Source: Aquimarina sp. ERC-38 (lineage in GTDB: Bacteria; Bacteroidota; Bacteroidia; Flavobacteriales; Flavobacteriaceae). From it: 64,000 nt of DNA. Below are positions 1 to 64,000 of the stretch, in pieces. The notes beneath the pieces were generated by a model. That model saw only the letters and a list, made by a program, of their open reading frames with translations. It was not told the DNA's origin and made no database searches. The stretch lies in contig NZ_CP098511.1 in the NCBI RefSeq assembly GCF_026222555.1, positions 1,841,501-1,905,500 of the forward strand, given 5' to 3'. Each line of letters starts with the position of its first letter. Within the stretch, counting starts at the first letter, position 1. The position numbers and the translations under genes are program-made.

Positions 1-4
1 TAGA

Positions 5-670
5 TTAAAATTCACCATATTTATATACTAATAATAACAGTGTACCATAGAACAATACTAAGTTTATCATAACAAAGAAAAAGCGTTTGAATTTGGTCAA
101 TTTAAAAGCTTTGGAGTTCCAAATAATAACAAGTAAATGAAATGGTATATAAAATAACTGTTCAATTTTATTATTATTTACTATCAGACTCAACATTATT
201 GATATTGGAAAGAAAATAATTACCCATAAACTTACATTATAAATATTCAGAATTAAATGCTCAAAAATATTTTTCTTGAATTGTATATAGAGTAAATAAC
301 TAGATAAAGTTAGTAAGAGAATATTCGTTAATAAGATTATAAATTGTGAAGAAATATTACTTGATATTACAATTCCCAAAAAATCATTTGCGATTGAATA
401 GTGTAATAAAAGAAATAAAGATGCTATCGTAAAGAATTTTCCAGGACTAAAATAATACTTCCTAAATCCATTCCAATAGTTAGTAGCTAGTGTTTCAGGT
501 TGTCTTAAAGCAATTTTAATATTTTTAAAAAAAGATTTTTCAAGAGAAAAAATACTATCAAACAAATCCACAAATATTGTTCGAAATGTAACTCTAGTGT
601 TCTTAAAATATTGACCACAATTTGAGCAATAATTTTCTTTAATTTCGTTGAAGCAAACAGAACATTTCAT
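5..670 (-). CDS. DUF3667-type zinc-ribbon membrane protein
   Basis: Small inner-membrane protein of unknown function. The N-terminus carries a four-cysteine zinc ribbon (C3, C6, C15, C18 counted from this start), followed by a short RQPETLATNYWNGFRKYYFSP stretch typical of the DUF3667 group in part (RPG..I..FI.GKR..), then about four hydrophobic segments. The ATG at 670 is preferred because it places the first Cys pair at residues 3 and 6, exactly as in the paralogue at 50783-51544; upstream codons lie inside a palindromic repeat. It is the last of a run of leftward small genes. Family assignment is from motif memory; the role is unknown. Confidence 0.7.
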   Translation of the reverse strand: MKCSVCFNEIKENYCSNCGQYFKNTRVTFRTIFVDLFDSIFSLEKSFFKNIKIALRQPETLATNYWNGFRKYYFSPGKFFTIASLFLLLHYSIANDFLGIVISSNISSQFIILLTNILLLTLSSYLLYIQFKKNIFEHLILNIYNVSLWVIIFFPISIMLSLIVNNNKIEQLFYIPFHLLVIIWNSKAFKLTKFKRFFFVMINLVLFYGTLLLLVYKYGEF

Positions 671-710
671 ATGTTGATTTCCGTTTTTGAATTTTGTTCT
701 GACATTTTTT

Positions 711-774
711 ACAACGTTACGTATAACAAGCGTAGCCTGCTGATACATGGCTATACATCGTTATACATCGTTGT
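711..774. repeat. imperfect palindrome between gene units
   Basis: The two arms, ACAACGTTACGTATAAC (711-727) and the reverse complement of the stretch ending CGTTGT at 774 (ACAACGATGTATAACG), match with small bulges, so the 64 bases can fold into a long imperfect hairpin. It lies between the stop of the gene at 785 and the start of the gene at 670. Similar structures occur at 1661-1851 and 44604-44738. The shape recalls attC-like recombination sites or terminator-like repeats, but the core does not match the integron consensus well. Confidence 0.6.
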
Positions 775-784
775 GCGTTCGTTT

Positions 785-1174
785 TTATTCTTTATTAAAC
801 ATATTTTCATAATCTTTTACGTGATGAGGGAATTCCTCCTTATAAAAAGGATACGGAATTCCAAATATTGATATTTCATATTCTTCCTTATCCATTCCTG
901 TTATTTGATTTTCGACTCCTTTAATTTCAATTCCCTTATCATTAGTAATTTTTAGCTCAGAAATATTCGTTGTCGAAATCATTTTATCTTCTGGATAATC
1001 AGAGGCGAGTTCAATTTGATTATTCTCACAATATTCTTTTAAAAGATCATATCCAAATTTTTGGTCGGTAAATCTTAAATCACCGATAACAACTCCCATA
1101 GGTACATCTGCTTTTTCCAATTCCGTTGTTCCAATTAGAAGTCCATTTAAGTATATATTGTATATTTTACTCAA
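785..1174 (-). CDS. hypothetical protein, second gene of a two-gene unit
   Basis: A 129-residue acidic soluble protein without signal peptide or membrane segment. I do not recognise the family. The start is a TTG (1172-1174) that overlaps the end of the upstream gene by 8 bases, which suggests translational coupling; the next ATG would be residue 26 and would remove a well-folded-looking beginning (KIYNIYLNGLLIGTTELE). Pairing with the gene at 1167-1628 in a unit bounded by a 9-bp inverted repeat suggests an accessory gene pair. An immunity-type role would be a guess only. Confidence 0.6.
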   Translation of the reverse strand: MSKIYNIYLNGLLIGTTELEKADVPMGVVIGDLRFTDQKFGYDLLKEYCENNQIELASDYPEDKMISTTNISELKITNDKGIEIKGVENQITGMDKEEYEISIFGIPYPFYKEEFPHHVKDYENMFNKE

Positions 1175-1628
1175 CTTTTTTTATTTTATTATCCATATAT
1201 AATTTTTCGACAACTAATTTTAAATTCTGCCGATCCATTCCTTCAACTTCACTTTTGTACTTATCAACTGACTGCATATAAGATAAAAGAAACCAAGAAT
1301 CTATATGCCCAAATTCAGGTGAATTGGTTAAAACGACCTCTACTTTCTTTTGATGTTTTTTATTATAAAATCTGCATCCTCCTATATGAAAGTTGTAGTT
1401 CCATCTTTTTGAAAGTTCTCCTCTTCTAGGAATATTTTTATTACTTCTTGAAATTAATTTTTCGTAATCTTCTTTAATCCCAATATCTAAACCATATTTT
1501 TCTCCAAGCTTAAACATAAGTTCTTTTCCTTCTTGACGATAATCAGTTATAGCTTCTTGAACAATATCAAGATTGACATCGTTCCTTTCTTCTTTTTTGA
1601 GAAGGTTATGAATCCATTTTTTAATCAT
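1167..1628 (-). CDS. hypothetical protein, first gene of a two-gene unit
   Basis: A protein of about 153 residues, rich in Lys and Glu at the front, with a central Trp/His/Gly segment (KRWNYNFHIGGCRFYN). No family recognised, no signal peptide, no membrane segment. ATG at 1628 is chosen over upstream non-ATG starts because the upstream codons run into the repeat at 1661-1669. The last codons overlap the TTG start of the next gene. The unit 785-1628 is flanked by CGTTGTGCG (769-777) and CGCACAACG (1661-1669), an exact inverted repeat. Confidence 0.55.
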   Translation of the reverse strand: MIKKWIHNLLKKEERNDVNLDIVQEAITDYRQEGKELMFKLGEKYGLDIGIKEDYEKLISRSNKNIPRRGELSKRWNYNFHIGGCRFYNKKHQKKVEVVLTNSPEFGHIDSWFLLSYMQSVDKYKSEVEGMDRQNLKLVVEKLYMDNKIKKVE

Positions 1629-1660
1629 TAATTGCTTTTCATTTTCGGTAACGCAAACGA

Positions 1661-1851
1661 CGCACAACGTTTAGTTATATGTAGTGCAGGAGCAAAAATC
1701 AAAGGTTTTCGAGCAAGCACTTAGCTAAAGTTTATGTTTTGTTTTTATATTTTCTAAAATACTGAATTTAAATCTTTGGCGACAAACCAAATAAGTAATG
1801 ACTTTTCGATTAAACCCAAATCCTGCATTATCGCATAGGTGTTGTTACCAG
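1661..1851. repeat. intergenic element with imperfect terminal inverted repeats
   Basis: One end reads CGCACAACGTTTAG... followed by TGCAGGA; the other end, read on the opposite strand, gives GGTAACAACACC...TGCAGGA. The spacing of the ACAAC and TGCAGGA blocks is alike on both arms, so the ends can pair. The inner part is AT-rich and holds no gene. The right end overlaps the stop codon of the gene at 1845. Related in layout to 711-774 and 44604-44738. Confidence 0.5.
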
Positions 1852-2276
1852 TAGTTTACTCTTCTGTCAATTTTAGGTTTTTCGTTCAGTTTTTCCGCAA
1901 AAATATTGTTTTCACTTTCAAAGTTGTCTTCATTTTCAGGGATTATTTGTAAGAGTATTTCTGTCTTTTTTCTGTCAAGTGTGATTTCTCCACCTAACTC
2001 AGAACTGTTTTGTTTTACTCCATAAATTGTTCCGTCAGATAATATTACTCTGTGCCAAGACGAGTAGTCCGTTCTTAATGAAAACTCTAAAAAATACTCA
2101 TCTTTTAAGTTTTTTTTAAATAGGAATCTTGAGTTAATCCCACCACGCATACCATCAGTATAAAATTCAAATTCAGTTATTTTGTTAAAATCGAAGCGGT
2201 TAGGTAAAGAGCATTTTCCATTATTAGCTTTCTTAAAAGCTAGTCTAAAAATTTTTATTTTCTCTTTTCCGATCAT
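1845..2276 (-). CDS. hypothetical protein in a repeat-bounded unit
   Basis: A soluble protein of about 143 residues, not recognised. It has alternating strands with aromatic and charged residues (EFYTDGMRGGINSRFLFKK) and a C-terminal acidic tail (PENEDNFESENN). ATG at 2276 is chosen; the longer reading frame to a TTG at 2306 would translate the bounding repeat. The whole unit is framed by an exact 11-bp inverted repeat, TGTTGTTACCA at 1840-1850 and TGGTAACAACA at 2295-2305, with the stop codon inside the first copy. Confidence 0.55.
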   Translation of the reverse strand: MIGKEKIKIFRLAFKKANNGKCSLPNRFDFNKITEFEFYTDGMRGGINSRFLFKKNLKDEYFLEFSLRTDYSSWHRVILSDGTIYGVKQNSSELGGEITLDRKKTEILLQIIPENEDNFESENNIFAEKLNEKPKIDRRVNYW

Positions 2277-2290
2277 TTTGTTTGTTCCAA

Positions 2291-2306
2291 TTGTTGGTAA
2301 CAACAA
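2291..2306. repeat. right boundary repeat of the 1845-2276 unit
   Basis: TTGTTGGTAACAACAA is itself a small palindrome (TTGTTG/CAACAA) and contains TGGTAACAACA, the exact inverse of the sequence at 1840-1850. Together they bracket one gene. It sits 19 bases from the tpiA stop codon. Confidence 0.55.
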
Positions 2307-2324
2307 TATAAAGAATACAAACCC

Positions 2325-3077
2325 CTAAATAGCCCTAACAATAGCTTCAAAACTTTCAGCATCTAGGGCGGCACCTCCGATCAGTCCTCCGTCTACATCT
2401 TGTTTAGCAAAAATTTCTTTAGCATTGGCTGGTTTAACACTACCACCATAAAGGATGGAAACCTGATCTGCAATTTGCTGATCAAAAGCTTTTGCAATCG
2501 TTTTTCGGATAAAGGCATGCATTTCCTGGGCTTGTTTCGGGCTTGCCGTTTCTCCCGTACCAATGGCCCAGACCGGTTCATAAGCCAGAATAATTTGGCT
2601 CCAGGCACTTTTATCCAGGTCAAACAACGCATTTTTAAGTTGGCTTGCTACCAGGTCAAAATGTTTATCACTTTTCCGGTCGTTTAATTCTTCTCCAAAA
2701 CAAAAAATGACAGTCATTTCTTTTTGTATAGCCGTAACTACTTTTTCTTTAAGAATAGCATCCGTTTCCCCAAAATGGGCTCTTCGTTCGCTATGCCCTA
2801 AAATTACCGTCTCTACTCCGATACTTTTTAACATATCCGCAGAAATTTCACCGGTAAAAGCACCATTAGCCGCTTGGTGCATATTTTGTGCAGCTACGGT
2901 AATGGTAGTCTCTCGCAATTGTTCAAAACTGTAATACAAATTAGTAAACGTAGGGGCTACAATAACTTCAACATTATCGATTTGATCTACTCGTCCTTTT
3001 AATTCACCTAACAAATTACCTGTTTCCGCCAGGTTTTTATTCATTTTCCAGTTTCCGGCAACAATCTTTTTTCTCAT
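2325..3077 (-). CDS. tpiA: triosephosphate isomerase
   Basis: Interconverts dihydroxyacetone phosphate and glyceraldehyde 3-phosphate in glycolysis and gluconeogenesis; cytoplasmic homodimer. The 250 residues match the usual family length. Visible are the active-site AGNWKMNK at residues 7-14 (N9, K11), LGHSERR with the catalytic His near residue 95, YEPVWAIGTG with the catalytic Glu near 166 and the mobile loop, and the phosphate-binding YGGSVKP near 210. The ATG at 3077 gives the standard N-terminus. It is a single-gene unit with a short leader and a candidate promoter upstream. Identification is firm. Confidence 0.97.
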   Translation of the reverse strand: MRKKIVAGNWKMNKNLAETGNLLGELKGRVDQIDNVEVIVAPTFTNLYYSFEQLRETTITVAAQNMHQAANGAFTGEISADMLKSIGVETVILGHSERRAHFGETDAILKEKVVTAIQKEMTVIFCFGEELNDRKSDKHFDLVASQLKNALFDLDKSAWSQIILAYEPVWAIGTGETASPKQAQEMHAFIRKTIAKAFDQQIADQVSILYGGSVKPANAKEIFAKQDVDGGLIGGAALDAESFEAIVRAI

Positions 3078-3118
3078 AACAAAAGTTTAGTGGTTTTAAT
3101 TTTATCAATAGTAAGATA

Positions 3119-3126
3119 CAAAGGTA
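3119..3126 (-). promoter_or_regulatory. candidate tpiA promoter -7 element
   Basis: On the minus strand the octamer is TACCTTTG, a match to the Bacteroidota -7 consensus TAnnTTTG, about 40 bases upstream of the tpiA ATG. A TTG lies upstream at 3151-3153 but the spacer of 24 is slightly long, so only the -7 box is offered. Confidence 0.45.
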
Positions 3127-3523
3127 AAGATTGACACCTATATTTTAAGGCAAAACAGTGTAAGTTGTCTTTTTTATTTTTGTAAGAATTGAGTTCTTTA
3201 CAACCAATTATTTAGTAAATCAGCCCATCCTGCAATCGTTTTAAGAGGAAGAATGTTAAGCAACTAATTGGAAAAATTTTTATCAATTCACTTTGGAAAT
3301 ACTTAATTCCATCCAACCTCTACACTTTTCCACTAAAAATATAACAACAAACCCACCAAAAAAAATAAAAATTAGCTTCCAAACTTCGGGTTTTTAGGAC
3401 ATTTTATGGCTATCTCGCAATATTTTACATAAAAACTAAATTTTGAATTTATTTTTATGGATATAGTACCATCCTACTTGTAAAAGAATACTATATTGTT
3501 GGTGGATCACAAATAACTTTATA
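3127..3523. other. gene-free divergent intergenic region
   Basis: AT-rich spacer between tpiA (leftward) and the ATP-grasp gene (rightward). It must hold the promoter of the rightward pair, but I see no convincing TTG-spacer-TAnnTTTG match there, and no reading frame or hairpin of note. Confidence 0.5.
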
Positions 3524-4978
3524 ATGGACTTACCCTTATTTTCTTCTTACCGGTACAATAACACCTATTTTGACGAAGTTTTTGAAAAAGAAGAAAAAGC
3601 TAAAGAGGTGTATACTACTTTATTTAATCTTTACAGTGGTCATACCATTTCGGATTTTAAAAACCTTAATGAGAAGGCAAAAGCTTCCTTTTTTAACCAG
3701 GGGATTACCTTTCAGGTGTATGGAAATAACGAAACCAAAGAAAAAATTTTTCCGTTTGACCTATTTCCACGGATTATTGATGGTGAAGAGTGGGAACATA
3801 TCGAAAAAGGAGTATTGCAACGTAGCAAAGCACTCAATTTATTTCTAAAAGATATCTATCACGATCAGGAAATTATAAAAGAAGGAATTGTTCCCAGGGA
3901 AATGATTGCTTCTTCAGAAAATTACCTGGAACAAATGAAAGGCTTTGATCCTCCCGGTGGGATTTACAATCATATTAGTGGTACGGATTTAATCAAACAT
4001 GCAGATGGTAAATATTATGTTCTTGAAGACAATATACGTTGTCCGTCAGGGGTAAGTTATGTGGTTTGTAACCGTACTGCCTTAAAACGAGCATTATTTG
4101 GGGTTTTTGATCAGTATAAAATTAAAACGGTAACCGATTATGCGCAAAATCTATTGGAAATCCTGGAAACAGTAAAACCCAAAGGCGTAGATACTCCGAC
4201 TTGCGTGGTTTTGACCCCGGGCGTTTTTAACTCGGCGTACTACGAACATTCGTATCTGGCCAAAGGTATGGGCGTGGAGTTGGTTGAAGGCCGGGACCTG
4301 TTTGTGGAGAATGATTTTGTTTATATGAAAACCATTAACGGGCCACAACGAGTAGATGTTATTTACCGTAGGGTGGATGATCTTTTTATTGACCCTAAAG
4401 TTTTTAAACCGGATTCAGTACTGGGGGTTCCAGGATTATTTTCGGCTTATTTAAAAGGTCATGTTTGCCTGGTAAATGCACCCGGAACCGGAGTAGCAGA
4501 TGATAAAGCCATCTATACCTATATGCCGGAAATTATTAAATATTACCTGGGAGAAGATCCGATTTTAAGCAACGTACATACGTACCATTGTAGCCGGGAA
4601 GAAGATATGAAATACGTACTGGATAATATCGAAAAACTGGTAATTAAACCTGTTGATGAATCCGGAGGCTACGGTATCTCTATCGGAAACAGGTTGACCC
4701 AGGAAGAAATTAAAGAAGTGCGGGAAACCATTACCAAACATCCTCGAAAATATATCGCACAACCCATTATGTCTTTATCGGTACATGCGACTTATATTGA
4801 AGAGGAAGAATCCTTTGAACCCCGACACGTGGATTTACGTACATTTACGTTATTAGGACAAGATAAAGACTTTGTTTTAAAAGGCGGATTGACCCGGGTA
4901 GCATTAAAAAGAGGAAATTTAATTGTAAATTCTTCGCAGGGCGGAGGGTCTAAAGATACCTGGGTATTAAAAAAATAA
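3524..4978 (+). CDS. circularly permuted ATP-grasp protein (DUF404/DUF407, CP_ATPgrasp_2)
   Basis: Predicted ATP-dependent carboxylate-amine ligase, of the kind thought to form peptide or amide bonds; cytoplasmic. The 484 residues have the family hallmarks: YYVLEDNIRCPSG at about 164-176, RVDVIYRRVDD at 276-286, LVNAPGTGVADD near 317, VIKPVDESGGYG at 373-384 (nucleotide-binding strand and glycine loop), and the end signature SSQGGGSKDTWVL. It is followed after 10 bases by an alpha-E gene, the usual partner. A fused version of the same two domains lies at 8139-10706. The family is known from comparative genomics as part of amidoligase/transglutaminase operons; its substrate here is unknown. 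Confidence 0.9.
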   Translation: MDLPLFSSYRYNNTYFDEVFEKEEKAKEVYTTLFNLYSGHTISDFKNLNEKAKASFFNQGITFQVYGNNETKEKIFPFDLFPRIIDGEEWEHIEKGVLQRSKALNLFLKDIYHDQEIIKEGIVPREMIASSENYLEQMKGFDPPGGIYNHISGTDLIKHADGKYYVLEDNIRCPSGVSYVVCNRTALKRALFGVFDQYKIKTVTDYAQNLLEILETVKPKGVDTPTCVVLTPGVFNSAYYEHSYLAKGMGVELVEGRDLFVENDFVYMKTINGPQRVDVIYRRVDDLFIDPKVFKPDSVLGVPGLFSAYLKGHVCLVNAPGTGVADDKAIYTYMPEIIKYYLGEDPILSNVHTYHCSREEDMKYVLDNIEKLVIKPVDESGGYGISIGNRLTQEEIKEVRETITKHPRKYIAQPIMSLSVHATYIEEEESFEPRHVDLRTFTLLGQDKDFVLKGGLTRVALKRGNLIVNSSQGGGSKDTWVLKK

Positions 4979-4988
4979 TCAAAAACAT

Positions 4989-6053
4989 ATGCTAGCAAGA
5001 GTTGCCAATAATTTATTTTGGATGGGGCGTTATATTGAACGTTCCGAACATGTAGCCCGATATCTTTGTGTAAATTATTTCTCATCTCTGGATGCGCCCA
5101 ATGATTTCTCGCAATCCCGTCAGTTTGTGCTACAGTCACTACGCTTTATGGTGGGCGACCCGTATAGCGGGAGCGAACCTTTACACGAACCCGAGGTGCT
5201 TTTTGATATCGGACTCAACACCGATAAAGAATATTCTATCATCAATTGCGTAAAACTAGCCCGGGAAAATGCAAACAGTGCCCGGGATTTAATTTCAACC
5301 GAATTGTACGAAGCCATCAATAAATTCTATCACTTTGTATTAAACTATTCTGTTGAAGACTATAAAAAAAGAATGTTGTATGATTTTACGACTAACGTAA
5401 TGGAATTTACCGCCATTCTAAAAGCTAAAATACGGACTACGCTATTGCAGGATGAAGTTTATTCTATTATAAAACTAGGGGTAAATCTGGAACGAGCCAT
5501 GCAGGTAATTCGGATTATCAATGCCAAGTACAATGATATTTTGGTAATTAAAATGCAACAACAAGAGCAAGTGCAACGGATCATTGCGTCTCAGTCTCAA
5601 ATGCAATCTAGTACGTTACAATCTCAATCTCAGTCTCAATCACAATCACCAGCGTCTGATCCGCCTAGTCCTTTACGTCAAGAACATCAATCTGAAGTGA
5701 CCCTGGAATGGTCTACCTTATTAAAATGTATTGAATCTTATGATATGATGCGCCGGTACCATAAAAAAGCACCGGACAATATGAATACCCTTGACTTCTT
5801 GATTTTAAATACGAATTGTCCGCGATCCGTTGTGAATAGCCTAGCTGAAGTTGCCAACCATATCCAGGTGCTTTCCAACGAAAAAAATATATCTAAAAAT
5901 TCCTCTATATTTCTAGTAAATAAAATTTATTCCGAGTATAAGTATAAGTATATTGAAGAAATTGAAGTGGATTTTAGGACTTTTATTGAAGATATTTTAG
6001 AAAAACTGGTAGCCATCAGTAAAAAAATGGAAGAAGAATATTTTGCATATTAA
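4989..6053 (+). CDS. alpha-E domain protein
   Basis: Helical partner of the upstream ATP-grasp ligase; its biochemical role is not established. It begins with the typical MLARVANNLFWMGRYIERSE, whose counterpart in the fused gene is AENLYWAGRYISRSLF. 354 residues, all-helical appearance. An unusual low-complexity insert of Gln, Ser and Pro at residues 189-236 (SQSQSQSQS run) interrupts the domain; most alpha-E proteins lack this. The gene starts 10 bases after the ATP-grasp stop, so the two are surely cotranscribed. The insert is probably disordered and may be a linker or a modification target; that is inference. Confidence 0.88.
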   Translation: MLARVANNLFWMGRYIERSEHVARYLCVNYFSSLDAPNDFSQSRQFVLQSLRFMVGDPYSGSEPLHEPEVLFDIGLNTDKEYSIINCVKLARENANSARDLISTELYEAINKFYHFVLNYSVEDYKKRMLYDFTTNVMEFTAILKAKIRTTLLQDEVYSIIKLGVNLERAMQVIRIINAKYNDILVIKMQQQEQVQRIIASQSQMQSSTLQSQSQSQSQSPASDPPSPLRQEHQSEVTLEWSTLLKCIESYDMMRRYHKKAPDNMNTLDFLILNTNCPRSVVNSLAEVANHIQVLSNEKNISKNSSIFLVNKIYSEYKYKYIEEIEVDFRTFIEDILEKLVAISKKMEEEYFAY

Positions 6054-6141
6054 TACGGTTGTATTCTTTTTATTTGATTAGTTAAATTGAAGTAGAACTT
6101 GGTTTTTATGGCAAGGTTTAGAGGACTGAAATACTGATATT

Positions 6142-6585
6142 ATGAAAAAAAGATTTTTATTATTCTTTATGGTCATCCTGCTTCCCATGCTATCGGAAGC
6201 TCAGGAAGTTTCTAAATCGGATAGAGCTAAAAGTATAGTACAAGCTGTAAATCAAAAAGATGCAAAAATGTATGTTGATAACTTTAGTGAGAATGTACAA
6301 GTTTATATGTATGGCGAAGATGGAAACTTTGAATTAAAGATTGATGGTATTGATGCTTTGTATAAAAATCGTGCAGAACATCTTAAGAACCACCCGGAAG
6401 CCCGAAATGAAATCCAACACTTGGCAGAAATAGATAATCGACTAATTATGCATGATAAGGTTTGGTTAACTCCCAATAGGAAAGAAGGAAGTTCGGTAGT
6501 AGAAATTTTTACTTTTAATAAAGAAGGTAAAATTAATCGGGTGGATGTACTACAAGAAAAAAACCTTTTCGATCCGGAAAATTAA
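6142..6585 (+). CDS. secreted NTF2/SnoaL-like protein
   Basis: 147 residues with a clear Sec signal peptide (MKKRFLLFFMVILLPMLSEAQ, cleavage near residue 20). The mature part has the pattern of an NTF2-fold SnoaL-like protein: a first helix KSIVQAVNQKDAKMYVDNFSENVQVY, then GIDALYKNRAEHL, and strands ending VVEIFTFNKEGKINRVDVL. Such proteins bind or turn over small molecules, but no catalytic residues can be assigned. It is 88 bases downstream of the alpha-E gene and could be in the same transcript or separate. Moderately confident of the fold, not of the function. Confidence 0.65.
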   Translation: MKKRFLLFFMVILLPMLSEAQEVSKSDRAKSIVQAVNQKDAKMYVDNFSENVQVYMYGEDGNFELKIDGIDALYKNRAEHLKNHPEARNEIQHLAEIDNRLIMHDKVWLTPNRKEGSSVVEIFTFNKEGKINRVDVLQEKNLFDPEN

Positions 6586-6684
6586 AGGGAAATATTAATT
6601 TAATTAAATGAAACCTCTTTATAAGAAAACACGGTTATAAATTATGAAAATATTATTGTTATTGTCCGGTTTAAATAGATAAAA

Positions 6685-6890
6685 GTTTACAAAGCATAGT
6701 AAAATAAAGTAATTCCTAACTTTGAATTGTTTAGAGGTTGCTTTTTCACTTTTTTAAAAGTAATTTGTCTTTTAACGTAAATGTTTATTATAATATTAAT
6801 ACCATAATGATTAGTCTTAATTCTTGGTTCTAAAAGCGATAGCGACCTGCCCGTCCACAAGCGGGTCTTGAATCTTTACTGGATACTAAT
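6685..6890 (-). repeat. dispersed ~200-bp repeat, copy 1
   Basis: Read on the minus strand this stretch aligns along its length with 32473-32665 on the plus strand. Shared blocks include GTAAAGATTCAAGAC, GACGGGCAG, TCGCTATCGCTT, AAGACT and, further on, ATTTACG.TAAAA and CTATGCTTT. It lies downstream of a gene, holds no reading frame, and looks like a non-coding mobile or REP-type repeat. Confidence 0.75.
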
Positions 6891-7067
6891 GAAATATTCA
6901 AAATATGTTTCTATTCTTAAAACACTAAGAGGATGAATAGTTAAGATAACTTAATGATTTAAGAATAATTTAGTTTAAAATTTAATATTTTCCTTAAATA
7001 AGTGTGTATTTTTAGGTGAAGATTACATCCATTCACACAGAACATAACCAATTTTAGGAATATATTC

Positions 7068-7190
7068 ATGGAAGAAACAACAACACACACGCATAAAAGA
7101 TCCATGCCTAGGGCGGATCAACAGACCAATCAGCCACTTACACGCGAACAATTATACCGTAAAACGCAACAACAACAGCAACAACAATAA
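7068..7190 (+). CDS. 40-residue Gln-tailed small protein (candidate)
   Basis: ATG at 7068 to TAA at 7188-7190 encodes a 40-residue peptide: acidic Thr/His start (MEETTTHTHKRS), a polar middle (PRADQQTNQPLTREQLYRK) and a tail of one Thr and seven Gln. It has no hydrophobic segment. Its base composition is richer in G and C than the spacer around it, and it ends 28 bases before the converging transglutaminase gene. It is placed inside a peptide-ligase and transglutaminase locus, so it could be a substrate or tag peptide; this is inference. A chance reading frame in a spacer cannot be excluded. Confidence 0.5.
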   Translation: MEETTTHTHKRSMPRADQQTNQPLTREQLYRKTQQQQQQQ

Positions 7191-7218
7191 CCCGAAATAG
7201 AGGAGTTTATGCGCAAGT

Positions 7219-8133
7219 CTACGCAATATCCAATAGTTTGGCTTCTTCTTCAGACCTAATATCCACTGATACTTTTAATTTACTTAATCCCGAACCAAAA
7301 ACCACCCCTTTTAAAGGAGGTACGTCATAATAATCTCGTCCCCAACCTACCACAATATGTTGATCTTTTGGTATTTGGTTATTCGTTGGATCGAAATCTA
7401 CCCACCCGAAATTCGGAATGTAAACGGCAAACCAGGCGTGAGAAGCATCTACTCCAATTAACTTTTGTTTTCCCGGAGGGGGCAGGGTTTCAATATAACC
7501 GCTAATGTATTTTGCTGGTAATCCAATCGACCTAATACAAGCGATGGCAATTTGGGCAAAATCCTGACAAACCCCTTTTTTCTCTATCATTACTTCGCCT
7601 AGCGGAGTAGAAACCGTAGTAAATCCGGGAACAAAGTCAAAATCCGTATAAATACGTTGCATCAATTCATAAGTTGCTTCAAACACTGAACGATCGGGAT
7701 AAAAGGAAACCTCCGCGTATTTTTTAATTGCATCGTCCGTATTTCGTATTAAAATGGATTCTAAAATAAATTGCTTCGCGTCAATTATTTCAGGAGCGTT
7801 TGAATTCAAAGTTTGCCATGCTTGTTGTAAAGTTACCCTTTTACAGGCATCACTAAAAAACGTATCTCGTATGTCCGCGTATTGACGATCTACTGTACTT
7901 CTTGAGATGACCACCAGCTTTTTATGTGACTTTTGAATGGAAAACCGGGTAATATGGTTTCCGAAAAAGTCTCTTCTTTCTGAAATATCTGTAGGTTCTG
8001 GTTGAATTTGTAGGGAAAAGTCCAATAGCTTTTGACCCGAACTTTCTCGCGGCCGGATGGTCGCGATGTTGTGACAAAGGCTCACCGGGGCTTCATAGCT
8101 ATAACTGGTTTTATGAAAAACGGAAAAGATCAT
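7219..8133 (-). CDS. transglutaminase-like cysteine peptidase family protein
   Basis: 304 residues. The first 80 form the bacterial transglutaminase N-terminal beta-region (FSVFHKTSYSYEAPVSLCHN.. and RRDFFGNHITRFSI), followed by the transglutaminase core with the triad Cys189 (KKGVCQDFA), His232 (DASHAWFAVY) and Asp246/248 (GWVDFDPTNN). Family members are papain-like hydrolases or transpeptidases, cytoplasmic when without a signal, as here. It is the third gene of the leftward operon, 5 bases after the ATP-grasp-alpha-E fusion. Likely works on the product made by the neighbouring ligases. Fold is certain, reaction is not. Confidence 0.9.
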   Translation of the reverse strand: MIFSVFHKTSYSYEAPVSLCHNIATIRPRESSGQKLLDFSLQIQPEPTDISERRDFFGNHITRFSIQKSHKKLVVISRSTVDRQYADIRDTFFSDACKRVTLQQAWQTLNSNAPEIIDAKQFILESILIRNTDDAIKKYAEVSFYPDRSVFEATYELMQRIYTDFDFVPGFTTVSTPLGEVMIEKKGVCQDFAQIAIACIRSIGLPAKYISGYIETLPPPGKQKLIGVDASHAWFAVYIPNFGWVDFDPTNNQIPKDQHIVVGWGRDYYDVPPLKGVVFGSGLSKLKVSVDIRSEEEAKLLDIA

Positions 8134-8138
8134 AACAA

Positions 8139-10706
8139 TTAGATTGGAAAACTTTGAAAGGTTAATTGCTTCTGAGGTAAAGTATGGCTGAAATAAATAT
8201 CCGAAACGGATTGTGAAGTTTGATAAAGTAAATTACTCATCTCCGTCAATAAAACCGCCAGGTTTTTTCTGAAAACTATATTTTCCGGATCAATAGCAGT
8301 CAATTTTTCAACGGAAGTCAAACGTAGTTTAGAATATGCTTCAAAAACATATTTTTCATAAGCAAGTAACTCCATTGACCTTCCGGAAGCAGGTAATTTC
8401 TTAACATCCTTAAGGATTCGAGAAACTAAATACGTAAGGGACCTACTGTAGGTAGCATCCAGTAAAATCAGTTGTATTACATTTTCAATAGTCACATAAG
8501 AGCGGTAACTGTACCGGTAGATATTTAAGCTTTCATGACTATTTAAAAAAGATTCTAATACTTCATAAGCAACAGGTCCTTCTGCTTCAACAGTCAATAA
8601 TGCTCTACATTTCGAAATAGTAAGCACCGCCTGTTCCAGGTTAAGGCCAATAAAATAGAGGAGTAGTCCTTGATTTACCAAAATACTCTCTTCAATTAAC
8701 CCCATAAAGGCGATAATACGGACAATGGTTTTATCTAAAAATTTGATAATTTCGTTGTAAGACAACCCGTCAAAACCTTCTTTTTCAAGGTCAGACCATG
8801 ATTTCTGAATAATTTTAAATACATGCCACATATCCGAAGACCATAAGTTACGAATAGAATAATACGAATTAGTAAACATCATCATCGTATTAGCCAGGCT
8901 ACCCATTTTATTTTTATCAAATAATACAGCCTCTAATTCTGATCGTACATCCGTTACCGGTTTGTTCTTTTTATCCCCTACAAAACCAGGAAATGTACTC
9001 GTTATCTGAGTAACCCCTTTAAGAAGTATATTTAATTTTTCGTTTTCCAGAGGATTTTGGTCTTTTTCGGACTTTATTAATTGACGTAGCGTCATTCGTA
9101 AAAATCTGCATACAAATAAGGACCGGCTGATATAACGCCCCGCCCAGTATAAATTTTCGGCAGTTTGACTAGGTAAATCTTCCAGTCCGGCCAGCGTCTG
9201 TTTTGAAAAGGCAATGCCATCAATATGAGTGGTTTCTTTCTCTTCTTTATCTGTAAGTACCCAAAAATCTTTACTGGTACCTCCCCTTTGATTACTTACC
9301 CGTAAATTACCTCTTTCCGGAGCTACCCGGATCAGCCCTCCCGGCATAATGGTATACTGATCTTCTTTAGCTAAAGCAAAAGCCCTGCACACCATATTTC
9401 TGGGTTCCAGGCTTCCTTTAGTAAAGTTAGGTACGGTTGAAAAATTAATTTTTTCCTGGGCTACGTAGAGATAGGGTTCTTTTTCAATTCGATCTTTTAG
9501 TAAGGATTTTTCCTTATTTGACAAATATTCACAAAAAAAGATACTTTCCCGGTTAGACCGATCAATTCGCTTAATTACATGATTGTTTAAATTACTCAGC
9601 ACAAATTTCCTTTCTTTTTCCTGTCCGCACCACCAGGTGGCAATCTGAGGAAGCATTAATTTTTCGCCTAAAAAATAATTGGCGATGGCTGGCATAAAAG
9701 GAATTAAACCCGAATTTTCTAATACCCCGCTTCCGATAGGATTGATAATAGTCACATTTTGTTTTCGAACTACATCTAATAAGCCTGCTACGCCTAGATG
9801 CGAATCTTCCCGTAGTTCTAAAGGATCCATAAAAGCATCATCTACCCTTCTTAACACAACATCTACCCGTTTTAAACCGTTTAGGGATTTCATGTATAAA
9901 AAGCTATTTCTAACCACAAGATCGTATCCCTGCACTAGAGGATATCCTAGAAAAGAAGCCAGGTACGCATGTTCAAAATAGGTTTCGTTATGAGGGCCCG
10001 GGGTTAAAATTATAATGTTAGGCACCTCCCTTTTTTTAGGGGAAGACTGAATCAACAGGTTATTAAAGTCCCGAAAAAAGCCGGATAATTTTTTTACATG
10101 AAGGTTCTGATATACATCAGATAGTACCCGGGTGGAGGTCGTTCTATTTTCTAGGGCATAACCCATACCGGAAGGGGCTTGTGTACGGTCATTCACAATC
10201 CACATCCTGCCGTCCGGTCCTCTGGATAAATCCGAGGCATAAATAGATAAACGTTTTTCGGTTTTATAAGAAATTCCGTTACATTGGCGTAAAAACCCAC
10301 GGTGACCGTAGATAATTTCGTAAGGAAGAATCCCTTTTGAGATTAGTTTACGTTCGCCATAAATATCTTTCAGAATTAAGTCCAACAAATGTACCCGTTG
10401 TTTTAAACCTTCGGAAACCCGGTTCCATTCCTCTTTTTCAATCACAAAAGGAACAATATTTAAATTCCAGGGTCGGTTTAAGCCTTTAGGGTCGTTATAT
10501 ACGTTATAAGTCACCCCATTTTCAGAGAGCATCCAGTCGATCTCTTTCTGTCGCGCACTTAACTCTTTGCTACCTAGTTGATTAATATGATCCGAAAGGG
10601 ATTTCCACCCCGGTTTAATTTGCATATCCCGGGTAAACATTTCATCGTGAGTATCTTCACTAAAATAGTCCTGAAGAAACAGGCTCGAATTTACTTCTCT
10701 CTGCAT
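8139..10706 (-). CDS. circularly permuted ATP-grasp / alpha-E fusion protein
   Basis: 855 residues joining two domains that are separate genes at 3524-6053. Residues 1 to about 490 are the circularly permuted ATP-grasp ligase (NDRTQAPSGMGYALENR, RVDVVLRRVDDAFMDP, ending RGGTSKDFWVL). From about 515 comes the alpha-E domain, opening with SQTAENLYWAGRYISRS. It lies 1 base after the 1098-residue gene and 5 bases before the last transglutaminase gene. The fusion supports a physical complex between the two parts in the split version. The ATP-grasp glycine loop seen in the split protein (DESGGYG) is here DRSNRES, so this copy may have changed nucleotide binding. Confidence 0.9.
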   Translation of the reverse strand: MQREVNSSLFLQDYFSEDTHDEMFTRDMQIKPGWKSLSDHINQLGSKELSARQKEIDWMLSENGVTYNVYNDPKGLNRPWNLNIVPFVIEKEEWNRVSEGLKQRVHLLDLILKDIYGERKLISKGILPYEIIYGHRGFLRQCNGISYKTEKRLSIYASDLSRGPDGRMWIVNDRTQAPSGMGYALENRTTSTRVLSDVYQNLHVKKLSGFFRDFNNLLIQSSPKKREVPNIIILTPGPHNETYFEHAYLASFLGYPLVQGYDLVVRNSFLYMKSLNGLKRVDVVLRRVDDAFMDPLELREDSHLGVAGLLDVVRKQNVTIINPIGSGVLENSGLIPFMPAIANYFLGEKLMLPQIATWWCGQEKERKFVLSNLNNHVIKRIDRSNRESIFFCEYLSNKEKSLLKDRIEKEPYLYVAQEKINFSTVPNFTKGSLEPRNMVCRAFALAKEDQYTIMPGGLIRVAPERGNLRVSNQRGGTSKDFWVLTDKEEKETTHIDGIAFSKQTLAGLEDLPSQTAENLYWAGRYISRSLFVCRFLRMTLRQLIKSEKDQNPLENEKLNILLKGVTQITSTFPGFVGDKKNKPVTDVRSELEAVLFDKNKMGSLANTMMMFTNSYYSIRNLWSSDMWHVFKIIQKSWSDLEKEGFDGLSYNEIIKFLDKTIVRIIAFMGLIEESILVNQGLLLYFIGLNLEQAVLTISKCRALLTVEAEGPVAYEVLESFLNSHESLNIYRYSYRSYVTIENVIQLILLDATYSRSLTYLVSRILKDVKKLPASGRSMELLAYEKYVFEAYSKLRLTSVEKLTAIDPENIVFRKNLAVLLTEMSNLLYQTSQSVSDIYFSHTLPQKQLTFQSFPI

Positions 10707-10707
10707 T

Positions 10708-13700
10708 CTATATCATTCGTTTTTTCCGTAAATCCAGGGTATGCGGATACTCCTGATTTATCGGTAACTCCTGGTAATCAAAATTCTTATTTTTTACCAA
10801 ATTCTTCTGTTCTTCGGAAACATGATCCGGAATTTCGCCCTGGGTATGGTTAAAATTCCAAAATCGGTTAATCCTTCTTGATTCGGCTTCATAGCTATTT
10901 ACCGGAAATTTGTCATAAGACAATCCCCCGGGATGCGCTACAAAATACGTACAACCACCAATAGATTTCTGGTTCCAGGTGTCAATAATATCAAAAACCA
11001 GGGGGGTATCAGTTTCAATCGTGGGATGTAATGCTGACCAGGGTTGCCAGGCTTTATAACGTACCCCGCCCACATAAGTTCCTTTGGTTTCTGTAGCTGC
11101 CATAGGTATTTTAACACCGTTACAGGTAATACTGTACCGCTCATCCGTAAAATTCGTCACTTTTACCTGAACTCTTTCTAAAGAAGAATCTACGTAGCGA
11201 GATGTGGCACCACCCGCCATTTCTTCGCCTAACACATGCCAGGGTTCAATAGCCATTCGTAATTCTAACTCCATTGCTTGAATTTTAGTCATTCCTAATA
11301 AAGGAAAACGAAATTCGAAGAACGGGTCAAACCAATCCAGTTGAAACGGGTACCCGGCCTCATTTAATTGGCGCACAATATCGGCAATATCTTCTTTTAC
11401 ATAGTGCTCCATTAAAAATTTATCATGCAATTGCGTTCCCCATCGAACGAGTTTCTTTTCGTAGGGATGTTCCCATAACCAGGCCACCAGGGTTCTGACT
11501 AATAACAACTGCATTAAACTCATCTGTGCATGAGGTGGCATATCAAAAGCCCGTAATTCTAAAATACCCAGGCGTCCGGAGGAAGAATCAGGCGAATATA
11601 ATTTGTCAATACAAAATTCAGCACGATGAGTGTTTCCGGTAAGGTCGGTTAACATATGCCTGAATAAACGGTCTGTTACCCAAAAAGGGATTTCACCATC
11701 TTTCGGAATCTGGTCAAAAGCAATTTCCAGTTCGTATAAATTCTCTAACCGGGCTTCGTCTACCCGGGGTGCCTGACTGGTTGGTCCAATAAACGCCCCC
11801 GAAAAAAGATACGATAGCCCGGGATGGTGTTGCCAAAAGGTCAGTAAGCGTTGTAATAGTCTGGGTTTACGCAGCAACGGGCTGTCTGCCGGAGTAATTC
11901 CTCCTAAGGTCACGTGGTTACCCCCACCAGTGCCGGTATGCCGACCATCAATTAAAAACTTTTCCGTACCTAATCTCGATTTTTTTGCTTCCTCATAAAG
12001 AGTTAGGGTGTTTTCAGTAAGGGCTTTCCAGGAAGTGACCGGGTGTACGTTAACTTCAATAACCCCGGGGTCCGGAGTAATCTTTAAAACTTCTATACGG
12101 TTATCTTTAGGCGGGGCATATCCTTCTAGCGTAATCGGTATTTGTAATTCGGATGCTGTGGCTTCTATGGCGGTAAGCAATTCCAGAAAAGCGGCAATAT
12201 CTTCAATAGGTGGTAAAAACAAATATAATTTTCCCTCCCGAACTTCAGCACATAAAGCGGTTCGAACAAAAGGCGTTTTATGATCAATTGCTGAAGCTTT
12301 CTTTTTGGTCATTCCGGTAATTTCCGGTAAAGCTTCTTTTAGTGCAAAAAGATCCGGTTCGTACACCGGGATGGAAGGTATTTCAGGATCAACCAATAGC
12401 GAGTTAAGTGGTAATCGCAATCCGATAGGGGAGTTTCCTGGCAATAAAAATATCTTCTTCCGCCGTACCTTCCATTGATTTGATATCCATTGGTTTTTAT
12501 AATGTGCTAACGGAAGTACGTACCCTTCAGCTTCACCAGGGGTTTGGTTCAATACCTGGTCAATTTTCTGCTTAACCGAAACTTCTTTTAATTCTAATTC
12601 AGAAGGGTCTACGTCCAGCGGAAGGTTTCCCTGTTCCCATAAAAAATAGAAAGTATCTTCAAATACTGGGGTTACCGTTTCTTTAGGGCAGCCTAAATAG
12701 GAAGTAAGAGTGTTTAAAAAAGTATTGGCATCTTCTTTCTTAGACGTACCTTTCTCCGTAAATTTTGCGAATAAGGATTCATCTTTCCAGATCGGTTTCT
12801 TGTCCTTACGCCAGTACAATCCGATTTCCCAACGCGGTAAAGGTTCTCCAGGGTACCATTTTCCCTGAGCGTGGTGCAACATTCCGTTTTTACCGAAGGT
12901 TTCCAGCAGTTTGCGGGATAAGTCTCCGGCTAATTGACGTTTATGGTCTCCATCTGCGGCAGTGTTCCATTCCGGAGATTCCATATCATCTATAGAGACA
13001 AAAGTGGGTTCTCCTCCCATGGTTAGGCGAACATCCCCTTCTTCCAGTTTCTTATCTACTTTAAAACCCAATTGGTAGATAGCCTCCCATTGTGCTTCCG
13101 TATAAGGTTTGGTGACCCGGGGGGATTCAAAAATACGCTTGACGGAATTTTCATAAAAAAATTCGGTTTCACAAACATCCGTAAGACCTTCAATCGGGGC
13201 GGCACTTTCATAATTAGGGGTACAAGCTAACGGGATATGACCTTCACCTGCTAATAATCCAGAGGTGGCATCCAATCCGATCCATCCGGCCCCGGGGACA
13301 TAAGCTTCAACCCATGCATGAAGATCGGTAAAATCTTTTTCAGGACCAGAAGGTCCGTCCAGGGATTTTTCGTCAGCTTTTAATTGTACCAGATACCCCG
13401 AAACAAAACGGCTGGCAATACCCAAATGCCGCAAAGTCTGTACCATCAACCAGGCAAAATCACGACAAGACCCTAGTTTTTTAGTAAGGGTGGTCTCGCA
13501 GGCTTGTACCCCAACTTCCATTCTCACCGTATAATCCAGGTATTGATAAAGTTTTTGGTTAAGGCCTATCAGAAAATCTATGGTTTTCTTTGGGCTGGTA
13601 TCTATGGTTTGTATCCATTCTTTTAATAACGTACCTTTCTCTTTTATTTCCAAGTAAGGAAGTAACTCTTGCTGTAAATGCGGTTTATAAGTAAATGGGT

Positions 13701-14004
13701 ATTGCTCCGCATATTCTTCTACAAAAAAGTCGAAGGGATTAATTGTTTTCATATCAGCAATAATCTCTACTGCGACTGAAAGTTCTTCGGTTTTCTCCGG
13801 AAATACCAGGCGTGCGAGGTAATTACCAAATGGGTCTTGTTGCCAGTTAAAAAAGTGGTTTTCCGGTTTTATTTTAATAGAATAGGCTTCAATAGGTGTC
13901 CTACTATGCGGTGCTGGGCGTAAGCGTATGATATGTGGAGATAAATTTACTTTACGATCATATTTATAAAGGGTTTTATGTGTAATCGTAACTTTTAATG
14001 CCAT
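10708..14004 (-). CDS. transglutaminase / DUF2126 amidoligase fusion protein
   Basis: 1098 residues. An N-terminal transglutaminase region (residues 1-80) leads into the transglutaminase core with Cys180 (LGSCRDFAW), His229 (DLHAWVEAYVPGAGW) and Asp245 (GLDATSG). From about residue 315 follows the DUF2126 region, a predicted amidoligase, with LTMGGEPTFVS, GKWYPGEPLPRWEIGLYWR and DGRHTGTGGGNHVTLGG. It heads the leftward three-gene operon, with 1 base to the next gene. Known combinations of this type are proposed to make and trim a peptide modification; the target has not been established. No promoter of the usual type was found upstream of 14004. Confidence 0.92.
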   Translation of the reverse strand: MALKVTITHKTLYKYDRKVNLSPHIIRLRPAPHSRTPIEAYSIKIKPENHFFNWQQDPFGNYLARLVFPEKTEELSVAVEIIADMKTINPFDFFVEEYAEQYPFTYKPHLQQELLPYLEIKEKGTLLKEWIQTIDTSPKKTIDFLIGLNQKLYQYLDYTVRMEVGVQACETTLTKKLGSCRDFAWLMVQTLRHLGIASRFVSGYLVQLKADEKSLDGPSGPEKDFTDLHAWVEAYVPGAGWIGLDATSGLLAGEGHIPLACTPNYESAAPIEGLTDVCETEFFYENSVKRIFESPRVTKPYTEAQWEAIYQLGFKVDKKLEEGDVRLTMGGEPTFVSIDDMESPEWNTAADGDHKRQLAGDLSRKLLETFGKNGMLHHAQGKWYPGEPLPRWEIGLYWRKDKKPIWKDESLFAKFTEKGTSKKEDANTFLNTLTSYLGCPKETVTPVFEDTFYFLWEQGNLPLDVDPSELELKEVSVKQKIDQVLNQTPGEAEGYVLPLAHYKNQWISNQWKVRRKKIFLLPGNSPIGLRLPLNSLLVDPEIPSIPVYEPDLFALKEALPEITGMTKKKASAIDHKTPFVRTALCAEVREGKLYLFLPPIEDIAAFLELLTAIEATASELQIPITLEGYAPPKDNRIEVLKITPDPGVIEVNVHPVTSWKALTENTLTLYEEAKKSRLGTEKFLIDGRHTGTGGGNHVTLGGITPADSPLLRKPRLLQRLLTFWQHHPGLSYLFSGAFIGPTSQAPRVDEARLENLYELEIAFDQIPKDGEIPFWVTDRLFRHMLTDLTGNTHRAEFCIDKLYSPDSSSGRLGILELRAFDMPPHAQMSLMQLLLVRTLVAWLWEHPYEKKLVRWGTQLHDKFLMEHYVKEDIADIVRQLNEAGYPFQLDWFDPFFEFRFPLLGMTKIQAMELELRMAIEPWHVLGEEMAGGATSRYVDSSLERVQVKVTNFTDERYSITCNGVKIPMAATETKGTYVGGVRYKAWQPWSALHPTIETDTPLVFDIIDTWNQKSIGGCTYFVAHPGGLSYDKFPVNSYEAESRRINRFWNFNHTQGEIPDHVSEEQKNLVKNKNFDYQELPINQEYPHTLDLRKKRMI

Positions 14005-14390
14005 TTTCTAGTTGATTTCCTGATTTAAAAATATAAAGTAAAAGATATTTAAAATATACCACTCAACGCCGGAATACAAAAGTTATTTCAGCGAATTCTT
14101 TAATTTAAATTTGGCTTCTGTTTTGACTTCTTTACATGGGCTTCTTAAAAGCTATTTAATCAAAATAGGAATACTTAAAATGATGATATTCTTTTAAACT
14201 CAATATTTACCTTTGAATGAGTATAATTTTCACTTAATTTTAGTGTGATTAAAGCGTAATTTTTTTCAGTATTTGGTGAAAAAACCGGAAATTTATGAGG
14301 GGTAATTTCAAATAGTATGAAAAGGGGTACGCTTACTAGATAATCCCCTCCGCTTTATAGAGAAGTGTAAAATAAACTTATGGTAGTTAG

Positions 14391-14398
14391 TATATTTG
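14391..14398 (+). promoter_or_regulatory. -7 promoter element TATATTTG
   Basis: Exact match to TAnnTTTG and identical to the octamer in front of tRNA-Val and of the GDH and XRE genes in this window. No TTG lies at the standard distance upstream. No coding sequence follows; instead a strong terminator comes about 60 bases later. Confidence 0.45.
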
Positions 14399-14402
14399 TA
14401 CC

Positions 14403-14492
14403 CAACAACAAGCAACATACACAAACTTGACGGCTTTGTAACTATTGCCAACCCATAAAAAAAACCGGATGTTAACTACATCCGGTTTTTTT
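14403..14492 (+). ncRNA. candidate small RNA
   Basis: A transcript started from the TATATTTG box would be about 90 bases and end in a strong intrinsic terminator. It contains a possible small hairpin (ACAAA...TTTGT around 14421-14439) and no start codon followed by a meaningful frame. The flanking genes run away from or towards it on the other strand, so the terminator is not explained by an upstream plus-strand gene. It is a prediction from signals only; comparison with the Rfam Flavo-1 and other Bacteroidota motifs would decide. Confidence 0.4.
14457..14492 (+). terminator. intrinsic terminator hairpin
   Basis: Stem CCGGATGT / ACATCCGG with a 5-base loop, extended by an A-run on the left and seven T on the right. 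The A/T runs make it usable in both directions, so it could also stop leftward transcripts from the 15154-15719 pair. Confidence 0.85.
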
Positions 14493-14568
14493 ATTTCTTA
14501 AACTGTTATGTTTTTTCAATAGTTATTTTAGGTGAATTATTGGTTGCTAATGGTGTATAAATGATAAG

Positions 14569-14751
14569 GGCTCTAGTTTGTAATAGCGTAGATAATTTTA
14601 ATTCATATAAATCAATCCCATCCCTAGCCCTTCCCGAAGGGAAGGTAGCTAAAAGTCCTTTCTTTTGGAAAGGATTTAGGATACGATAGATAGCTTAAAA
14701 TAAAACGGCTGGGGGTAATTTGATATACCAACGCTATTGTAAATTAAAGCC
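14569..14751. repeat. MITE-like element with imperfect terminal inverted repeats
   Basis: The left end GGCTCTAGTTTGTAATAGCG and the inverse of the right end GGCTTTAATTTACAATAGCG agree at most positions (17 of 21 over the full arms). The inside has smaller palindromes (CCCTTCCCGAAGGG at about 14630) and no gene. Looks like a non-autonomous mobile repeat. Confidence 0.5.
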
Positions 14752-15153
14752 ATGATAATCAACTTATTCGATTTTACATTTATTAAAGAAAAAGAATTAA
14801 GGTACCTTACTTAAGAAAGATATCAAAACCTACCAGGAATTAGATATTTACCCATCCATTAGACGGGCGGTGGAAAAGGGAAAACCTTTTCCTGGATACA
14901 GAAGTAAGTAGTAGAGCTATATAAGTAGCTACGGATGATGGAGGAAGGAGCGACAAAAAAACTAGTGGTAATATAACTAGAGGTAAGGAAGGTTTTACAA
15001 TGCTTTAGTTATTGGCGAAGCTATGAGAGAATAATAACCGAACACTATTGTTAGTTAAAAGGCACTCGAAGTGATAGTGAATTAGTCTGTATTGCTAAAA
15101 TACTTGCTAATAGATATATTTACTTTTTTCTTTATCGGAAGGATAAAATTACC

Positions 15154-15501
15154 CTAACTCCTTTTGCGTTTTTTATCTGGGTTCATTACCGTAGCAAAAA
15201 AGTCAGTAATGTATACTTTTTGCGTAAACTCATTAATAAAATAAATAATTTTAACGGTATTTCTTTTGGTAATAGGGTAGAGTATTGATCTAAATTCTTT
15301 ATTAAAACTAGCTAAATCTTCTTCTAAAATTCCTCTTTGAGGATTAACAGCTAAAGACATGGCCAGTTTCATGATTTCACCGGATTTTTTATCAGCACTT
15401 TCAATACTATGGGTTTCATATAAATGTGCTAATAATTCCCAATAATATTGTTCTGCTTTTGATGTTATTTCAACTAAATAGCTTTTCTCCCTTTCTTCCA
15501 A
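15154..15501 (-). CDS. RelE/ParE-family toxin
   Basis: 115 residues with the layout of a RelE/ParE toxin: YLVEITSKAEQYYWELLAHLYE helix, a middle FNKEFRSILYPI strand (usual RSI.Y.I pattern), and KIIYFINEFTQKVYITDFFATVMNP at the end. Toxins of this type cleave mRNA at the ribosome or poison gyrase; which applies cannot be told. The start is a TTG at 15499-15501, inside the antitoxin gene, giving a 28-base overlap; no ATG is near the front. It follows the antitoxin in the same transcript, so coupled translation is likely. Confidence 0.75.
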   Translation of the reverse strand: MEEREKSYLVEITSKAEQYYWELLAHLYETHSIESADKKSGEIMKLAMSLAVNPQRGILEEDLASFNKEFRSILYPITKRNTVKIIYFINEFTQKVYITDFFATVMNPDKKRKRS

Positions 15502-15719
15502 TGGTCTACTTCACTTTTAAATTCATTGATAGGTCGTGTTTTACCATTTTCTATAGCTTCAAGAGAAGCTTTAGCTCTTTGGTGCACCTCAGATATGTCA
15601 TTAAAATAAAACGCATTAGATTCTTGTTCAAAAATAGCCTTGATTTTAGTTAAAACAACTTCTTTTTGGGTTTGAAGTAATAGATGCATTAGTTCTAACT
15701 TGGTACTTTCTATATTCAT
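15474..15719 (-). CDS. antitoxin partner of the RelE/ParE toxin
   Basis: About 81 residues: a helical N-terminus (ESTKLELMHLLLQTQKEVVLTKIKAIF) and a C-terminal stretch with KTRPINEFKSEVDHW. The last part resembles the toxin-wrapping tails of small antitoxins found upstream of RelE/ParE genes in Bacteroidota. No clear DNA-binding motif is seen. The ATG at 15719 is used; a GTG one codon earlier is possible. A TATCTTTG promoter box lies 23 bases upstream. Confidence 0.7.
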   Translation of the reverse strand: MNIESTKLELMHLLLQTQKEVVLTKIKAIFEQESNAFYFNDISEVHQRAKASLEAIENGKTRPINEFKSEVDHWKKGRKAI

Positions 15720-15741
15720 CACATCAATTTTAAATTCTTAA

Positions 15742-15749
15742 CAAAGATA
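15742..15749 (-). promoter_or_regulatory. -7 element of the toxin-antitoxin pair
   Basis: Minus-strand TATCTTTG, the classic flavobacterial TAnnTTTG form, about 23 bases before the antitoxin ATG. No TTG at the expected -33 distance. Confidence 0.5.
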
Positions 15750-15882
15750 ATTTATTATTCTAAATACTATTTTACCTACTCATCTGCATTCTTCATTTTG
15801 TAATTTGTATCTTTATTCAATAAACCAAATTTTTGGAATAATATTTATTCCCTATTTTTCCGGAATAACTCAAATTATATTC

Positions 15883-16548
15883 TTATAACAGAGGTAGTAA
15901 TTCCTTCAGGGTATGGATCGTATGTTTAGGTACATACTCTTTAGGTAAATTAAAATTTTGAGAATGTATATTCTCTCCGTTGTCTTTTAAGCATATACTA
16001 ATCCAGTTTAGTTGATTAGGAGAAAGAAAATCTTTAGACGTATTGTCTCCGATATAATAATACGTTCCTTCGCCAAATACGGACTCAAAATACCGATAAT
16101 TGTTTGGATTGGGTTTTTCACTTCCAAATTCTTCGGAGATGACAATTTCTTTAAAATACGTCGATAAGCCCAGGGCTTTAATTTTATTCCGTTGTTGTAC
16201 GCTTCGGCCATCGGTTAACAATCCCAGGTTGTATTCTTTGTTTTTACAATAATCCAAAACGGCTATGACTTCTTCTTTTAAAGTAATATTTGGCAAATGG
16301 TTTCTATAGATATCTAATAATTCATTTTTATAAAGTTGAACGGTATCTGAACTGTAAGCGGTTACCACTTTTTCAAAAGCATTCTCTTTAGTATGGTACC
16401 AACGGAGCATTTTTTGGTGAACTTCGACTGCGTCTATGGATAATTTTGTAGCAATAAAATCAGCTATAGTTTTATATGCAGACTCTAAATATAGAATTTC
16501 TTTAGAAAGGGTGTCATCCAGGTCAAAAATCACGTTTTTTTTATCCAT
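15883..16548 (-). CDS. HAD-superfamily hydrolase (YjjG-like)
   Basis: Phosphatase-type HAD enzyme of about 221 residues. Motif I is VIFDLDDTLS near the N-terminus with the nucleophile Asp, motif II LGLLTDGRS, then the Lys in EKPNPNNYRYFE, and motif IV YYIGDNTSKDF. ATG at 16548 overlaps the stop of the upstream ATP-grasp gene by 8 bases; the TTG four codons earlier is less likely. It is third in a GT2 / ATP-grasp / HAD operon, so a sugar-phosphate or modified-sugar substrate is plausible but not shown. Confidence 0.85.
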   Translation of the reverse strand: MDKKNVIFDLDDTLSKEILYLESAYKTIADFIATKLSIDAVEVHQKMLRWYHTKENAFEKVVTAYSSDTVQLYKNELLDIYRNHLPNITLKEEVIAVLDYCKNKEYNLGLLTDGRSVQQRNKIKALGLSTYFKEIVISEEFGSEKPNPNNYRYFESVFGEGTYYYIGDNTSKDFLSPNQLNWISICLKDNGENIHSQNFNLPKEYVPKHTIHTLKELLPLL

Positions 16549-17509
16549 GGTAATCTTCAACTAATACTTCAGAATCGTAGCGTAACATTAATAAATTATC
16601 TTTCCATTGATCAAAGGGTTCAACGGGTTTATCTAATAGGTACTCGTTAATCACCCACTTCGGATAATTAGCACCTGCCAGATAGGATAGGGGATAACCC
16701 CCACCAAAACGGGCATTGATTTCAATACCAATAACATCTTCAGTCTGCGCATGTACAAAAAATTGAAAAGTCAGGCACCCCCGCGCCCCTTCTATATGTT
16801 GCAAGCGTTGAGATATATAATTCATCAGAATGTTCTTTCTAGTCAATCCTTTACTTACCTCTCCACCCCTAATCTCAATTCTTTTTCGGGGAACAATACA
16901 TTTTAGATCATGGTTTCTGTCATAATACAGGTCACATGTATACTCGTCGTGTTCTTTTTTAGAATAGTATTCCAGAAAAAGTAATTTTTCGTTTTCAATC
17001 AATTCGTTACTTAAATCACTTTCTTCTTTAATAATATAAAGATCACTGCTTCCGCTACCATCAATAGGTTTTATAAAAAATGGGAAGGTATAATTTGTAC
17101 GAGAATATTCTTTTGCGTATTTGATGTTTTTGGTGGCAAAAAAATGATGAGTATTTCTTTTATCATTGCAATAGGATATAAATTGCGCGGAAGAAATAAT
17201 TGGATAAATTCCGTTTGCTACAAATTTCTCATAATTTTCAGCAAGCACGGGTAGCTCAGGATCAATGGTAGGTACGATCAGTTTGATACCTTCCTTTTTA
17301 CAAAGTGTAATCAGTACATCGATATAAGCCGGGTCTTTGACAAGCGGAAGGTTAAAAGATCGATCTGCAATCTGTGCGGCAGATGATAATTCAGGTGCAG
17401 CATCCGAAACAAAGACCTTACTGTCCGGAAATACTTCTTTTAATTCTTTCTGAAAAGCCCTAGTCAGAGATACTCTTCTTCCGGCGGAGGTAATTAATAT
17501 ATTGTTCAT
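16541..17509 (-). CDS. ATP-grasp ligase (CarB/PylC-like)
   Basis: 322 residues. The N-terminal Rossmann-like part reads NILITSAGRRVSLTRAF and KVFVSDAAPELSSAA, the central part PFFIKPIDGSGSSDLYII is the ATP-grasp lysine and glycine loop, and the metal-binding end reads DVIGIEINARFGGGYPLSYLAG. This arrangement is that of carbamoyl-phosphate-synthase-like ATP-grasp enzymes found in polysaccharide and small-molecule clusters. It overlaps the HAD gene and starts 31 bases after the glycosyltransferase. Probably ligates an amine to a carboxyl group on a sugar or amino acid. Confidence 0.88.
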   Translation of the reverse strand: MNNILITSAGRRVSLTRAFQKELKEVFPDSKVFVSDAAPELSSAAQIADRSFNLPLVKDPAYIDVLITLCKKEGIKLIVPTIDPELPVLAENYEKFVANGIYPIISSAQFISYCNDKRNTHHFFATKNIKYAKEYSRTNYTFPFFIKPIDGSGSSDLYIIKEESDLSNELIENEKLLFLEYYSKKEHDEYTCDLYYDRNHDLKCIVPRKRIEIRGGEVSKGLTRKNILMNYISQRLQHIEGARGCLTFQFFVHAQTEDVIGIEINARFGGGYPLSYLAGANYPKWVINEYLLDKPVEPFDQWKDNLLMLRYDSEVLVEDYHG

Positions 17510-17540
17510 GCTTAGGTGTAAATGCTATTTAATAAAAGTG

Positions 17541-18557
17541 TTAACCTTTTACCTTTTTAAAAAGACGAAATGATTGAAAACTACTATATAGTAGCAAGGA
17601 GTTGTTAAAAACAATCGTTAAAATTTTATAAGTATTTGCCTGATATTCATGATTCGGAAAATAGGTAAAGGGGTATGCTTTATGTTCTTTTGCTTCTTTC
17701 AGGGCTACTTTTAAATCCTTAAAGCTCTGGTTAGATTTAAAATACCGTATAATCATAAAAAATGTAAAAGATTCCTGACGTGCCTTTAGTTTATCATGTA
17801 GTAAGTTGTACTTACTATTATCTCTATCCAAATCCCTGATGATCGGAGTGAATTCTCTTATGGTCCGGCGAAATTCTATAATGGAATTATTAAAATGTGT
17901 GGGATTGGTTGTATGTAATAAAGAATTTTCATGTTCAAAATAATGATGAACTTTTAAGGGTAAAAAGGAAATTCTTTTTGCTTTTAGTAGTAACTCCATG
18001 GTGAACCGGACATCCTCTAGCATCTTATTATTATGAAACACGAGTCCGGTACTTTTTAAAAACTCTTTTTTAATAATATACCACCAGATTTCATTACGGT
18101 ATCTGTAGTTAATTAAAAATGAATACCCATCTGTCACCGGATCCAATATTTTATCCGAATCTTCTAGTGGAATTACCTTCTTTTCCGGGGTAGCTACGGT
18201 AGAGGCAAAACCTAACATATCCAGGTTTTTATCTTCCATCTTTTCTAATAATCCGCCCAGGCTGTTTGGGGTTAAATAATCATCGGCATCTACAAAATAG
18301 ATATAGGTACCCTTTGCCATTTCAAGCAGGTTAGTTCTGGTGGGATATGCCCCTTGATTTTGCTGTTGCTTCACAATAATATTAGTATGTGCCTTAGCAA
18401 ATTCATTAGTAACCTGAAAACTATCATCTTTAGACCCGTCATCCAGTAAGAGGATTTCGTATTGATCTTCTTTAAGGCCTTGGTAGACAAGACTATTTAA
18501 ACATCTGAGTATATGCTTTTCCGCATTATATAATGGTATAAGGATGCTTAGTTTCAT
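17541..18557 (-). CDS. family 2 glycosyltransferase
   Basis: 338 residues of the GT-A fold. LSILIPLYNAEKHILRCLNSL opens the nucleotide-sugar site, ILLLDDGSKDDS is the first acidic motif, and YIYFVDADDYLTP carries the metal-binding DxD. No membrane anchor beyond a weak C-terminal segment. It is the first gene of the operon with an ATP-grasp ligase and a HAD phosphatase. The sugar donor and acceptor cannot be read from sequence. There are no other glycan genes (no flippase, polymerase, or sugar epimerase) beside it. Confidence 0.88.
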   Translation of the reverse strand: MKLSILIPLYNAEKHILRCLNSLVYQGLKEDQYEILLLDDGSKDDSFQVTNEFAKAHTNIIVKQQQNQGAYPTRTNLLEMAKGTYIYFVDADDYLTPNSLGGLLEKMEDKNLDMLGFASTVATPEKKVIPLEDSDKILDPVTDGYSFLINYRYRNEIWWYIIKKEFLKSTGLVFHNNKMLEDVRFTMELLLKAKRISFLPLKVHHYFEHENSLLHTTNPTHFNNSIIEFRRTIREFTPIIRDLDRDNSKYNLLHDKLKARQESFTFFMIIRYFKSNQSFKDLKVALKEAKEHKAYPFTYFPNHEYQANTYKILTIVFNNSLLLYSSFQSFRLFKKVKG

Positions 18558-19171
18558 AGCCGGTAAAAGTAATTTAATTTTTTAACATTTATAAATAGCG
18601 ATTAGATATTAATTGGCATTATTAAAGTAAATAAGTAGTGAATATAAAACATGCTATTTTTAGAACCCTTGGAATTTATTTTGACATTAAGATAGTGTTT
18701 TAACACTTTTAAAACTACCTTCCTACACAATTTTCTTTATCAAAAAATTAGCAGGAAAGAGTGAGTTATTTTTACATTATATTTAACATAAACGTATACA
18801 TATCAATAAGTATTAGATAAGTGCGTTTGTAAGAAGTTGTAATACTTAACTATTTATTTAGAAAAAGATAACAGTAAATAACCCTTATTTAACTTTTTAA
18901 ATATATTTTTGCAACAATCTACCCCCTAGTTCAATTTTATATACTTTTTTATTGATGTAATTAGAAGTCTTTAGATGTTTTGATTTCAAAAAGTAAAAGT
19001 TAGTAACTCCACGTATTCTTTAACAGAAAGTCAGACAAATTGAATTTTTTGTTAGAAAGGTAGGACGTACACTCTACTTTTTTAAGGCTGAAAGCTTACA
19101 AAATTAGTATCTGATATGATCCGAGTAATTGCATTTATAAATTTTTAATAATGTAACAAATTAAATATCAT
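18558..19171. other. 614-base divergent intergenic region
   Basis: Very AT-rich spacer between the glycosyltransferase (leftward) and the giant secreted protein (rightward). Apart from a TAnnTTTG box at 18904-18911 I see no gene, repeat or strong hairpin. Confidence 0.55.
18904..18911 (+). promoter_or_regulatory. candidate -7 element for the T9SS protein gene
   Basis: TATTTTTG fits TAnnTTTG, but in an AT-rich region such matches arise easily, there is no TTG at -33, and the leader to 19172 would be about 255 bases. Confidence 0.25.
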
Positions 19172-22100
19172 ATGATGAAAATTACTTTTACTTCAAATCA
19201 AAGGGGCGCTTACTCTAAGGGCCTACTTTTATCCTTGCACAAACTATTTCTACTAATAAACCTGTTATGCCTGTTGAACATCGCAGTATATGGCAAAAGT
19301 CATTTACTACCTGAAGGCTTGCATAAAAACAGTAAGGCTCAAACCACTAATTCATTTATAGAATTGGACGAATCGGGGCAACAATTAGTTATTGGACAGG
19401 GTCAAGCCAAAGGACTTATAAATGCTAATAAACAAGGAATAACGATCAACGGGAACGGTTGGAATATGTTTGCATTACCCCAACAGATTAATGAAAATAC
19501 GGTACTAAAATTTGAATTTCGCTCTACACAACTGGGAGAGGAGCATGGTATTGGAGTATCTAACAATAATGTGCCTTCCGGACTTGCCGGAAATCGCTTT
19601 AAACTTTATGGAACTCAAAATGTTCCGGAAAGAGTGGCAAACAGGGATTTTCAATATACCGGGAGCGGAGAGTTCGAATCCTTTTCTATTCCCATAGGAC
19701 AATTTATTACCGGGGATTACAAATTTATTGTATTTATCAATGACAACGATGCTGCTACAGGTCAAGTAAATTCTTCTTTTAGAAATATTGAGTTTGTAGA
19801 TGGAAACAGTACCCATCCTGTAACCGGTACTCCTAGTATAAATTATGCTTTTAACTTTGGGAACAGGAGGACAGCACGGCCAGAAGGTTTTATAAAAGAC
19901 TTCGGAAGAGGCTATGGTGTGAAGGACAGCCTGACGTTTGGATGGTTATCTTCTTTTAATAACCGTCCTCGTAATGCTTTTATTGCCGGCGCAGACAGGG
20001 GTAAAATCTTTAATATTGACGTAATAAGAAATTCATTTATGCAGATGAACCGTCTGGGAACTGCCCCACAGTTTAAATGGGAGGTAGAAGTTCCCAACGG
20101 TATTTATCGAGTGATTGTACAGGCAGGTGATCCGCAACCGGAAACCATACAAGGAACCAGGCACTTAATTACCGCAGAGGGGGTGCCCGTTATTGATTAC
20201 ACACCTAATGGTGGTTTTGGAACACGTACCGGAGTGGCAGAAATTACCGTTACGGACGGTCGATTAACTATAGACGGTAGTAACGGTTTTAATGCAAAAC
20301 TTAACTCTGTGGTCGTACAATCTGATGATGGTCTGCAATTTCCTGCAGTAATAGGATCAGTACCCCTGGATGGAGCTACCGATGTTAGTTTGGATACTTC
20401 CATATCTGCTAATTTCCTTTCTTTTCCAAATGTAAGTAGTAACGGAGCGACTAGTCTGGATAATGAAAGTTTAGAAAACAATGTGGCACTTTTTAAAGTT
20501 GAAAATGGAGTGCCGATACCAGTTCCTGCTAATATCAATGGTACCGGTGGTGGTGATGCAATTAATATTACTGCAACCACTTCTTTAGAACCTAATACCC
20601 GTTATGTATACGTTATAGAAGGAGTTAAAGACCTGGCTGGGGCAACCATTTATCCTTATGTAGCAGAATTTATAACCGGGGACGGAATACCTGTGGATAC
20701 TGGTAATTCTCAGGAAGTGGTAGGATTAGAAAATGTTGCATTTTCTAATCAGGGTAGTGTTGCCGAAGGAAGGTATTCTTCACTGGTTATTGGACCGGAT
20801 GGTAAGTTGTACGGATTAGGAATTGCCGGGCAGATTGATAGATGGACTATAGGGACCGATGGAACTTTACTTGATAAGCAAACCTTAACCGGGTTGAACG
20901 ATGCTTTTGGTAATTCCAGATTAGCCATAGGTCTGGCTTTTGATCCCAGGTCTACCCCTGAAAATTTGATAGCTTATGTAAGTCATGCTTCATTTACCTT
21001 TAGCGGTGGAGAACCCTGGGATGGTAAATTATCTAGGTTAACTGGTGCTAATCTTGAAAACCATGAAACAATTCTGACTAACCTGCCCAGGTCAGTGAGA
21101 GATCACTTAACCAATAGTATCATTTTTAACCCAAATAATCCGAATGTACTCTATTTCAATCAAGGTAGTAACAGTGCGGGAGGAGATGCTGATGGCGCGT
21201 GGGGTAGGCGTCCGGAACGTTTATTATCTGCTGCAACCTTAAAATTAGACCTAAGCTTATTACCTGCTACTTTACCGCTAGATGTACAAACCACAGATGT
21301 ATTAGAAGTAATTGGTAATGCTCCGGTAAACTCCATACGCATGAGTGATGGAACCTATAATCCGTATGCTGTCAATTCTCCTTTAACCATTGCAGGTTCC
21401 GGGATACGAAATGCGTATGACCTGGTGTATCATTCAAACGGAAAAATTTATGTGCCAACTAATGGAACTGCCGGTGGAAGTATTAGTCCCCCATCAGTAG
21501 AAGGAACAAGAAGACCTAATGGCGATTTTTACAGTGGATCTGTAATCCCCAGGGCAGTTGGAAATGATACTCAAAAGGACTTTTTATTTAAGATTGACCC
21601 AAGTGCAAGTATAGGTTATTTCGGACACCCTAATCCGCTTAGAGGAGAGTATGTATTAAATAGCGGATCACTAAGTACCAGTAAGTATCCGACCGGTATT
21701 TTACCTGACGTTAATTATACTGGATTTGCCTATGATTTTGAATTTAATAAGTCTCCTAATGGGGTAATAGAATATAAATCTCCCGGTTTATTGCAGGGAG
21801 CTATCATTGTATGTAGATATAGTAATGGCGATGATTTGATAGTACTATATCCTAACGGACCTAATGATGATATCGCAACTAGTAAGACTGGCATTACCGG
21901 TTTAACCGGACTTAAAAACCCTTTGGATTTAATAGAAGATCCCAATACCGGTAATATTTATGTTTCCGAATTTACCCAGGACGGAAAGATTACTTTACTT
22001 AAACTTGAAGATAATGGCTTAAATGTAGATCCGGATACTGACATAGTAGAGATATCTTCAAAAGAATTAATATTTGAAGGTATTATTAATCGAGCCGTAC

Positions 22101-24565
22101 CAAATAAAAAAGTTACCATCGCTAACCGAAAAACAGAAGCTATTGTACTGGACAGTTTAGTAATTTCTGGTATTCATGCTAGTAACTTTAGTACAACCGG
22201 CATAGCATTACCTTTGACTATTGAACCCAATAGCTCTTTGGACATATTTATAAATTTTAATACAGGTTCAACTCCTGCTGATTTAAGTGGTTTACTTACC
22301 TTGAATTTTGCAAATGAAGAAAGTCAAACTGTTGGTTTATACGGTTTAAGTAAAGGAGGTTTTGCTGCTGGAGAAGAACCATTTTTACAACAAATTGTAA
22401 ATGTCTTAGGATATCCTATAAATACCGGAGGAAACACATTAAGTTATCCTATTACTAGTGATTTACTTGGAGATGAAATTGCAAATTCGGTTTTTGAACA
22501 GGCAGAAGTTTCTATGCCTATCAAATTAACTCCGGTGGGTCGGTATTCACCCATAGAGGCAGCAAGTTTTGGGTATTATTTATCAGATATCCCTGATTCT
22601 GAAACCGAATTGATTGTCCTTACTAATACGTCTGCTAATTCACAAACTCTTTTTCCTTCCTTTACGGGTAGTACCTTGTTTAACATTAGCAATTCCTTTG
22701 GCTTTTACGGTAGTACTCAAGGGAACAAAACTTTTTATACGGAGGATCAATTAAATGCTAATCTACCCGTTCCGCATGCATGGCGGATCTATCCAATAGT
22801 AAATAGAGAAGGAAATACAGTTCCAAATACCTTTTTGTTTACAATGGAAGAAGCAAGTAATGGAGATTATCAAGATTACATATACGTAGTGTCTAATATC
22901 AAACCGGTAGCTATTGTAGATAAAAATGAGATATCAGTTTCATTTGCAACTCCGGTGAACGATGACGTATTTTCAAAAGGAGAATTGTTTACTGTTGAAA
23001 TAACCGCAACCAGTACCAATCAAAATATTACTGATGTTCAGTTATTTGTAGATGATGTCCTGGTAAGGACAGTTACGAGCGCTCCATATGTTTTTGGTGG
23101 TGACAATGCCCCAAATGATTTAACCGGATTAACTGTAGGTGAACACGTTTTAAAAGCCATTGCTACGGATGCTGTAGGAAATACCGAAGAAGCCTCTATA
23201 ACAATTTCTATTATTGAAGATCCCAATACTGCTGAAATATTCCTAGAAAACATGCTTAAAGTTCCCGGAACAGATATCGCTTTTCCGTACAATGATAGGG
23301 TAGTTTTTCATAGATTAAAATCAGGAAGGTTTCTAACTACCGATAAGAATATTATTAGGGTTCATAACGTAGGTAATGCTGACTTAAAAGTGGATTCGGT
23401 TACCATTTCTACTAATGACTTTGAACTTATAAATCCCGTAGATGCTGATGGATTCACCTTAGGTGTAAATGAGTTTAGAGACGTTCCGGTTATATTTACC
23501 AAATCGGAAGGAACTGAAAATGAATTGGTAGAAGCTACTTTTTCAGTTATTTCAAATGATATGAATACCCCGGTAGCAAGTGTAGTTCTGGCAGGTGAAT
23601 TTCAGTTGGCATGTTGTGGTGGCAGGGAGCCAAAACCCAGGGATATTGTAAAATTATTAGGCTTTGCTACGCAAATTACCGGAAACGGAACGCGTTTAAA
23701 ATCTGCCTATCCTACGGCTGCTTCTATAGCGTCCGGAGATCAGGGTGACCTGGAGCTTTCGCAATTATGGGTACAGGCGGATCTTTCTCAACCAGTAACT
23801 TCTTTCTTTGTAAACGGATTTAGTGGTAATGGTAGCCAAACCGTAAAGTTAATAGATGATCAAAAAGTCACGGTAGACGGGTTTTCTTTTACAAGAACAG
23901 TAGCATGGAATCAAGCTATGTTTCCTAGAGTTGGAGATAATTCCATAACAGATCCGTTAGTCTTTGCATCTAAGAATGTCAGTTCACCATTTGCTATTGA
24001 GATTCAGAATAGAAGCACCTTAGGTTCCGGAAGAATAGATGTAAATACAGGACTACCTCCAGACCTGGAGGTTAGGGCATATAAAATTGTAAATCCGGAC
24101 GGTAGCATTCGAGAAAATGAGTATTTTGTAACGATGGACTTTGCCCGTAATTGTACTGATTTCGGTGGGGGGACTTGTGATTACAACGACAATGCCATCT
24201 ATATCACAAACATCAAGCCTTTTGATCCAACCTTAGTTGCTCCAACTGTGGCTGCTTCGGTTGCAAAGGCTACTCTGGAAACTTTCCCTTTATTAGATCA
24301 GGGTATAAGAGCAGAGGATATTTTGGTTTTTCCTAATCCCACAAAGGATGTTTTAAACCTAAATATAAGTAACTATAAAGGGCAAAGTATAGATTATCAT
24401 ATAAGTGCAATTACAGGAGCTACTATTAAAAAAGGTGCTTTAACAGGAGATAGCTCAAACAATTCAGTTATTAGCGTAGGCTCTTTACCTAATGGTCTGT
24501 ACTTTTTAAACCTGGAATTAAAGGATGGAACAGCGATTGTTAAAAAGTTTGTTATCAGAAAATAA
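19172..24565 (+). CDS. giant secreted T9SS protein with malectin-like and Ig-like domains
   Basis: 1797 residues. A signal peptide in the first 42 residues (LFLLINLLCLLNIAVYGKS) is followed by a LamG/lectin-like region, a malectin-like domain at about 218-375 (INYAFNFGNRRTARPEGFIKDFG...GIYRVIVQAGDP), a Big_5-type Ig domain near 390-510 (VPLDGATDVSLDTSI), a beta-propeller-like region near 515-940, a HYDIN/DUF1573-like domain (ELIFEGIINRAVPNKKVTIANR), an Ig domain with DVQLFVDDVLVRTV, a second HYDIN-like stretch, and a C-terminal T9SS sorting domain (ILVFPNPTKDVLNLNIS...IVKKFVIRK). Probably a cell-surface carbohydrate-binding protein. ATG at 19172; a second ATG follows at once. Domain limits are approximate. 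Confidence 0.85.
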   Translation: MMKITFTSNQRGAYSKGLLLSLHKLFLLINLLCLLNIAVYGKSHLLPEGLHKNSKAQTTNSFIELDESGQQLVIGQGQAKGLINANKQGITINGNGWNMFALPQQINENTVLKFEFRSTQLGEEHGIGVSNNNVPSGLAGNRFKLYGTQNVPERVANRDFQYTGSGEFESFSIPIGQFITGDYKFIVFINDNDAATGQVNSSFRNIEFVDGNSTHPVTGTPSINYAFNFGNRRTARPEGFIKDFGRGYGVKDSLTFGWLSSFNNRPRNAFIAGADRGKIFNIDVIRNSFMQMNRLGTAPQFKWEVEVPNGIYRVIVQAGDPQPETIQGTRHLITAEGVPVIDYTPNGGFGTRTGVAEITVTDGRLTIDGSNGFNAKLNSVVVQSDDGLQFPAVIGSVPLDGATDVSLDTSISANFLSFPNVSSNGATSLDNESLENNVALFKVENGVPIPVPANINGTGGGDAINITATTSLEPNTRYVYVIEGVKDLAGATIYPYVAEFITGDGIPVDTGNSQEVVGLENVAFSNQGSVAEGRYSSLVIGPDGKLYGLGIAGQIDRWTIGTDGTLLDKQTLTGLNDAFGNSRLAIGLAFDPRSTPENLIAYVSHASFTFSGGEPWDGKLSRLTGANLENHETILTNLPRSVRDHLTNSIIFNPNNPNVLYFNQGSNSAGGDADGAWGRRPERLLSAATLKLDLSLLPATLPLDVQTTDVLEVIGNAPVNSIRMSDGTYNPYAVNSPLTIAGSGIRNAYDLVYHSNGKIYVPTNGTAGGSISPPSVEGTRRPNGDFYSGSVIPRAVGNDTQKDFLFKIDPSASIGYFGHPNPLRGEYVLNSGSLSTSKYPTGILPDVNYTGFAYDFEFNKSPNGVIEYKSPGLLQGAIIVCRYSNGDDLIVLYPNGPNDDIATSKTGITGLTGLKNPLDLIEDPNTGNIYVSEFTQDGKITLLKLEDNGLNVDPDTDIVEISSKELIFEGIINRAVPNKKVTIANRKTEAIVLDSLVISGIHASNFSTTGIALPLTIEPNSSLDIFINFNTGSTPADLSGLLTLNFANEESQTVGLYGLSKGGFAAGEEPFLQQIVNVLGYPINTGGNTLSYPITSDLLGDEIANSVFEQAEVSMPIKLTPVGRYSPIEAASFGYYLSDIPDSETELIVLTNTSANSQTLFPSFTGSTLFNISNSFGFYGSTQGNKTFYTEDQLNANLPVPHAWRIYPIVNREGNTVPNTFLFTMEEASNGDYQDYIYVVSNIKPVAIVDKNEISVSFATPVNDDVFSKGELFTVEITATSTNQNITDVQLFVDDVLVRTVTSAPYVFGGDNAPNDLTGLTVGEHVLKAIATDAVGNTEEASITISIIEDPNTAEIFLENMLKVPGTDIAFPYNDRVVFHRLKSGRFLTTDKNIIRVHNVGNADLKVDSVTISTNDFELINPVDADGFTLGVNEFRDVPVIFTKSEGTENELVEATFSVISNDMNTPVASVVLAGEFQLACCGGREPKPRDIVKLLGFATQITGNGTRLKSAYPTAASIASGDQGDLELSQLWVQADLSQPVTSFFVNGFSGNGSQTVKLIDDQKVTVDGFSFTRTVAWNQAMFPRVGDNSITDPLVFASKNVSSPFAIEIQNRSTLGSGRIDVNTGLPPDLEVRAYKIVNPDGSIRENEYFVTMDFARNCTDFGGGTCDYNDNAIYITNIKPFDPTLVAPTVAASVAKATLETFPLLDQGIRAEDILVFPNPTKDVLNLNISNYKGQSIDYHISAITGATIKKGALTGDSSNNSVISVGSLPNGLYFLNLELKDGTAIVKKFVIRK

Positions 24566-24608
24566 AACCTGAAGTAACTAGCAACTAATTCTGATTTTTA
24601 TAAATACT

Positions 24609-24660
24609 AAGCCCGGATATCTATAAACTAAGTTTATTAGGCATCCGGGCTTTTCTTTTG
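24609..24660 (+). terminator. intrinsic terminator after the T9SS protein gene
   Basis: AAGCCCGGAT pairs with ATCCGGGCTT across a 24-base loop, followed by a T-rich tract (TTTTCTTTT). It lies 43 bases after the stop codon and faces the converging acyl-CoA dehydrogenase gene. Confidence 0.85.
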
Positions 24661-24722
24661 ATACGGGTATGAAGATTAAACTTGTAAAGTTTATACCTAC
24701 TAAAACTGGATGGTAAAATAAC

Positions 24723-25865
24723 CTATTCTTTACTTAAAGCTCGGGAAATTACAATCTTTTGTATCTCACTGGTACCTTCATAAATCTGTGTAATTTTTGC
24801 GTCTCGCATCAAGCGTTCTACGTGGTATTCTTTTACGTAGCCATTACCGCCGTGAATTTGCACCGCTTCAATCGTTACATCCATTGCTGCCTGAGAAGCC
24901 ACTAGTTTTGCAAGGGCACTGGATACATCGTAGTTGTTGCCGGTATCTTTGTCTAATGCAGATTTGTATACCAATAAACGGGCTCCTTCAATTTGGGCGT
25001 ACATATCTGCCAGTTTAAAAGCGATAGCCTGATGGTTGATAATCTCGGTTCCAAAAGCTTTTCTTACCTTGGCATATTCTTTAGCCAATTCATAAGCTCC
25101 GGCTGCAATTCCTAAAGCCTGTGCTGCAATTCCGATTCGGCCACCGCCTAGTGTTTTCATTGCAAATTTAAAACCAAAACCTTCCTCTCCAATCCGGTTT
25201 TCTTTAGGCACTTTTACATCATTAAAAATAAGCGAATGTGTATCGCTTCCTCTAATTCCCAGTTTATCTTCCTTTGGGCCGATCTCAAAACCTTCCCAGC
25301 CTTTTTCCACGATAAAGGCATTGATACCTTTATGCTTTTTCTCTCTGTCTGTTTGAGCGATTACCAGATAGTAATCTGAAGAATTTCCGTTAGTAATCCA
25401 GTTTTTAGTTCCGTTTAAGATATAATGATCCCCTTTATCAATAGCCGTTGTTTTTTGAGAAGTAGCATCGCTTCCCGCTTCCGGTTCAGAAAGGCAAAAC
25501 GCTCCGATTGATTCACCGGTAGTCAGTTTTCTTAGATATTTATCCTTTTGTGCTTCCGTACCGTAGGTTTCTAACCCCCAGCATACCAAGGAGTTGTTTA
25601 CCGAAACAATAACTGAGGCAGAAGCGTCAATTTTAGAAAGTTCTTCCATCACCAGCACATAAGAAAGCGTATCCATTCCGCCGCCGCCATAGTCCGGAGA
25701 AGCCATCATTCCTAAAAATCCAAGCTCCCCCATCTTTTTTACCTGTTCTGTAGGGAATTGCTGATGCGTATCCCGTTCTATCACACCGGGTAGTAATTCG
25801 CTTTTAGCAAAATCCCGGGCTGCATCCCGGATCATCAATTGTTCTTCGGTAAGTGTAAAATCCAT
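24723..25865 (-). CDS. acyl-CoA dehydrogenase
   Basis: FAD enzyme that introduces the alpha-beta double bond of acyl-CoA and passes electrons to ETF; cytoplasmic tetramer. 380 residues, the standard length. Seen are FTLTEEQLMIRDAARDFAK at the front, CLSEPEAGSDATS (flavin/substrate loop), RKAFGTEIINHQAIAFKLADM, QIHGGNGYVKEYHVERLMRD, and the catalytic Glu in IYEGTSEIQ near residue 366. The sequence is most like short-chain (butyryl/glutaryl-type) enzymes of Bacteroidota, but chain length preference is inference. Single gene with its own promoter. Confidence 0.95.
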   Translation of the reverse strand: MDFTLTEEQLMIRDAARDFAKSELLPGVIERDTHQQFPTEQVKKMGELGFLGMMASPDYGGGGMDTLSYVLVMEELSKIDASASVIVSVNNSLVCWGLETYGTEAQKDKYLRKLTTGESIGAFCLSEPEAGSDATSQKTTAIDKGDHYILNGTKNWITNGNSSDYYLVIAQTDREKKHKGINAFIVEKGWEGFEIGPKEDKLGIRGSDTHSLIFNDVKVPKENRIGEEGFGFKFAMKTLGGGRIGIAAQALGIAAGAYELAKEYAKVRKAFGTEIINHQAIAFKLADMYAQIEGARLLVYKSALDKDTGNNYDVSSALAKLVASQAAMDVTIEAVQIHGGNGYVKEYHVERLMRDAKITQIYEGTSEIQKIVISRALSKE

Positions 25866-25899
25866 AAATGAAACTAAATTTATTATGCATGCATAGTAA

Positions 25900-25907
25900 C
25901 AAAGATA
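25900..25907 (-). promoter_or_regulatory. -7 element of the acyl-CoA dehydrogenase gene
   Basis: Minus-strand TATCTTTG, an exact TAnnTTTG, about 35 bases before the ATG, giving a leader near 30 bases. No TTG at the expected distance upstream. Confidence 0.5.
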
Positions 25908-26041
25908 GTGTTTAATTGCTTTATATGGATTGGCATAAAGGATAATCTGAGAATTAGCTAAGGATCTTCTCTATTTTTTGACCAAAATTCATTCTTTACC
26001 TATTAACAAGTATTTACCTCCGGTACATTTAGAGAAAAAAG

Positions 26042-26161
26042 CGTCAATTCGAGTATTTTTTCGTAATGAAATGAAGAAAAAATGTATCGAGAATAGCTTT
26101 TTTGACTAAAATCCTTGTTCTCGATACACTTCTTCCTTTGGTCGAAGTACTCGAACTGACG
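26042..26161. repeat. nested palindromic repeat element
   Basis: Outer arms CGTCAATTCGAGTA (26042-26055) and TACTCGAACTGACG (26148-26161) pair with one mismatch. Inner arms TGTATCGAGAA (26083-26093) and TTCTCGATACA (26118-26128) pair exactly. Sequences of the form GTCAGTTCGAGT...ACTCGAACTGAC are common intergenic repeats in flavobacterial genomes. No gene inside; the rest of 25908-26401 holds the GDH promoter and leader. Confidence 0.75.
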
Positions 26162-26263
26162 GATTTTACAATTATTATTATTTAAATGCACCACTGGTAA
26201 GTATTTATAAACTTCCGGTTTAAAATTTAGAAAAGAAGTTAGGCCTTCCCATGTTTAGTTTTC

Positions 26264-26271
26264 TATATTTG
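26264..26271 (+). promoter_or_regulatory. candidate -7 element for the GDH gene
   Basis: TATATTTG, an exact TAnnTTTG, 131 bases before the ATG. The -33 TTG is not seen. The resulting leader of about 125 bases contains the hairpins listed next. Confidence 0.45.
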
Positions 26272-26301
26272 TGAAGGTCGATAGTTTTAATAGTAAATGA
26301 T

Positions 26302-26334
26302 ATGTTACAGCAGTAACCCCTGTGGGGGAAACAT
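26302..26334 (+). other. structured 5' leader of the GDH gene
   Basis: Two adjoining hairpins, GTTAC-AGCA-GTAAC and CCCC-TGT-GGGG, can be closed by ATGTT/AACAT. No known riboswitch core recognised. Confidence 0.3.
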
Positions 26335-26401
26335 GATTTTAAAACATTTTTAAACGGAATGCCAGCATATTAATTATTATTTAAATTATTACCAGTTTCA
26401 C

Positions 26402-27631
26402 ATGAAAGAACTTTTAACAACATACGAAAATAAAGCACCGGAAATAGTTTTTAACTGGAAAGACAGTGAAACCGAAGCTGAAGGATGGACAGTTATCAAT
26501 TCTTTACGTGGGGGTGCTGCCGGAGGTGGAACCCGAATGCGAAAAGGGCTTGATATGAATGAAGTCCTGTCCCTTGCTAAAACCATGGAAGTTAAGTTTA
26601 CCGTAAGCGGACCTGAAATAGGAGGGGCCAAGTCCGGAATCAATTTTGATCCTAACGATCTCCGTAAAAAAGGGGTGCTGGAACGATGGTATAAAGCGGT
26701 TTCTCCATTATTAAAAAGTTATTACGGCACCGGAGGAGACCTTAATGTAGATGAGATCCATGAAGTAATTCCTATAACAGAAAATTGCGGGGTCTGGCAT
26801 CCGCAGGAAGGTGTTTTTAATGGTCATTTTCAACCTACCGAAGCTGATAAAATCAATCGTATCGGGCAATTACGTCAAGGTGTTATCAAAGTGTTAGAAA
26901 ACACTACTTTTTCTCCTGATGTTAGCAGAAAATATACGGTGGCAGATATGATTACCGGGTACGGAGTAGCAGAAGCCGTTCGACATTTTTACGAACTATC
27001 ACAAAAATCCATAACAGGCAAACGGGCTATTGTACAGGGTTTTGGGAACGTGGGTTCGGCAGCGGCGTATTACCTTTCTGAAATGGGTGCTAAAATTGTG
27101 GGTGTTATTGATCATGCCGGTGGTCTAATCAAAGAAGAAGGTTTTACCCATGATGATATCCGAAGGTTGTTTTTAAATAAAAACGGAAATAAGTTACAGG
27201 CAGATCAATTAATTCCGTTTAAAGAAATAAATGAGAGAATCTGGTCATTACCTACCGAGATTTTTATGCCTTGCGCAGCATCCCGGTTAATTACCAAAGA
27301 TCAGATTAGTACCATGATCGCTACCGGACTGGAAGTAATCTCTTGTGGGGCAAATGTACCTTTTGCCGATAAAGAAATTTTCTTTGGACCTATTATGGAA
27401 TATACAGATGATAAAGTTAGCTTGATACCTGATTTTATCTCAAATTGCGGGATGGCGCGAGTGTTTGCTTACTTTATGGAACGTCGGGTATCAATGACGG
27501 ATGAAGCGATCTTTAAAGATACTTCAAATACGATTTACAAAGCCTTAGAAAAAGTCTTTAAAAAGAACAATAATGCAGCGACGGGTATTAGTCAAACCGC
27601 GTTTGAAATTGCATTAAAACAACTATTATAA
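26402..27631 (+). CDS. Glu/Leu/Phe/Val dehydrogenase
   Basis: NAD(P)-dependent oxidative deamination of an amino acid, most likely glutamate or a branched-chain amino acid; cytoplasmic. 409 residues. The catalytic lysine is in PEIGGAKSGINFDP (K77), GTGGDLNVDEIHEV carries the acidic active-site residue, and the dinucleotide loop is VQGFGNVGSAAAYYL at about 213-227. The end reads SNCGMARVFAYFMERR. Substrate specificity cannot be decided by eye. It has its own TATATTTG promoter and a structured leader, and is followed after 19 bases by the NhaB-like gene, so the two are probably cotranscribed. Confidence 0.9.
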   Translation: MKELLTTYENKAPEIVFNWKDSETEAEGWTVINSLRGGAAGGGTRMRKGLDMNEVLSLAKTMEVKFTVSGPEIGGAKSGINFDPNDLRKKGVLERWYKAVSPLLKSYYGTGGDLNVDEIHEVIPITENCGVWHPQEGVFNGHFQPTEADKINRIGQLRQGVIKVLENTTFSPDVSRKYTVADMITGYGVAEAVRHFYELSQKSITGKRAIVQGFGNVGSAAAYYLSEMGAKIVGVIDHAGGLIKEEGFTHDDIRRLFLNKNGNKLQADQLIPFKEINERIWSLPTEIFMPCAASRLITKDQISTMIATGLEVISCGANVPFADKEIFFGPIMEYTDDKVSLIPDFISNCGMARVFAYFMERRVSMTDEAIFKDTSNTIYKALEKVFKKNNNAATGISQTAFEIALKQLL

Positions 27632-27650
27632 AACGAATAAATAATTTATT

Positions 27651-29123
27651 ATGTTCACATATTTTTTAGGTAAAAGTCCGAAATGGTTTAAAATGACCAT
27701 GATTGCTTTTTTAGTACTCAATGTCGTTTTCTATTTTACTCTGGGGCCTGTAATCACCGCCTGGATTTTTATAGCCGAATTTATTTTTACCCTGGCTATG
27801 GCTTTAAAATGTTATCCGCTACAATCGGGAGGTCTTTTAGCCATAGAAATCCTGGCTTTAAACCTGACGACACCTGAAAATGCATACCATGAAGTAGACC
27901 AGAACCTGGAGGTTGTACTTTTGTTAGTTTTTATGGTAGCCGGAATCTATTTTATGAAACCTTTACTAATGTATATTTTTAGTAAAGTATTTACAAAGAT
28001 CAAATCCAAACTGGTTTTATCCTTACTATTTGTATTTCTAGCCGCTATTTTATCTGCTTTTCTGGATGCTTTGACGGTAACTGCGGTATTAATTAGTGTA
28101 GCCGTTGGATTCTATGGAGTCTATCATAAAATACACTCAATGCCTATCGCTGATTATGATGCGGACGGAACGCTGGATCGAAAAGACTTAAGTGGTGAAA
28201 CCCTTGAAAAGTTTAGAAGTTTTTTACGAAGTTTAATTATGCACGGAGTGGTAGGAACAGCGCTTGGCGGGGTTTGTACGCTGGTAGGAGAACCACAAAA
28301 CCTGCTTATCGGAGAGCGAATGGGTTGGGATTTTATCGAGTTTTTTAAACAAATGGCGCATATTACCTTACCAGTATTAGGAGCAGGGCTTCTAACTACG
28401 GTAATTCTAGAAGTAACCGGGACTTTTGGGTTCGGACAAAAACTACCGGAAGTGGCTAGGAAAATTATTGAGAATTATACGGAAGAAGAAGATGAAAAAC
28501 GTTCTGACCAAGCCAAATACGGATTAATTATCCAGGGTGTTTCAGCTATTTTATTAATTGCCGGATTAGCTTTACACATTGCTCCGGTTGGTTTTATCGG
28601 GTTGGCTTTAATCATTGTACAAACTGCCTTTATGGGAATTACCGAAGAACATCACCTGGGCCCTGCCTTTGAAGAGGCTTTACCCTTTACCGGATTATTA
28701 GTTGTCTTTTTTGTAGTAGTGGCTATGATTCATGACCAACATTTATTTTCACCTATTATAGATTGGGCATTAAGTTTACCTTTAGAACAGCAACCCTCTA
28801 TGTTTTATATGGCAAACGGCCTGTTATCCATGATTAGTGATAATGTTTTTGTCGCTACGGTATATATAGGAGAAGTAAAACAAGCCTTTGATAACGGGGT
28901 GATAGATCGGGAGCAGTTTGAGAAGTTGGCTATTGCTATTAATACGGGTACCAATTTACCAAGTGTGGCCACACCAAACGGGCAGGCAGCGTTTTTGTTT
29001 TTACTAACTTCTTCCCTGGCTCCGTTAATTGATTTGTCCTACGGGCGTATGGTAAAAATGGCATTGCCTTACACCATTGTTTTAGGAGGTGTTGGTTTAT
29101 TAGGGGTGATGTTTTTACTCTAA
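27651..29123 (+). CDS. NhaB-like sodium:proton antiporter
   Basis: Integral inner-membrane exchanger of Na+ for H+. 490 residues with about 11-12 hydrophobic segments. Recognisable pieces are [49 protein letters not shown] and the late [23 protein letters not shown], all typical of NhaB. An acidic loop ([11 protein letters not shown]) lies in the middle. It starts 19 bases after the dehydrogenase gene and is followed by exbB after 86 bases. Sodium export would fit a marine habitat. Confidence 0.88.
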
Positions 29124-29209
29124 ATTAAGTGCTAAATTACACCTATAGCATACTTTAGTTTTATTACTTACGTTATGGATTACAAGACCAAATTTAATAC
29201 GACCTTTTT

Positions 29210-29911
29210 ATGAATTACCTGCTTTTAATGTCAACTATATTACAGACTGCCGAAGAAGTTGATGTAGCAACCGAAGAGAATGGACTGTCCATTATCGATC
29301 TGCTTATCAGCGGCGGAACGGCGGGAGTAGTCATTATCGCTATTTTATTTGTACTGCTTTTTGTTGCTGTTTATATCTACTTCGAACGGCTCTTTGCTAT
29401 TAAAGCTGCCTCGGTATATGATGAAACTTTTATGCATCAAATCCGGGATAATGTAGCCGGCGGTAAGATCGAAGCCGCAAAAATATTATGTGCGCAAACA
29501 AACAACCCGGTTTCCCGGTTGACCGAAAAAGGGATTTCGCGGATAGGCCATCCCTTTGAAGATATCAACAAGGCAATTGAAAATGCCGGACGTCTGGAAG
29601 TGTATAAATTAGAAAAAAATGTAAGTATTTTGGCAACGGTAGCCGGTGCTGCACCGATGATTGGATTTTTAGGAACTGTTATAGGTATGATTCTTGCATT
29701 CCATAACCTGGCATCCAGTTCGGGTAGTGCCGATATGGGGTCGCTAGCAGAAGGGATTTATACGGCAATGACCACGACGGTAGCCGGATTGGTAGTGGGG
29801 ATCGTAGCTTATATTGGATACAACCACCTGGTTGTAAAAACGGATAAAGTGGTACACCAGATGGAAGCCACAGCAGTTGACTTTTTAGACCTGTTAAACG
29901 AACCTGCGTAG
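29210..29911 (+). CDS. exbB: MotA/TolQ/ExbB proton channel protein
   Basis: Forms the pentameric inner-membrane proton channel that powers TonB or Tol. 233 residues with three membrane segments: about residues 33-57 (LLISGGTAGVVIIAILFVLLFVAVYIY), about 140-165 (ILATVAGAAPMIGFLGTVIGMILAF) and about 182-207 (YTAMTTTVAGLVVGIVAYIGYN). The GFLGTVxGM motif is diagnostic. One base separates it from exbD and the order exbB-exbD-tonB-folC is the common Flavobacteriia arrangement. ATG at 29210; a second in-frame ATG follows at residue 7. Confidence 0.9.
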   Translation: MNYLLLMSTILQTAEEVDVATEENGLSIIDLLISGGTAGVVIIAILFVLLFVAVYIYFERLFAIKAASVYDETFMHQIRDNVAGGKIEAAKILCAQTNNPVSRLTEKGISRIGHPFEDINKAIENAGRLEVYKLEKNVSILATVAGAAPMIGFLGTVIGMILAFHNLASSSGSADMGSLAEGIYTAMTTTVAGLVVGIVAYIGYNHLVVKTDKVVHQMEATAVDFLDLLNEPA

Positions 29912-29912
29912 T

Positions 29913-30305
29913 ATGAACATCAGAGGAAGAAATAAGGTGAGCCCAGAATTCAGTATGTCGTCCATGACGGATATTGTCTTTTTATTATTGGTATTCTTTT
30001 TATTGACGTCACCCACTATTACCCCGGAGGCTTTGGATTTGATTTTACCCAAAGCCAACGGAAAGAGTTCTAACGTTCAGAATATTTCGGTAAGTATTAC
30101 TAATAAGTTGCAATATTATGTGGATAATGAGCGTATCAGCCAGAGTAGGTTAGAGTCTACCTTAAAGTCAAAATTAGTGGGCCAAAACGAACCGACCATA
30201 ATTTTAAGGGCGGAAGAAGGGGTGCCAATAGAAAAAGCGGTAAGTGTGATGGATATTGCTAATAGGAATAAATACAAAGTAATTTTAGCCGTTAAACCGG
30301 AATAA
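29913..30305 (+). CDS. exbD: ExbD/TolR biopolymer transport protein
   Basis: Second component of the proton-driven energy module. 130 residues: a short cytoplasmic start (MNIRGRNKVSPEFSMSSMTD), one membrane helix (IVFLLLVFFLLTSP) with the essential Asp of SMTDIVFLL just before it, and a periplasmic TolR-like domain. It sits 1 base after exbB and 5 bases before the tonB-like gene. Confident from motif and neighbours. Confidence 0.92.
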   Translation: MNIRGRNKVSPEFSMSSMTDIVFLLLVFFLLTSPTITPEALDLILPKANGKSSNVQNISVSITNKLQYYVDNERISQSRLESTLKSKLVGQNEPTIILRAEEGVPIEKAVSVMDIANRNKYKVILAVKPE

Positions 30306-30310
30306 TTTAT

Positions 30311-31207
30311 ATGATAAAACTGGATACAAAATATAAAAAGAAGTCATTTATTCTTACGACGATCATCCATATTTTGTTGCTTCTCCTATTGTTTTATCTG
30401 GGTTTTAGTACGATTGACGAAGAACTGGAAGGAGGCATTGCGGTAAACTTTGGGACTACGTTAACCGGTTCCGGAGAACAACAACCTACGGAAGCCATTA
30501 AATCTTCACCCAAACAAACAACCCCCGAAGTAACCCCGGTAACTCCGCCGGAACAACAAGAAGACCCAGAAATCACGGACGAAGTAGTTACTCAGGATAT
30601 AGAAGATGCCCCGGTAATCGAAGAAAAACCGAAAAAAATTCCGAAGAAAAAAATTGAGAAACCGAAGGAAAAACCAAAACCCGTAGAAGAAGAGGTAAAA
30701 GAGGCTAAAAAACCAAAGGAAGAAATTAAAGAAAAAATAGAAGAAAAGAAGCCGGATCCTAAACCGGATAAATCCACTCTGGACATCCTAGATAGCTTTG
30801 CAAATGGTCCAAAGAGTGATGGTACTACAGAAGGGGGTGAAGGAGATGATGCCACTGCGGGGGATAAAGGAAGTCCGGACGGTGACCCCAACGCAAAATC
30901 CTATTACGGAACGGGAAAAGGACTGGATGGTGACGGAAATTACCGTTTAGGGGGTCGGAAAGCTTTAAACAAAGAAAAATTTGTCCAGGATTGTAACGAG
31001 GCCGGAATCGTAGTGGTAAAGATAGAGGTAAACCAAAGCGGAAAAGTGATTAAAGCTACTCCGGGAGTCAAAGGAACTACGAATAGCGTAAGTTGTCTGT
31101 TAGCGCCTGCAAAAAGAGCTGCATTAGCAACCAAATTTAATAGTGATCCTAACGCCCCGGCAAAACAAATTGGTACGATTGTTTACCAGTTTAAATTATC
31201 AGAATAG
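30311..31207 (+). CDS. tonB: TonB-like energy transducer
   Basis: 298 residues. An N-terminal membrane helix (FILTTIIHILLLLLLFYLGF, about 13-32) is followed by a Pro/Lys/Glu-rich stretch of roughly 120 residues that would span the periplasm (KPKEKPKPVEEEVKEAKKPKEE), a Gly/Asp-rich linker, and a C-terminal domain of about 85 residues (GIVVVKIEVNQSGKVIKATP...GTIVYQFKLSE) of the TonB-C type. It transmits energy to outer-membrane receptors. In the same transcript as exbBD; the next gene, folC, starts at 31214. Confidence 0.85.
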   Translation: MIKLDTKYKKKSFILTTIIHILLLLLLFYLGFSTIDEELEGGIAVNFGTTLTGSGEQQPTEAIKSSPKQTTPEVTPVTPPEQQEDPEITDEVVTQDIEDAPVIEEKPKKIPKKKIEKPKEKPKPVEEEVKEAKKPKEEIKEKIEEKKPDPKPDKSTLDILDSFANGPKSDGTTEGGEGDDATAGDKGSPDGDPNAKSYYGTGKGLDGDGNYRLGGRKALNKEKFVQDCNEAGIVVVKIEVNQSGKVIKATPGVKGTTNSVSCLLAPAKRAALATKFNSDPNAPAKQIGTIVYQFKLSE

Positions 31208-31213
31208 TTGGCA

Positions 31214-32431
31214 ATGAATTACCAGGAAACACTGGACTGGATGTTTCGGCAGTTACCTATGTACCAGAACAAAGGAAAAGTAGCTTATAAAGCAGACCTT
31301 TCTAATATTAAAAAGCTAACTTCTTATTTAGGTCAACCTGAAAAAAACATCAAAACTATACATGTTGCCGGTACGAATGGGAAAGGTTCGGTCAGTCATA
31401 TGTTAGCTTCTGTTTTTCAAGAAGCAGGTTATACCACAGGATTGTACACCTCACCTCATTTAAAAGATTTTCGGGAAAGGATACGTATTAACGGAGTGAC
31501 GATTTCAATAGAAGCCGTTGTTAATTTTATAGAAAGTCACTATGAGTTTATCGCGAAGAACTCCTTTTCATTTTTTGAACTTACGGTAGGGATGGCGTTT
31601 GATTATTTTGCTACCTCAAAAGTGCATATCGCTATTATTGAAACCGGACTGGGCGGACGTTTAGATTCTACTAATATTATTATCCCGGAACTTTCAATAA
31701 TTACCAATATTGGATTTGACCATACCCAAATTTTAGGGGATACGCTGGAAGCCATTGCAGGGGAGAAGGCTGGTATTATCAAACCGGGCGTTCCTGTAGT
31801 CATAGGCAGAAAAACACCAGAAACAAATCCCGTTTTTCTTTGTAAAGCTAAAGAAAATCATAGTCCGATTTACTTTACGGAAACTTCTAAGAACAATTTG
31901 TACCAAACAGATTTATTGGGGAGTTACCAACGGGAAAACCTGCAAACGGTGAATAAGGCAGTTGAAGTGCTAAAAGAGAAAGGCTGGAATCTTCCGGAGC
32001 AATCTATAAGCAAGGGGCTATCTGAAGTAATTAAAAATACCGGTTTGTTAGGTCGTTGGCAAATTTTACAAAAGCAACCTAAGGTGATTTGTGATACCGG
32101 GCATAATATCGATGGAATTACGGCAATTGTTAACCAATTGGAAAAAGAAACCTTTCAAGAATTACATATTGTTTTTGGCGTGGTAAAAGACAAAGATTTA
32201 GCCCAAATGTTACCCTTACTCCCTAGAAAAGCGATTTACTATTTTGTACAGCCCAATTTAGAACGTGCCTTGGAAGCCACTATTTTACAAAAAAAAGCAA
32301 GCGAATGCGGTCTGCAAGGATTTAGTTTTAAAACGGTTCAGGAAGGATATCAATATGCTTTACAAAAAGCTAAAAAAGAGGATGTACTTTTTATCGGGGG
32401 CAGTACTTTTGTAGTCGCCGAGGTGGTTTAA
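31214..32431 (+). CDS. folC: folylpolyglutamate synthase / dihydrofolate synthase
   Basis: Mur-ligase-type enzyme that adds glutamate to folates. About 405 residues. HVAGTNGKGSVSHMLASVFQEAG is the ATP P-loop, LYTSPHLKDFRERI the folate loop, GLGGRLDSTNII and NIGFDHTQILGDTLEAIAGEKAGIIKPG the central ligase region, and CDTGHNIDG begins the C-terminal domain. ATG at 31214 is chosen over a TTG at 31208. It lies 6 bases after tonB, a placement conserved in this group. Confidence 0.93.
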   Translation: MNYQETLDWMFRQLPMYQNKGKVAYKADLSNIKKLTSYLGQPEKNIKTIHVAGTNGKGSVSHMLASVFQEAGYTTGLYTSPHLKDFRERIRINGVTISIEAVVNFIESHYEFIAKNSFSFFELTVGMAFDYFATSKVHIAIIETGLGGRLDSTNIIIPELSIITNIGFDHTQILGDTLEAIAGEKAGIIKPGVPVVIGRKTPETNPVFLCKAKENHSPIYFTETSKNNLYQTDLLGSYQRENLQTVNKAVEVLKEKGWNLPEQSISKGLSEVIKNTGLLGRWQILQKQPKVICDTGHNIDGITAIVNQLEKETFQELHIVFGVVKDKDLAQMLPLLPRKAIYYFVQPNLERALEATILQKKASECGLQGFSFKTVQEGYQYALQKAKKEDVLFIGGSTFVVAEVV

Positions 32432-32878
32432 TAGCTCTAGCTTTTCTCCGTGAAATATTTGTATTTTTAAGTATTAGTGTCCGGTAAAGATTCAAGACTT
32501 GTCTGCAGACGGGCAGCTCGCTATCGCTTCTGGAATTAAGAATCAAGACTGTTTATTATATCGAAAACAAATATTTACGCTAAAAAAATTGCTTTAAAAA
32601 AGTAAAAGTAGCCTTCAATCATGTTAAAGTTTGAAGTCACCTTATGTTACTATGCTTTATACAGGTTTAGTTAATACTTGTTTTGAACTAAGCATCCTTT
32701 TACAGTGAATACTATTCAGTTGAGTAATAGTCCTGTCTCCTGGTTCCTGTCTCTTGGTTTTTATAAAGATAGTAATTTTAAGTCTTTACCAATTAATAGT
32801 GCGTAAAATGTAACAGATATCTGAAAGTATTCTTATTTTAAAAAGACTATTCTATAAGAAGCTAAAAATTAAAAGAGT
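32432..32878. other. intergenic region with dispersed repeat
   Basis: 447 bases without a gene. Most of it is the dispersed repeat listed at 32473-32665; the remaining 200 bases up to the lipoprotein gene show no clear signal. Confidence 0.6.
32473..32665 (+). repeat. dispersed ~200-bp repeat, copy 2
   Basis: Aligns in inverted orientation with 6685-6890; see that entry for shared blocks. Both copies are 40-110 bases downstream of a stop codon and are non-coding. Two copies 26 kb apart imply a family in the genome. Confidence 0.75.
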
Positions 32879-33631
32879 ATGAAATATCTTTTAGTACTAC
32901 TATTATTAAGTATCAGTTATGCTTGTAATGATGACGAAGTAAGGCTACAAGAAGACGTATTAGCTGATTATATTGCCTTAAACGATGCACTGGAACTTAC
33001 AGATTTGATTGCCTGCGCCGGTGGGCGAGAAGAAGGGTTATTTAATGATGCCACTATTCCTACTTCGATATTTTACTATCCGATTGAAGGTGCTACTGAT
33101 TTTAGATATTATGAAGCAGAGAGCATAGCCGATTCTGTGAATTTCAACAAGTATAAAAGAAAAGAACTGCCAGACGAACCTATTTTTAACGGATACTTAC
33201 GGAAGTTTACGCGTACTCCTTTTAAAGGCGAACGTATGGGGATTGTAACCTATAAAACCGAAGGGAAATTACACGTTTGTAATCCGATTCGGTTAAAAAT
33301 TAACCCCAAACCTACGGAGGTTAATGCAGATCTGGTTAACATCCAGGAAAACCAGGTAAATCCGGTATTTACCTGGGAAGATGGGAGGATTAAAGAAAAT
33401 GTGATCTACTTTCAGATCATATCAGATACTGAAGGAAACCTGATTTCCGGGACTTATACCATAGAAAAGAATTTTACTTTTTACAACCTGGATAATGTAG
33501 TTTTAAATATTACGAATAAAAGGACTATGCCTGTTTTACAACCGGATACGGAGTATGTATTTACGATGATGGCTGTAAGTGAAGATAACTGGGTAAATTT
33601 GTTGGTAGAAAAGAAATTTAGGACTAAATAG
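32879..33631 (+). CDS. hypothetical lipoprotein
   Basis: 250 residues. The start MKYLLVLLLLSISYAC is a lipoprotein signal peptide with the lipobox ending at Cys16, so the protein is lipidated and probably outer-membrane attached. The rest is beta-rich and looks like a Bacteroidota surface lipoprotein, with an Ig-like ending (LQPDTEYVFTMMAVSEDNWVNLLVEKKFRT) resembling fibronectin III strands. No family is recognised. It stands alone between folC and tRNA-Val. Confidence 0.75.
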   Translation: MKYLLVLLLLSISYACNDDEVRLQEDVLADYIALNDALELTDLIACAGGREEGLFNDATIPTSIFYYPIEGATDFRYYEAESIADSVNFNKYKRKELPDEPIFNGYLRKFTRTPFKGERMGIVTYKTEGKLHVCNPIRLKINPKPTEVNADLVNIQENQVNPVFTWEDGRIKENVIYFQIISDTEGNLISGTYTIEKNFTFYNLDNVVLNITNKRTMPVLQPDTEYVFTMMAVSEDNWVNLLVEKKFRTK

Positions 33632-33690
33632 TTGAAAGAAGGGGTCTTATCGGGAGGGATAAAAAATATTAGAAAAAACAAGGTATTCTT

Positions 33691-33721
33691 TTGGTGAAAG
33701 CTAAAAACAAGTTTATATTTG
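33691..33721 (+). promoter_or_regulatory. tRNA-Val promoter (TTG-N20-TATATTTG)
   Basis: TTG at 33691-33693, a 20-base spacer, and TATATTTG at 33714-33721: a full match to the Bacteroidota consensus, ending 19 bases before the tRNA. Confidence 0.75.
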
Positions 33722-33740
33722 CAACCGCAATCAGCAAAGC

Positions 33741-33815
33741 GGGCAATTAGCTCAGTTGGTTCAGAGCACTTGGTTTACACCCAAGGGGTCGGGGGTTCGA
33801 ATCCCTCATTGCCCA
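33741..33815 (+). tRNA. tRNA-Val, anticodon TAC
   Basis: Cloverleaf read by eye: acceptor GGGCAAT/ATTGCCC, D-arm around TAGCTCAGTTGG, anticodon stem CTTGG/CCAAG with loop TTTACAC (anticodon TAC, valine), T-arm GGGGGTTCGAATCCC, discriminator A. 75 bases. CCA is not encoded (the next bases are CAA). Promoter upstream and terminator downstream are both visible, so it is transcribed singly. Confidence 0.97.
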
Positions 33816-33827
33816 CAATCAAACGAA

Positions 33828-33862
33828 ATTCCGGTCAAATAAAATTTGGTCGGAATTTTTAT
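33828..33862 (+). terminator. intrinsic terminator after tRNA-Val
   Basis: ATTCCGGTCAAAT and ATTTGGTCGGAAT form a 13-bp stem (two G-T pairs) around an AAA loop, followed by a T-run. Confidence 0.85.
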
Positions 33863-33978
33863 TTGACATTAAATGTAAGTGCAGTCTTAAAATTTAAAAA
33901 TGATTTAAAATCTTAGCTATATGCAAGATAAAAGGTATTTGCTTTTTGCAAGCTATATTAGTAAGTGATGAATTAAGA

Positions 33979-34869
33979 ATGAAAAAACTACTTATATTTT
34001 TTTTAATAATAGTTCAAAATGTAATTACTGCTCAAAAGGCAGAATTTTAATTAGAAAGAACTAATTATGAGTTAGGGGAAACTATTAAAGTCCTTTTTTC
34101 TATTAAGTATGATACTAAATATGACTCCATAAATATACCTAAATACTCTGATTTTAAAGCAAGGAAAATTTCAAGTTCATTATCTTATATAGACAAGGAA
34201 GTTTTAAAAGGTAATGAAAAAAGTCTATTTGAATTAGAACCTTTTGATAGTGGTACTTTTACTATTACACCTCCATCCTATTACTTCAACGGAAAAGTGG
34301 TAAAAGCTAAACCAATAAAAGTTAAAGTAACTTCATCAAAAGAATATGAACAAATTAAAAAAGATTTAAAACAGTACCTTCAACATATAGTTAATAAAGA
34401 ATTTGAAGAATCAATGGATTATATGCCTTCTGAATTTTTTGATATTTTCCCAAGATCTCAAATGTTGTTAGTTATGGAAAATGCTTTAAATATTCCGGAT
34501 GTTGAAATGAACTTTAAAAATCCAAGAATTGAAAGTATAGAAAAATCTGTTAAAATTAAGCGTAAATATTATTCCTTTATAACATATTCTACGGTAACAA
34601 GTATTAAAATGTTGGATGATTTTTCAGATGAAACCTTAGATGAAAAGACTTTTAGAATAAACTTAATAAAATTGAGTTTGGAAAAAGGATTTGGTTCTAA
34701 CAATGTTGCTTATAAAAGTAGAACTGATTCTTTTGAAATAAAAACTTCTAAAAATGCTTACGCAATATCTAAAAATGGCAAATCGAATTGGAAATTTTTA
34801 GTTTTAGAAGAGGAGCAAAAGATAGTACTTGAAAAGATTTTACCTAAAGATTTACATAGTAAAATATAA
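33979..34869 (+). pseudogene. BatD-like secreted protein gene interrupted by a stop codon
   Basis: One continuous frame from ATG 33979 to the stop at 34869 except for a single TAA at 34048-34050 (codon 24). Before it lie a signal peptide (MKKLLIFFLIIVQNVITAQ) and AEF; directly after it LERTNYELGETIKVLFSI continues as the BatD-type Ig strand pattern, through SGTFTITPPSYYFNGKVVKAKPIKVKV. The C-terminal 190 residues form a helical/strand domain I do not recognise. A CAA to TAA change would explain it. A GTG-started product from 34297 is possible but would lack the signal. Could also be a sequencing error. Confidence 0.8.
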
Positions 34870-34969
34870 AAATTCTAAATGCTTCTTACATATAGCTAAA
34901 TCAACATAAAATAATATGAATCTTTATATAAAAACTTGAATTTCTACATTAAAAAGCCTCGTCTTAATT

Positions 34970-34995
34970 GAGAGTGTAAACTGTACTCTGTCTGA
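34970..34995 (+). repeat. left terminal inverted repeat of the IS
   Basis: Begins GAGAGTGTAAACTGTACTCT; matches the inverse of 36337-36362 at 21 of 26 positions, with the inner ten bases (CTCTGTCTGA) identical. Confidence 0.9.
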
Positions 34996-35027
34996 TTAAA
35001 ATTTTAGTTTAATTTTAATGAGATATT

Positions 35028-36335
35028 ATGACAACACAAGAACAACAAGAATTAGAGAAGAAGGCACTAGAGCAATTTATGTCTGGTAAGAGTCTTTTTA
35101 GTAAAGATGGTGCTTTTGCACTAATGCTTAAAAGTTTTATTGAGAAGGCTTTAGCGTCTGAGATGGAAGGTCACCTGGACGATGTTGAACGTTCCAAAGG
35201 AAACAAACGTAATGGCAAGGGCAAGAAGACCATCAAGAGCGGTTTTGGGACTTTTGATGTTGAAACCCCTCAAGATCGTCTCAGTAGCTTTGAACCAGAG
35301 CTGGTCAAAAAGCGGCAAAGTATCCTGGCAGACAACCTTTCAGATAAAATAATCGGTCTCTATGGCCTGGGGATGAGCTACCGTGATATCTCTTCACACA
35401 TCAAAGAGATGTACGACACAGAGATCTCCCATACCGTGCTAAGCCAGATTACAGATAAGATCATTCCGGATGTAAAAGCATGGCAGAACCGTCCTCTAGA
35501 ACCTTTATACTGCATCGTCTGGTTAGATGCTATGCACTACAAGGTTAAAGTAGAAGGGAAGATCGTTCACAAGGCACTTTACAACATCTTGGGAATTAAC
35601 AAAGAGGGGCAAAAAGAAATACTAGGGATATACTTATCTGAGAGCGAAGGTGCTAACTTCTGGTTGCAGGTACTCACCGACCTTAACAATAGGGGGCTTG
35701 AAGATATTTTGATAGCCTGTACCGATAACCTAAAAGGATTTACTAATGCGATACTCGGTGTTTTCCCCAAAGCTGAGGTTCAACTTTGTATCGTTCACCA
35801 AATACGTAACTCCTTAAAGTATATAGCTTCAAAGGATCAAAAGGAATTTATGAGGGACCTTAAAAAAGTCTATCGGGCAACAAATAAACAAGTGGCAGAG
35901 GATGAACTGGAAAAGCTATCGGGCAAGTGGGAAGAAAAATATCCGGTAGTCATTCAAAGTTGGCAAAACAACTGGGAGCATCTATCACAGTACTTTAAGT
36001 ATACAGCACCTATTAGAAAAATCATCTATACCACCAACGCTGTAGAGGGGTACCATCGCCAGGTACGCAAAGTAACCAAGACCAAGGGTGCCTTTACAAA
36101 TGATATGGCACTGCTCAAGCTCGTTTACCTTGCTACGATGAACATCCAGAAAAAGTGGACAAGCCCTCTCCACAACTGGAGCTCTACCATACAGCAACTT
36201 TATATTATCTTTGAGGATAGGATAGACCTGGATATTGGTAAAAACCAATCAAAACGTGTCGCTGACGCTAGGTCGCATTCCAAAATCAGTCGAAAACAAG
36301 TTTCGACTAATTTTGAAATGGATAAGAAAAAATAA
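35028..36335 (+). CDS. IS256-family (Mutator-like) transposase
   Basis: 435-residue DDE transposase. The first Asp is in CIVWLDAMHYKVK (about residue 165), the second in LIACTDNLKGFTNAI (about 232), followed by the conserved CIVHQIRNSLKYIASKD, and the Glu is in YTTNAVEGYHRQVRK near 340. The N-terminal part holds GHLDDVERSKGNKRNGKGKKTIKSGFG, the usual IS256 start region. The frame is complete, so the element may be active. GC content is higher than in the genes around it, which agrees with an outside origin. Confidence 0.95.
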   Translation: MTTQEQQELEKKALEQFMSGKSLFSKDGAFALMLKSFIEKALASEMEGHLDDVERSKGNKRNGKGKKTIKSGFGTFDVETPQDRLSSFEPELVKKRQSILADNLSDKIIGLYGLGMSYRDISSHIKEMYDTEISHTVLSQITDKIIPDVKAWQNRPLEPLYCIVWLDAMHYKVKVEGKIVHKALYNILGINKEGQKEILGIYLSESEGANFWLQVLTDLNNRGLEDILIACTDNLKGFTNAILGVFPKAEVQLCIVHQIRNSLKYIASKDQKEFMRDLKKVYRATNKQVAEDELEKLSGKWEEKYPVVIQSWQNNWEHLSQYFKYTAPIRKIIYTTNAVEGYHRQVRKVTKTKGAFTNDMALLKLVYLATMNIQKKWTSPLHNWSSTIQQLYIIFEDRIDLDIGKNQSKRVADARSHSKISRKQVSTNFEMDKKK

Positions 36336-36336
36336 C

Positions 36337-36362
36337 TCAGACAGAGTTTAATTTACACTACC
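36337..36362 (-). repeat. right terminal inverted repeat of the IS
   Basis: Read inwards on the minus strand it begins GGTAGTGTAAATTAAACTCT. The transposase stop codon is 1 base from it. Confidence 0.9.
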
Positions 36363-36530
36363 TCTTAATTAAGGCTATGCCTGTGTTTTTGCCTTGATCT
36401 TCAATTTTTCTCTTTATAAATCTTCTATGCTATTTTATATTCGTTTAGCTATATGTAGCATAACCCTTTATTAGCATACTAAAAGTTTGGGAAATTAAAT
36501 TGTTTCCGCTTTTGTAAAACAAAAATCAAA

Positions 36531-38792
36531 TTAGGCAAATTTTTCTAATTGATGTAAGAGCGATTTATCTTTATTCCATTGTTTCAATAATCTTTTATAT
36601 TCTTGTTGTGTTTTAGTAATTTTCAAAGTATAAGGGCTTCCTTTTTTAATAGTTTCTGTTTTTAGATCAATAGTTACACTTCCGAGGGCATTTTCCACTC
36701 CTTCTCTTAATTGTTGATTTGCTCTATATTCATACACAAAATCTATAGGAGAATTTAGAAAAGGAGTTAACATTTCCCAAACCTTCGTATGATTTTCGGT
36801 TTTAGGAACTTTTCGAATCCAGTTTTCAGGTGGTTGTGGTTTTTCTTTTGTATTATTTAAAAGTTCTTGTTTACAACGATCTAATAATTTATAAAATAAA
36901 GAAGACCTGTTTTTAGATTCTAAAAGTGCTGGGACTAAAACTTTATTAAGATATTTTCTAGATAAAGATTTGGTAATTTGTTCTTGAACATTCAAAACCC
37001 AGTTTTTATCTTCATCTTTAAAATTACTTAGTACTACAAGATCAAGTATCAGAAATAATGCTACTTCGGTTCTACCTACTGAGCGGTCTCCATAATATAA
37101 ATAAGAGTCTTTTACGACATGTATATTATTAGTGCTGATGTAGTTTGGGATATTATCTATAAGTTCCAAAAGTTCTAAATCCTCTTCTGTTTCTTCTAGT
37201 GCTAATTTTTTTAGAACACTTAAAAGAACCCCAATTTTATAAAGGTTGCTAGAATTTCCGGCAGATATAAAGATATTTTTAAAAATACTAAGTTGGTATT
37301 TTTCTATTAAAGCCATCCAATTCTCTGCTCCAATAGTGTCAAATAAAGCATTTAAAACATTGTTTAAATTTTGAATTAAAGTTGGGTCATTAACAAAACA
37401 CAATGCCCTGGTAAGGGTTTTAACATCAAGGCCACGATTAAAATTTTCAAAATCATAATCAACAAAACTTAATAATATTTCTTTTATAATATCAGTATAT
37501 TCGGAATCGGGGGTTTTACTTTCCTTCATGTAATAGTCTATCCATTCCAGCCGATTTTCTAAAGGTCTATTGTTTAGAATTGAAATATGACTGCTTTTTG
37601 GCCATAAAACAATAGCCCCATAATGATACCAGTATTCAATAGACATCCCCGCATTACCCGTATAACCTTCTTCTTCTTTTTCCGTTGGTTCTCCATCGCC
37701 TAAGTTAAATTCGGTAATAATATCCTTTTGTTCAAGATGAAGATCTCCTAACCCGGGATACGTACTACTCCAATGCTCTACGTATGAGTATTCATCATAA
37801 ACTTCTCCCATAGTTCCATCGTAGTCCGGTTCTTCTCTATACCCCCGATTTCTATAACTATAACGACCTTCATAATAATAGTCTGATTCTAATTGTCCAT
37901 TTTGATAATGAGTTAATAGAGCCAAACTCGCGTAATAATCAGTTTGTCTAGTCGCATTTAATAATGCTTCGGCTCTGGGTCTGTCATGACCCTTTAAATT
38001 TTGTAGCGAGAAGTTTGTTGGAGTATATTCGTGCCCCAGTAAAATTACCTTGGGAAGTTTATTAAATTGTTTTTCTGATGAAATTAACAGCTTCGAAATT
38101 TTAATCTGTTGTGAACTAAATTTTGGGGTTCGTATGGTTGTACTTTGATCTTTATTTATCAAATTATAGACTAAACATATTCTATACCCTGATAGAATAG
38201 GTTTAACTTCATGTTCACAATCAGCAAAAAAAGCAGCATATGGAATTTTATAGGATTGGAAAGCTTCTGAAAAGTCAATAGAATTATTTCTACCATCAAA
38301 ATTGATATTTAGCAATCCTCCTGTATAATCAGAAGGTAGTCCGATAATTAAAGTACCGAACATTCCTTTTTCTTTTTCAGAATCTTTGTGAGGTAAGAAA
38401 AAATCTCCAGTCTCATATATTAGAAGTTTATATAAATTAGCTTCTATACTTTTTTCTTTTTCAAAACCAAGTCCTTTTTTAACTTTTTTAATTATTTTTT
38501 TTAGATATGGTGACCATTCCGGATTATGAAAAGAAATGGATGTGGCATCTATTTCCCAGGCACTACGTACGTTATTATCATATATCGTTTTGCTTCCTTT
38601 TCCAAAGGGAGCTTTGTGCGATACCTGAATTAACGATTTTGCTTTGACGGGATCAATCGGAAAACTAATTTCGCCTAAATTTTTAACACGAAGTCCAGGT
38701 AATATAATTTTTTCTGCTCCGGAAACTACAAAGGTGCCGTTACCTTTGATATTATGTAGAATATCAGAAATATGCTCTAAACTATTTTCCAT
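36531..38792 (-). CDS. large 2OG-Fe(II) oxygenase-domain protein
   Basis: 753 residues. The N-terminal 210 residues hold a prolyl-4-hydroxylase-like 2-oxoglutarate/iron domain: metal ligands H135 and D137 (LPHKDSEKEKGMFG) and H194 (FADCEHEVKPI), and the 2-oxoglutarate-binding Arg204 (SGYRICLVYNL). The other 540 residues are mostly helical, soluble, and do not match any family I know. The domain order suggests protein or nucleic-acid hydroxylation with a substrate-binding scaffold. It stands alone, 160 bases from the IS. The oxygenase part is clear; the target is unknown. Confidence 0.8.
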   Translation of the reverse strand: MENSLEHISDILHNIKGNGTFVVSGAEKIILPGLRVKNLGEISFPIDPVKAKSLIQVSHKAPFGKGSKTIYDNNVRSAWEIDATSISFHNPEWSPYLKKIIKKVKKGLGFEKEKSIEANLYKLLIYETGDFFLPHKDSEKEKGMFGTLIIGLPSDYTGGLLNINFDGRNNSIDFSEAFQSYKIPYAAFFADCEHEVKPILSGYRICLVYNLINKDQSTTIRTPKFSSQQIKISKLLISSEKQFNKLPKVILLGHEYTPTNFSLQNLKGHDRPRAEALLNATRQTDYYASLALLTHYQNGQLESDYYYEGRYSYRNRGYREEPDYDGTMGEVYDEYSYVEHWSSTYPGLGDLHLEQKDIITEFNLGDGEPTEKEEEGYTGNAGMSIEYWYHYGAIVLWPKSSHISILNNRPLENRLEWIDYYMKESKTPDSEYTDIIKEILLSFVDYDFENFNRGLDVKTLTRALCFVNDPTLIQNLNNVLNALFDTIGAENWMALIEKYQLSIFKNIFISAGNSSNLYKIGVLLSVLKKLALEETEEDLELLELIDNIPNYISTNNIHVVKDSYLYYGDRSVGRTEVALFLILDLVVLSNFKDEDKNWVLNVQEQITKSLSRKYLNKVLVPALLESKNRSSLFYKLLDRCKQELLNNTKEKPQPPENWIRKVPKTENHTKVWEMLTPFLNSPIDFVYEYRANQQLREGVENALGSVTIDLKTETIKKGSPYTLKITKTQQEYKRLLKQWNKDKSLLHQLEKFA

Positions 38793-39159
38793 CTAACAAA
38801 AATAATGGTTATTTCAGAATTTGCTTTATAAAGATAGTTAAACGATTTTCTTAAACACGGGCAATTAACCACTGATAAAAAACCGCCAAAAGCAATTGAT
38901 TTTTATAAGATTTGGGATTTTCGGTAACTTATTAGTGTTTTGAAGTGAACTTAAGATGAAAAAACAATAATTAATTACTAACCCAATAAACTGCATATTT
39001 GAGCTTGTCTACAACCATATGGATAAAATTTCAACTTTGCGCATTCTCGTAAATTAAATTAATAAGGAGGCTCATATAACTATTAATATAGTAACTATAT
39101 AATAAAGTGTACTACAACGCCAAATAAATTATAAGATATACCTGGTATTATAGCAATGA
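38793..39159. other. 367-base intergenic region
   Basis: AT-rich, with no reading frame, strong hairpin or repeat seen. It separates the end of the PhoD gene (transcribed toward it) from the start of the oxygenase gene. A TATTTTTG on the minus strand at 38797-38804 is only 4 bases from the oxygenase ATG and is not offered as a promoter. Confidence 0.5.
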
Positions 39160-41184
39160 CTAGTTGATCACCATTTTCTTTAAAATATCATCAGCGTTAT
39201 TGGTAGCAAATCGTATAAAGTAGACCCCTTTAGCAGTAGATGTAAGATTAAATATTTGTAGATGAATGCCTTGGGATATCGGTTGTTGGTTGGCAAGTTT
39301 TTCCACTAATTTACCATTGATATCCAGTAAAGAAATAGAAAGTTTACTTTTTTTAGTTAATCCATATTGTATGGTAAGAATTTGAGAATCATTCTTTAAC
39401 GGATTGGGATACATGCTAAAAACCGAGATAGTACTATTTATAATATCTTGAACATTCAAATTATTAAAATTAGGAACCTCTAAAGGAGCAAGTGGGGGTG
39501 GGTTCTCCTTTTCGGTACTTGCCGATGAAGCTTCCTGCAATCGATTTTGGGTATCTGTAGTAAACCAATTACCTCCGTTTATTTCCTTATTATTTTCTTC
39601 TAATACCTCTACAAAAAACCAATCTGCCTGTGCTTTTTGAGCGGTAAGGTCTAAAATAAAATAGCCATGTTGATCCAGATCCGTATATTTCATATGTGGA
39701 TTTGGATTAGTATCAGTATTTGGAAAAGGTTTATTAATTTGAAATTCAATTCCTGCAGCTGCTTCTGCTCCTATATTTTCATCAAAATTAGCGGAAGTTA
39801 CACTAGGTGTTGCAAATTCAACGGCAATAGAACCTTCTCCGGTAGTTGGGTTATACGTAATACTCTCCGGAGCTCCCGGGCTAAAAGCAGAAGGCCTTTT
39901 ACTCACGTCAAATGCAAAGGTGCTATGAAAATCTCCGGTAAGAATCACCGTATTGTCTATACTATTATCTGTAATAAAATCTATAAGTTGATCACGTTCT
40001 GCCGGGTAACCATCCCAGATATCCAGAAATATACTTTCTAACTGTTCGGGTGTTTGAGGGCTTTGTGCCGCCCAACCTACATTAAATTCTGAAAAGATTA
40101 CTTGATTTGCAATTACTTTCCATTTTGCGGTAGAATTTTGCAGTTGAGTAAACAACCAATTCTTTTGGTTTTCACCCAGAAGGGTTCTATCAGTTGCATA
40201 TAATCGCGGATCCGTAACGTCATTTATTTGTTCGTCTCTACCTTCCAGTCGCGTGTCAATATTGATAATATCTGCCAGGTTTCCGTAGGACAGGGTTCGG
40301 TTGATATTAAAGTTTGCTTGATCGCGAATGGGCATCCATTCAAAGTATACCTGTTTAGAGATCGCTTTACGGTCTTTCCAGTTCCCTTCATCTTTTCCAT
40401 CTTCTCCATGATTTTCTGCTCCGTCTTTGTAGGCATCATTAGCACTTTCATGATCATCCCAAATGGCAATAAACGGATGTTGTTGGTGCGCTCGTAACAA
40501 GTCCGGGTCAAGGCGATATAGCGAATAACGAGTACGGTAATCGATTAAACCTAGTATTTCGGTTTCCGGTTGGTTAGCACGATCTGCCCTGGATTCATCA
40601 TACCCGTATGTACCGGGCCCAGCTCCATATTCGTATATATAATCCCCTAAGTGAATTACTGCATCCAGATCCTTACGCTCTGCTATTTTTTTGTAAGCAT
40701 TAAAATATCCAGCTTGATAATTAGAACAAGAAACTACCGCAAAACGTAATTGATCAATATCTTGTAGCGGAGAGGTTCGTGTTCTTCCAATTAAAGAATT
40801 TGCACTTGAAGTATTAAAATAATAAAAGTAAGTAGTTGCTGGTAATAACCCGTCTACATCAATTTTTACCGTATAGTCCCGTTCTTGAGAAGTAGTAAAA
40901 GTACCGGTTTTTACAATATTTATGAATTCAGAATCTGTAGCCATAGTCCAGGTAACTTCAATTGGAGCATCAATTTCGGGTGTTATCCGGGTCCAAATAA
41001 CAACACGGTCAGGTAAAGGATCTCCTGAAGCTACTCCGTGATAAAAAGGTTTTAACTCAGGATTAAAAGCTAATACGGAGTTGGTGATATTTTGGGTGTT
41101 TCTACCATAAGTTATATGTTGTGCCTGTATAGTAGTAAAGAGAAACAAAAAGATAGCTAAAGTGATGTATGATAGATTCTTCAT
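39160..41184 (-). CDS. phoD: PhoD-family alkaline phosphatase with T9SS sorting domain
   Basis: Secreted phosphodiesterase/phosphomonoesterase that releases phosphate from organic esters. 674 residues: signal peptide (ITLAIFLFLFTTIQAQ), PhoD N-domain (FYHGVASGDPLPDRVVIWTR), metallophosphatase core with VSCSNYQAGYF, DAVIHLGDYIYEYG, IWDDHESANDAYKDG and ILTGDFHSTFAFDV, then a C-terminal T9SS type A sorting domain (FSMYPNPLKNDSQILTI ... ILKKMVIN). Export by T9SS means it is surface bound or released. It has a TAnnTTTG box 22 bases upstream. Pho regulation is plausible but no Pho box is claimed. Confidence 0.93.
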   Translation of the reverse strand: MKNLSYITLAIFLFLFTTIQAQHITYGRNTQNITNSVLAFNPELKPFYHGVASGDPLPDRVVIWTRITPEIDAPIEVTWTMATDSEFINIVKTGTFTTSQERDYTVKIDVDGLLPATTYFYYFNTSSANSLIGRTRTSPLQDIDQLRFAVVSCSNYQAGYFNAYKKIAERKDLDAVIHLGDYIYEYGAGPGTYGYDESRADRANQPETEILGLIDYRTRYSLYRLDPDLLRAHQQHPFIAIWDDHESANDAYKDGAENHGEDGKDEGNWKDRKAISKQVYFEWMPIRDQANFNINRTLSYGNLADIINIDTRLEGRDEQINDVTDPRLYATDRTLLGENQKNWLFTQLQNSTAKWKVIANQVIFSEFNVGWAAQSPQTPEQLESIFLDIWDGYPAERDQLIDFITDNSIDNTVILTGDFHSTFAFDVSKRPSAFSPGAPESITYNPTTGEGSIAVEFATPSVTSANFDENIGAEAAAGIEFQINKPFPNTDTNPNPHMKYTDLDQHGYFILDLTAQKAQADWFFVEVLEENNKEINGGNWFTTDTQNRLQEASSASTEKENPPPLAPLEVPNFNNLNVQDIINSTISVFSMYPNPLKNDSQILTIQYGLTKKSKLSISLLDINGKLVEKLANQQPISQGIHLQIFNLTSTAKGVYFIRFATNNADDILKKMVIN

Positions 41185-41589
41185 GAGGATACTTTTCTTT
41201 TTTGACCAAAAGTAGGATATAGAAGGTGTACATTATTTATGAAATAGTAAACAGTATTTAACCAAATAATTATCTTTTATCCGGTACGTTATTTTAATGT
41301 AACTACTTTAAGGTTCCGGTAGACTTAGTGGCTTTTATATTACCGTTTTAAAATTTAGTAAAGTGTTTATACAACGTAAAGGTAACCGCTCGTATGTTAT
41401 TTCACTCTTTTGATAAATATTTACTAGAGATACCTTCTTTTAAAGAATATCTAAATACTATAAGGTTATGCCTTTATACAAACTACCAAACATCATCCTC
41501 CTAGTAATAAATACTTTTAAATTGATCAAAAATCCCTTAGATTCGTAAAATATATACGGGAAATAAAGGATGTATGTCTTTTATATTAT
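41185..41589. other. divergent intergenic region
   Basis: About 400 AT-rich bases between phoD (leftward) and the FAD oxidase (rightward). Contains the phoD promoter box at 41207-41214. No further gene or clear structure seen; it ends at the boundary repeat at 41590. Confidence 0.5.
41207..41214 (-). promoter_or_regulatory. candidate phoD -7 element
   Basis: Minus-strand TACTTTTG fits TAnnTTTG, 22 bases before the phoD ATG. No TTG at the standard distance upstream. Confidence 0.4.
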
Positions 41590-41600
41590 TGTTGGCAGGA
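41590..41600. repeat. left boundary repeat of the FAD oxidase unit
   Basis: TGTTGGCAGGA here and its inverse TCCTGCCAACA at 44601-44611 bracket one gene. The match extends with mismatches to 16 bases. The same plan (gene framed by its own short inverted repeat) is seen at 785-2306. Confidence 0.55.
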
Positions 41601-41626
41601 ATTACAAAAAACAAAATCAAAAGATA

Positions 41627-44593
41627 ATGCCGTTTAGAGTCACAGAAAATTTAAGAGATAAAAAAGTTTATAAAGAAATTCAAGATGACGATATCGAGTT
41701 ATATGGAGAAATACATAATAGGAGTGATGTCACTCTAATTAGTACTGGAGAAACTTCTATAATTGGTCGAATCGATGATTCCACATTGACAGTCATTTCA
41801 GAAACAGAAATAAAGCATACTGGCAATTTGGATGGTTCTAGTTCGGTAAAATTAATTTCAAAACAAGGAAATGTAACTGTTAACGAAGAAATTAATGGAA
41901 GTTCGTCATTAGCTGTCGAAGCGGCATATGACATTACATTGAAAGGTAACATTAATGGAAGTAGTTCGATTAATCTCATAAGTAAATACGGTAATATCAC
42001 TATACATTCTAGTGATATAAACGGTAGTTCACGTCTAACTGCAATTGCAGAAGGTGACATCATATTCAACAAACATAATGGTGATGGTGCTGATATTAAT
42101 GGAAGTAGTTTTGTAGAACTTATAAGTACAAGAGGTTCTATTACTATCGATGGTCACGTAGATGGTAGCTCTACTGTTAGATTAACGGCTTTCAAGGACA
42201 TAACTATCCACGAAATTGATGACAGTAGTTCTGTTATATCAAGAAGCAATGGGAAAATAATATTGAATGGAAAAATTGATGGAGATTCTTATGCTGAATT
42301 TCGCGCTAATGAAGGCATCTTAATTACAGACAAAGTTTCAGGAAATTCTTTGACCAAACTAGCAACTAATTCAGGTGAAATACGAATTAACAATAACATC
42401 GAACACGGTGGGAAAGTTATCTACTGGCCAAGTCCGTCATTTCAGCTTGGCGGTTCCGGAAGTAATTCTGCAACTGCCGAAGAATGGGTTTCTGAATATG
42501 ACCCCTCTATAGGTGGAGAAATTGAAGGGTCTTGGTGGAATAACTGGTTTTGGTCTTATGGATTTGTTTCTTACAACATTAATAAACCCAAAACACTCGA
42601 AGAGCTTATTGAAATTGTTAAAAACAATCAAGGTAATACTATTAAAGCTGTAGGTGGTGGTTGGTCTTTTTCAGATATTAATCTTCCGTTACAAGAACAA
42701 AATGAAGTTAGTCAGGTTTCAATTTTCGGCAAAGGAAAAGGTAATTCAGTAGACCTTAGCAAGGTTTTCAGGCATATGAACAATTTTGGTCTTCCTATGG
42801 ATAATTATCCGCAAGAAGTGGCAAGATCTTTAAATCACTCTTCCGATTACAACTTAAACGAACTTAGAAATGATGTCCGAAGCGGGGTTCACTTACAGTC
42901 AGTGGCTTCAACCGAATGTGTATTGATAGACACAAGGGGTCTTAATTCAAGTTTGCAATGTCATTTGGGTGAAGTTAACTACGAAGATAGCTTTGGTAAA
43001 CCATATTATAGGTTTTGGGTTGAAGCAGGAATTACAATGACTGATTTGAATAAGCTTCTCGACCATCAATCTCCAAGAATGGCAATTGAGGCTAGTGGAG
43101 GTTCACCAGGAGCAACATTAGCAGGAACTTTAGCTACAGCTACACACGGGGGAGAGTATAAGGATAAACTTCTTGTTGATAGGATAAAAGCGGTTCATTT
43201 AGTTGCGCCAAATGGTGAACAATGGTGGATTGAAGGGAAAGATAAGGTGATGGAAGAAATTGAATTAAAAAATGCTTTAGGTACAAGAAACATTAATATT
43301 ATTAATAATGCTACAACAAACTTATCAGGCTTAACTTCAGAAGATTTTTTAAAAACTGTGGTGGTATCTCTTGGTGCTATTGGTATTGCATATTCAATTG
43401 TTTTGGATGTTGTTCCTCAATTTACAGTAAGACAGAAAACCATAAAATATTGTGGCAATGAAAACGCGACGGGTTGGCAAAACCTCCTCTCAAAAGCGAA
43501 TGTGTCCATTTCTGATTTGGAAAATAGAGATTCAACGGCTAATGAAAGACTTGTAAATTTTTTAAAGGATGGAAGTCTTAATGGCACAGGTATACCCGAA
43601 GAAAAAAATAGATATGTAGACTTAGCTATTAATCCATTAAGTTATTCCTCGTGGATAGTAAACAGAGAATTTTTTGAACAAAAAATAGCAATCGATAAAA
43701 ACCAGCCAACTTTATTTGAAACCTATCCTGCTTCTTTAACTCAAAAAATGACAGAAGGTGCTGATAGTGCTGAAATGGGTGGCCAATTGGTCGGTAGAAT
43801 ATTAGATTTTATGAGTTTACCTAGGGATACTCTTGGACTCGCAATAACAGCAGGTCATATTCCTTCTTTTCCAAATGCCTTATCAAATTCACCAATGCTA
43901 TTATCTGCATTGATGTCGCACCTTCAAGTTAAAGCTATGTGGAATCAGACAAATGAATCTGATAAGCGAAGAGGACATAAATTTTTGGATGATATTTTAG
44001 AGGGTATTTTAGATGCTCTACAGAATACTTATGAAGAAGTAGTTTCTGATTTTACAGGGCTTTCCTATGAAGTAGGTGCAATAGGCTGGCCTGATGGTGG
44101 TTTCCCCGGTAGAGGTTATGAAGTTGCATTGCCTTCTACAGTTGCATTCAGTTATACGGTTGAGATTATGCGATTGATAGAAAACTTCCGAAGTCAAAAC
44201 AAAGTCTTTCTTGGGTATATCTCAATTAGATTATGTCCAAAAACAAACACTCTTTTTGGTATGCAGCAATTTGAAGACTCAGTAATGGTAGAAGTTGTTG
44301 CACATAGAACTCCTCAAGCCAATGAAATATTCGATGAGTTGATTAATTACACCAAATCCTATAACATTACGCCAAACTTCTCTACACAAACATTTCCTAT
44401 GTTTCATTGGGGTCTTGAAACCGAACTTTTTGATGGGACATATCTTGAAAATACCATTTTAGGTGAACCTTATTCTGTAAGTCTTGGAATGTCAAGGTTA
44501 GATGTTTTCAAATTTGTAAAAGATTACATTAGAAAAGGGGAACCTCCGATATTTGATAATGCATTTCTAAATAGAATGGGACTTAATTCGTAA
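41627..44593 (+). CDS. beta-repeat / FAD-linked oxidase fusion protein
   Basis: About 988 residues from ATG 41627; an ATG at 41570 would add 19 residues that cross the boundary repeat. Residues 20-270 contain about nine repeats of 22-26 residues of the form DGSSxVxLISxxGxITIxxxI, a likely beta-helix. After a Trp-rich link (GSWWNNWFWSYG) comes a PCMH-type FAD-binding domain (KPKTLEELIEIVKNN, AVGGGWSFSDI, WVEAGITMTDLNKLL, GGSPGATLAGTLATATHGGEY) and a C-terminal oxidase substrate domain. The flavin half resembles sugar-lactone or aldehyde oxidases. No signal peptide, so location is uncertain. Confidence 0.75.
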   Translation: MPFRVTENLRDKKVYKEIQDDDIELYGEIHNRSDVTLISTGETSIIGRIDDSTLTVISETEIKHTGNLDGSSSVKLISKQGNVTVNEEINGSSSLAVEAAYDITLKGNINGSSSINLISKYGNITIHSSDINGSSRLTAIAEGDIIFNKHNGDGADINGSSFVELISTRGSITIDGHVDGSSTVRLTAFKDITIHEIDDSSSVISRSNGKIILNGKIDGDSYAEFRANEGILITDKVSGNSLTKLATNSGEIRINNNIEHGGKVIYWPSPSFQLGGSGSNSATAEEWVSEYDPSIGGEIEGSWWNNWFWSYGFVSYNINKPKTLEELIEIVKNNQGNTIKAVGGGWSFSDINLPLQEQNEVSQVSIFGKGKGNSVDLSKVFRHMNNFGLPMDNYPQEVARSLNHSSDYNLNELRNDVRSGVHLQSVASTECVLIDTRGLNSSLQCHLGEVNYEDSFGKPYYRFWVEAGITMTDLNKLLDHQSPRMAIEASGGSPGATLAGTLATATHGGEYKDKLLVDRIKAVHLVAPNGEQWWIEGKDKVMEEIELKNALGTRNINIINNATTNLSGLTSEDFLKTVVVSLGAIGIAYSIVLDVVPQFTVRQKTIKYCGNENATGWQNLLSKANVSISDLENRDSTANERLVNFLKDGSLNGTGIPEEKNRYVDLAINPLSYSSWIVNREFFEQKIAIDKNQPTLFETYPASLTQKMTEGADSAEMGGQLVGRILDFMSLPRDTLGLAITAGHIPSFPNALSNSPMLLSALMSHLQVKAMWNQTNESDKRRGHKFLDDILEGILDALQNTYEEVVSDFTGLSYEVGAIGWPDGGFPGRGYEVALPSTVAFSYTVEIMRLIENFRSQNKVFLGYISIRLCPKTNTLFGMQQFEDSVMVEVVAHRTPQANEIFDELINYTKSYNITPNFSTQTFPMFHWGLETELFDGTYLENTILGEPYSVSLGMSRLDVFKFVKDYIRKGEPPIFDNAFLNRMGLNS

Positions 44594-44603
44594 GAATAAC
44601 TCC

Positions 44604-44738
44604 TGCCAACACGGTGTATAAGTAATAGCGGTTTAAGTGATAAAATGAAAGTTAAGACATAAAACAAAGGTCAATTCAAAACCGAAAGGTTTGTGAGTAG
44701 AAATCCGCTACTACTCATACACTAGACCGTTATCAGCA
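44604..44738. repeat. 135-base hairpin-forming intergenic element
   Basis: The left arm (TGCCAACACGGTGTATAAG...TAGCGG, 44604-44631) pairs imperfectly with the right arm (CCGCTACTACTCATACACTA... to 44738), leaving bulged bases, as in attC-type sites. The middle reads AAAACAAAGGTC...CCGAAAGGTTT. It separates the FAD oxidase unit from hamA. Related in layout to 711-774 and 1661-1851. GGTGGCAACAACGG at 47941-47954, after hamB, looks like the start of another copy cut by an IS. Confidence 0.65.
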
Positions 44739-44770
44739 ATTTCAAAAAATCCAACAGCAATCAATAATAA

Positions 44771-45670
44771 ATGAGAAAAGCATTAGAGGATTTAATTAAA
44801 AAATCGATTGTCTACAAATATGACTTACCATATTCGGTCGGTTCTGTTCCTCGAACAATTTACTCTACATCTGATGATAAGTGCTATTCTATATCGGATA
44901 ATAAGTCTCTAGTAAAAATTATTTATAATTCTATTATTGACTATTCTTTCAATGAATTTGACTTTACTGAAAGAGAACTAGAAGACCTACATACTATTGC
45001 GTTTCAGGAAAGAATAAGATATAATGAAGATGATTCGGATGCAACTAAATTAAAATATGGTTTTTTTGGAGAAGTAATTTTACATTCAATCTTAAAGGTC
45101 TTTTTCGGCACTCAAACCTTTATCTCTAAAGGATATTTTTACAACCCATTAGAAAATTCGGAATCTAAAGGTTATGATGCATATCACCTTATTGAGCACG
45201 ATTCAAAGGTTCATTTGTGGTTTGGCGAAACTAAATTTCATAAAAGTTACACACAAGCTGTTAATGATGTGTTAGCGAAAATTCAAAATTCTTTGTCAGA
45301 TAAATACCTTAGTAAAAATCTCTTAGCACTAAGAAAAAACAAAGATAATTTAAACTTAAAAGGTTCAAAAATCGAGAAGATTTTAGACGATTGGACAGAA
45401 AATCCAAATATTAAAATTATTGAAGAAATTAAACAACATTCAATAGAATTAGTCTATCCAGTAATCATTCTGTTTCAACAGAATAAAAAAGGCTATGACG
45501 AAAGTATTAAAGCAATACCAAAATATATCGAAGAAAAACATAAGCTAGAAAAATACGATTTATCAATCCCGTATTCTGTGTTTTTTGTTTTTCTGCCTGT
45601 AGAGAATGTCAAATTGGTTAAATCAGAAGTTATCAAATGGATAGAATCAAAGAAGCCTCTAATGTCATAA
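44771..45670 (+). CDS. hamA: Hachiman defence protein HamA (DUF1837)
   Basis: Effector nuclease of the Hachiman anti-phage system. 299 residues. The DUF1837 signature is visible: KYGFFGEVILHSILK (E101), SKGYDAYHL (D136) and WFGETKFHKS (E153, K155), which fit a PD-(D/E)xK nuclease with D-x16-E-x-K. The C-terminus has VYPVIILFQQ and PYSVFFVFLPVE, also usual for the family. It overlaps hamB by 34 bases, so the two are translated together. In known systems HamA is held in check by HamB until DNA damage by phage releases it. The repeat element at 44604-44738 lies just upstream. Confidence 0.85.
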   Translation: MRKALEDLIKKSIVYKYDLPYSVGSVPRTIYSTSDDKCYSISDNKSLVKIIYNSIIDYSFNEFDFTERELEDLHTIAFQERIRYNEDDSDATKLKYGFFGEVILHSILKVFFGTQTFISKGYFYNPLENSESKGYDAYHLIEHDSKVHLWFGETKFHKSYTQAVNDVLAKIQNSLSDKYLSKNLLALRKNKDNLNLKGSKIEKILDDWTENPNIKIIEEIKQHSIELVYPVIILFQQNKKGYDESIKAIPKYIEEKHKLEKYDLSIPYSVFFVFLPVENVKLVKSEVIKWIESKKPLMS

Positions 45671-47928
45671 TTGGCATAAATAAATACCGAGAAAATCAAA
45701 TCAAAGATTATGATTTAATTAAAATCGTGTGTAATTATTTTGATGGTATTAAAGATGAGGAAGTATCCGAAGCTGATTTAAGATTTCTAAAATATATCTC
45801 GAACACAGTAGGCATACCACATTTTTATGACCTACTTGAAAAATTCAATACTAAAACAAAAATAAATAATTTTGATTTAAATACACTTTCATCGATTATT
45901 TATGAAAGTACATTGAACTTGACTTCAACCAATAAGGTTCATAAATATCAAAAAGAGATACTAGAACTGTTCAAACCAAATCAATTAAATAGATTTTTTT
46001 TATCGGCTAGCACATCATTCGGTAAAACACACATCGTTTTCGAGATAATTCAAAAGATGGATTATGATAATGTAGTTTTAATATTTCCTACAATAGCATT
46101 ACTCTCTGAAAATCTACAACGACTTACATCTGAAGACAATTACAAATATTTTCTAGATAAATATTCCATTCATACATTGAGTGATATAGAAGATTTAGAA
46201 GACAAAAACTTATTCATTTACACACCAGAACGATATCTATCATTTATTGAAAAACGTGAAGAAGAAATAGATTTCGATTTTGCTTTTGTTGATGAGGTTT
46301 ACAAAATCGATAATGATTACATAATAGATGAGGAAGTAAGAGAAAATGAAAGAGATGTGGCTTATAGATTAGCCGTTTTCTACTCATTAAAAAAGGATGT
46401 TGACACATTACTTGCAGGACCCTATATAGATTTCTCAAGACCAAACGATAGTAATTACAATCGTTCATTTGATAGATTCTTAGAGGTAAATAACATTCAA
46501 TTAATTGACTACAATAATTACGAAATTGTAAATAAAACCTACAAAGACATTAAATCAAAAAAGAGTTATCATATAGATGATAATTTAGAAATCAGCTTTG
46601 AAAAAACATCAAAAAATGATAGACTCATTGAATTAGTACAAGCTATAAATAGCATCAATGAAAACACCATTATCTATTGCTTCTCTAGAAACTCAGTTGA
46701 ATCATACGCAAAAACCCTGATAGCTTCTAAAGTTTTGGATAATCATAATAGTGACGATTATTCAAGTTTTTTAAGTCACATATCTAATAACTTTAATAAA
46801 GAATGGACGCTAATTGAGGCACTTAAAAATGGGATAGGTATACATCATGGTTTAGTGCCAAAGTATATTCAAAAAGAAATTGTCTCATTATTTAATAGTG
46901 GATTAATCAAAGTACTAATTTCTACTACAACCATAACAGAAGGCGTTAATACATCAGCAAAAAATTTAATTGTTTTACATAGTAAAAAAGGAACTAAACC
47001 ACTCAAAAAGTTTGATGCTAAAAATATCGCTGGTAGAGCTGGCAGATTTTTGTATCATTATAGCGGAAGGGTAATTGTACTCAAAAATGATTTTATGAAG
47101 GCTATCAATGCGGAAGCTGAAGGTATTAAACATAAAAACTATGACTTGAATTCCCCAAAAGATGAAGTCGATTTATATTATACAGATGATGAGTATCTCA
47201 CAGACGATGATAGATTAAAAGTTGTTAATATAAGAAGTAAGCAGTTAGAAAGAAATATTCCTGACGAAGTCTTTCAATTATATAAAGTAGTAAGTCGTTT
47301 AGACAAAATCGAAATTTATGATAGTATCAAAAAATTAACGGATTTGGAAATAAGTGCAATTAAAAAGTTAATAAGATTTATAAATTTTAAAATGGATATT
47401 GACTATGATGGATTTCAAGTTGTGTTGAATATTATAGAGCCGATTGTAAAAAATCAAAAGCTCAAATTTCTAATTAAGTATAAGGGAGAATCTGGGCAAT
47501 ATTCAACTTTAACGCATTTAGTTCATTTTTACTTGACTGGTGGTTTTAGAGGCTCAATTAATTTCAAGCTCGGAAAAGGTAGCACTGTTGACAAAGCTAT
47601 CTCTGACACTTCTGAATTTGTTTATAACACTTTAAAATATCAAGTGGTAAAGTATTTAGGTGTGTTTAATATAATGTATAAATTTTATTGGTCTCAAGTT
47701 ACTCAACAACCAATGGAGGAAGTAAGCGGGCTTGATAGATTATTAACTAAGTTAGAATACAATGCATTTACTGAATCTGGTCGTATTGCGAGTGATTTTG
47801 GAGTGCCAACAGCAGTTGTGAATTTTTATGAGGATTCCGAAAATTCGGAAAACATAAGGAAATCATTTGATGATTATGAAATTGAGATATTCAACAGGGT
47901 GGAAAAAATAATAAAAGGAGAAAATTAA
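45637..47928 (+). CDS. hamB: Hachiman defence helicase HamB
   Basis: Superfamily 2 DNA helicase, partner of HamA. 763 residues. Walker A is SASTSFGKTH (K130), motif Ia LIFPTIALLSENLQR, motif II FAFVDEVYK (D219, E220), motif IV near IYCFSRNSVESYA, motif V STTTITEGVNTSAKNLIV, and motif VI NIAGRAGRF with the Arg finger. The AGRAGR form is of the Ski2/RecQ-like type reported for HamB. The start ATG at 45637 is inside hamA. 29 bases after the stop begins an IS1182-family remnant. Confidence 0.88.
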   Translation: MDRIKEASNVIIGINKYRENQIKDYDLIKIVCNYFDGIKDEEVSEADLRFLKYISNTVGIPHFYDLLEKFNTKTKINNFDLNTLSSIIYESTLNLTSTNKVHKYQKEILELFKPNQLNRFFLSASTSFGKTHIVFEIIQKMDYDNVVLIFPTIALLSENLQRLTSEDNYKYFLDKYSIHTLSDIEDLEDKNLFIYTPERYLSFIEKREEEIDFDFAFVDEVYKIDNDYIIDEEVRENERDVAYRLAVFYSLKKDVDTLLAGPYIDFSRPNDSNYNRSFDRFLEVNNIQLIDYNNYEIVNKTYKDIKSKKSYHIDDNLEISFEKTSKNDRLIELVQAINSINENTIIYCFSRNSVESYAKTLIASKVLDNHNSDDYSSFLSHISNNFNKEWTLIEALKNGIGIHHGLVPKYIQKEIVSLFNSGLIKVLISTTTITEGVNTSAKNLIVLHSKKGTKPLKKFDAKNIAGRAGRFLYHYSGRVIVLKNDFMKAINAEAEGIKHKNYDLNSPKDEVDLYYTDDEYLTDDDRLKVVNIRSKQLERNIPDEVFQLYKVVSRLDKIEIYDSIKKLTDLEISAIKKLIRFINFKMDIDYDGFQVVLNIIEPIVKNQKLKFLIKYKGESGQYSTLTHLVHFYLTGGFRGSINFKLGKGSTVDKAISDTSEFVYNTLKYQVVKYLGVFNIMYKFYWSQVTQQPMEEVSGLDRLLTKLEYNAFTESGRIASDFGVPTAVVNFYEDSENSENIRKSFDDYEIEIFNRVEKIIKGEN

Positions 47929-47956
47929 CACATAAACACTGGTGGCAACAACGGTG

Positions 47957-48240
47957 ACTGTTGCACAACTTTCTAAATAGAGTATCTTTAGTTATGCAAG
48001 GCAAGAAGAATTATCAGGAGAAGCTATTTCAGCAGTTTCAATTATCAAATTGTGATCCGGAATCCAATTTTTATCGTAGGCTTCACTCACTTTTAGATTT
48101 GAATTTTCTTTATAGAGAAACCAAAGTATTTTACGGCACCTCAGGTCAAAAGTGTATAGATCCCGTGGTGTTTTTTAAACTATGTTTGGTAGGATATTTA
48201 GAAAATCTCATAAGCGATCGAAAACTCATAGTGCATTACG
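47957..48240 (+). mobile_element. IS1182-family insertion sequence remnant
   Basis: Starts with ACTGTTGCACAACTTT, the terminal sequence typical of Bacteroidota IS1182 elements, then encodes from ATG 47993 the first about 80 residues of the transposase (MQGKKNYQEKLFQQFQLSN, YRRLHSLLDLNFLYRETK, YGTSGQKCIDPVVFFKLCLVGYLENLISDRKLI). The frame breaks off near 48240 and about 1 kb plus the right end are missing. The remaining bases join directly to the second half of a higB gene, so a deletion has removed both. Confidence 0.8.
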
Positions 48241-48390
48241 GATCTGAGAATTCCACCCTCTAACAGACTAGAAAAACTAACTGGAAAACTAAGCGGATTT
48301 TACAGCATAAGGATTAACAAACAATGGAGGATCATATTTCAATGGAATAATGGAAACGTAAAAGATGTTGAAATCATTGACTACCATTAA
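48241..48390 (+). pseudogene. higB: truncated HigB toxin
   Basis: An open stretch DLRIPPSNRLEKLTGKLSGF then YSIRINKQWRIIFQW and DVEIIDYH before TAA at 48388. This is the C-terminal half of a HigB/RelE-type toxin, including the RIPPSNRLE and SIRINKQWRIIF strands. The N-terminal half and start codon are gone, replaced by IS1182 sequence. Not expected to be made as an active toxin. The antitoxin gene follows 13 bases later. Confidence 0.85.
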
Positions 48391-48403
48391 AAAAGTAAAA
48401 GAA

Positions 48404-48706
48404 ATGGAAAAATTAGCAAATGTACATCCGGGAGAAATTTTAAACCTTGAATTTCTTAAGCCACTTAAGATTTCGGCGTATAGACTTTCAAAAGATCTAA
48501 AAATACCACAAACTAGGATTTCGGAAATTATAAAAGGTAGGCAAATAGTAACGGCAGATACTGCTCTCCATTTAAGCAAATATTTTGGAAATTTGGCTAA
48601 ATTCTGGCTTGGAATTCATGATGACTATGATATTGAAGAAGAGCAGGATAGAAAAAAACTAGAATTGGACAAAATCAAAAAATACGAAAATAAAAATGTT
48701 GCCTAA
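48404..48706 (+). CDS. higA: HigA-family antitoxin
   Basis: 100-residue HTH protein that in an intact module binds HigB and represses its own promoter. MEKLANVHPGEILNLEFLKPLKISAYRLSKDLKIPQTRISEIIKG is the standard HigA start with helix-turn-helix; a charged tail (EEEQDRKKLELDKIKKYENK) follows. ATG at 48404 gives the family N-terminus; an ATG at 48365 would run through the end of higB. Since higB is broken, this is an orphan antitoxin and its own promoter was probably lost too. Confidence 0.88.
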   Translation: MEKLANVHPGEILNLEFLKPLKISAYRLSKDLKIPQTRISEIIKGRQIVTADTALHLSKYFGNLAKFWLGIHDDYDIEEEQDRKKLELDKIKKYENKNVA

Positions 48707-48915
48707 AACTATATATAGCCGATTAGGCAATTAGTGTTCAATCAAAAGGTTGTTGCTTATTTACTAGGTTGCCAAATTTGAAATGTGGCATATTAGACTT
48801 ATAAAAAAGTATAATATGTTTATCTAGCTAAATAAAAAAAGAAGCAAAAGTGTTAATCATTTGTTCTACGATTTCTTATACCAACCGTTGCACGCAAACC
48901 AAAAAATCTATAAAA

Positions 48916-49347
48916 ATGCTATCCGAACTAATCATTGAGCCTTGCAGTAAAGAGAATGTAAAGAAAATTGTAGATGGAATTAATGAATACAACTTACATA
49001 AAGTTCCTGCACTATCCGATGTTTGGACACCGCTAGAATATGTTGTGAAAAATAAAAATGGAATTGAAATTGCAGGATTGTTATCGGGAATTAATTATTG
49101 GAATGGTTTGGAAATAAAAATTTTATGGGTAAAAGAAGGGTATCGAAAAAAAGGAGTTGGAACCCGGATTTTAAAATATGTGGAGAAAATAGCAAAGGAA
49201 AAAGGAGCAACTATTTCTATGCTTGATACATTTGATTTCCAGGCAGAAGGTTTTTATATGAAAAATGATTACTTACCCATCGGAGAAATAAAAAATTTTC
49301 CTAGTGGACATAGGAGAATATTCTTCTCTAAGAAATTGAATGAATAA
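48916..49347 (+). CDS. GNAT-family N-acetyltransferase
   Basis: About 143 residues from ATG 48916 (a GTG at 48850 is less likely because its extra 22 residues look non-protein). The acetyl-CoA site is VKEGYRKKGVGTRILKYVEKIAKEKGA (R/Q-x-x-G-x-G/A pattern), and LDTFDFQAEGFYMKNDYLPIGEI is the usual ending helix-strand. Substrate unknown. It stands alone at the edge of the decay island. Confidence 0.85.
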   Translation: MLSELIIEPCSKENVKKIVDGINEYNLHKVPALSDVWTPLEYVVKNKNGIEIAGLLSGINYWNGLEIKILWVKEGYRKKGVGTRILKYVEKIAKEKGATISMLDTFDFQAEGFYMKNDYLPIGEIKNFPSGHRRIFFSKKLNE

Positions 49348-49455
49348 AATTCAAACAAAAACAAAATCCTATAAACGGATAAATTCATATATTTTGCTTA
49401 CTTCAATTCAATTTACGTATTTGGCTATGTATAAGCTTTAAAATACTAGTATCTT

Positions 49456-50721
49456 ATGATTAAACTTAGACCGTTTATAGTTGTTATTTTACTATTAGGG
49501 ATTGCTTCATGTATACAAAAGGAAAAAGATCAGGTACCTAAAAATACTAATACAACAAAACCCAATCAAGGAATTCAGATTGGGCAGTTCGATAGTTTAT
49601 ACTCGAAGATTCTAAATCAAGAAAGAAAGCTCATTATCTACCTTCCGGAAAGTTTTAAAGATCTTAGCAAAAAAAGAGAAAAGTACCCTGTAGTTTATCT
49701 GTTAGATGGTAGTTATAATTTTATTTTACTTGTTGGTATGCTTAAACAGTATAGCGAAAAGAACGAGAAAATCCTTCCAGAAATGATTGTGGTAGGCATT
49801 GAGAATATTGATTTTAAAAGCAGAAGGATGGATTTTTCTCCAACTACAAACGGTAATCCTAAGGAATTCGGAGGAGGAGAAAAATTCTTAAGTTTTTTAG
49901 AAAAAGAATTGTTTCCGTATATAGAAAAGAACTATGCAGGATCTGGCAATAGAACAATAATCGGTCATTCCTTTGGAGGTTTGGTGGTGATGAATGCGCT
50001 TACTAATCATTCCGAAATGTTTACTAATTATTTGATGATCGATGGTAGTCTTTATTTTGATGATGAGTTATTTTTAAAAAATTCGGAATACAGTTTAAAA
50101 GGAAAAGATTTAAAAGATAAAAACCTTTATATCGGAATTGCAAATACTGCTACCTATGGAAGTAGTCTCCAAAGTGTCAGAAAGGATACCATAGGAGCCA
50201 ACAGGTATGTAAGGCACTCATTAGAGCTTGTAAACCAAATAAATAAAATGAACACGAACCTGAATATGAAATGTAAGTACTATAAAAATGATACACATGG
50301 AAGCAGTGCATTTTTATCACAACTTGACGGATTACGGTTTTTTTACTCCTGGTTTGAATTTAAAAAAGAGCAAAAGTACCGTCACAAATATTTTGTTCCC
50401 AAAACGCAAGATGAACGATTTGCCAATTTAACTAAATCACATTACGATAATGTATCAAAGAAATTAGGTTATACCTTTAAACCTGAAAGAGATTGGTTAA
50501 GTAAGTATGCTTATTCTCTAAATAGTTTTCAAAATCAACCGGAACAAGCAATAGAAACCTATAAACTGAACATTAATTACTATCCTAAAACCTCAAAGGT
50601 ATACGAGGACTTAGCAGACTTTTATCTTCTATTAAAAGATACGGCAAATGCTGCTTTATATAACCATAAAGCACTTAATATTAAAAATAATACATCAACT
50701 GATGAGATGGTCATTGAATAA
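49456..50721 (+). CDS. esterase-family lipoprotein with C-terminal TPR
   Basis: 421 residues. Lipoprotein signal IVVILLLGIASC (Cys19), so anchored to a membrane. The alpha/beta-hydrolase part is of the Esterase D/IroE group: IYLPESFKDL, YPVVYLLDGSYNF, and the nucleophile elbow GHSFGG with Ser172; the catalytic His is likely in NDTHGSSAF. The last 80 residues look like TPR units (PEQAIETYKLNINYYPKTSKVYEDLADFYLLLKD). Similar proteins hydrolyse siderophore or other esters; the substrate here is unknown. Confidence 0.8.
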   Translation: MIKLRPFIVVILLLGIASCIQKEKDQVPKNTNTTKPNQGIQIGQFDSLYSKILNQERKLIIYLPESFKDLSKKREKYPVVYLLDGSYNFILLVGMLKQYSEKNEKILPEMIVVGIENIDFKSRRMDFSPTTNGNPKEFGGGEKFLSFLEKELFPYIEKNYAGSGNRTIIGHSFGGLVVMNALTNHSEMFTNYLMIDGSLYFDDELFLKNSEYSLKGKDLKDKNLYIGIANTATYGSSLQSVRKDTIGANRYVRHSLELVNQINKMNTNLNMKCKYYKNDTHGSSAFLSQLDGLRFFYSWFEFKKEQKYRHKYFVPKTQDERFANLTKSHYDNVSKKLGYTFKPERDWLSKYAYSLNSFQNQPEQAIETYKLNINYYPKTSKVYEDLADFYLLLKDTANAALYNHKALNIKNNTSTDEMVIE

Positions 50722-50782
50722 AATGAAAAAATCTAAATTAATCTCTTATTCTTAACATAATTAATATTGATAAACCTTAGAA

Positions 50783-51544
50783 ATGTATTGTAAAAACTGT
50801 GACCATTTACTTCATGACAATTTTTGCGCACGTTGCGGACAAAATGCAAAAGTAGATAGGCTAAATTTTCCAAGTTTTCTAACTGAAATTTCAGATAGTA
50901 TTTTTCAGTTAAATCGTGGATTCCTTTACACAATAAAAGAGTTATTTACCAGGCCAGGTCATACAATTCGAGATTTTATACAAGGTAAACGAAAAAATCA
51001 TTTTAAACCTATTGCTTTTGTACTAACACTATCCACAATTTATTTTTTTGTTTCTCAAATATTTGATAATTCTACGTTAATTGATGATTTTATTACCGGA
51101 TATTCTGATGGTGGGGATGAGCATAGATTGAAAGCCAGCTCGTCATCAATTCTAAACTGGTTGTCTAATAATTACGCTTACACTACTTTACTCTTACTAC
51201 CCCTCTTTTCTTTGGCCAGCTTTATCTCCTTTAACGGATTTGGACAAAATTACCTTGAACATATGGTAATTAACTCTTACATAACCGGTCAGCAAGCAAT
51301 TTTCTATTCTCTTTTTATGATTATGGGGGTAATCATAAAGAATGAAGATATTACGGTATTATTGGCTGTTATAACTTGTTTTCTGTTTAATTGTTGGGCT
51401 TTTTCTCAATTCTATTTAGATAAAAAAAGAATAAAAGTAATTTCCAGACTTATCATAAGCTATTTCCTTTATATATTTTTTATATCTGTTTTTCTAATTG
51501 TATTAACCTTTGGTTTGATTAAAAATAATAGAAATCGGTTTTGA
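50783..51544 (+). CDS. DUF3667-type zinc-ribbon membrane protein
   Basis: 253 residues. N-terminal zinc ribbon with C3, C6, C15 and C18, then IRDFIQGKRKNHFKPIAFVLTLSTIYFFV, the DUF3667 signature, and about four to five membrane segments. It is a paralogue of the protein at 5-670, with identical cysteine spacing. Function unknown. ATG at 50783 is firm because Cys3 follows at once. Confidence 0.8.
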   Translation: MYCKNCDHLLHDNFCARCGQNAKVDRLNFPSFLTEISDSIFQLNRGFLYTIKELFTRPGHTIRDFIQGKRKNHFKPIAFVLTLSTIYFFVSQIFDNSTLIDDFITGYSDGGDEHRLKASSSSILNWLSNNYAYTTLLLLPLFSLASFISFNGFGQNYLEHMVINSYITGQQAIFYSLFMIMGVIIKNEDITVLLAVITCFLFNCWAFSQFYLDKKRIKVISRLIISYFLYIFFISVFLIVLTFGLIKNNRNRF

Positions 51545-51669
51545 ATTTTCTTTTCAGAGAGTTAGAATCATACTGATAGTAATCACAAATAGTTATGTAT
51601 TCTTATTTAAGTTTAAATATCCTTATAGATTTTATTATTTACTAATTTAGTTTCTTTAATCATATACAA

Positions 51670-52227
51670 ATGATCTTTAAAAACTTCCTGTTTAAACCGA
51701 AGATGAACGCAAAAGAAAAACAGCTTAAGTTTATCAAAGAGTACTTAAAACCAAAACTAAAAGAAAACGGATTTCGAACTTCGGGAAATACCTGGTGGAA
51801 GCTTTATAAAGATTTCTTTATCCTGATAAATCTACAAAACTCACTATATAATAGAAAAGATAAATTAAGTTTTTGCTTTAATATTGGCGTGGGATTAACT
51901 AAAAAGATGAAAGATCCTGTAAGGAAAAAACCAATTTATTCCGACCTTACTACTTATTTAAGGGAACCTTCATATTTGTCTGATTCCAGAATAGAACATA
52001 AATATCGAAAGGACGGTTGGCTTGGATATTTGATGACTAATAAAACGGATTTAGAAGATTTTACAAATGAATTATCAATTGATTTTGAAAAGGAAATTTT
52101 ACCTAAATTGGACGAACTTACTTCCATAGAAAACTGTTTAAAATTTTACGAGAAGTTTAATTTTTGGGGAAATGTACTGCAAACACAGGTTGAAGATTTT
52201 AAAATAGCATATAAAAAAAGTCGGTAG
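51670..52227 (+). CDS. DUF4304 domain protein
   Basis: 185 residues, soluble. KEKQLKFIKEYLKPKLKENGFRTSGNTWWKLYKDFFILINLQNS followed by LSFCFNIGVGL is the DUF4304 pattern. Function unknown; such genes are often found near toxin and immunity genes. ATG at 51670 is used; an ATG at 51703 is an alternative. Its last third is duplicated at 53819-53998 as a broken copy. Confidence 0.75.
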   Translation: MIFKNFLFKPKMNAKEKQLKFIKEYLKPKLKENGFRTSGNTWWKLYKDFFILINLQNSLYNRKDKLSFCFNIGVGLTKKMKDPVRKKPIYSDLTTYLREPSYLSDSRIEHKYRKDGWLGYLMTNKTDLEDFTNELSIDFEKEILPKLDELTSIENCLKFYEKFNFWGNVLQTQVEDFKIAYKKSR

Positions 52228-52357
52228 GTAGTAACAAGAAAGAAGTAATAACAACGGTGTGTTTTTAAAATTTGACGAAACAATTTATCTATACATTAAA
52301 AGATTTTAGATAATATACGGTACATGCTTCTACTTAAAATTTTTGTTTATTTACAAC

Positions 52358-53215
52358 ATGAAATTGACCTATCAGGATGCTGTCGAGGAGAGTTCGTTTA
52401 TTCTTACAAACTTTAACTGTAACCCGGCACAACAACTTTTGCAGGATAAAGGGTATTACAAAATACTTTGGGCAAAAGAAAAGGATTGCTCCTTATTAGT
52501 TGATGGTTACAAGGTTCACCTGGAGCATAATCAAGTACTTTTTAGTACGACTTTACATGTGCTGGAAATACCTAAAGAATCCGGGATGACAGCAATTGTA
52601 TTTAATCGGGAGTTTTATTGTATCAGGGATCACGATCATGAGGTTTCTTGTAACGGAATGCTCTTTTTTGGGTCTTCACAACCTCCGATTATTACCTTAA
52701 ATAAAAAAGATGTAAAAAGTTTTGAAGCTATGTTTCTGGTTTTTCACGAAGAATTTGAAACCAGGGATCGAATCCAGGGAGAAATGTTGCGTGTAGTGCT
52801 TAAGCGTTTACTGATTAAATCTACCAGATTGGTCAAAGAAATGAAAGGTATCACAGAAATGCCAGGATCACAAATGGAAATTATGCGTAAATTTCACGTG
52901 CTGATTGAAGAACATTTCAGAGAAAAACATCAGATAGCAGATTATGCAGACATGTTGTTTAAATCCCCTAAAACACTTTCTAATATTTTTTATAAAGCGG
53001 GTTATCCTTCTCCTCTGGCGATTATTAATGAACGTATTATCCTGGAAGCAAAACGCTTATTATTATATTCGGAAAAAACCGCAGAACAGATTTCTTTTGA
53101 ATTAGGATACAAAGAAGGGGCTCATTTTTCAAAATTTTTTAAATCCCATTGTGGAATCCCACCGGCAGCATTCAGGGCAGAACATAAACTTCAACAAAAA
53201 ACCGTCCAAACATAG
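52358..53215 (+). CDS. AraC-family transcriptional regulator
   Basis: About 285 residues from ATG 52358. The N-terminal cupin-like sensor (KLTYQDAVEESSFILTNF ... KVHLEHNQVLFSTTLHVLEI) is followed by the two-helix-turn-helix AraC domain (FREKHQIADYADMLFKSPKTLSNIFYKAGYPSPLAIINERIILEAKRLL and TAEQISFELGYKEGAHFSKFFKSHCGIPPAAFR). The ligand and targets are unknown; the converging cupredoxin-like gene is not an obvious target. The terminator hairpin begins within the last codons. Confidence 0.92.
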   Translation: MKLTYQDAVEESSFILTNFNCNPAQQLLQDKGYYKILWAKEKDCSLLVDGYKVHLEHNQVLFSTTLHVLEIPKESGMTAIVFNREFYCIRDHDHEVSCNGMLFFGSSQPPIITLNKKDVKSFEAMFLVFHEEFETRDRIQGEMLRVVLKRLLIKSTRLVKEMKGITEMPGSQMEIMRKFHVLIEEHFREKHQIADYADMLFKSPKTLSNIFYKAGYPSPLAIINERIILEAKRLLLYSEKTAEQISFELGYKEGAHFSKFFKSHCGIPPAAFRAEHKLQQKTVQT

Positions 53216-53230
53216 TTTGAACGGTTTTTT
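53196..53230. terminator. bidirectional terminator overlapping the araC-type stop codon
   Basis: CCGTCCAAAC-ATA-GTTTGAACGG with an A-run before and TTTTTT after. One C-A mismatch in the stem. The TAG stop at 53213-53215 is in the loop and stem, so the hairpin is partly coding. It serves the converging gene at 53279 as well. Confidence 0.8.
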
Positions 53231-53278
53231 GTTATGGAAGCTGTTTAAACCACTTCATTTAAATAAATTCAGGTATCC

Positions 53279-53644
53279 CTATTCAACTACCAATGTATAT
53301 TCAGGTGTTGGATTCAAAGGACAAAAGTACACGTATTCACCTTTAGTCAATGTTACTTCGTTTGTCTTTGAAGTACTATTGGTTTTTACTGGAGAAGTTA
53401 CATAGGCAGCCTTAATATGATGTGCTGGATCTGTCTTTCCCTTTGGAGCTAGTACAAAACCTACCTCACGATCTACGTCCTTATTTTCAATTTCAAAAAC
53501 ATAAGTACCTTCAGAAAGTTTTACGGTTTTTTGTACAAATTCACCTTCGGTCTGTTGTAATAAAACTGTTTTTACTTCTTTTTTCTGTGCAGAAACATTC
53601 AGGGCTACCATTGATACAAATGCAATTACTAAAAACTTTTTCAT
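53279..53644 (-). CDS. secreted cupredoxin-like protein
   Basis: 121 residues with a signal peptide (MKKFLVIAFVSMVALNVSAQ). The mature beta-sandwich reads GEFVQKTVKLSEGTYVFEIENKDVDREVGFVLAP and ends GEYVYFCPLNPTPEYTLVVE, like small periplasmic cupredoxins; the Cys in FCPLNPT and the upstream His pair (DPAHHIKAAYV) could bind copper, but the typical second His/Met after the Cys is not clear. Has a near-perfect promoter upstream. Function (copper or stress protein) is inference. Confidence 0.65.
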   Translation of the reverse strand: MKKFLVIAFVSMVALNVSAQKKEVKTVLLQQTEGEFVQKTVKLSEGTYVFEIENKDVDREVGFVLAPKGKTDPAHHIKAAYVTSPVKTNSTSKTNEVTLTKGEYVYFCPLNPTPEYTLVVE

Positions 53645-53693
53645 TTTCTCTTTATTTAGATTATAAAATTATGTATGGTTCCTAAGAACAATG

Positions 53694-53722
53694 CAAAGAT
53701 AAGAGGGCATATAAGGATACAA
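53694..53722 (-). promoter_or_regulatory. promoter TTG-N18-TATCTTTG
   Basis: On the minus strand TTG (53720-53722), an 18-base spacer and TATCTTTG (53694-53701). It matches the flavobacterial consensus exactly and lies 50 bases before the ATG of the cupredoxin-like gene. Confidence 0.75.
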
Positions 53723-53818
53723 CCTGTACTATTTTCCTCTTTGTTTGTATATAATTCCTGTTTTATAATAATGGGTAGAAATTAGTAACTACATTTAAGA
53801 GTAGCACGTAAATACTAG

Positions 53819-53998
53819 CAAGACGGTTGGCTTAAACATTTAATGACTAATAAAACGGATTTAGAAGATTTTACAAATGAATTATCAATTGATTTTGAAA
53901 AAGAAATTTTACCTAAATTAAATGAGCTTACTTCCATAGAAAATTGTTTAAAATTCTACGAAAAGTTTAATTTTTGGGGAAGTGTACTGCAAATTTAG
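53819..53998 (+). pseudogene. broken partial duplicate of the DUF4304 gene
   Basis: Nearly the same DNA as 52012-52200, in the same direction, with about 20 base differences over 200 bases. It codes for the last third only (GWLKHLMTNKTDLEDFTNEL..) and stops at TAG 53996. No start codon region. Similarity continues past the stop to about 54038. Confidence 0.85.
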
Positions 53999-54051
53999 TT
54001 GAGAAACTAAAAATAGATATAAAAAAGCAGTAGGTAGTCGTTTAAGGAAAT

Positions 54052-54354
54052 TTATTCCTTTCTATAAAAAATAACTCCAACTCTTTCAATATGTTCCATC
54101 AAGTCCGGGTTTTCTATCTTTTGGTAAATAGATAAGTCAATTTGGTAGGGTAGGAGCAAATCATCTAGTTCCGTCTCAATTTTAAAAAGCTGGAATAGGG
54201 TAAGGGTATCTCCTTTTAGCGTAAGGTCAATATCAGAGCCATTACGGTGATTGCCTTTAGCACGGGAACCATAAAGAATAGCTTCTTCTATTTCAGGATG
54301 TATGCGTAGAATTGAATTGATGGCTACAATATGTTTTTCTTTAAGTCCGTACAT
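54052..54354 (-). CDS. MNT-type minimal nucleotidyltransferase antitoxin
   Basis: 100 residues of the polymerase-beta nucleotidyltransferase fold: LYGSRAKGNHRNGSDIDL has the GS (29-30) and DxD (41, 43) motifs. In HEPN/MNT modules the MNT partner inactivates the toxin by adding AMP to a tyrosine. Its ATG overlaps the HEPN stop codon by 1 base, so both are one operon. Firm. Confidence 0.88.
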   Translation of the reverse strand: MYGLKEKHIVAINSILRIHPEIEEAILYGSRAKGNHRNGSDIDLTLKGDTLTLFQLFKIETELDDLLLPYQIDLSIYQKIENPDLMEHIERVGVIFYRKE

Positions 54355-54779
54355 TAATCTTCTTTAGCTTTTATTTCCTGCATTTTTTGTTGAAAAGCTT
54401 TAAAAAGCAGATAGAAAGTATTGACAATACTCTTGTAGATTTCATTTGAGGTCTCTTCGTTATAAGTATGGCTTGTCAAATTTCGTTTTTTAATCATCTC
54501 CATCCAGTTATCACCATCAGTAATTAATTCATTTTTAAAAGCTTCACGGGTAGCATCTCTAGATCCTCTTATTTCATAAGTACCTTGATATACAAAAAAG
54601 TCCTGCATAACTTTCCAGGCCAACTCATGTGTATATTCAAATGCCTGGATCAGTCCTTGTTTTTCAAGTTCGCTAAGGGGTCTTTCTTTATCCAAGGCAA
54701 CCGCTTCGCTTAATTTTGTAAGCGCTTTATTATAATTACTAAGTCGTTGTTTCCAACGAATATCTTCCGTATTTCCCAT
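54354..54779 (-). CDS. HEPN-domain toxin (HI0074/HepT type)
   Basis: 141 residues, all helical. The HEPN ribonuclease motif R-x4-H is R99-NLTS-H104, followed by the tyrosine Y106 that MNT enzymes modify. LIQAFEYTHELAWKVMQDFF is the conserved family helix. Together with the next gene it forms a HEPN/MNT toxin-antitoxin pair that may work in phage defence. ATG at 54779. Confidence 0.85.
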   Translation of the reverse strand: MGNTEDIRWKQRLSNYNKALTKLSEAVALDKERPLSELEKQGLIQAFEYTHELAWKVMQDFFVYQGTYEIRGSRDATREAFKNELITDGDNWMEMIKKRNLTSHTYNEETSNEIYKSIVNTFYLLFKAFQQKMQEIKAKED

Positions 54780-54895
54780 AAGTCAATTTTTATTCTGGAA
54801 AGATTCACTTTTGATTCTTTTATTGCCCATTAATAAGCTTTCTAATAGTCAGTAGGTAAGTTTGTTTCAAAGAATAATACAAATTCTTCAAACCC

Positions 54896-55933
54896 TCAAT
54901 AACTATAATCATCCAATTTTACCTTTCCGGCAAAGGTTTTATATACAAAATAAGTGTAACCTAAAACAAGGGGTCCGCCTATAACCACCATGGTGAGGCT
55001 AATACCTAAGGATTTATCTGAAGAAGCAGCGTTATAAATTGTAATGCTGTTTGCCGGATCAATAGTGGAATATAAAAGAACCGGATACAATTCTATAGCC
55101 ACTAATGCCATCATCAGAGCAATCGTTAAGGCCGAAAAGAAAAAAGCGATCTTAAACTTCCTTTTACTAGCTAACCTGGGGATATTAGCAATACTTAAAA
55201 AAGTCAATACTGGAAAAATAAATAAGGCCGGGGTGGCTTTAAAATCATCGCTTAAATGCGGAATATAAATTAGGGTATATAACGAGGTAATGACAAAAAC
55301 AACAATAAAAAGGATAATCCCTTTTTTAAGTAAACCTTCTAATTTATCAAAAAGTTTACCTTCTGTTTTAAGTAAGAGATAAATAGCACCATGCGACATA
55401 AATAAAAATAAGGTGGTAACTCCGGTAAGAATAGCATAAGGGTTTAAAAATCCTAAAAACGGACTTCCGTCATATTCCAGGTCTGACCCGATAGGAATAC
55501 CTTGTAACACATTTCCTAAAACCAAGCCTAATAAAAAAGCGAGCATAATACTACTTACACTATAAGCAATATCCCATAATTTACGCCACCAAAGCATTTC
55601 TTCTTTACTACGAAATTCAATGGCAATTGCCCTAAAGATGATAAACATTAAAAATAACATAAATGGAACGTACAATCCGGAGAAAAAAGTTCCGTACATC
55701 ACCGGAAATCCGGCAAACAAAGCTCCACCACCGATAACCAGCCAAACTTCATTTCCATCCCAAACCGGCCCTACGGCATTTAAAGCAATCCTGCGACTCA
55801 GTTCTTTCTTGAAAAATAAATGCCAGGCACCTGCGCCAAAATCAAACCCATCCAGAATGGCGTAGCCTGAAAATAAACCACCTACTACCAAGAACCAAAG
55901 CGTCGGATAATCTATTCCTAAAAATGTTTCCAT
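54896..55933 (-). CDS. cydB: cytochrome bd oxidase subunit II
   Basis: 345 residues and about 8-9 membrane helices of the second subunit of cytochrome bd quinol oxidase, inner membrane. LWFLVVGGLFSGYAILDGFDFGAGAWHLF is the family's N-terminal signature, followed by GPVWDGNEVWLVIGGGALFAGFPVMYGTFFSGLY. Starts 2 bases after the cydA stop. High-affinity oxygen use and hydrogen peroxide tolerance are the usual roles. Confidence 0.96.
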   Translation of the reverse strand: METFLGIDYPTLWFLVVGGLFSGYAILDGFDFGAGAWHLFFKKELSRRIALNAVGPVWDGNEVWLVIGGGALFAGFPVMYGTFFSGLYVPFMLFLMFIIFRAIAIEFRSKEEMLWWRKLWDIAYSVSSIMLAFLLGLVLGNVLQGIPIGSDLEYDGSPFLGFLNPYAILTGVTTLFLFMSHGAIYLLLKTEGKLFDKLEGLLKKGIILFIVVFVITSLYTLIYIPHLSDDFKATPALFIFPVLTFLSIANIPRLASKRKFKIAFFFSALTIALMMALVAIELYPVLLYSTIDPANSITIYNAASSDKSLGISLTMVVIGGPLVLGYTYFVYKTFAGKVKLDDYSY

Positions 55934-55935
55934 AA

Positions 55936-57333
55936 TTACGCATTTACGATTTTAGCAACTTCCTCTGATATATCTTCGGTAAAATGGCGTTCTTCCATAT
56001 CATTATGATCCTCATCATAAGGTCCGTGTTTTATTTTCTTATTTAGCAGGTACAAGAATAGAAACAAAAGCAAAGCATAAACTACAAAGAATAAAATAAG
56101 CGAGAATACAATTTGATTAGCAGTTACGGCTTTTGAGAAGGCTTCAGAGGTTCTTAAATGTCCGTACACTACCCACGGTTGCCTTCCCATTTCTGCTGCA
56201 AACCATCCCACTTGATTTCCGAGTTGTGCCAGAATTACAGAACCCACAAATATTTTAAGTAACCAGCGCTGATCAAACAGTTTCTTTCGCCACCACAAAT
56301 AACAGGCGTATAAAGTGAGCGCAATAAAAAACATCCCGATGGCAATCATCATATGATAAAATTGAAATACCGCATTTACCTGCCCCGGCCGATCCTCTTC
56401 AGGAAAAGCGTTTAATCCGGTAACAGGAGCTTCAAAATCCTGGTCAATAAGAAAAGAAAGTCCGCCGGGTAGTTTTAATCCCGTGACTTCCTGAGATTCA
56501 TCATCTACCCACCCAAAAAGATACAGGTCTGCCGGGGCACTTGCTTCATAATGTCCTTCCATGGCGGCAAGTTTTGCAGGTTGATTTTCAGAAACCCCAT
56601 CAGCAGAACTATGTCCGGTTACTAATTGCATTAAAGAGAAAACCGTAGCAACCCCCAGGGCAATTTTAAATGCCATTTTTGAAATGGTCACATAACGACC
56701 TTTCAATAAGTAATACGCATGTACACTTAAAACTAAAAACGCACCGGCCAGAAAAGCGGCAAACCACGTATGAGTTAATCGGTCTACGCTGGACGGATTA
56801 AAAACCATTGCCCAGAAATCAGTAATTTCAGCCCGGGCGTTCATCCCTTCACCTACAATATGATACCCCGCCGGAGTTTGTTGCCAACTGTTTGCCACTA
56901 CAATCCAAACGGCAGAAAACATAGAACCTAAAAACACACCAATGGTCGAAACCAAATGCACCCAGGGTTTTACACGATTCCAACCGAAAAGTAAAATTCC
57001 TAAAAAACCACTTTCCAATGCAAATGCAAAAATACCTTCGGCTGCAAGGGCACTTCCGAAGATATCACCCACGTATCGAGAGTAGGTAGCCCAGTTCGTT
57101 CCAAATTCAAATTCCATTACAATACCCGTAACCACACCAATACCAAAGGTGAGTGCAAAAATTTTAGTCCAAAACTTGGCAAGGATATGATATTTTTCAT
57201 TGTTGGTTTTAATCCAGAGGCTTTCCATAATGACCATGATCAAGCCTAAACCAATACTTAAAGGCGGATATATATAATGGAAAGCGATGGTAAAAGCGAA
57301 TTGAACCCGAGCGAGAATTTCTGTATCCATCAT
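55936..57333 (-). CDS. cydA: cytochrome bd oxidase subunit I
   Basis: 465 residues, nine helices, carries hemes b558, b595 and d. The heme ligand His is in FTIAFHYIYPPLSIGLG, GRQPW is in AAEMGRQPWVVYGHLRTS near the end, and ENQPAKLAAMEGHYE lies at the start of a short Q-loop. Shorter than the E. coli protein (about 520), as in the short-Q-loop class. Two ATG codons (57333 and 57330) start the frame. First gene of cydAB. Confidence 0.96.
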   Translation of the reverse strand: MMDTEILARVQFAFTIAFHYIYPPLSIGLGLIMVIMESLWIKTNNEKYHILAKFWTKIFALTFGIGVVTGIVMEFEFGTNWATYSRYVGDIFGSALAAEGIFAFALESGFLGILLFGWNRVKPWVHLVSTIGVFLGSMFSAVWIVVANSWQQTPAGYHIVGEGMNARAEITDFWAMVFNPSSVDRLTHTWFAAFLAGAFLVLSVHAYYLLKGRYVTISKMAFKIALGVATVFSLMQLVTGHSSADGVSENQPAKLAAMEGHYEASAPADLYLFGWVDDESQEVTGLKLPGGLSFLIDQDFEAPVTGLNAFPEEDRPGQVNAVFQFYHMMIAIGMFFIALTLYACYLWWRKKLFDQRWLLKIFVGSVILAQLGNQVGWFAAEMGRQPWVVYGHLRTSEAFSKAVTANQIVFSLILFFVVYALLLFLFLYLLNKKIKHGPYDEDHNDMEERHFTEDISEEVAKIVNA

Positions 57334-57667
57334 CCTTATTTTTAGCTATACAAAGTTACTAAGAATACCAGGTTTCTTTGATAACAGAGCTTACCTTTCT
57401 TTATAAAAACTTAGAATAATTTCAGTGTTATTCAACACTTTTTACTTTGATTTTTACATTTAGCTTAAATTATATATTTTCCGGAAGAATACGACTTTAA
57501 TTATTGATTTTCACCTCTTTTAAAATTCGTATAACTTAACTTTATTTGAGTAGGAGTAATATTATTTTATCAAATTACAAACAAATTTTATCATTATTCA
57601 ATACAAATTAATTTCAAATCCTAAAAAGAATTAAATTTACCGGCAATTATCGGTTTTACTTTTTAGA
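57334..57667. other. divergent intergenic region between cydA and speA
   Basis: 334 AT-rich bases. It holds the cydA box at 57351-57358. No promoter matching the full consensus was found for the rightward polyamine genes, and no reading frame or strong hairpin. Confidence 0.5.
57351..57358 (-). promoter_or_regulatory. candidate cydA -7 element
   Basis: Minus-strand TAACTTTG fits TAnnTTTG, 17 bases before the ATG, so the leader would be about 12 bases. No TTG at -33. Confidence 0.35.
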
Positions 57668-59134
57668 ATGAAAACAAAATATTTTGATCTTATAGATCAG
57701 ACCTTTGATTTTCCACAGGATGAATTTACCTTAAAAAACAAAGAGCTCCGTTTCCATGACATCGACTTAATGGCTTTAGTTGAAATATATGGAACTCCCC
57801 TTAAATTTACATACCTCCCAAAAATTTCAGAAAATATTCAGAGGGCAAAGAATTGGTTTTCAGAAGCTATAGAAAAGCACGCGTATGCCGGTACGTATAA
57901 TTATTGCTATTGTACCAAGAGTTCGCATTTCAAACATGTAATGGACGAAGCATTTAAAAACGATATTCATATTGAAACTTCTTCGGCATTTGATATAGAT
58001 ATTATTGAGAACTTAAAAGCGCAAGGGCGTATCTCTAATGATACTTATGTTATAAGTAATGGTTTTAAACGGGATCAATACGTTAAAAACCTGGCCAGGT
58101 TAATTAATAACGGTCATAAAAACTGTATTGTAGTTATAGACAACTACGAAGAAATCAACCTGCTGAACGAAGCTATTACGGGTTCTTATAATATTGGTAT
58201 TCGAATTGCATCCGAAGAAGAACCAAAATTTGAATTTTACACGTCCCGCCTAGGTATAGGATATAAAAATATTGTCCCTTTTTTTAATAAACAAGTCAAA
58301 GACAACCCGAAGGTTACTTTGAAAATGCTTCACTTTTTTATCAATACGGGCATTCGGGATACAGCATACTACTGGAATGAACTGTTAAAGTGTATGAAGG
58401 TATATGTAGCGCTAAAAAAGGTTTGTCCCAGTCTGGACAGTTTAAATATTGGCGGGGGCTTTCCTATTAAAAGTTCGCTGGCTTTTGATTATGACTATAC
58501 CTATATGGTTGATGAGATTGTGGGTCAAATCAAACAGACTTGTGATGAGGCAAACGTTCCGGTACCTCATATCTTTACAGAATTTGGGAGTTTTACCGTG
58601 GGGGAGAGTGGCGGGGCCATTTATAAAGTATTGTACCAAAAACAGCAGAATGATCGTGAAAAGTGGAATATGATCAATTCTTCTTTTATTACTACCATAC
58701 CGGATACCTGGGCAATTAGTAAACGATTTATCATGTTGGCTATTAACGGGTGGGATCGAGAATATGAACGTGTATTACTGGGTGGACTTACCTGCGATAG
58801 TGACGATTATTATAATAGTGAACAGCATGTAAATGGTATTTATCTCCCTAAAATCTATAAAGATAAGCCTTTGTATATAGGCTTTTTTAATACGGGAGCT
58901 TACCAGGAGACCATCGGTGGTTTTGGTGGTTTACAGCATTGCCTGATTCCGACACCCCAGCATATTTTAATAGATCGTAATACTGATGGAACGCTGGTTA
59001 CTTCCGTTTTTACTCAACAACAAACTTCGGAGCAACTATTAACTATCTTGGGTTACGACTATGGCGTTAATACTGCTTACGCCAAAGCTGAAGAAGCGCT
59101 TTCAGACTTTTCTCAAAGTATTGAAAATTTATAA
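57668..59134 (+). CDS. speA: arginine decarboxylase (PLP, alanine-racemase fold)
   Basis: Converts arginine to agmatine, first step of putrescine synthesis. 488 residues of the fold-III PLP decarboxylases; the PLP lysine is K84 in NYCYCTKSSHF. Other landmarks are HIETSSAFDIDII, IGIRIASEEEPKFEFYTSRLGIG, LNIGGGFPI and the C-terminal CDSDD substrate loop (GLTCDSDDYYN). This is a compact version, shorter than E. coli SpeA (about 660). It is followed after 28 bases by agmatinase, which supports arginine rather than ornithine as the substrate. Confidence 0.88.
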   Translation: MKTKYFDLIDQTFDFPQDEFTLKNKELRFHDIDLMALVEIYGTPLKFTYLPKISENIQRAKNWFSEAIEKHAYAGTYNYCYCTKSSHFKHVMDEAFKNDIHIETSSAFDIDIIENLKAQGRISNDTYVISNGFKRDQYVKNLARLINNGHKNCIVVIDNYEEINLLNEAITGSYNIGIRIASEEEPKFEFYTSRLGIGYKNIVPFFNKQVKDNPKVTLKMLHFFINTGIRDTAYYWNELLKCMKVYVALKKVCPSLDSLNIGGGFPIKSSLAFDYDYTYMVDEIVGQIKQTCDEANVPVPHIFTEFGSFTVGESGGAIYKVLYQKQQNDREKWNMINSSFITTIPDTWAISKRFIMLAINGWDREYERVLLGGLTCDSDDYYNSEQHVNGIYLPKIYKDKPLYIGFFNTGAYQETIGGFGGLQHCLIPTPQHILIDRNTDGTLVTSVFTQQQTSEQLLTILGYDYGVNTAYAKAEEALSDFSQSIENL

Positions 59135-59162
59135 TCTAATTTAAACTTAACTGTTTCTACTT

Positions 59163-60017
59163 ATGAGCGTTTTACAAAGATATGCTGGTATTGACCAGAA
59201 ATACGCAAATCCGGACTCATCAAAAATTGTCCTAATCCCAGTACCTTATGATGGAACAAGTACCTGGGGGAAAGGAGCTGATAAAGGGCCGGAAGCATTT
59301 TTACATGCATCTGAAAATATGGAGTTGTACGATATCGAAACAGATAGCGAAGTGTACAAACAAGGTATTTACCTTACTGAGGCCATTGAGGAAAACAGCA
59401 CACCTGATGCTATGGTGGAAGCGGTACATGCTACGGTAAAAGGTTTTATTAAACGTAATAAGTTTGTTACTCTTATCGGGGGAGAGCATTCTATTTCTAT
59501 TGGAACTATACGAGCGTTTCATGAATGTTTTGATTCCCTGACCGTACTGCAGATTGATGCGCATGCAGACCTAAGGAAAGAGTATGAAGGTTCACCCTAT
59601 AATCATGCCTGTGCTTTATATGAAGCTAACGAAAAAACAAACCTGATTCAGGTAGGTATTCGTAGTATGGATATCAGTGAGAAACGGGTGATGAATGAAG
59701 AGCAGGTATTTTTTGCGCAGGATATCTATCTGGATGACTACTGGATGGATAGTGCCATTGAGTTGATGACAGATACGGTATTTATCACGCTTGATCTGGA
59801 TGCTTTGGATCCCTCAATCTTACCTTCTACCGGAACCCCGGAGCCAGGCGGACTGCTTTGGTATGAACTATTGACTTTTCTGAAAAAGGTCTTTAAAGAA
59901 AAAAACGTGGTAGGCTTTGATATTGTAGAATTATGTCCTAATCCGATGGATAAATCTTCGGACTTTCTAGCTGCAAAACTGTACTACAAAATGTTAAGTT
60001 ATAAATTTGAAAATTAA
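59163..60017 (+). CDS. speB: agmatinase / ureohydrolase
   Basis: Hydrolyses agmatine to putrescine and urea. 284 residues. Mn2+ ligands are visible: GGEHSISIG (His), LQIDAHADLRKEYEGSPYNHACA (DAHAD) and FITLDLDALDPSILPSTGTPEPGGL (DxD). The typical arginase-fold ending DIVELCPN is present. Lies between the arginine decarboxylase and the deoxyhypusine-synthase-like gene in one transcript. Confidence 0.95.
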   Translation: MSVLQRYAGIDQKYANPDSSKIVLIPVPYDGTSTWGKGADKGPEAFLHASENMELYDIETDSEVYKQGIYLTEAIEENSTPDAMVEAVHATVKGFIKRNKFVTLIGGEHSISIGTIRAFHECFDSLTVLQIDAHADLRKEYEGSPYNHACALYEANEKTNLIQVGIRSMDISEKRVMNEEQVFFAQDIYLDDYWMDSAIELMTDTVFITLDLDALDPSILPSTGTPEPGGLLWYELLTFLKKVFKEKNVVGFDIVELCPNPMDKSSDFLAAKLYYKMLSYKFEN

Positions 60018-60066
60018 ACAGAATCCGGATACATTCCTACTAGCCATAGGACTAAAAACAATTTAA

Positions 60067-61041
60067 ATGAAAACCAAAGGTGCTATTTCTCAGTTTATTG
60101 AAAACTACTATTTACATTTTAATGCAGCCGCGGTAGTTGACGCTGCCAGAGGCTACGAACAACAACTGGAACAAGGCGCAAAAATGTTGGTTTCACTTGC
60201 AGGTGCCATGAGTACCGCAGAGATTGGCAAAATTTTTTCTGAGATGATACGTAGGGATAAAGTACAAATTATCTCATGTACCGGGGCAAATCTGGAAGAA
60301 GATATTATGAATCTGGTAGCACATAGTCACTACAAGCGGGTGCCTAACTATCGGGATTTAACCCCACAGGATGAATGGGAATTACTGGAGCAGGGATTGA
60401 ACCGGGTAACAGATACCTGTATTCCTGAAGAAGAAGCTTTCAGACGTATACAGGAACATATGGTTAAGATTTGGAAGGATGCAGAAACAGCAGGAGAACG
60501 CTATTTTCCGCATGAATTTATGTATAAATTAGTACTCTCCGGTGTTTTAGAAGAATATTATGAAATTGATGTGAAAGATTCCTGGATGTACGCTGCTGCA
60601 AAAGCTAATATACCCATAATTGTTCCCGGGTGGGAAGATAGTACCATGGGTAATATTTTTGCCAGTTATGTAGTAAAAGGTGAACTTAAAGCAAATACGG
60701 TAAAATCCGGTATTGAATACATGACATTTCTGGCAGACTGGTATACGGCTAATTCTCAAAATGGTATTGGCTTTTTTCAAATTGGAGGGGGTATTGCTGG
60801 TGATTTTCCAATTTGTGTAGTCCCAATGTTGTCCCAGGATTTAGAGCGAACAGCTACTCCTTTTTGGAGTTATTTTTGTCAAATAAGTGACTCTACAACC
60901 AGCTATGGCTCCTATAGTGGTGCGGTACCTAATGAAAAAATTACCTGGGGTAAGCTGGATATCAACACCCCAAAATTTATCATTGAATCGGACGCTACTA
61001 TTGTGGCACCTCTTATTTTTGCTTATTTATTAGATATGTAA
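60067..61041 (+). CDS. deoxyhypusine-synthase-like protein
   Basis: 324 residues. LAGAMSTAEIGKIFSEMIRRDKVQIISCTGANLEEDIMNL is the NAD-binding start, NIPIIVPGWEDSTMGNIFASYV the middle, and SGAVPNEKITWGKLD contains the catalytic lysine (K296) in the WGK motif. Eukaryotic and archaeal enzymes modify eIF5A; bacteria have none, and relatives of this enzyme make homospermidine from putrescine. Its position after arginine decarboxylase and agmatinase supports a polyamine product. The precise reaction is inference. Confidence 0.85.
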   Translation: MKTKGAISQFIENYYLHFNAAAVVDAARGYEQQLEQGAKMLVSLAGAMSTAEIGKIFSEMIRRDKVQIISCTGANLEEDIMNLVAHSHYKRVPNYRDLTPQDEWELLEQGLNRVTDTCIPEEEAFRRIQEHMVKIWKDAETAGERYFPHEFMYKLVLSGVLEEYYEIDVKDSWMYAAAKANIPIIVPGWEDSTMGNIFASYVVKGELKANTVKSGIEYMTFLADWYTANSQNGIGFFQIGGGIAGDFPICVVPMLSQDLERTATPFWSYFCQISDSTTSYGSYSGAVPNEKITWGKLDINTPKFIIESDATIVAPLIFAYLLDM

Positions 61042-61073
61042 CAATACATTTAAGATTTAATAAAGCAGTATTC

Positions 61074-61613
61074 ATGCCCAATCCTATAACCAACTTTGTA
61101 AAGAAAATTAATACGCAGGATTTATGGGATGATGAACTTGTGATAAAAAGAAAAGAATACCTAAAGCTTCAAGGAAGTATTGATACTAATCTGTACTACA
61201 TTACCACGGGTAGCTTAAGAATTTATGTGGTTGATGAATTTGAAGAACATATTATAAGATTCGGTTATCAAACTAACTTTATCGCTGCCCTGGATTCTTT
61301 TATTAACGAAAAACCTTCGGACTTATATATTCAGGCAATTAAAAAGTCACGAATAAAAGTCATTAGAAAAACCAACTTTATGAATTTTGTCCGAAGTTCA
61401 GAAGAAAATATTGGAATTTGGTACCTAATGCTTGAGGATTTAATCTTACAACAAATGGAAAGGGAACGGGATATTTTGACCTCTTCCCCTTTAGAAAGAT
61501 ACAGAAGGGTATCAGTGAGAAGTCCGCAGTTATTTCAGGAAATTCCGGATAAATATATTGCTTCTTACCTTAGAATGACCCCGGAAACACTTTCCAGAAT
61601 TAAAAAGTCTTAA
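61074..61613 (+). CDS. Crp/Fnr-like cyclic-nucleotide-binding regulator
   Basis: 179 residues. The beta-roll cNMP-type domain reads LQGSIDTNLYYITTGSLRIYVVD.. and IIRFGYQTNFIAALDSFINEKP, and the short C-terminal part is a helix-turn-helix ending YIASYLRMTPETLSRIKK. No conserved nucleotide-binding Arg is apparent, as is common for the Bacteroidota members. It starts 32 bases after the deoxyhypusine-synthase-like gene, so it may be in the same transcript or only near it. Confidence 0.85.
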   Translation: MPNPITNFVKKINTQDLWDDELVIKRKEYLKLQGSIDTNLYYITTGSLRIYVVDEFEEHIIRFGYQTNFIAALDSFINEKPSDLYIQAIKKSRIKVIRKTNFMNFVRSSEENIGIWYLMLEDLILQQMERERDILTSSPLERYRRVSVRSPQLFQEIPDKYIASYLRMTPETLSRIKKS

Positions 61614-61664
61614 TTCAAATCAATTTTTTTACCAATGAGAATACTGATTTTTGTTAAAAAAAAC

Positions 61665-62219
61665 ATGAGTATTCCATCAGAAACACTTTTACAAGATTTA
61701 CAGAAAAAAACCGAATTTAATCGAGAACAGGCTAAGCAATTTCTTTCCTTATCAATGGATCAACTTAACTGGCGACCCAAGGAAGATAGCTGGAATATTC
61801 TAGAATGTCTGGAACATTTAAACTTATATTCCGATTTCTACATTCCTGAAATTTCAAAGTGCATTACCAATTCTAAAACATCAATGTTTAAAAACTTTAC
61901 TCCCGGACTTTTAGGCGATTATTTTGCTAAAAGTATGTTACCAAAAGATAAGCTAAATAAAATGAAAACCTTTAAAAGTAAAAACCCTATAGATAGTTCC
62001 CTAGATAGTTCAACTATCAAACGATTTATTACTTATCAAGAGCAAACCCTGGAACTTTTAAATCAAGCAAAAAAGGTTAATCTCAATAAAATCAAAACAC
62101 CAACAAGTATCTCACAATGGATTCGACTTAAACTAGGAGATACCTTTAGGGTGGTCATCTACCATAATGAACGGCATATCGTGCAGGCGATTAATTTAAA
62201 TTCAAAAAATCAATTTTAA
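61665..62219 (+). CDS. DinB-superfamily protein
   Basis: About 184 residues from ATG 61665. A four-helix DinB/YfiT type: LSMDQLNWRPKEDSWNILECLEHLNLYSDFYIPEI is the family signature with one metal-binding His, and VVIYHNERHIVQAINL at the end has the second and third. Members are thiol-dependent transferases or have unknown roles. Starts 52 bases after the Crp-like gene. Confidence 0.75.
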   Translation: MSIPSETLLQDLQKKTEFNREQAKQFLSLSMDQLNWRPKEDSWNILECLEHLNLYSDFYIPEISKCITNSKTSMFKNFTPGLLGDYFAKSMLPKDKLNKMKTFKSKNPIDSSLDSSTIKRFITYQEQTLELLNQAKKVNLNKIKTPTSISQWIRLKLGDTFRVVIYHNERHIVQAINLNSKNQF

Positions 62220-62413
62220 CATTTAAATACATTTCCGGGATAAATTACCTCTTGTAAATTTAGAAGTAATAATTTTCAGTATGAAATTAGAAGTTTCTAT
62301 ATGCATACCAGCATACATTTTTAAAAGCTCGAAGATATTTTGTATTTTTACATTAGTTAAGTCTGCAAAACACGAAAGTCGACTCCATGTCGTTTTTTAA
62401 ATTTAATTTAAAA

Positions 62414-63228
62414 TTAGTGTTTTAGCGGGCTTATTTTATTTTCAGCTGTTAATGGATTCTTGTTATTGTCATAATAGTTTTTCCAATCCTTATAACTTTT
62501 AGTATCATAGAGGTCGATTACTAATTTAATTTGTTCTTTGATAAAGTTATAATATCTGATTTCGCCTCTTTCAAATACTCTTTGAATTGTCCAACAAAAA
62601 TAATCAGCTAAGTTTAATAATGGATCATTTGTTGGATAATTTACGTTAAAAACTATGGTGGTTTTCATCTCTCTATTCCCATTAATTTTTGCAAACCGCT
62701 GTTTGGCTTTTAGAAAAGCCAATTCTAAATTATGGTTTTTGGTGCTTTTACCTCTTTCAGAGATATGCATTACAAGTTTTTCCTGTTTTGAGAGTTTATT
62801 TTTAAGAAGGTGTGATAATAAATCAGCGTAAAAATATTCTTCTTTCCCCTTATGTTTGGTCTCATAACGTTCAATATCCTTTCTTCCAACAACAGCTTCA
62901 AAACTACAGTTAATAGTCTTTATTAAATCAAACATTTCTTTTCGGACTTCGGGTAAATCATCTGTTGCATGCAATAATAGCCATTTTTATTTATCTTTTT
63001 TAAAACGCTTGGAACGTGATAGAATTCTTCCCTAATTATCTTCTTTTGAAGTACATTAATTTTTTCTCTTACTTCATTTAATGGGTCTTTTACATTCACC
63101 ATACCTAGAATAAAGACATTTGAAACTCCATTTGTTCCAATAATATTCTTTTTACCTTTGCCATAAAAAGTGGTATCTCCGGCTTCATCCAGAAAACGAT
63201 GATAATCCATTAATTTAATTTTTTCCAT
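62414..63228 (-). pseudogene. DUF3800 gene with a frameshift
   Basis: Two frames that together give one DUF3800 protein. The first (63228 to about 62967) has the YHRFLDEAGDTTFYGKGKK start with the acidic FLDEAGD motif and runs to KKINKNGYY; the second (from about 62967 to 62414) continues HATDDLPEVRKEMFDLI and ends with NLADYFCWTIQRVFERGE. One missing base near 62967 (TATTATTGCAT, expected one more T) would restore a single frame of about 270 residues. Could be a real mutation, a slippery site, or an error. It overlaps the XRE gene upstream by 14 bases. Confidence 0.75.
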
Positions 63229-63511
63229 TTTTTAATTTTTGCTCTGCTAATCTTAAGATTATATGAATATTATTTTCACCTTTTAATTCATTGACAATCT
63301 TATCTGACAACCATATGATAAGTAGTTCCTGGTAGTCTACCCTAAAAATTTCAGAGAACTTTTTTACGAGTTCCTTTTTAGCGACTCTATTGTCATTTTC
63401 GATTTTACTTAAAATAGAGGCATCTACTTCTATTTTAGCAGAAAGCTCTCTTAAAAGAAAATTATTTTCTTCTCGTAATTTTCGTATTGTTTTCCCAAAA
63501 CTATTTCCCAT
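63215..63511 (-). CDS. XRE-family transcriptional regulator
   Basis: 98 residues. GNSFGKTIRKLREENNFLLRELSAKIEVDASILSKIENDNRVAKKELV is a helix-turn-helix of the Cro/C1 type, as found in controllers of restriction and defence operons. ATG at 63511. The promoter in front carries a symmetrical operator, so it probably represses itself and the DUF3800 gene that overlaps it. Confidence 0.88.
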   Translation of the reverse strand: MGNSFGKTIRKLREENNFLLRELSAKIEVDASILSKIENDNRVAKKELVKKFSEIFRVDYQELLIIWLSDKIVNELKGENNIHIILRLAEQKLKNGKN

Positions 63512-63519
63512 AATTTGAC

Positions 63520-63536
63520 TTGACAAAATTTGTCAA
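63520..63536. promoter_or_regulatory. palindromic operator of the XRE gene
   Basis: TTGACAAA-A-TTTGTCAA: a perfect 8-bp inverted repeat with one central base, overlapping the start site region and the end of the -7 box. Confidence 0.7.
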
Positions 63537-63562
63537 ATATATCGATAAAAAAATGGCTGCAA
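63534..63562 (-). promoter_or_regulatory. promoter TTG-N18-TATATTTG of the XRE gene
   Basis: On the minus strand TTG (63560-63562), 18 bases, TATATTTG (63534-63541). Exact match to the consensus; ATG 22 bases downstream; operator overlaps. Confidence 0.8.
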
Positions 63563-63689
63563 AATTTAATTCTGTAGCCAAATACATATTATCAAAATAG
63601 CAAACGCTAAATATAAAAATAATCTAAAATTTCAACCATAAGCCTCATCAACCACTAAGCAGGATTCAACCTCTCCTGACTTCCGAATT

Positions 63690-64000
63690 TTAACACCCAA
63701 AATTAAAAAGTTGACTAATTTCTCTGTGTTCGTCAGTAAGTAATAGTGTTTTGGTAATTTTTTCTTTTGTATTGGGAGTTACTATTTCTATTTGATAGAT
63801 ACTTTGTAATATTTCAATTACTTTTTCTGGTGATAGGTCAGATTTTTTTATTTTGAGTTGGCGCTCTAATTCTTTATAAACTTTGTAAGCTGTAAAAGTC
63901 AGACATATATGCGTCTCAATTCGTTTTTGTTTTCTGTGGAATATAGGCCTGATCTTTAAATCTGTTTTAGCAATACGGAAGGCTTTTTCTATCTTCCACA
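63690..64000 (-). CDS. IS1634-family transposase, C-terminal part
   Basis: Only the last 103 codons are inside the window; the frame is open to the edge. WKIEKAFRIAKTDLKIRPIFHRKQKRIETHICLTFTAYKVYKELER is the IS1634 DDE ending with the Glu-containing helix; the tail is LLLTDEHREISQLFNFGC followed by TAA. The left part of the element lies beyond 64000. The sequence left of the stop (about 63640-63690) should contain one IS end, which I cannot delimit. Confidence 0.85.
   Translation of the reverse strand, partial: WKIEKAFRIAKTDLKIRPIFHRKQKRIETHICLTFTAYKVYKELERQLKIKKSDLSPEKVIEILQSIYQIEIVTPNTKEKITKTLLLTDEHREISQLFNFGC

Follow-up and report, generated by a model that had tools for sequence, protein, structure and literature searches.

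The closest described systems are integrons, in which the core boxes of the attC sites conform to the consensus RYYYAAC and GTTRRRY. In the definition given in PMC9668308, the integron integrase IntI carries an IntI-specific additional domain, and PMC4792948 treats recognition of extrahelical bases by the I2 domain as what made it possible for integron integrases to recombine folded single strands. A subgroup of integron-like tyrosine recombinases in which the catalytic-domain insertion is not fully conserved is described in PMC8138268. For the Bacteroidetes, PMC9024848 states that a previous survey had recorded nothing but In0 elements and goes on to report a single complete integron, in Salinibacter ruber; Bacteroidota or Bacteroidetes/Chlorobi appear among the integron hosts listed in PMC8618304, PMC9668308 and PMC2426708; according to these listings, IntI-type integrons therefore do occur in Bacteroidota. 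The DNA considered here, referred to as the window, is a stretch of 64,000 nucleotides from the 4.43 Mb single-contig genome of Aquimarina sp. ERC-38 (G000:C1:1841501-1905500). Its small gene units are interpreted as gene cassettes of an integron-like system driven by a recombinase, of which the window holds left-over cassettes, a reading to which a probability of roughly 85% is assigned. A literature search outside bioRxiv that included few subscription papers found no description of such a system.

Framed gene units and hairpins in the window

The reading of positions 1-2306 as a decayed gene-cassette cluster is supported, with cassettes A, B and C lying behind tpiA and on its strand (Table 1). 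The first-pass annotation had described two small units here as each bounded by an exact inverted repeat of its own, and both frames are present: cassette B, the two-gene unit, lies between CGTTGTGCG (769-777) and CGCACAACG (1661-1669), with a match that extends to 10 nt (769-778, 1660-1669), and cassette A lies between TGTTGTTACCA (1840-1850) and TGGTAACAACA (2295-2305), matching at 11 of 11 positions as claimed. At the opening box of cassette A complementarity reaches 10-11 nt, which is also the range across the three framed units of the window. An automated comparison of the flanks scored 10 nt for the first unit and only 5 nt for the second, since the latter repeat overlaps the end of the ORF. 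Among 4000 random pairs of 60-nt segments from the window, an exact inverted repeat of at least 9 nt occurred in 1.8% and one of at least 11 nt in 0.23%, so that a single frame is only moderately unlikely by chance. The protein of cassette A has no match in a Pfam scan, the gene of cassette C presumably starts at the ATG at 670, and the degenerate end site of cassette C lies beyond the window (G000:C1:1841339-1841465; 18.7 bits with the covariance model). In ten of ten same-genus relatives (six assessed by regular expression, four read by eye), always the same ORF, which we take to resemble prmA, is found within about 300 nt downstream of tpiA. The cassettes occupy this place in Aquimarina sp. 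ERC-38, and a regular-expression search for the motif of that ORF gave no match across the window and a further 8.5 kb outside it.

Table 1. Coordinates and basis of the features in the window
Feature	Position	Strand	Sequence, score or remark
tpiA	2325-3077		name assigned by eye
Cassette A, opening R' box	2298..2304	-	GTTGTTA; from the sequence, 20 bp downstream of the stop codon of tpiA
Cassette A gene	1845..2276	-	143 aa from ATG
A/B site-like hairpin, degenerate	1662..1847	-	R'' TAACAAC, R' GTTGTGC; covariance model, unfiltered, 14.7 bits
Cassette B gene 1	1167..1628	-	DUF6896 (PF21837), 62.4 bits
Cassette B gene 2	785..1174	-	129-aa protein; listed start TTG, ATG at 1099
B/C short site-like hairpin	709..776	-	R'' GCACAAC, R' GTTGTAA; covariance model, unfiltered, 30.9 bits
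Cassette C gene	5..670	-	DUF3667-like, under cut-off; ORF listed as 5-748
Second cassette, body	41591..44603	+	FAD-binding protein gene; ORF 41570-44593
Second cassette, recombination site	44604..44735	+	R'' TGCCAAC, R' GTTATCA; covariance model, 71.0 bits

Neighbouring unit ends had also been proposed to join into long imperfect hairpins, and this proposal stands on comparison with the sites of other genomes rather than on folding energy, which is unremarkable in both regions (z -0.84 for 700-785 and +0.33 for 1640-1860). In an unfiltered search of positions 1-2700, the covariance model R1, trained on 35 sites that all come from other genomes, ranks the two hairpins as its best minus-strand matches, the A/B match being weak; on the plus strand the B/C region scores 20.6 bits, against 30.9 on the minus strand. 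The filtered R1 search of the whole genome reports none of the three degenerate sites behind tpiA, and strict hairpin detectors gave no site for the window, for three stretches of the same genome, for genome G024 or for part of genome G078. R1 recovered sites in G024 and in own-genome stretches. In the whole genome of Aquimarina sp. ERC-38, eight sites reach E<=0.001, one of them at 44604-44735 in the window; a strict pattern search found the window site alone. A 91-nt hairpin of the window has one further match in its own genome at E <0.01, a partial site, and neither Rfam nor a plasmid collection, the latter with one Persicobacter record, provided a known name. A separate observation concerns a stretch of at least 1.5 kb that is present in several copies, 94-98% alike (L061, L062, L188, L191, L197 and L200), and whose similarity stops at or near own-genome cassette sites, several copies being cut by the edge of the locus; it is possibly an insertion sequence aimed at cassette sites.

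The interpretation of positions 41591-44735 as an isolated, intact-looking cassette is likewise supported. This unit opens with GTTGGCAGGA and closes with TCCTGCCAAC, the two being complementary over 10 nt and the closing part running into the site at 44604, and the true start of its FAD-binding gene probably lies inside the cassette. Directly after the site, HamA and HamB form a complete-looking Hachiman anti-phage pair (44771-47928). No closing box TGATAAC follows this pair in the window before 57379, and the two genes are therefore more likely neighbours than a cassette.

Putative cassette arrays and the recombinase at their head in related genomes

The first-pass annotation had noted that no integrase lies in the window and had suggested a cassette-like mobile system with unit-specific ends. 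Its observation holds, and arrays of the suggested kind are found in related genomes, where a tyrosine recombinase heads them: in the same family, they consist of a recombinase of about 390 aa, an attI-like site 3' of it and co-oriented cassettes with hairpins between them. The array of genome G068 spans about 533 to 603 kb and comprises 37 inter-site stretches, 34 of them under 6 kb (median 915 bp), and each of these 34 has its longest ORF in the orientation of the sites, one such ORF having just 16 aa; owing to missed sites, some stretches comprise several units. Five of ten cassette proteins that were scanned have a Pfam match at E<=0.001, namely Imm7, DUF3885, DUF6896, SseB and a leucine-rich repeat, the last under its cut-off. 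A cassette with an Imm7 immunity protein is seen at L065:13357-13749.

Read in gene orientation, the site plan is R''(NNNNAAC), 3 nt, stem, loop, stem, 6 nt, R'(GTTNNNN), over a length of 128-221 nt (median 133). Counts of cores and strands rest on 70 of the 79 detected sites, those of L175, of the G068 minus strand and of out-of-range length being omitted. The detected sites have the form R''(NNNCAAC), a 16-nt stem and R'(GTTGNNN), with spacers of 3 and 6 nt in 58 of 70; CAAC/GTTG and unequal spacers are partly built in, since the detector demanded both, and TAAC/GTTA also occurs among the sites found with R1. The cores had been thought to fit the attC consensus poorly, and indeed only 3 of 70 R' boxes agree with GTTRRRY and 1 of 70 R'' boxes with RYYYAAC, the AAC and GTT triplets being required by the detector. 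Hairpins recur within a genome, some of them near-identical. At five loci, no Rfam family reaches its gathering score at the sites; the array at L118 has two sub-gathering matches at E<=1. Flavo-1 RNA (RF01705) is seen at L118:9841-9919, on the opposite strand and immediately 5' of the Algibacter onchidii array recombinase.

An attI-like site was sought in 13 of the 17 site-bearing loci and in G068. The first R'' predicts the sequence of the opening box, and this sequence stands between the recombinase and the first site in full (7 of 7 nt) in 12 of the 13 loci, and at L118 as a 6-mer only. The box lies within 170 nt of the recombinase stop codon in 11 of 13 loci (one a 6-mer), more than 800 nt away at L128 and L130, and 27 nt away in G068. 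Ten of the 14 places were aligned, with TA and GTT in all ten rows and, before the opening box, ATATAAC in six and ATATAAAC in two.

The ends of a cassette match each other, which is the central test of the cassette reading. Among 50 of the 53 R1 hits, all in named loci and in part also among the 35 training sites of R1, the R' before a cassette is complementary to the R'' at its end at 7 of 7 positions in 26 of 33 consecutive pairs, the remaining 7 being without a match; R'' and R' within a single site are so in 3 of 50. The model does not favour end matches, since its three outer positions are unpaired. Over 5000 shuffles of these pairs, the mean number of matches is 2.4 when pooled (maximum 11) and 8.7 within a locus (maximum 17). 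Every joint is perfect in the Lutibacter array L117 (7/7) and in the Algibacter array L118 (9/9). With a separate, earlier hairpin detector, 33 of 50 pairs match at the three outer positions, compared with 10 of 79 within a site, and 2000 shuffles give a mean of 10.9 and a maximum of 21. Circular cassettes joined at G|TT would leave such a unit-specific match.

The hairpin arms are also asymmetric between strands. On the gene strand of the 70 detected sites, 121 A.C oppositions stand against 6 G.T, and after removal of duplicates 48 distinct arm pairs retain 88 and 6, respectively, compared with 50 A.C and 40 G.T in 48 chance hairpins from reversed sequences. Because A.C on the gene strand is G.T on the other, the bottom strand is the more stable: for the arms in 65 of the 70 detected sites (top strand in 4), for the whole site in 63 (top in 7), and in 42 of 45 sites evaluated among the 53 R1 hits (top in 3), with the caveat that sites within one genome are related and the counts thus not independent. 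A folded bottom-strand substrate would give this bias; an RNA hairpin would give the opposite one. Single-base bulges are predicted in 7 of the 45 bottom strands and 9 of the 45 top strands, leaving 38 bottom strands without any, and bulged sites are under-counted here since the detector and the model, the latter trained on ungapped stems, were both built on ungapped hairpins.

Recombinase loci were drawn from a scan of named genomes, and the best 80 of at least 591 were considered. They contain 53 R1 hits, of which 50, at 17 loci, lie on the recombinase strand and 3' of the recombinase gene; two more are upstream and opposite (L175), and one is a duplicate on the reverse strand (L123). The first detector, applied to 39 loci, gave 17 on the same strand and 3', 1 on the same strand and 5', 5 on the opposite strand and 1 in reversed sequence. 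Of 40 tabulated loci, 38 are titled Bacteroidota, L134 is archaeal and L136 unassigned; sites are present in 14 and absent from 6 of the 20 with at least 1.5 kb downstream, and present in 3 of the other 20. The remaining 40 loci, none titled Bacteroidota, have no site at E<=0.05. Site-bearing genomes with the recombinase of about 390 aa also hold separate Xer-like ORFs of about 300 aa. In Aquimarina sp. ERC-38 itself, the recombinase is seen solely as a fragmented copy with in-frame stops (G000:C1:2813748-2814541). On its 3' side, a weak site (G000:C1:2810512-2810699; E 0.067) shares the orientation of this broken gene, and the strain may have lost its active platform.

The integron integrase model TIGR02249 picks a tyrosine recombinase of 376-409 aa in six same-family genomes with sites, always under its cut-off, which was reached in none of the seven genomes searched, the own genome included. 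Its matches to the array recombinases flank a gap at about 178-239, and the array recombinases are without the IntI insertion of about 42 residues: the spacing from KGxKxR to HxLRH is 58-63, compared with 100-101 in eight of ten IntI rows (two not measurable), seven array-recombinase rows also giving 100 from a second, earlier motif match. In a tree, the array recombinases fall outside the ten-row IntI clade (100/100 support). They are not a single clade, as L145, which has sites, groups with L148 on a separate branch and rows without known arrays are interspersed among them; with ten open forks, the tree is compatible with IntI either descending from the array recombinases or being sister to them. 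The best NCBIfam match is NF040815 (XerA-like), above its cut-off in two of four proteins scanned, and the curated XerC and XerD cut-offs (335.15 and 329.6 bits) are not reached by the same number of proteins, at 171-193 bits. Similarity to one member at E<=1e-20 extends to 6514 of 8000 scored proteins, under names such as XerD and tyrosine-type recombinase. An AlphaFold model (mean pLDDT 83.5, pTM 0.57) retrieves generic tyrosine-recombinase matches in Foldseek, with XerA 5hxy best and IntI 2a3v at rank 7. In four proteins, the N-terminal region of about 90 aa has no Pfam match; precomputed Pfam lists give PF22823, somewhere in the protein, for many members. This region is possibly a second DNA-binding domain. 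Residues ~1-90 of A1/A4 are seen to run strand-strand-helix-strand-strand-helix, with a conserved WS...FY.

R1 sites at E<=0.001 occur in 106 of 120 same-family genomes and in 62 of 198 genomes of the phylum, 13 of these 62 belonging to the own family, in a search with strict filters in which at most 28 (family) and 17 (phylum) candidates were scored per genome and E-values are rough. The recombinase is found at E<=1e-70 in 83 of the 120 family genomes, comprising 81 of the 106 with sites and 2 of the 14 without (p 1e-5), an association confounded by size because most site-less family genomes are small; in 25 of the 106, sites are present and no recombinase passes the threshold. A plain pattern search also marks 83 of 120 family genomes, although it is unspecific and its backward control often matches too. 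Four features go beyond what the first-pass annotation expected: how widely the sites are distributed, their asymmetry between strands, the attI-like site and a recombinase other than IntI.

Shared units and alternative explanations

Two checks proposed at the outset concerned related genomes: whether the same genes occur there without end repeats, and whether whole units are exchanged between the ends. DUF6896 is present in 9 of 199 sampled same-family genomes and the 129-aa gene in 13 of 397, the own genome counted in both; within the latter sample, the gene is missing from two same-genus genomes, G177 and G554. Among the twelve other genomes with the 129-aa gene, eight have a co-oriented site directly after it, and at four (L239, L240, L244 and L245) none was found there. 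G068 holds both genes of cassette B in the same order with similar ends, at 83.0% DNA similarity over 920 columns, and the similarity, at window positions 761-1670, ends 4-14 nt from the core boxes on either side. The hairpin of cassette B in the window is shorter than and different from that in G068, and gene and hairpin thus did not travel together there. G068 and G451, by comparison, share the gene end and the hairpin almost letter for letter, and diverge from within R'. Among the nucleotide alignments to cassette B, four stop at the same base, 9 nt past R'', and two at the last base of R''. In a small test of seven alignments, two of which match whole units well, 9 of 28 alignment ends are no more than 25 nt away from a box, compared with a mean of 1.35 and a maximum of 6 in 500 random draws. 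Exchange of whole units is suggested by few cases, with breaks near the boxes in G068 and G451. At L009, on a Persicobacter plasmid (CP012860), the 129-aa gene has a homolog that is accompanied by a similar hairpin; immediately after GAAC there comes an element that combines a tyrosine recombinase with an IS91-like transposase (families and boundary assigned by eye).

In principle, the units could be what is left of an ordinary integron (CALIN), the attC sites being canonical and IntI encoded at another place in the genome, as the plan is the same in its recombinase, attI-like site, co-oriented cassettes and matching unit ends, and IntI-type integrons are recorded for Bacteroidota in the sources cited above (PMC9024848, PMC8618304, PMC2426708). 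The position of the array recombinases outside the IntI clade, their motif spacing of 58-63 rather than 100-101, the TIGR02249 cut-off reached in 0 of 7 genomes and the poor core fit (GTTRRRY 3/70, RYYYAAC 1/70) nevertheless make this quite improbable. Mobility by another route, with the units as small transposons or MITE-like elements bearing their own terminal repeats, or homologous recombination between repeated hairpins, would suit the repeated and sometimes nearly identical hairpins within genomes and the isolated cassettes in the own genome. It is hardly likely, given that the terminal match is short and unit-specific, that the hairpin sits at the junction of units and that arrays begin 3' of a recombinase gene with a predicted opening box; homologous recombination, moreover, would not hold R' to the next R''.

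An explanation without any mobility would make the hairpins RNA structures or terminators of transcription, and the units no more than small operons that are neighbours; it agrees with the intergenic position of the hairpins and with the unremarkable folding energy of the two in the window. It is, however, the strand equivalent to the transcript that bears the A.C mismatches, and in 42 of 45 sites this strand gives the poorer fold; no Rfam match was found at the sites of the loci searched, and this explanation accounts neither for ends that match across a gene nor for unit sharing with breaks near the boxes; it is considered extremely unlikely.

Proposed mechanism and comparison with known systems

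In the mechanism proposed for the cassette system, a tyrosine recombinase of family A1 would recombine the attI-like site 3' of its own gene with the hairpin sites at the 3' ends of cassettes, the reacting form of the cassette site probably being the folded bottom strand and crossover presumably taking place at G|TT in R'. A cassette would be excised as a circle in which R'' and R' come from one unit, which would be why each end of a unit pairs with the other end of that unit rather than with the half-site next to it. Insertion at the attI-like site would build arrays of co-oriented cassettes, and insertion at other GTT places might yield isolated ones; the window would hold degenerate left-over units behind tpiA and one intact-looking unit beside the Hachiman operon. 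That the system would work like an integron is well supported by its anatomy as read from sequence; by the IntI definition, it is not an integron.

On balance, we favour the broader view that Bacteroidota possess a second, native kind of integron, in which a recombinase that at no stage contained I2 recombines folded single-strand sites and a nearly bulge-free, G.T-marked hairpin replaces extrahelical bases, that it arose independently or represents the state preceding the gain of I2 by IntI, and that it ranks among the most common platforms for gene capture in flavobacteria. As end matching and strand bias persist where the I2 domain is missing and most bulges appear to be, the requirements for single-strand cassette recombination become directly testable. 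Of the 120 genomes sampled from one Bacteroidota family, 106 have sites, and current finders may therefore overlook a large pool of mobile genes.

Compared with recombinases of the XerA/XerC/XerD type, to which NF040815 as the best curated match and XerA 5hxy as the best Foldseek match relate them, the array recombinases differ in their N-terminal extension and in standing at the head of cassette arrays. Family A1 resembles the subgroup of PMC8138268 in that the catalytic-domain insertion is not a constant feature there, and in the part of that account considered, no arrays or sites are described for the insertion-less members. With integrons, the system shares a recombinase with an attI-like site next to it, arrays whose genes are mostly small and have one orientation, the AAC/GTT core, an unpaired central spacer, a bottom strand that folds better, and complementarity between the ends of a unit, which PMC2727003 gives as 9-11 nt for known cassettes and which is 10-11 nt in the window. 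It differs from them in recombinases that lack the IntI-specific insertion and carry an N-terminal extension of about 90 aa, in cores other than GTTRRRY, in the 3/6 nt spacer, apparently in G.T pairs that take the place of most bulges (a single-base bulge is predicted for no more than 7 of the 45 bottom strands), and in arrays that lie 3' of the recombinase and are co-oriented with it.
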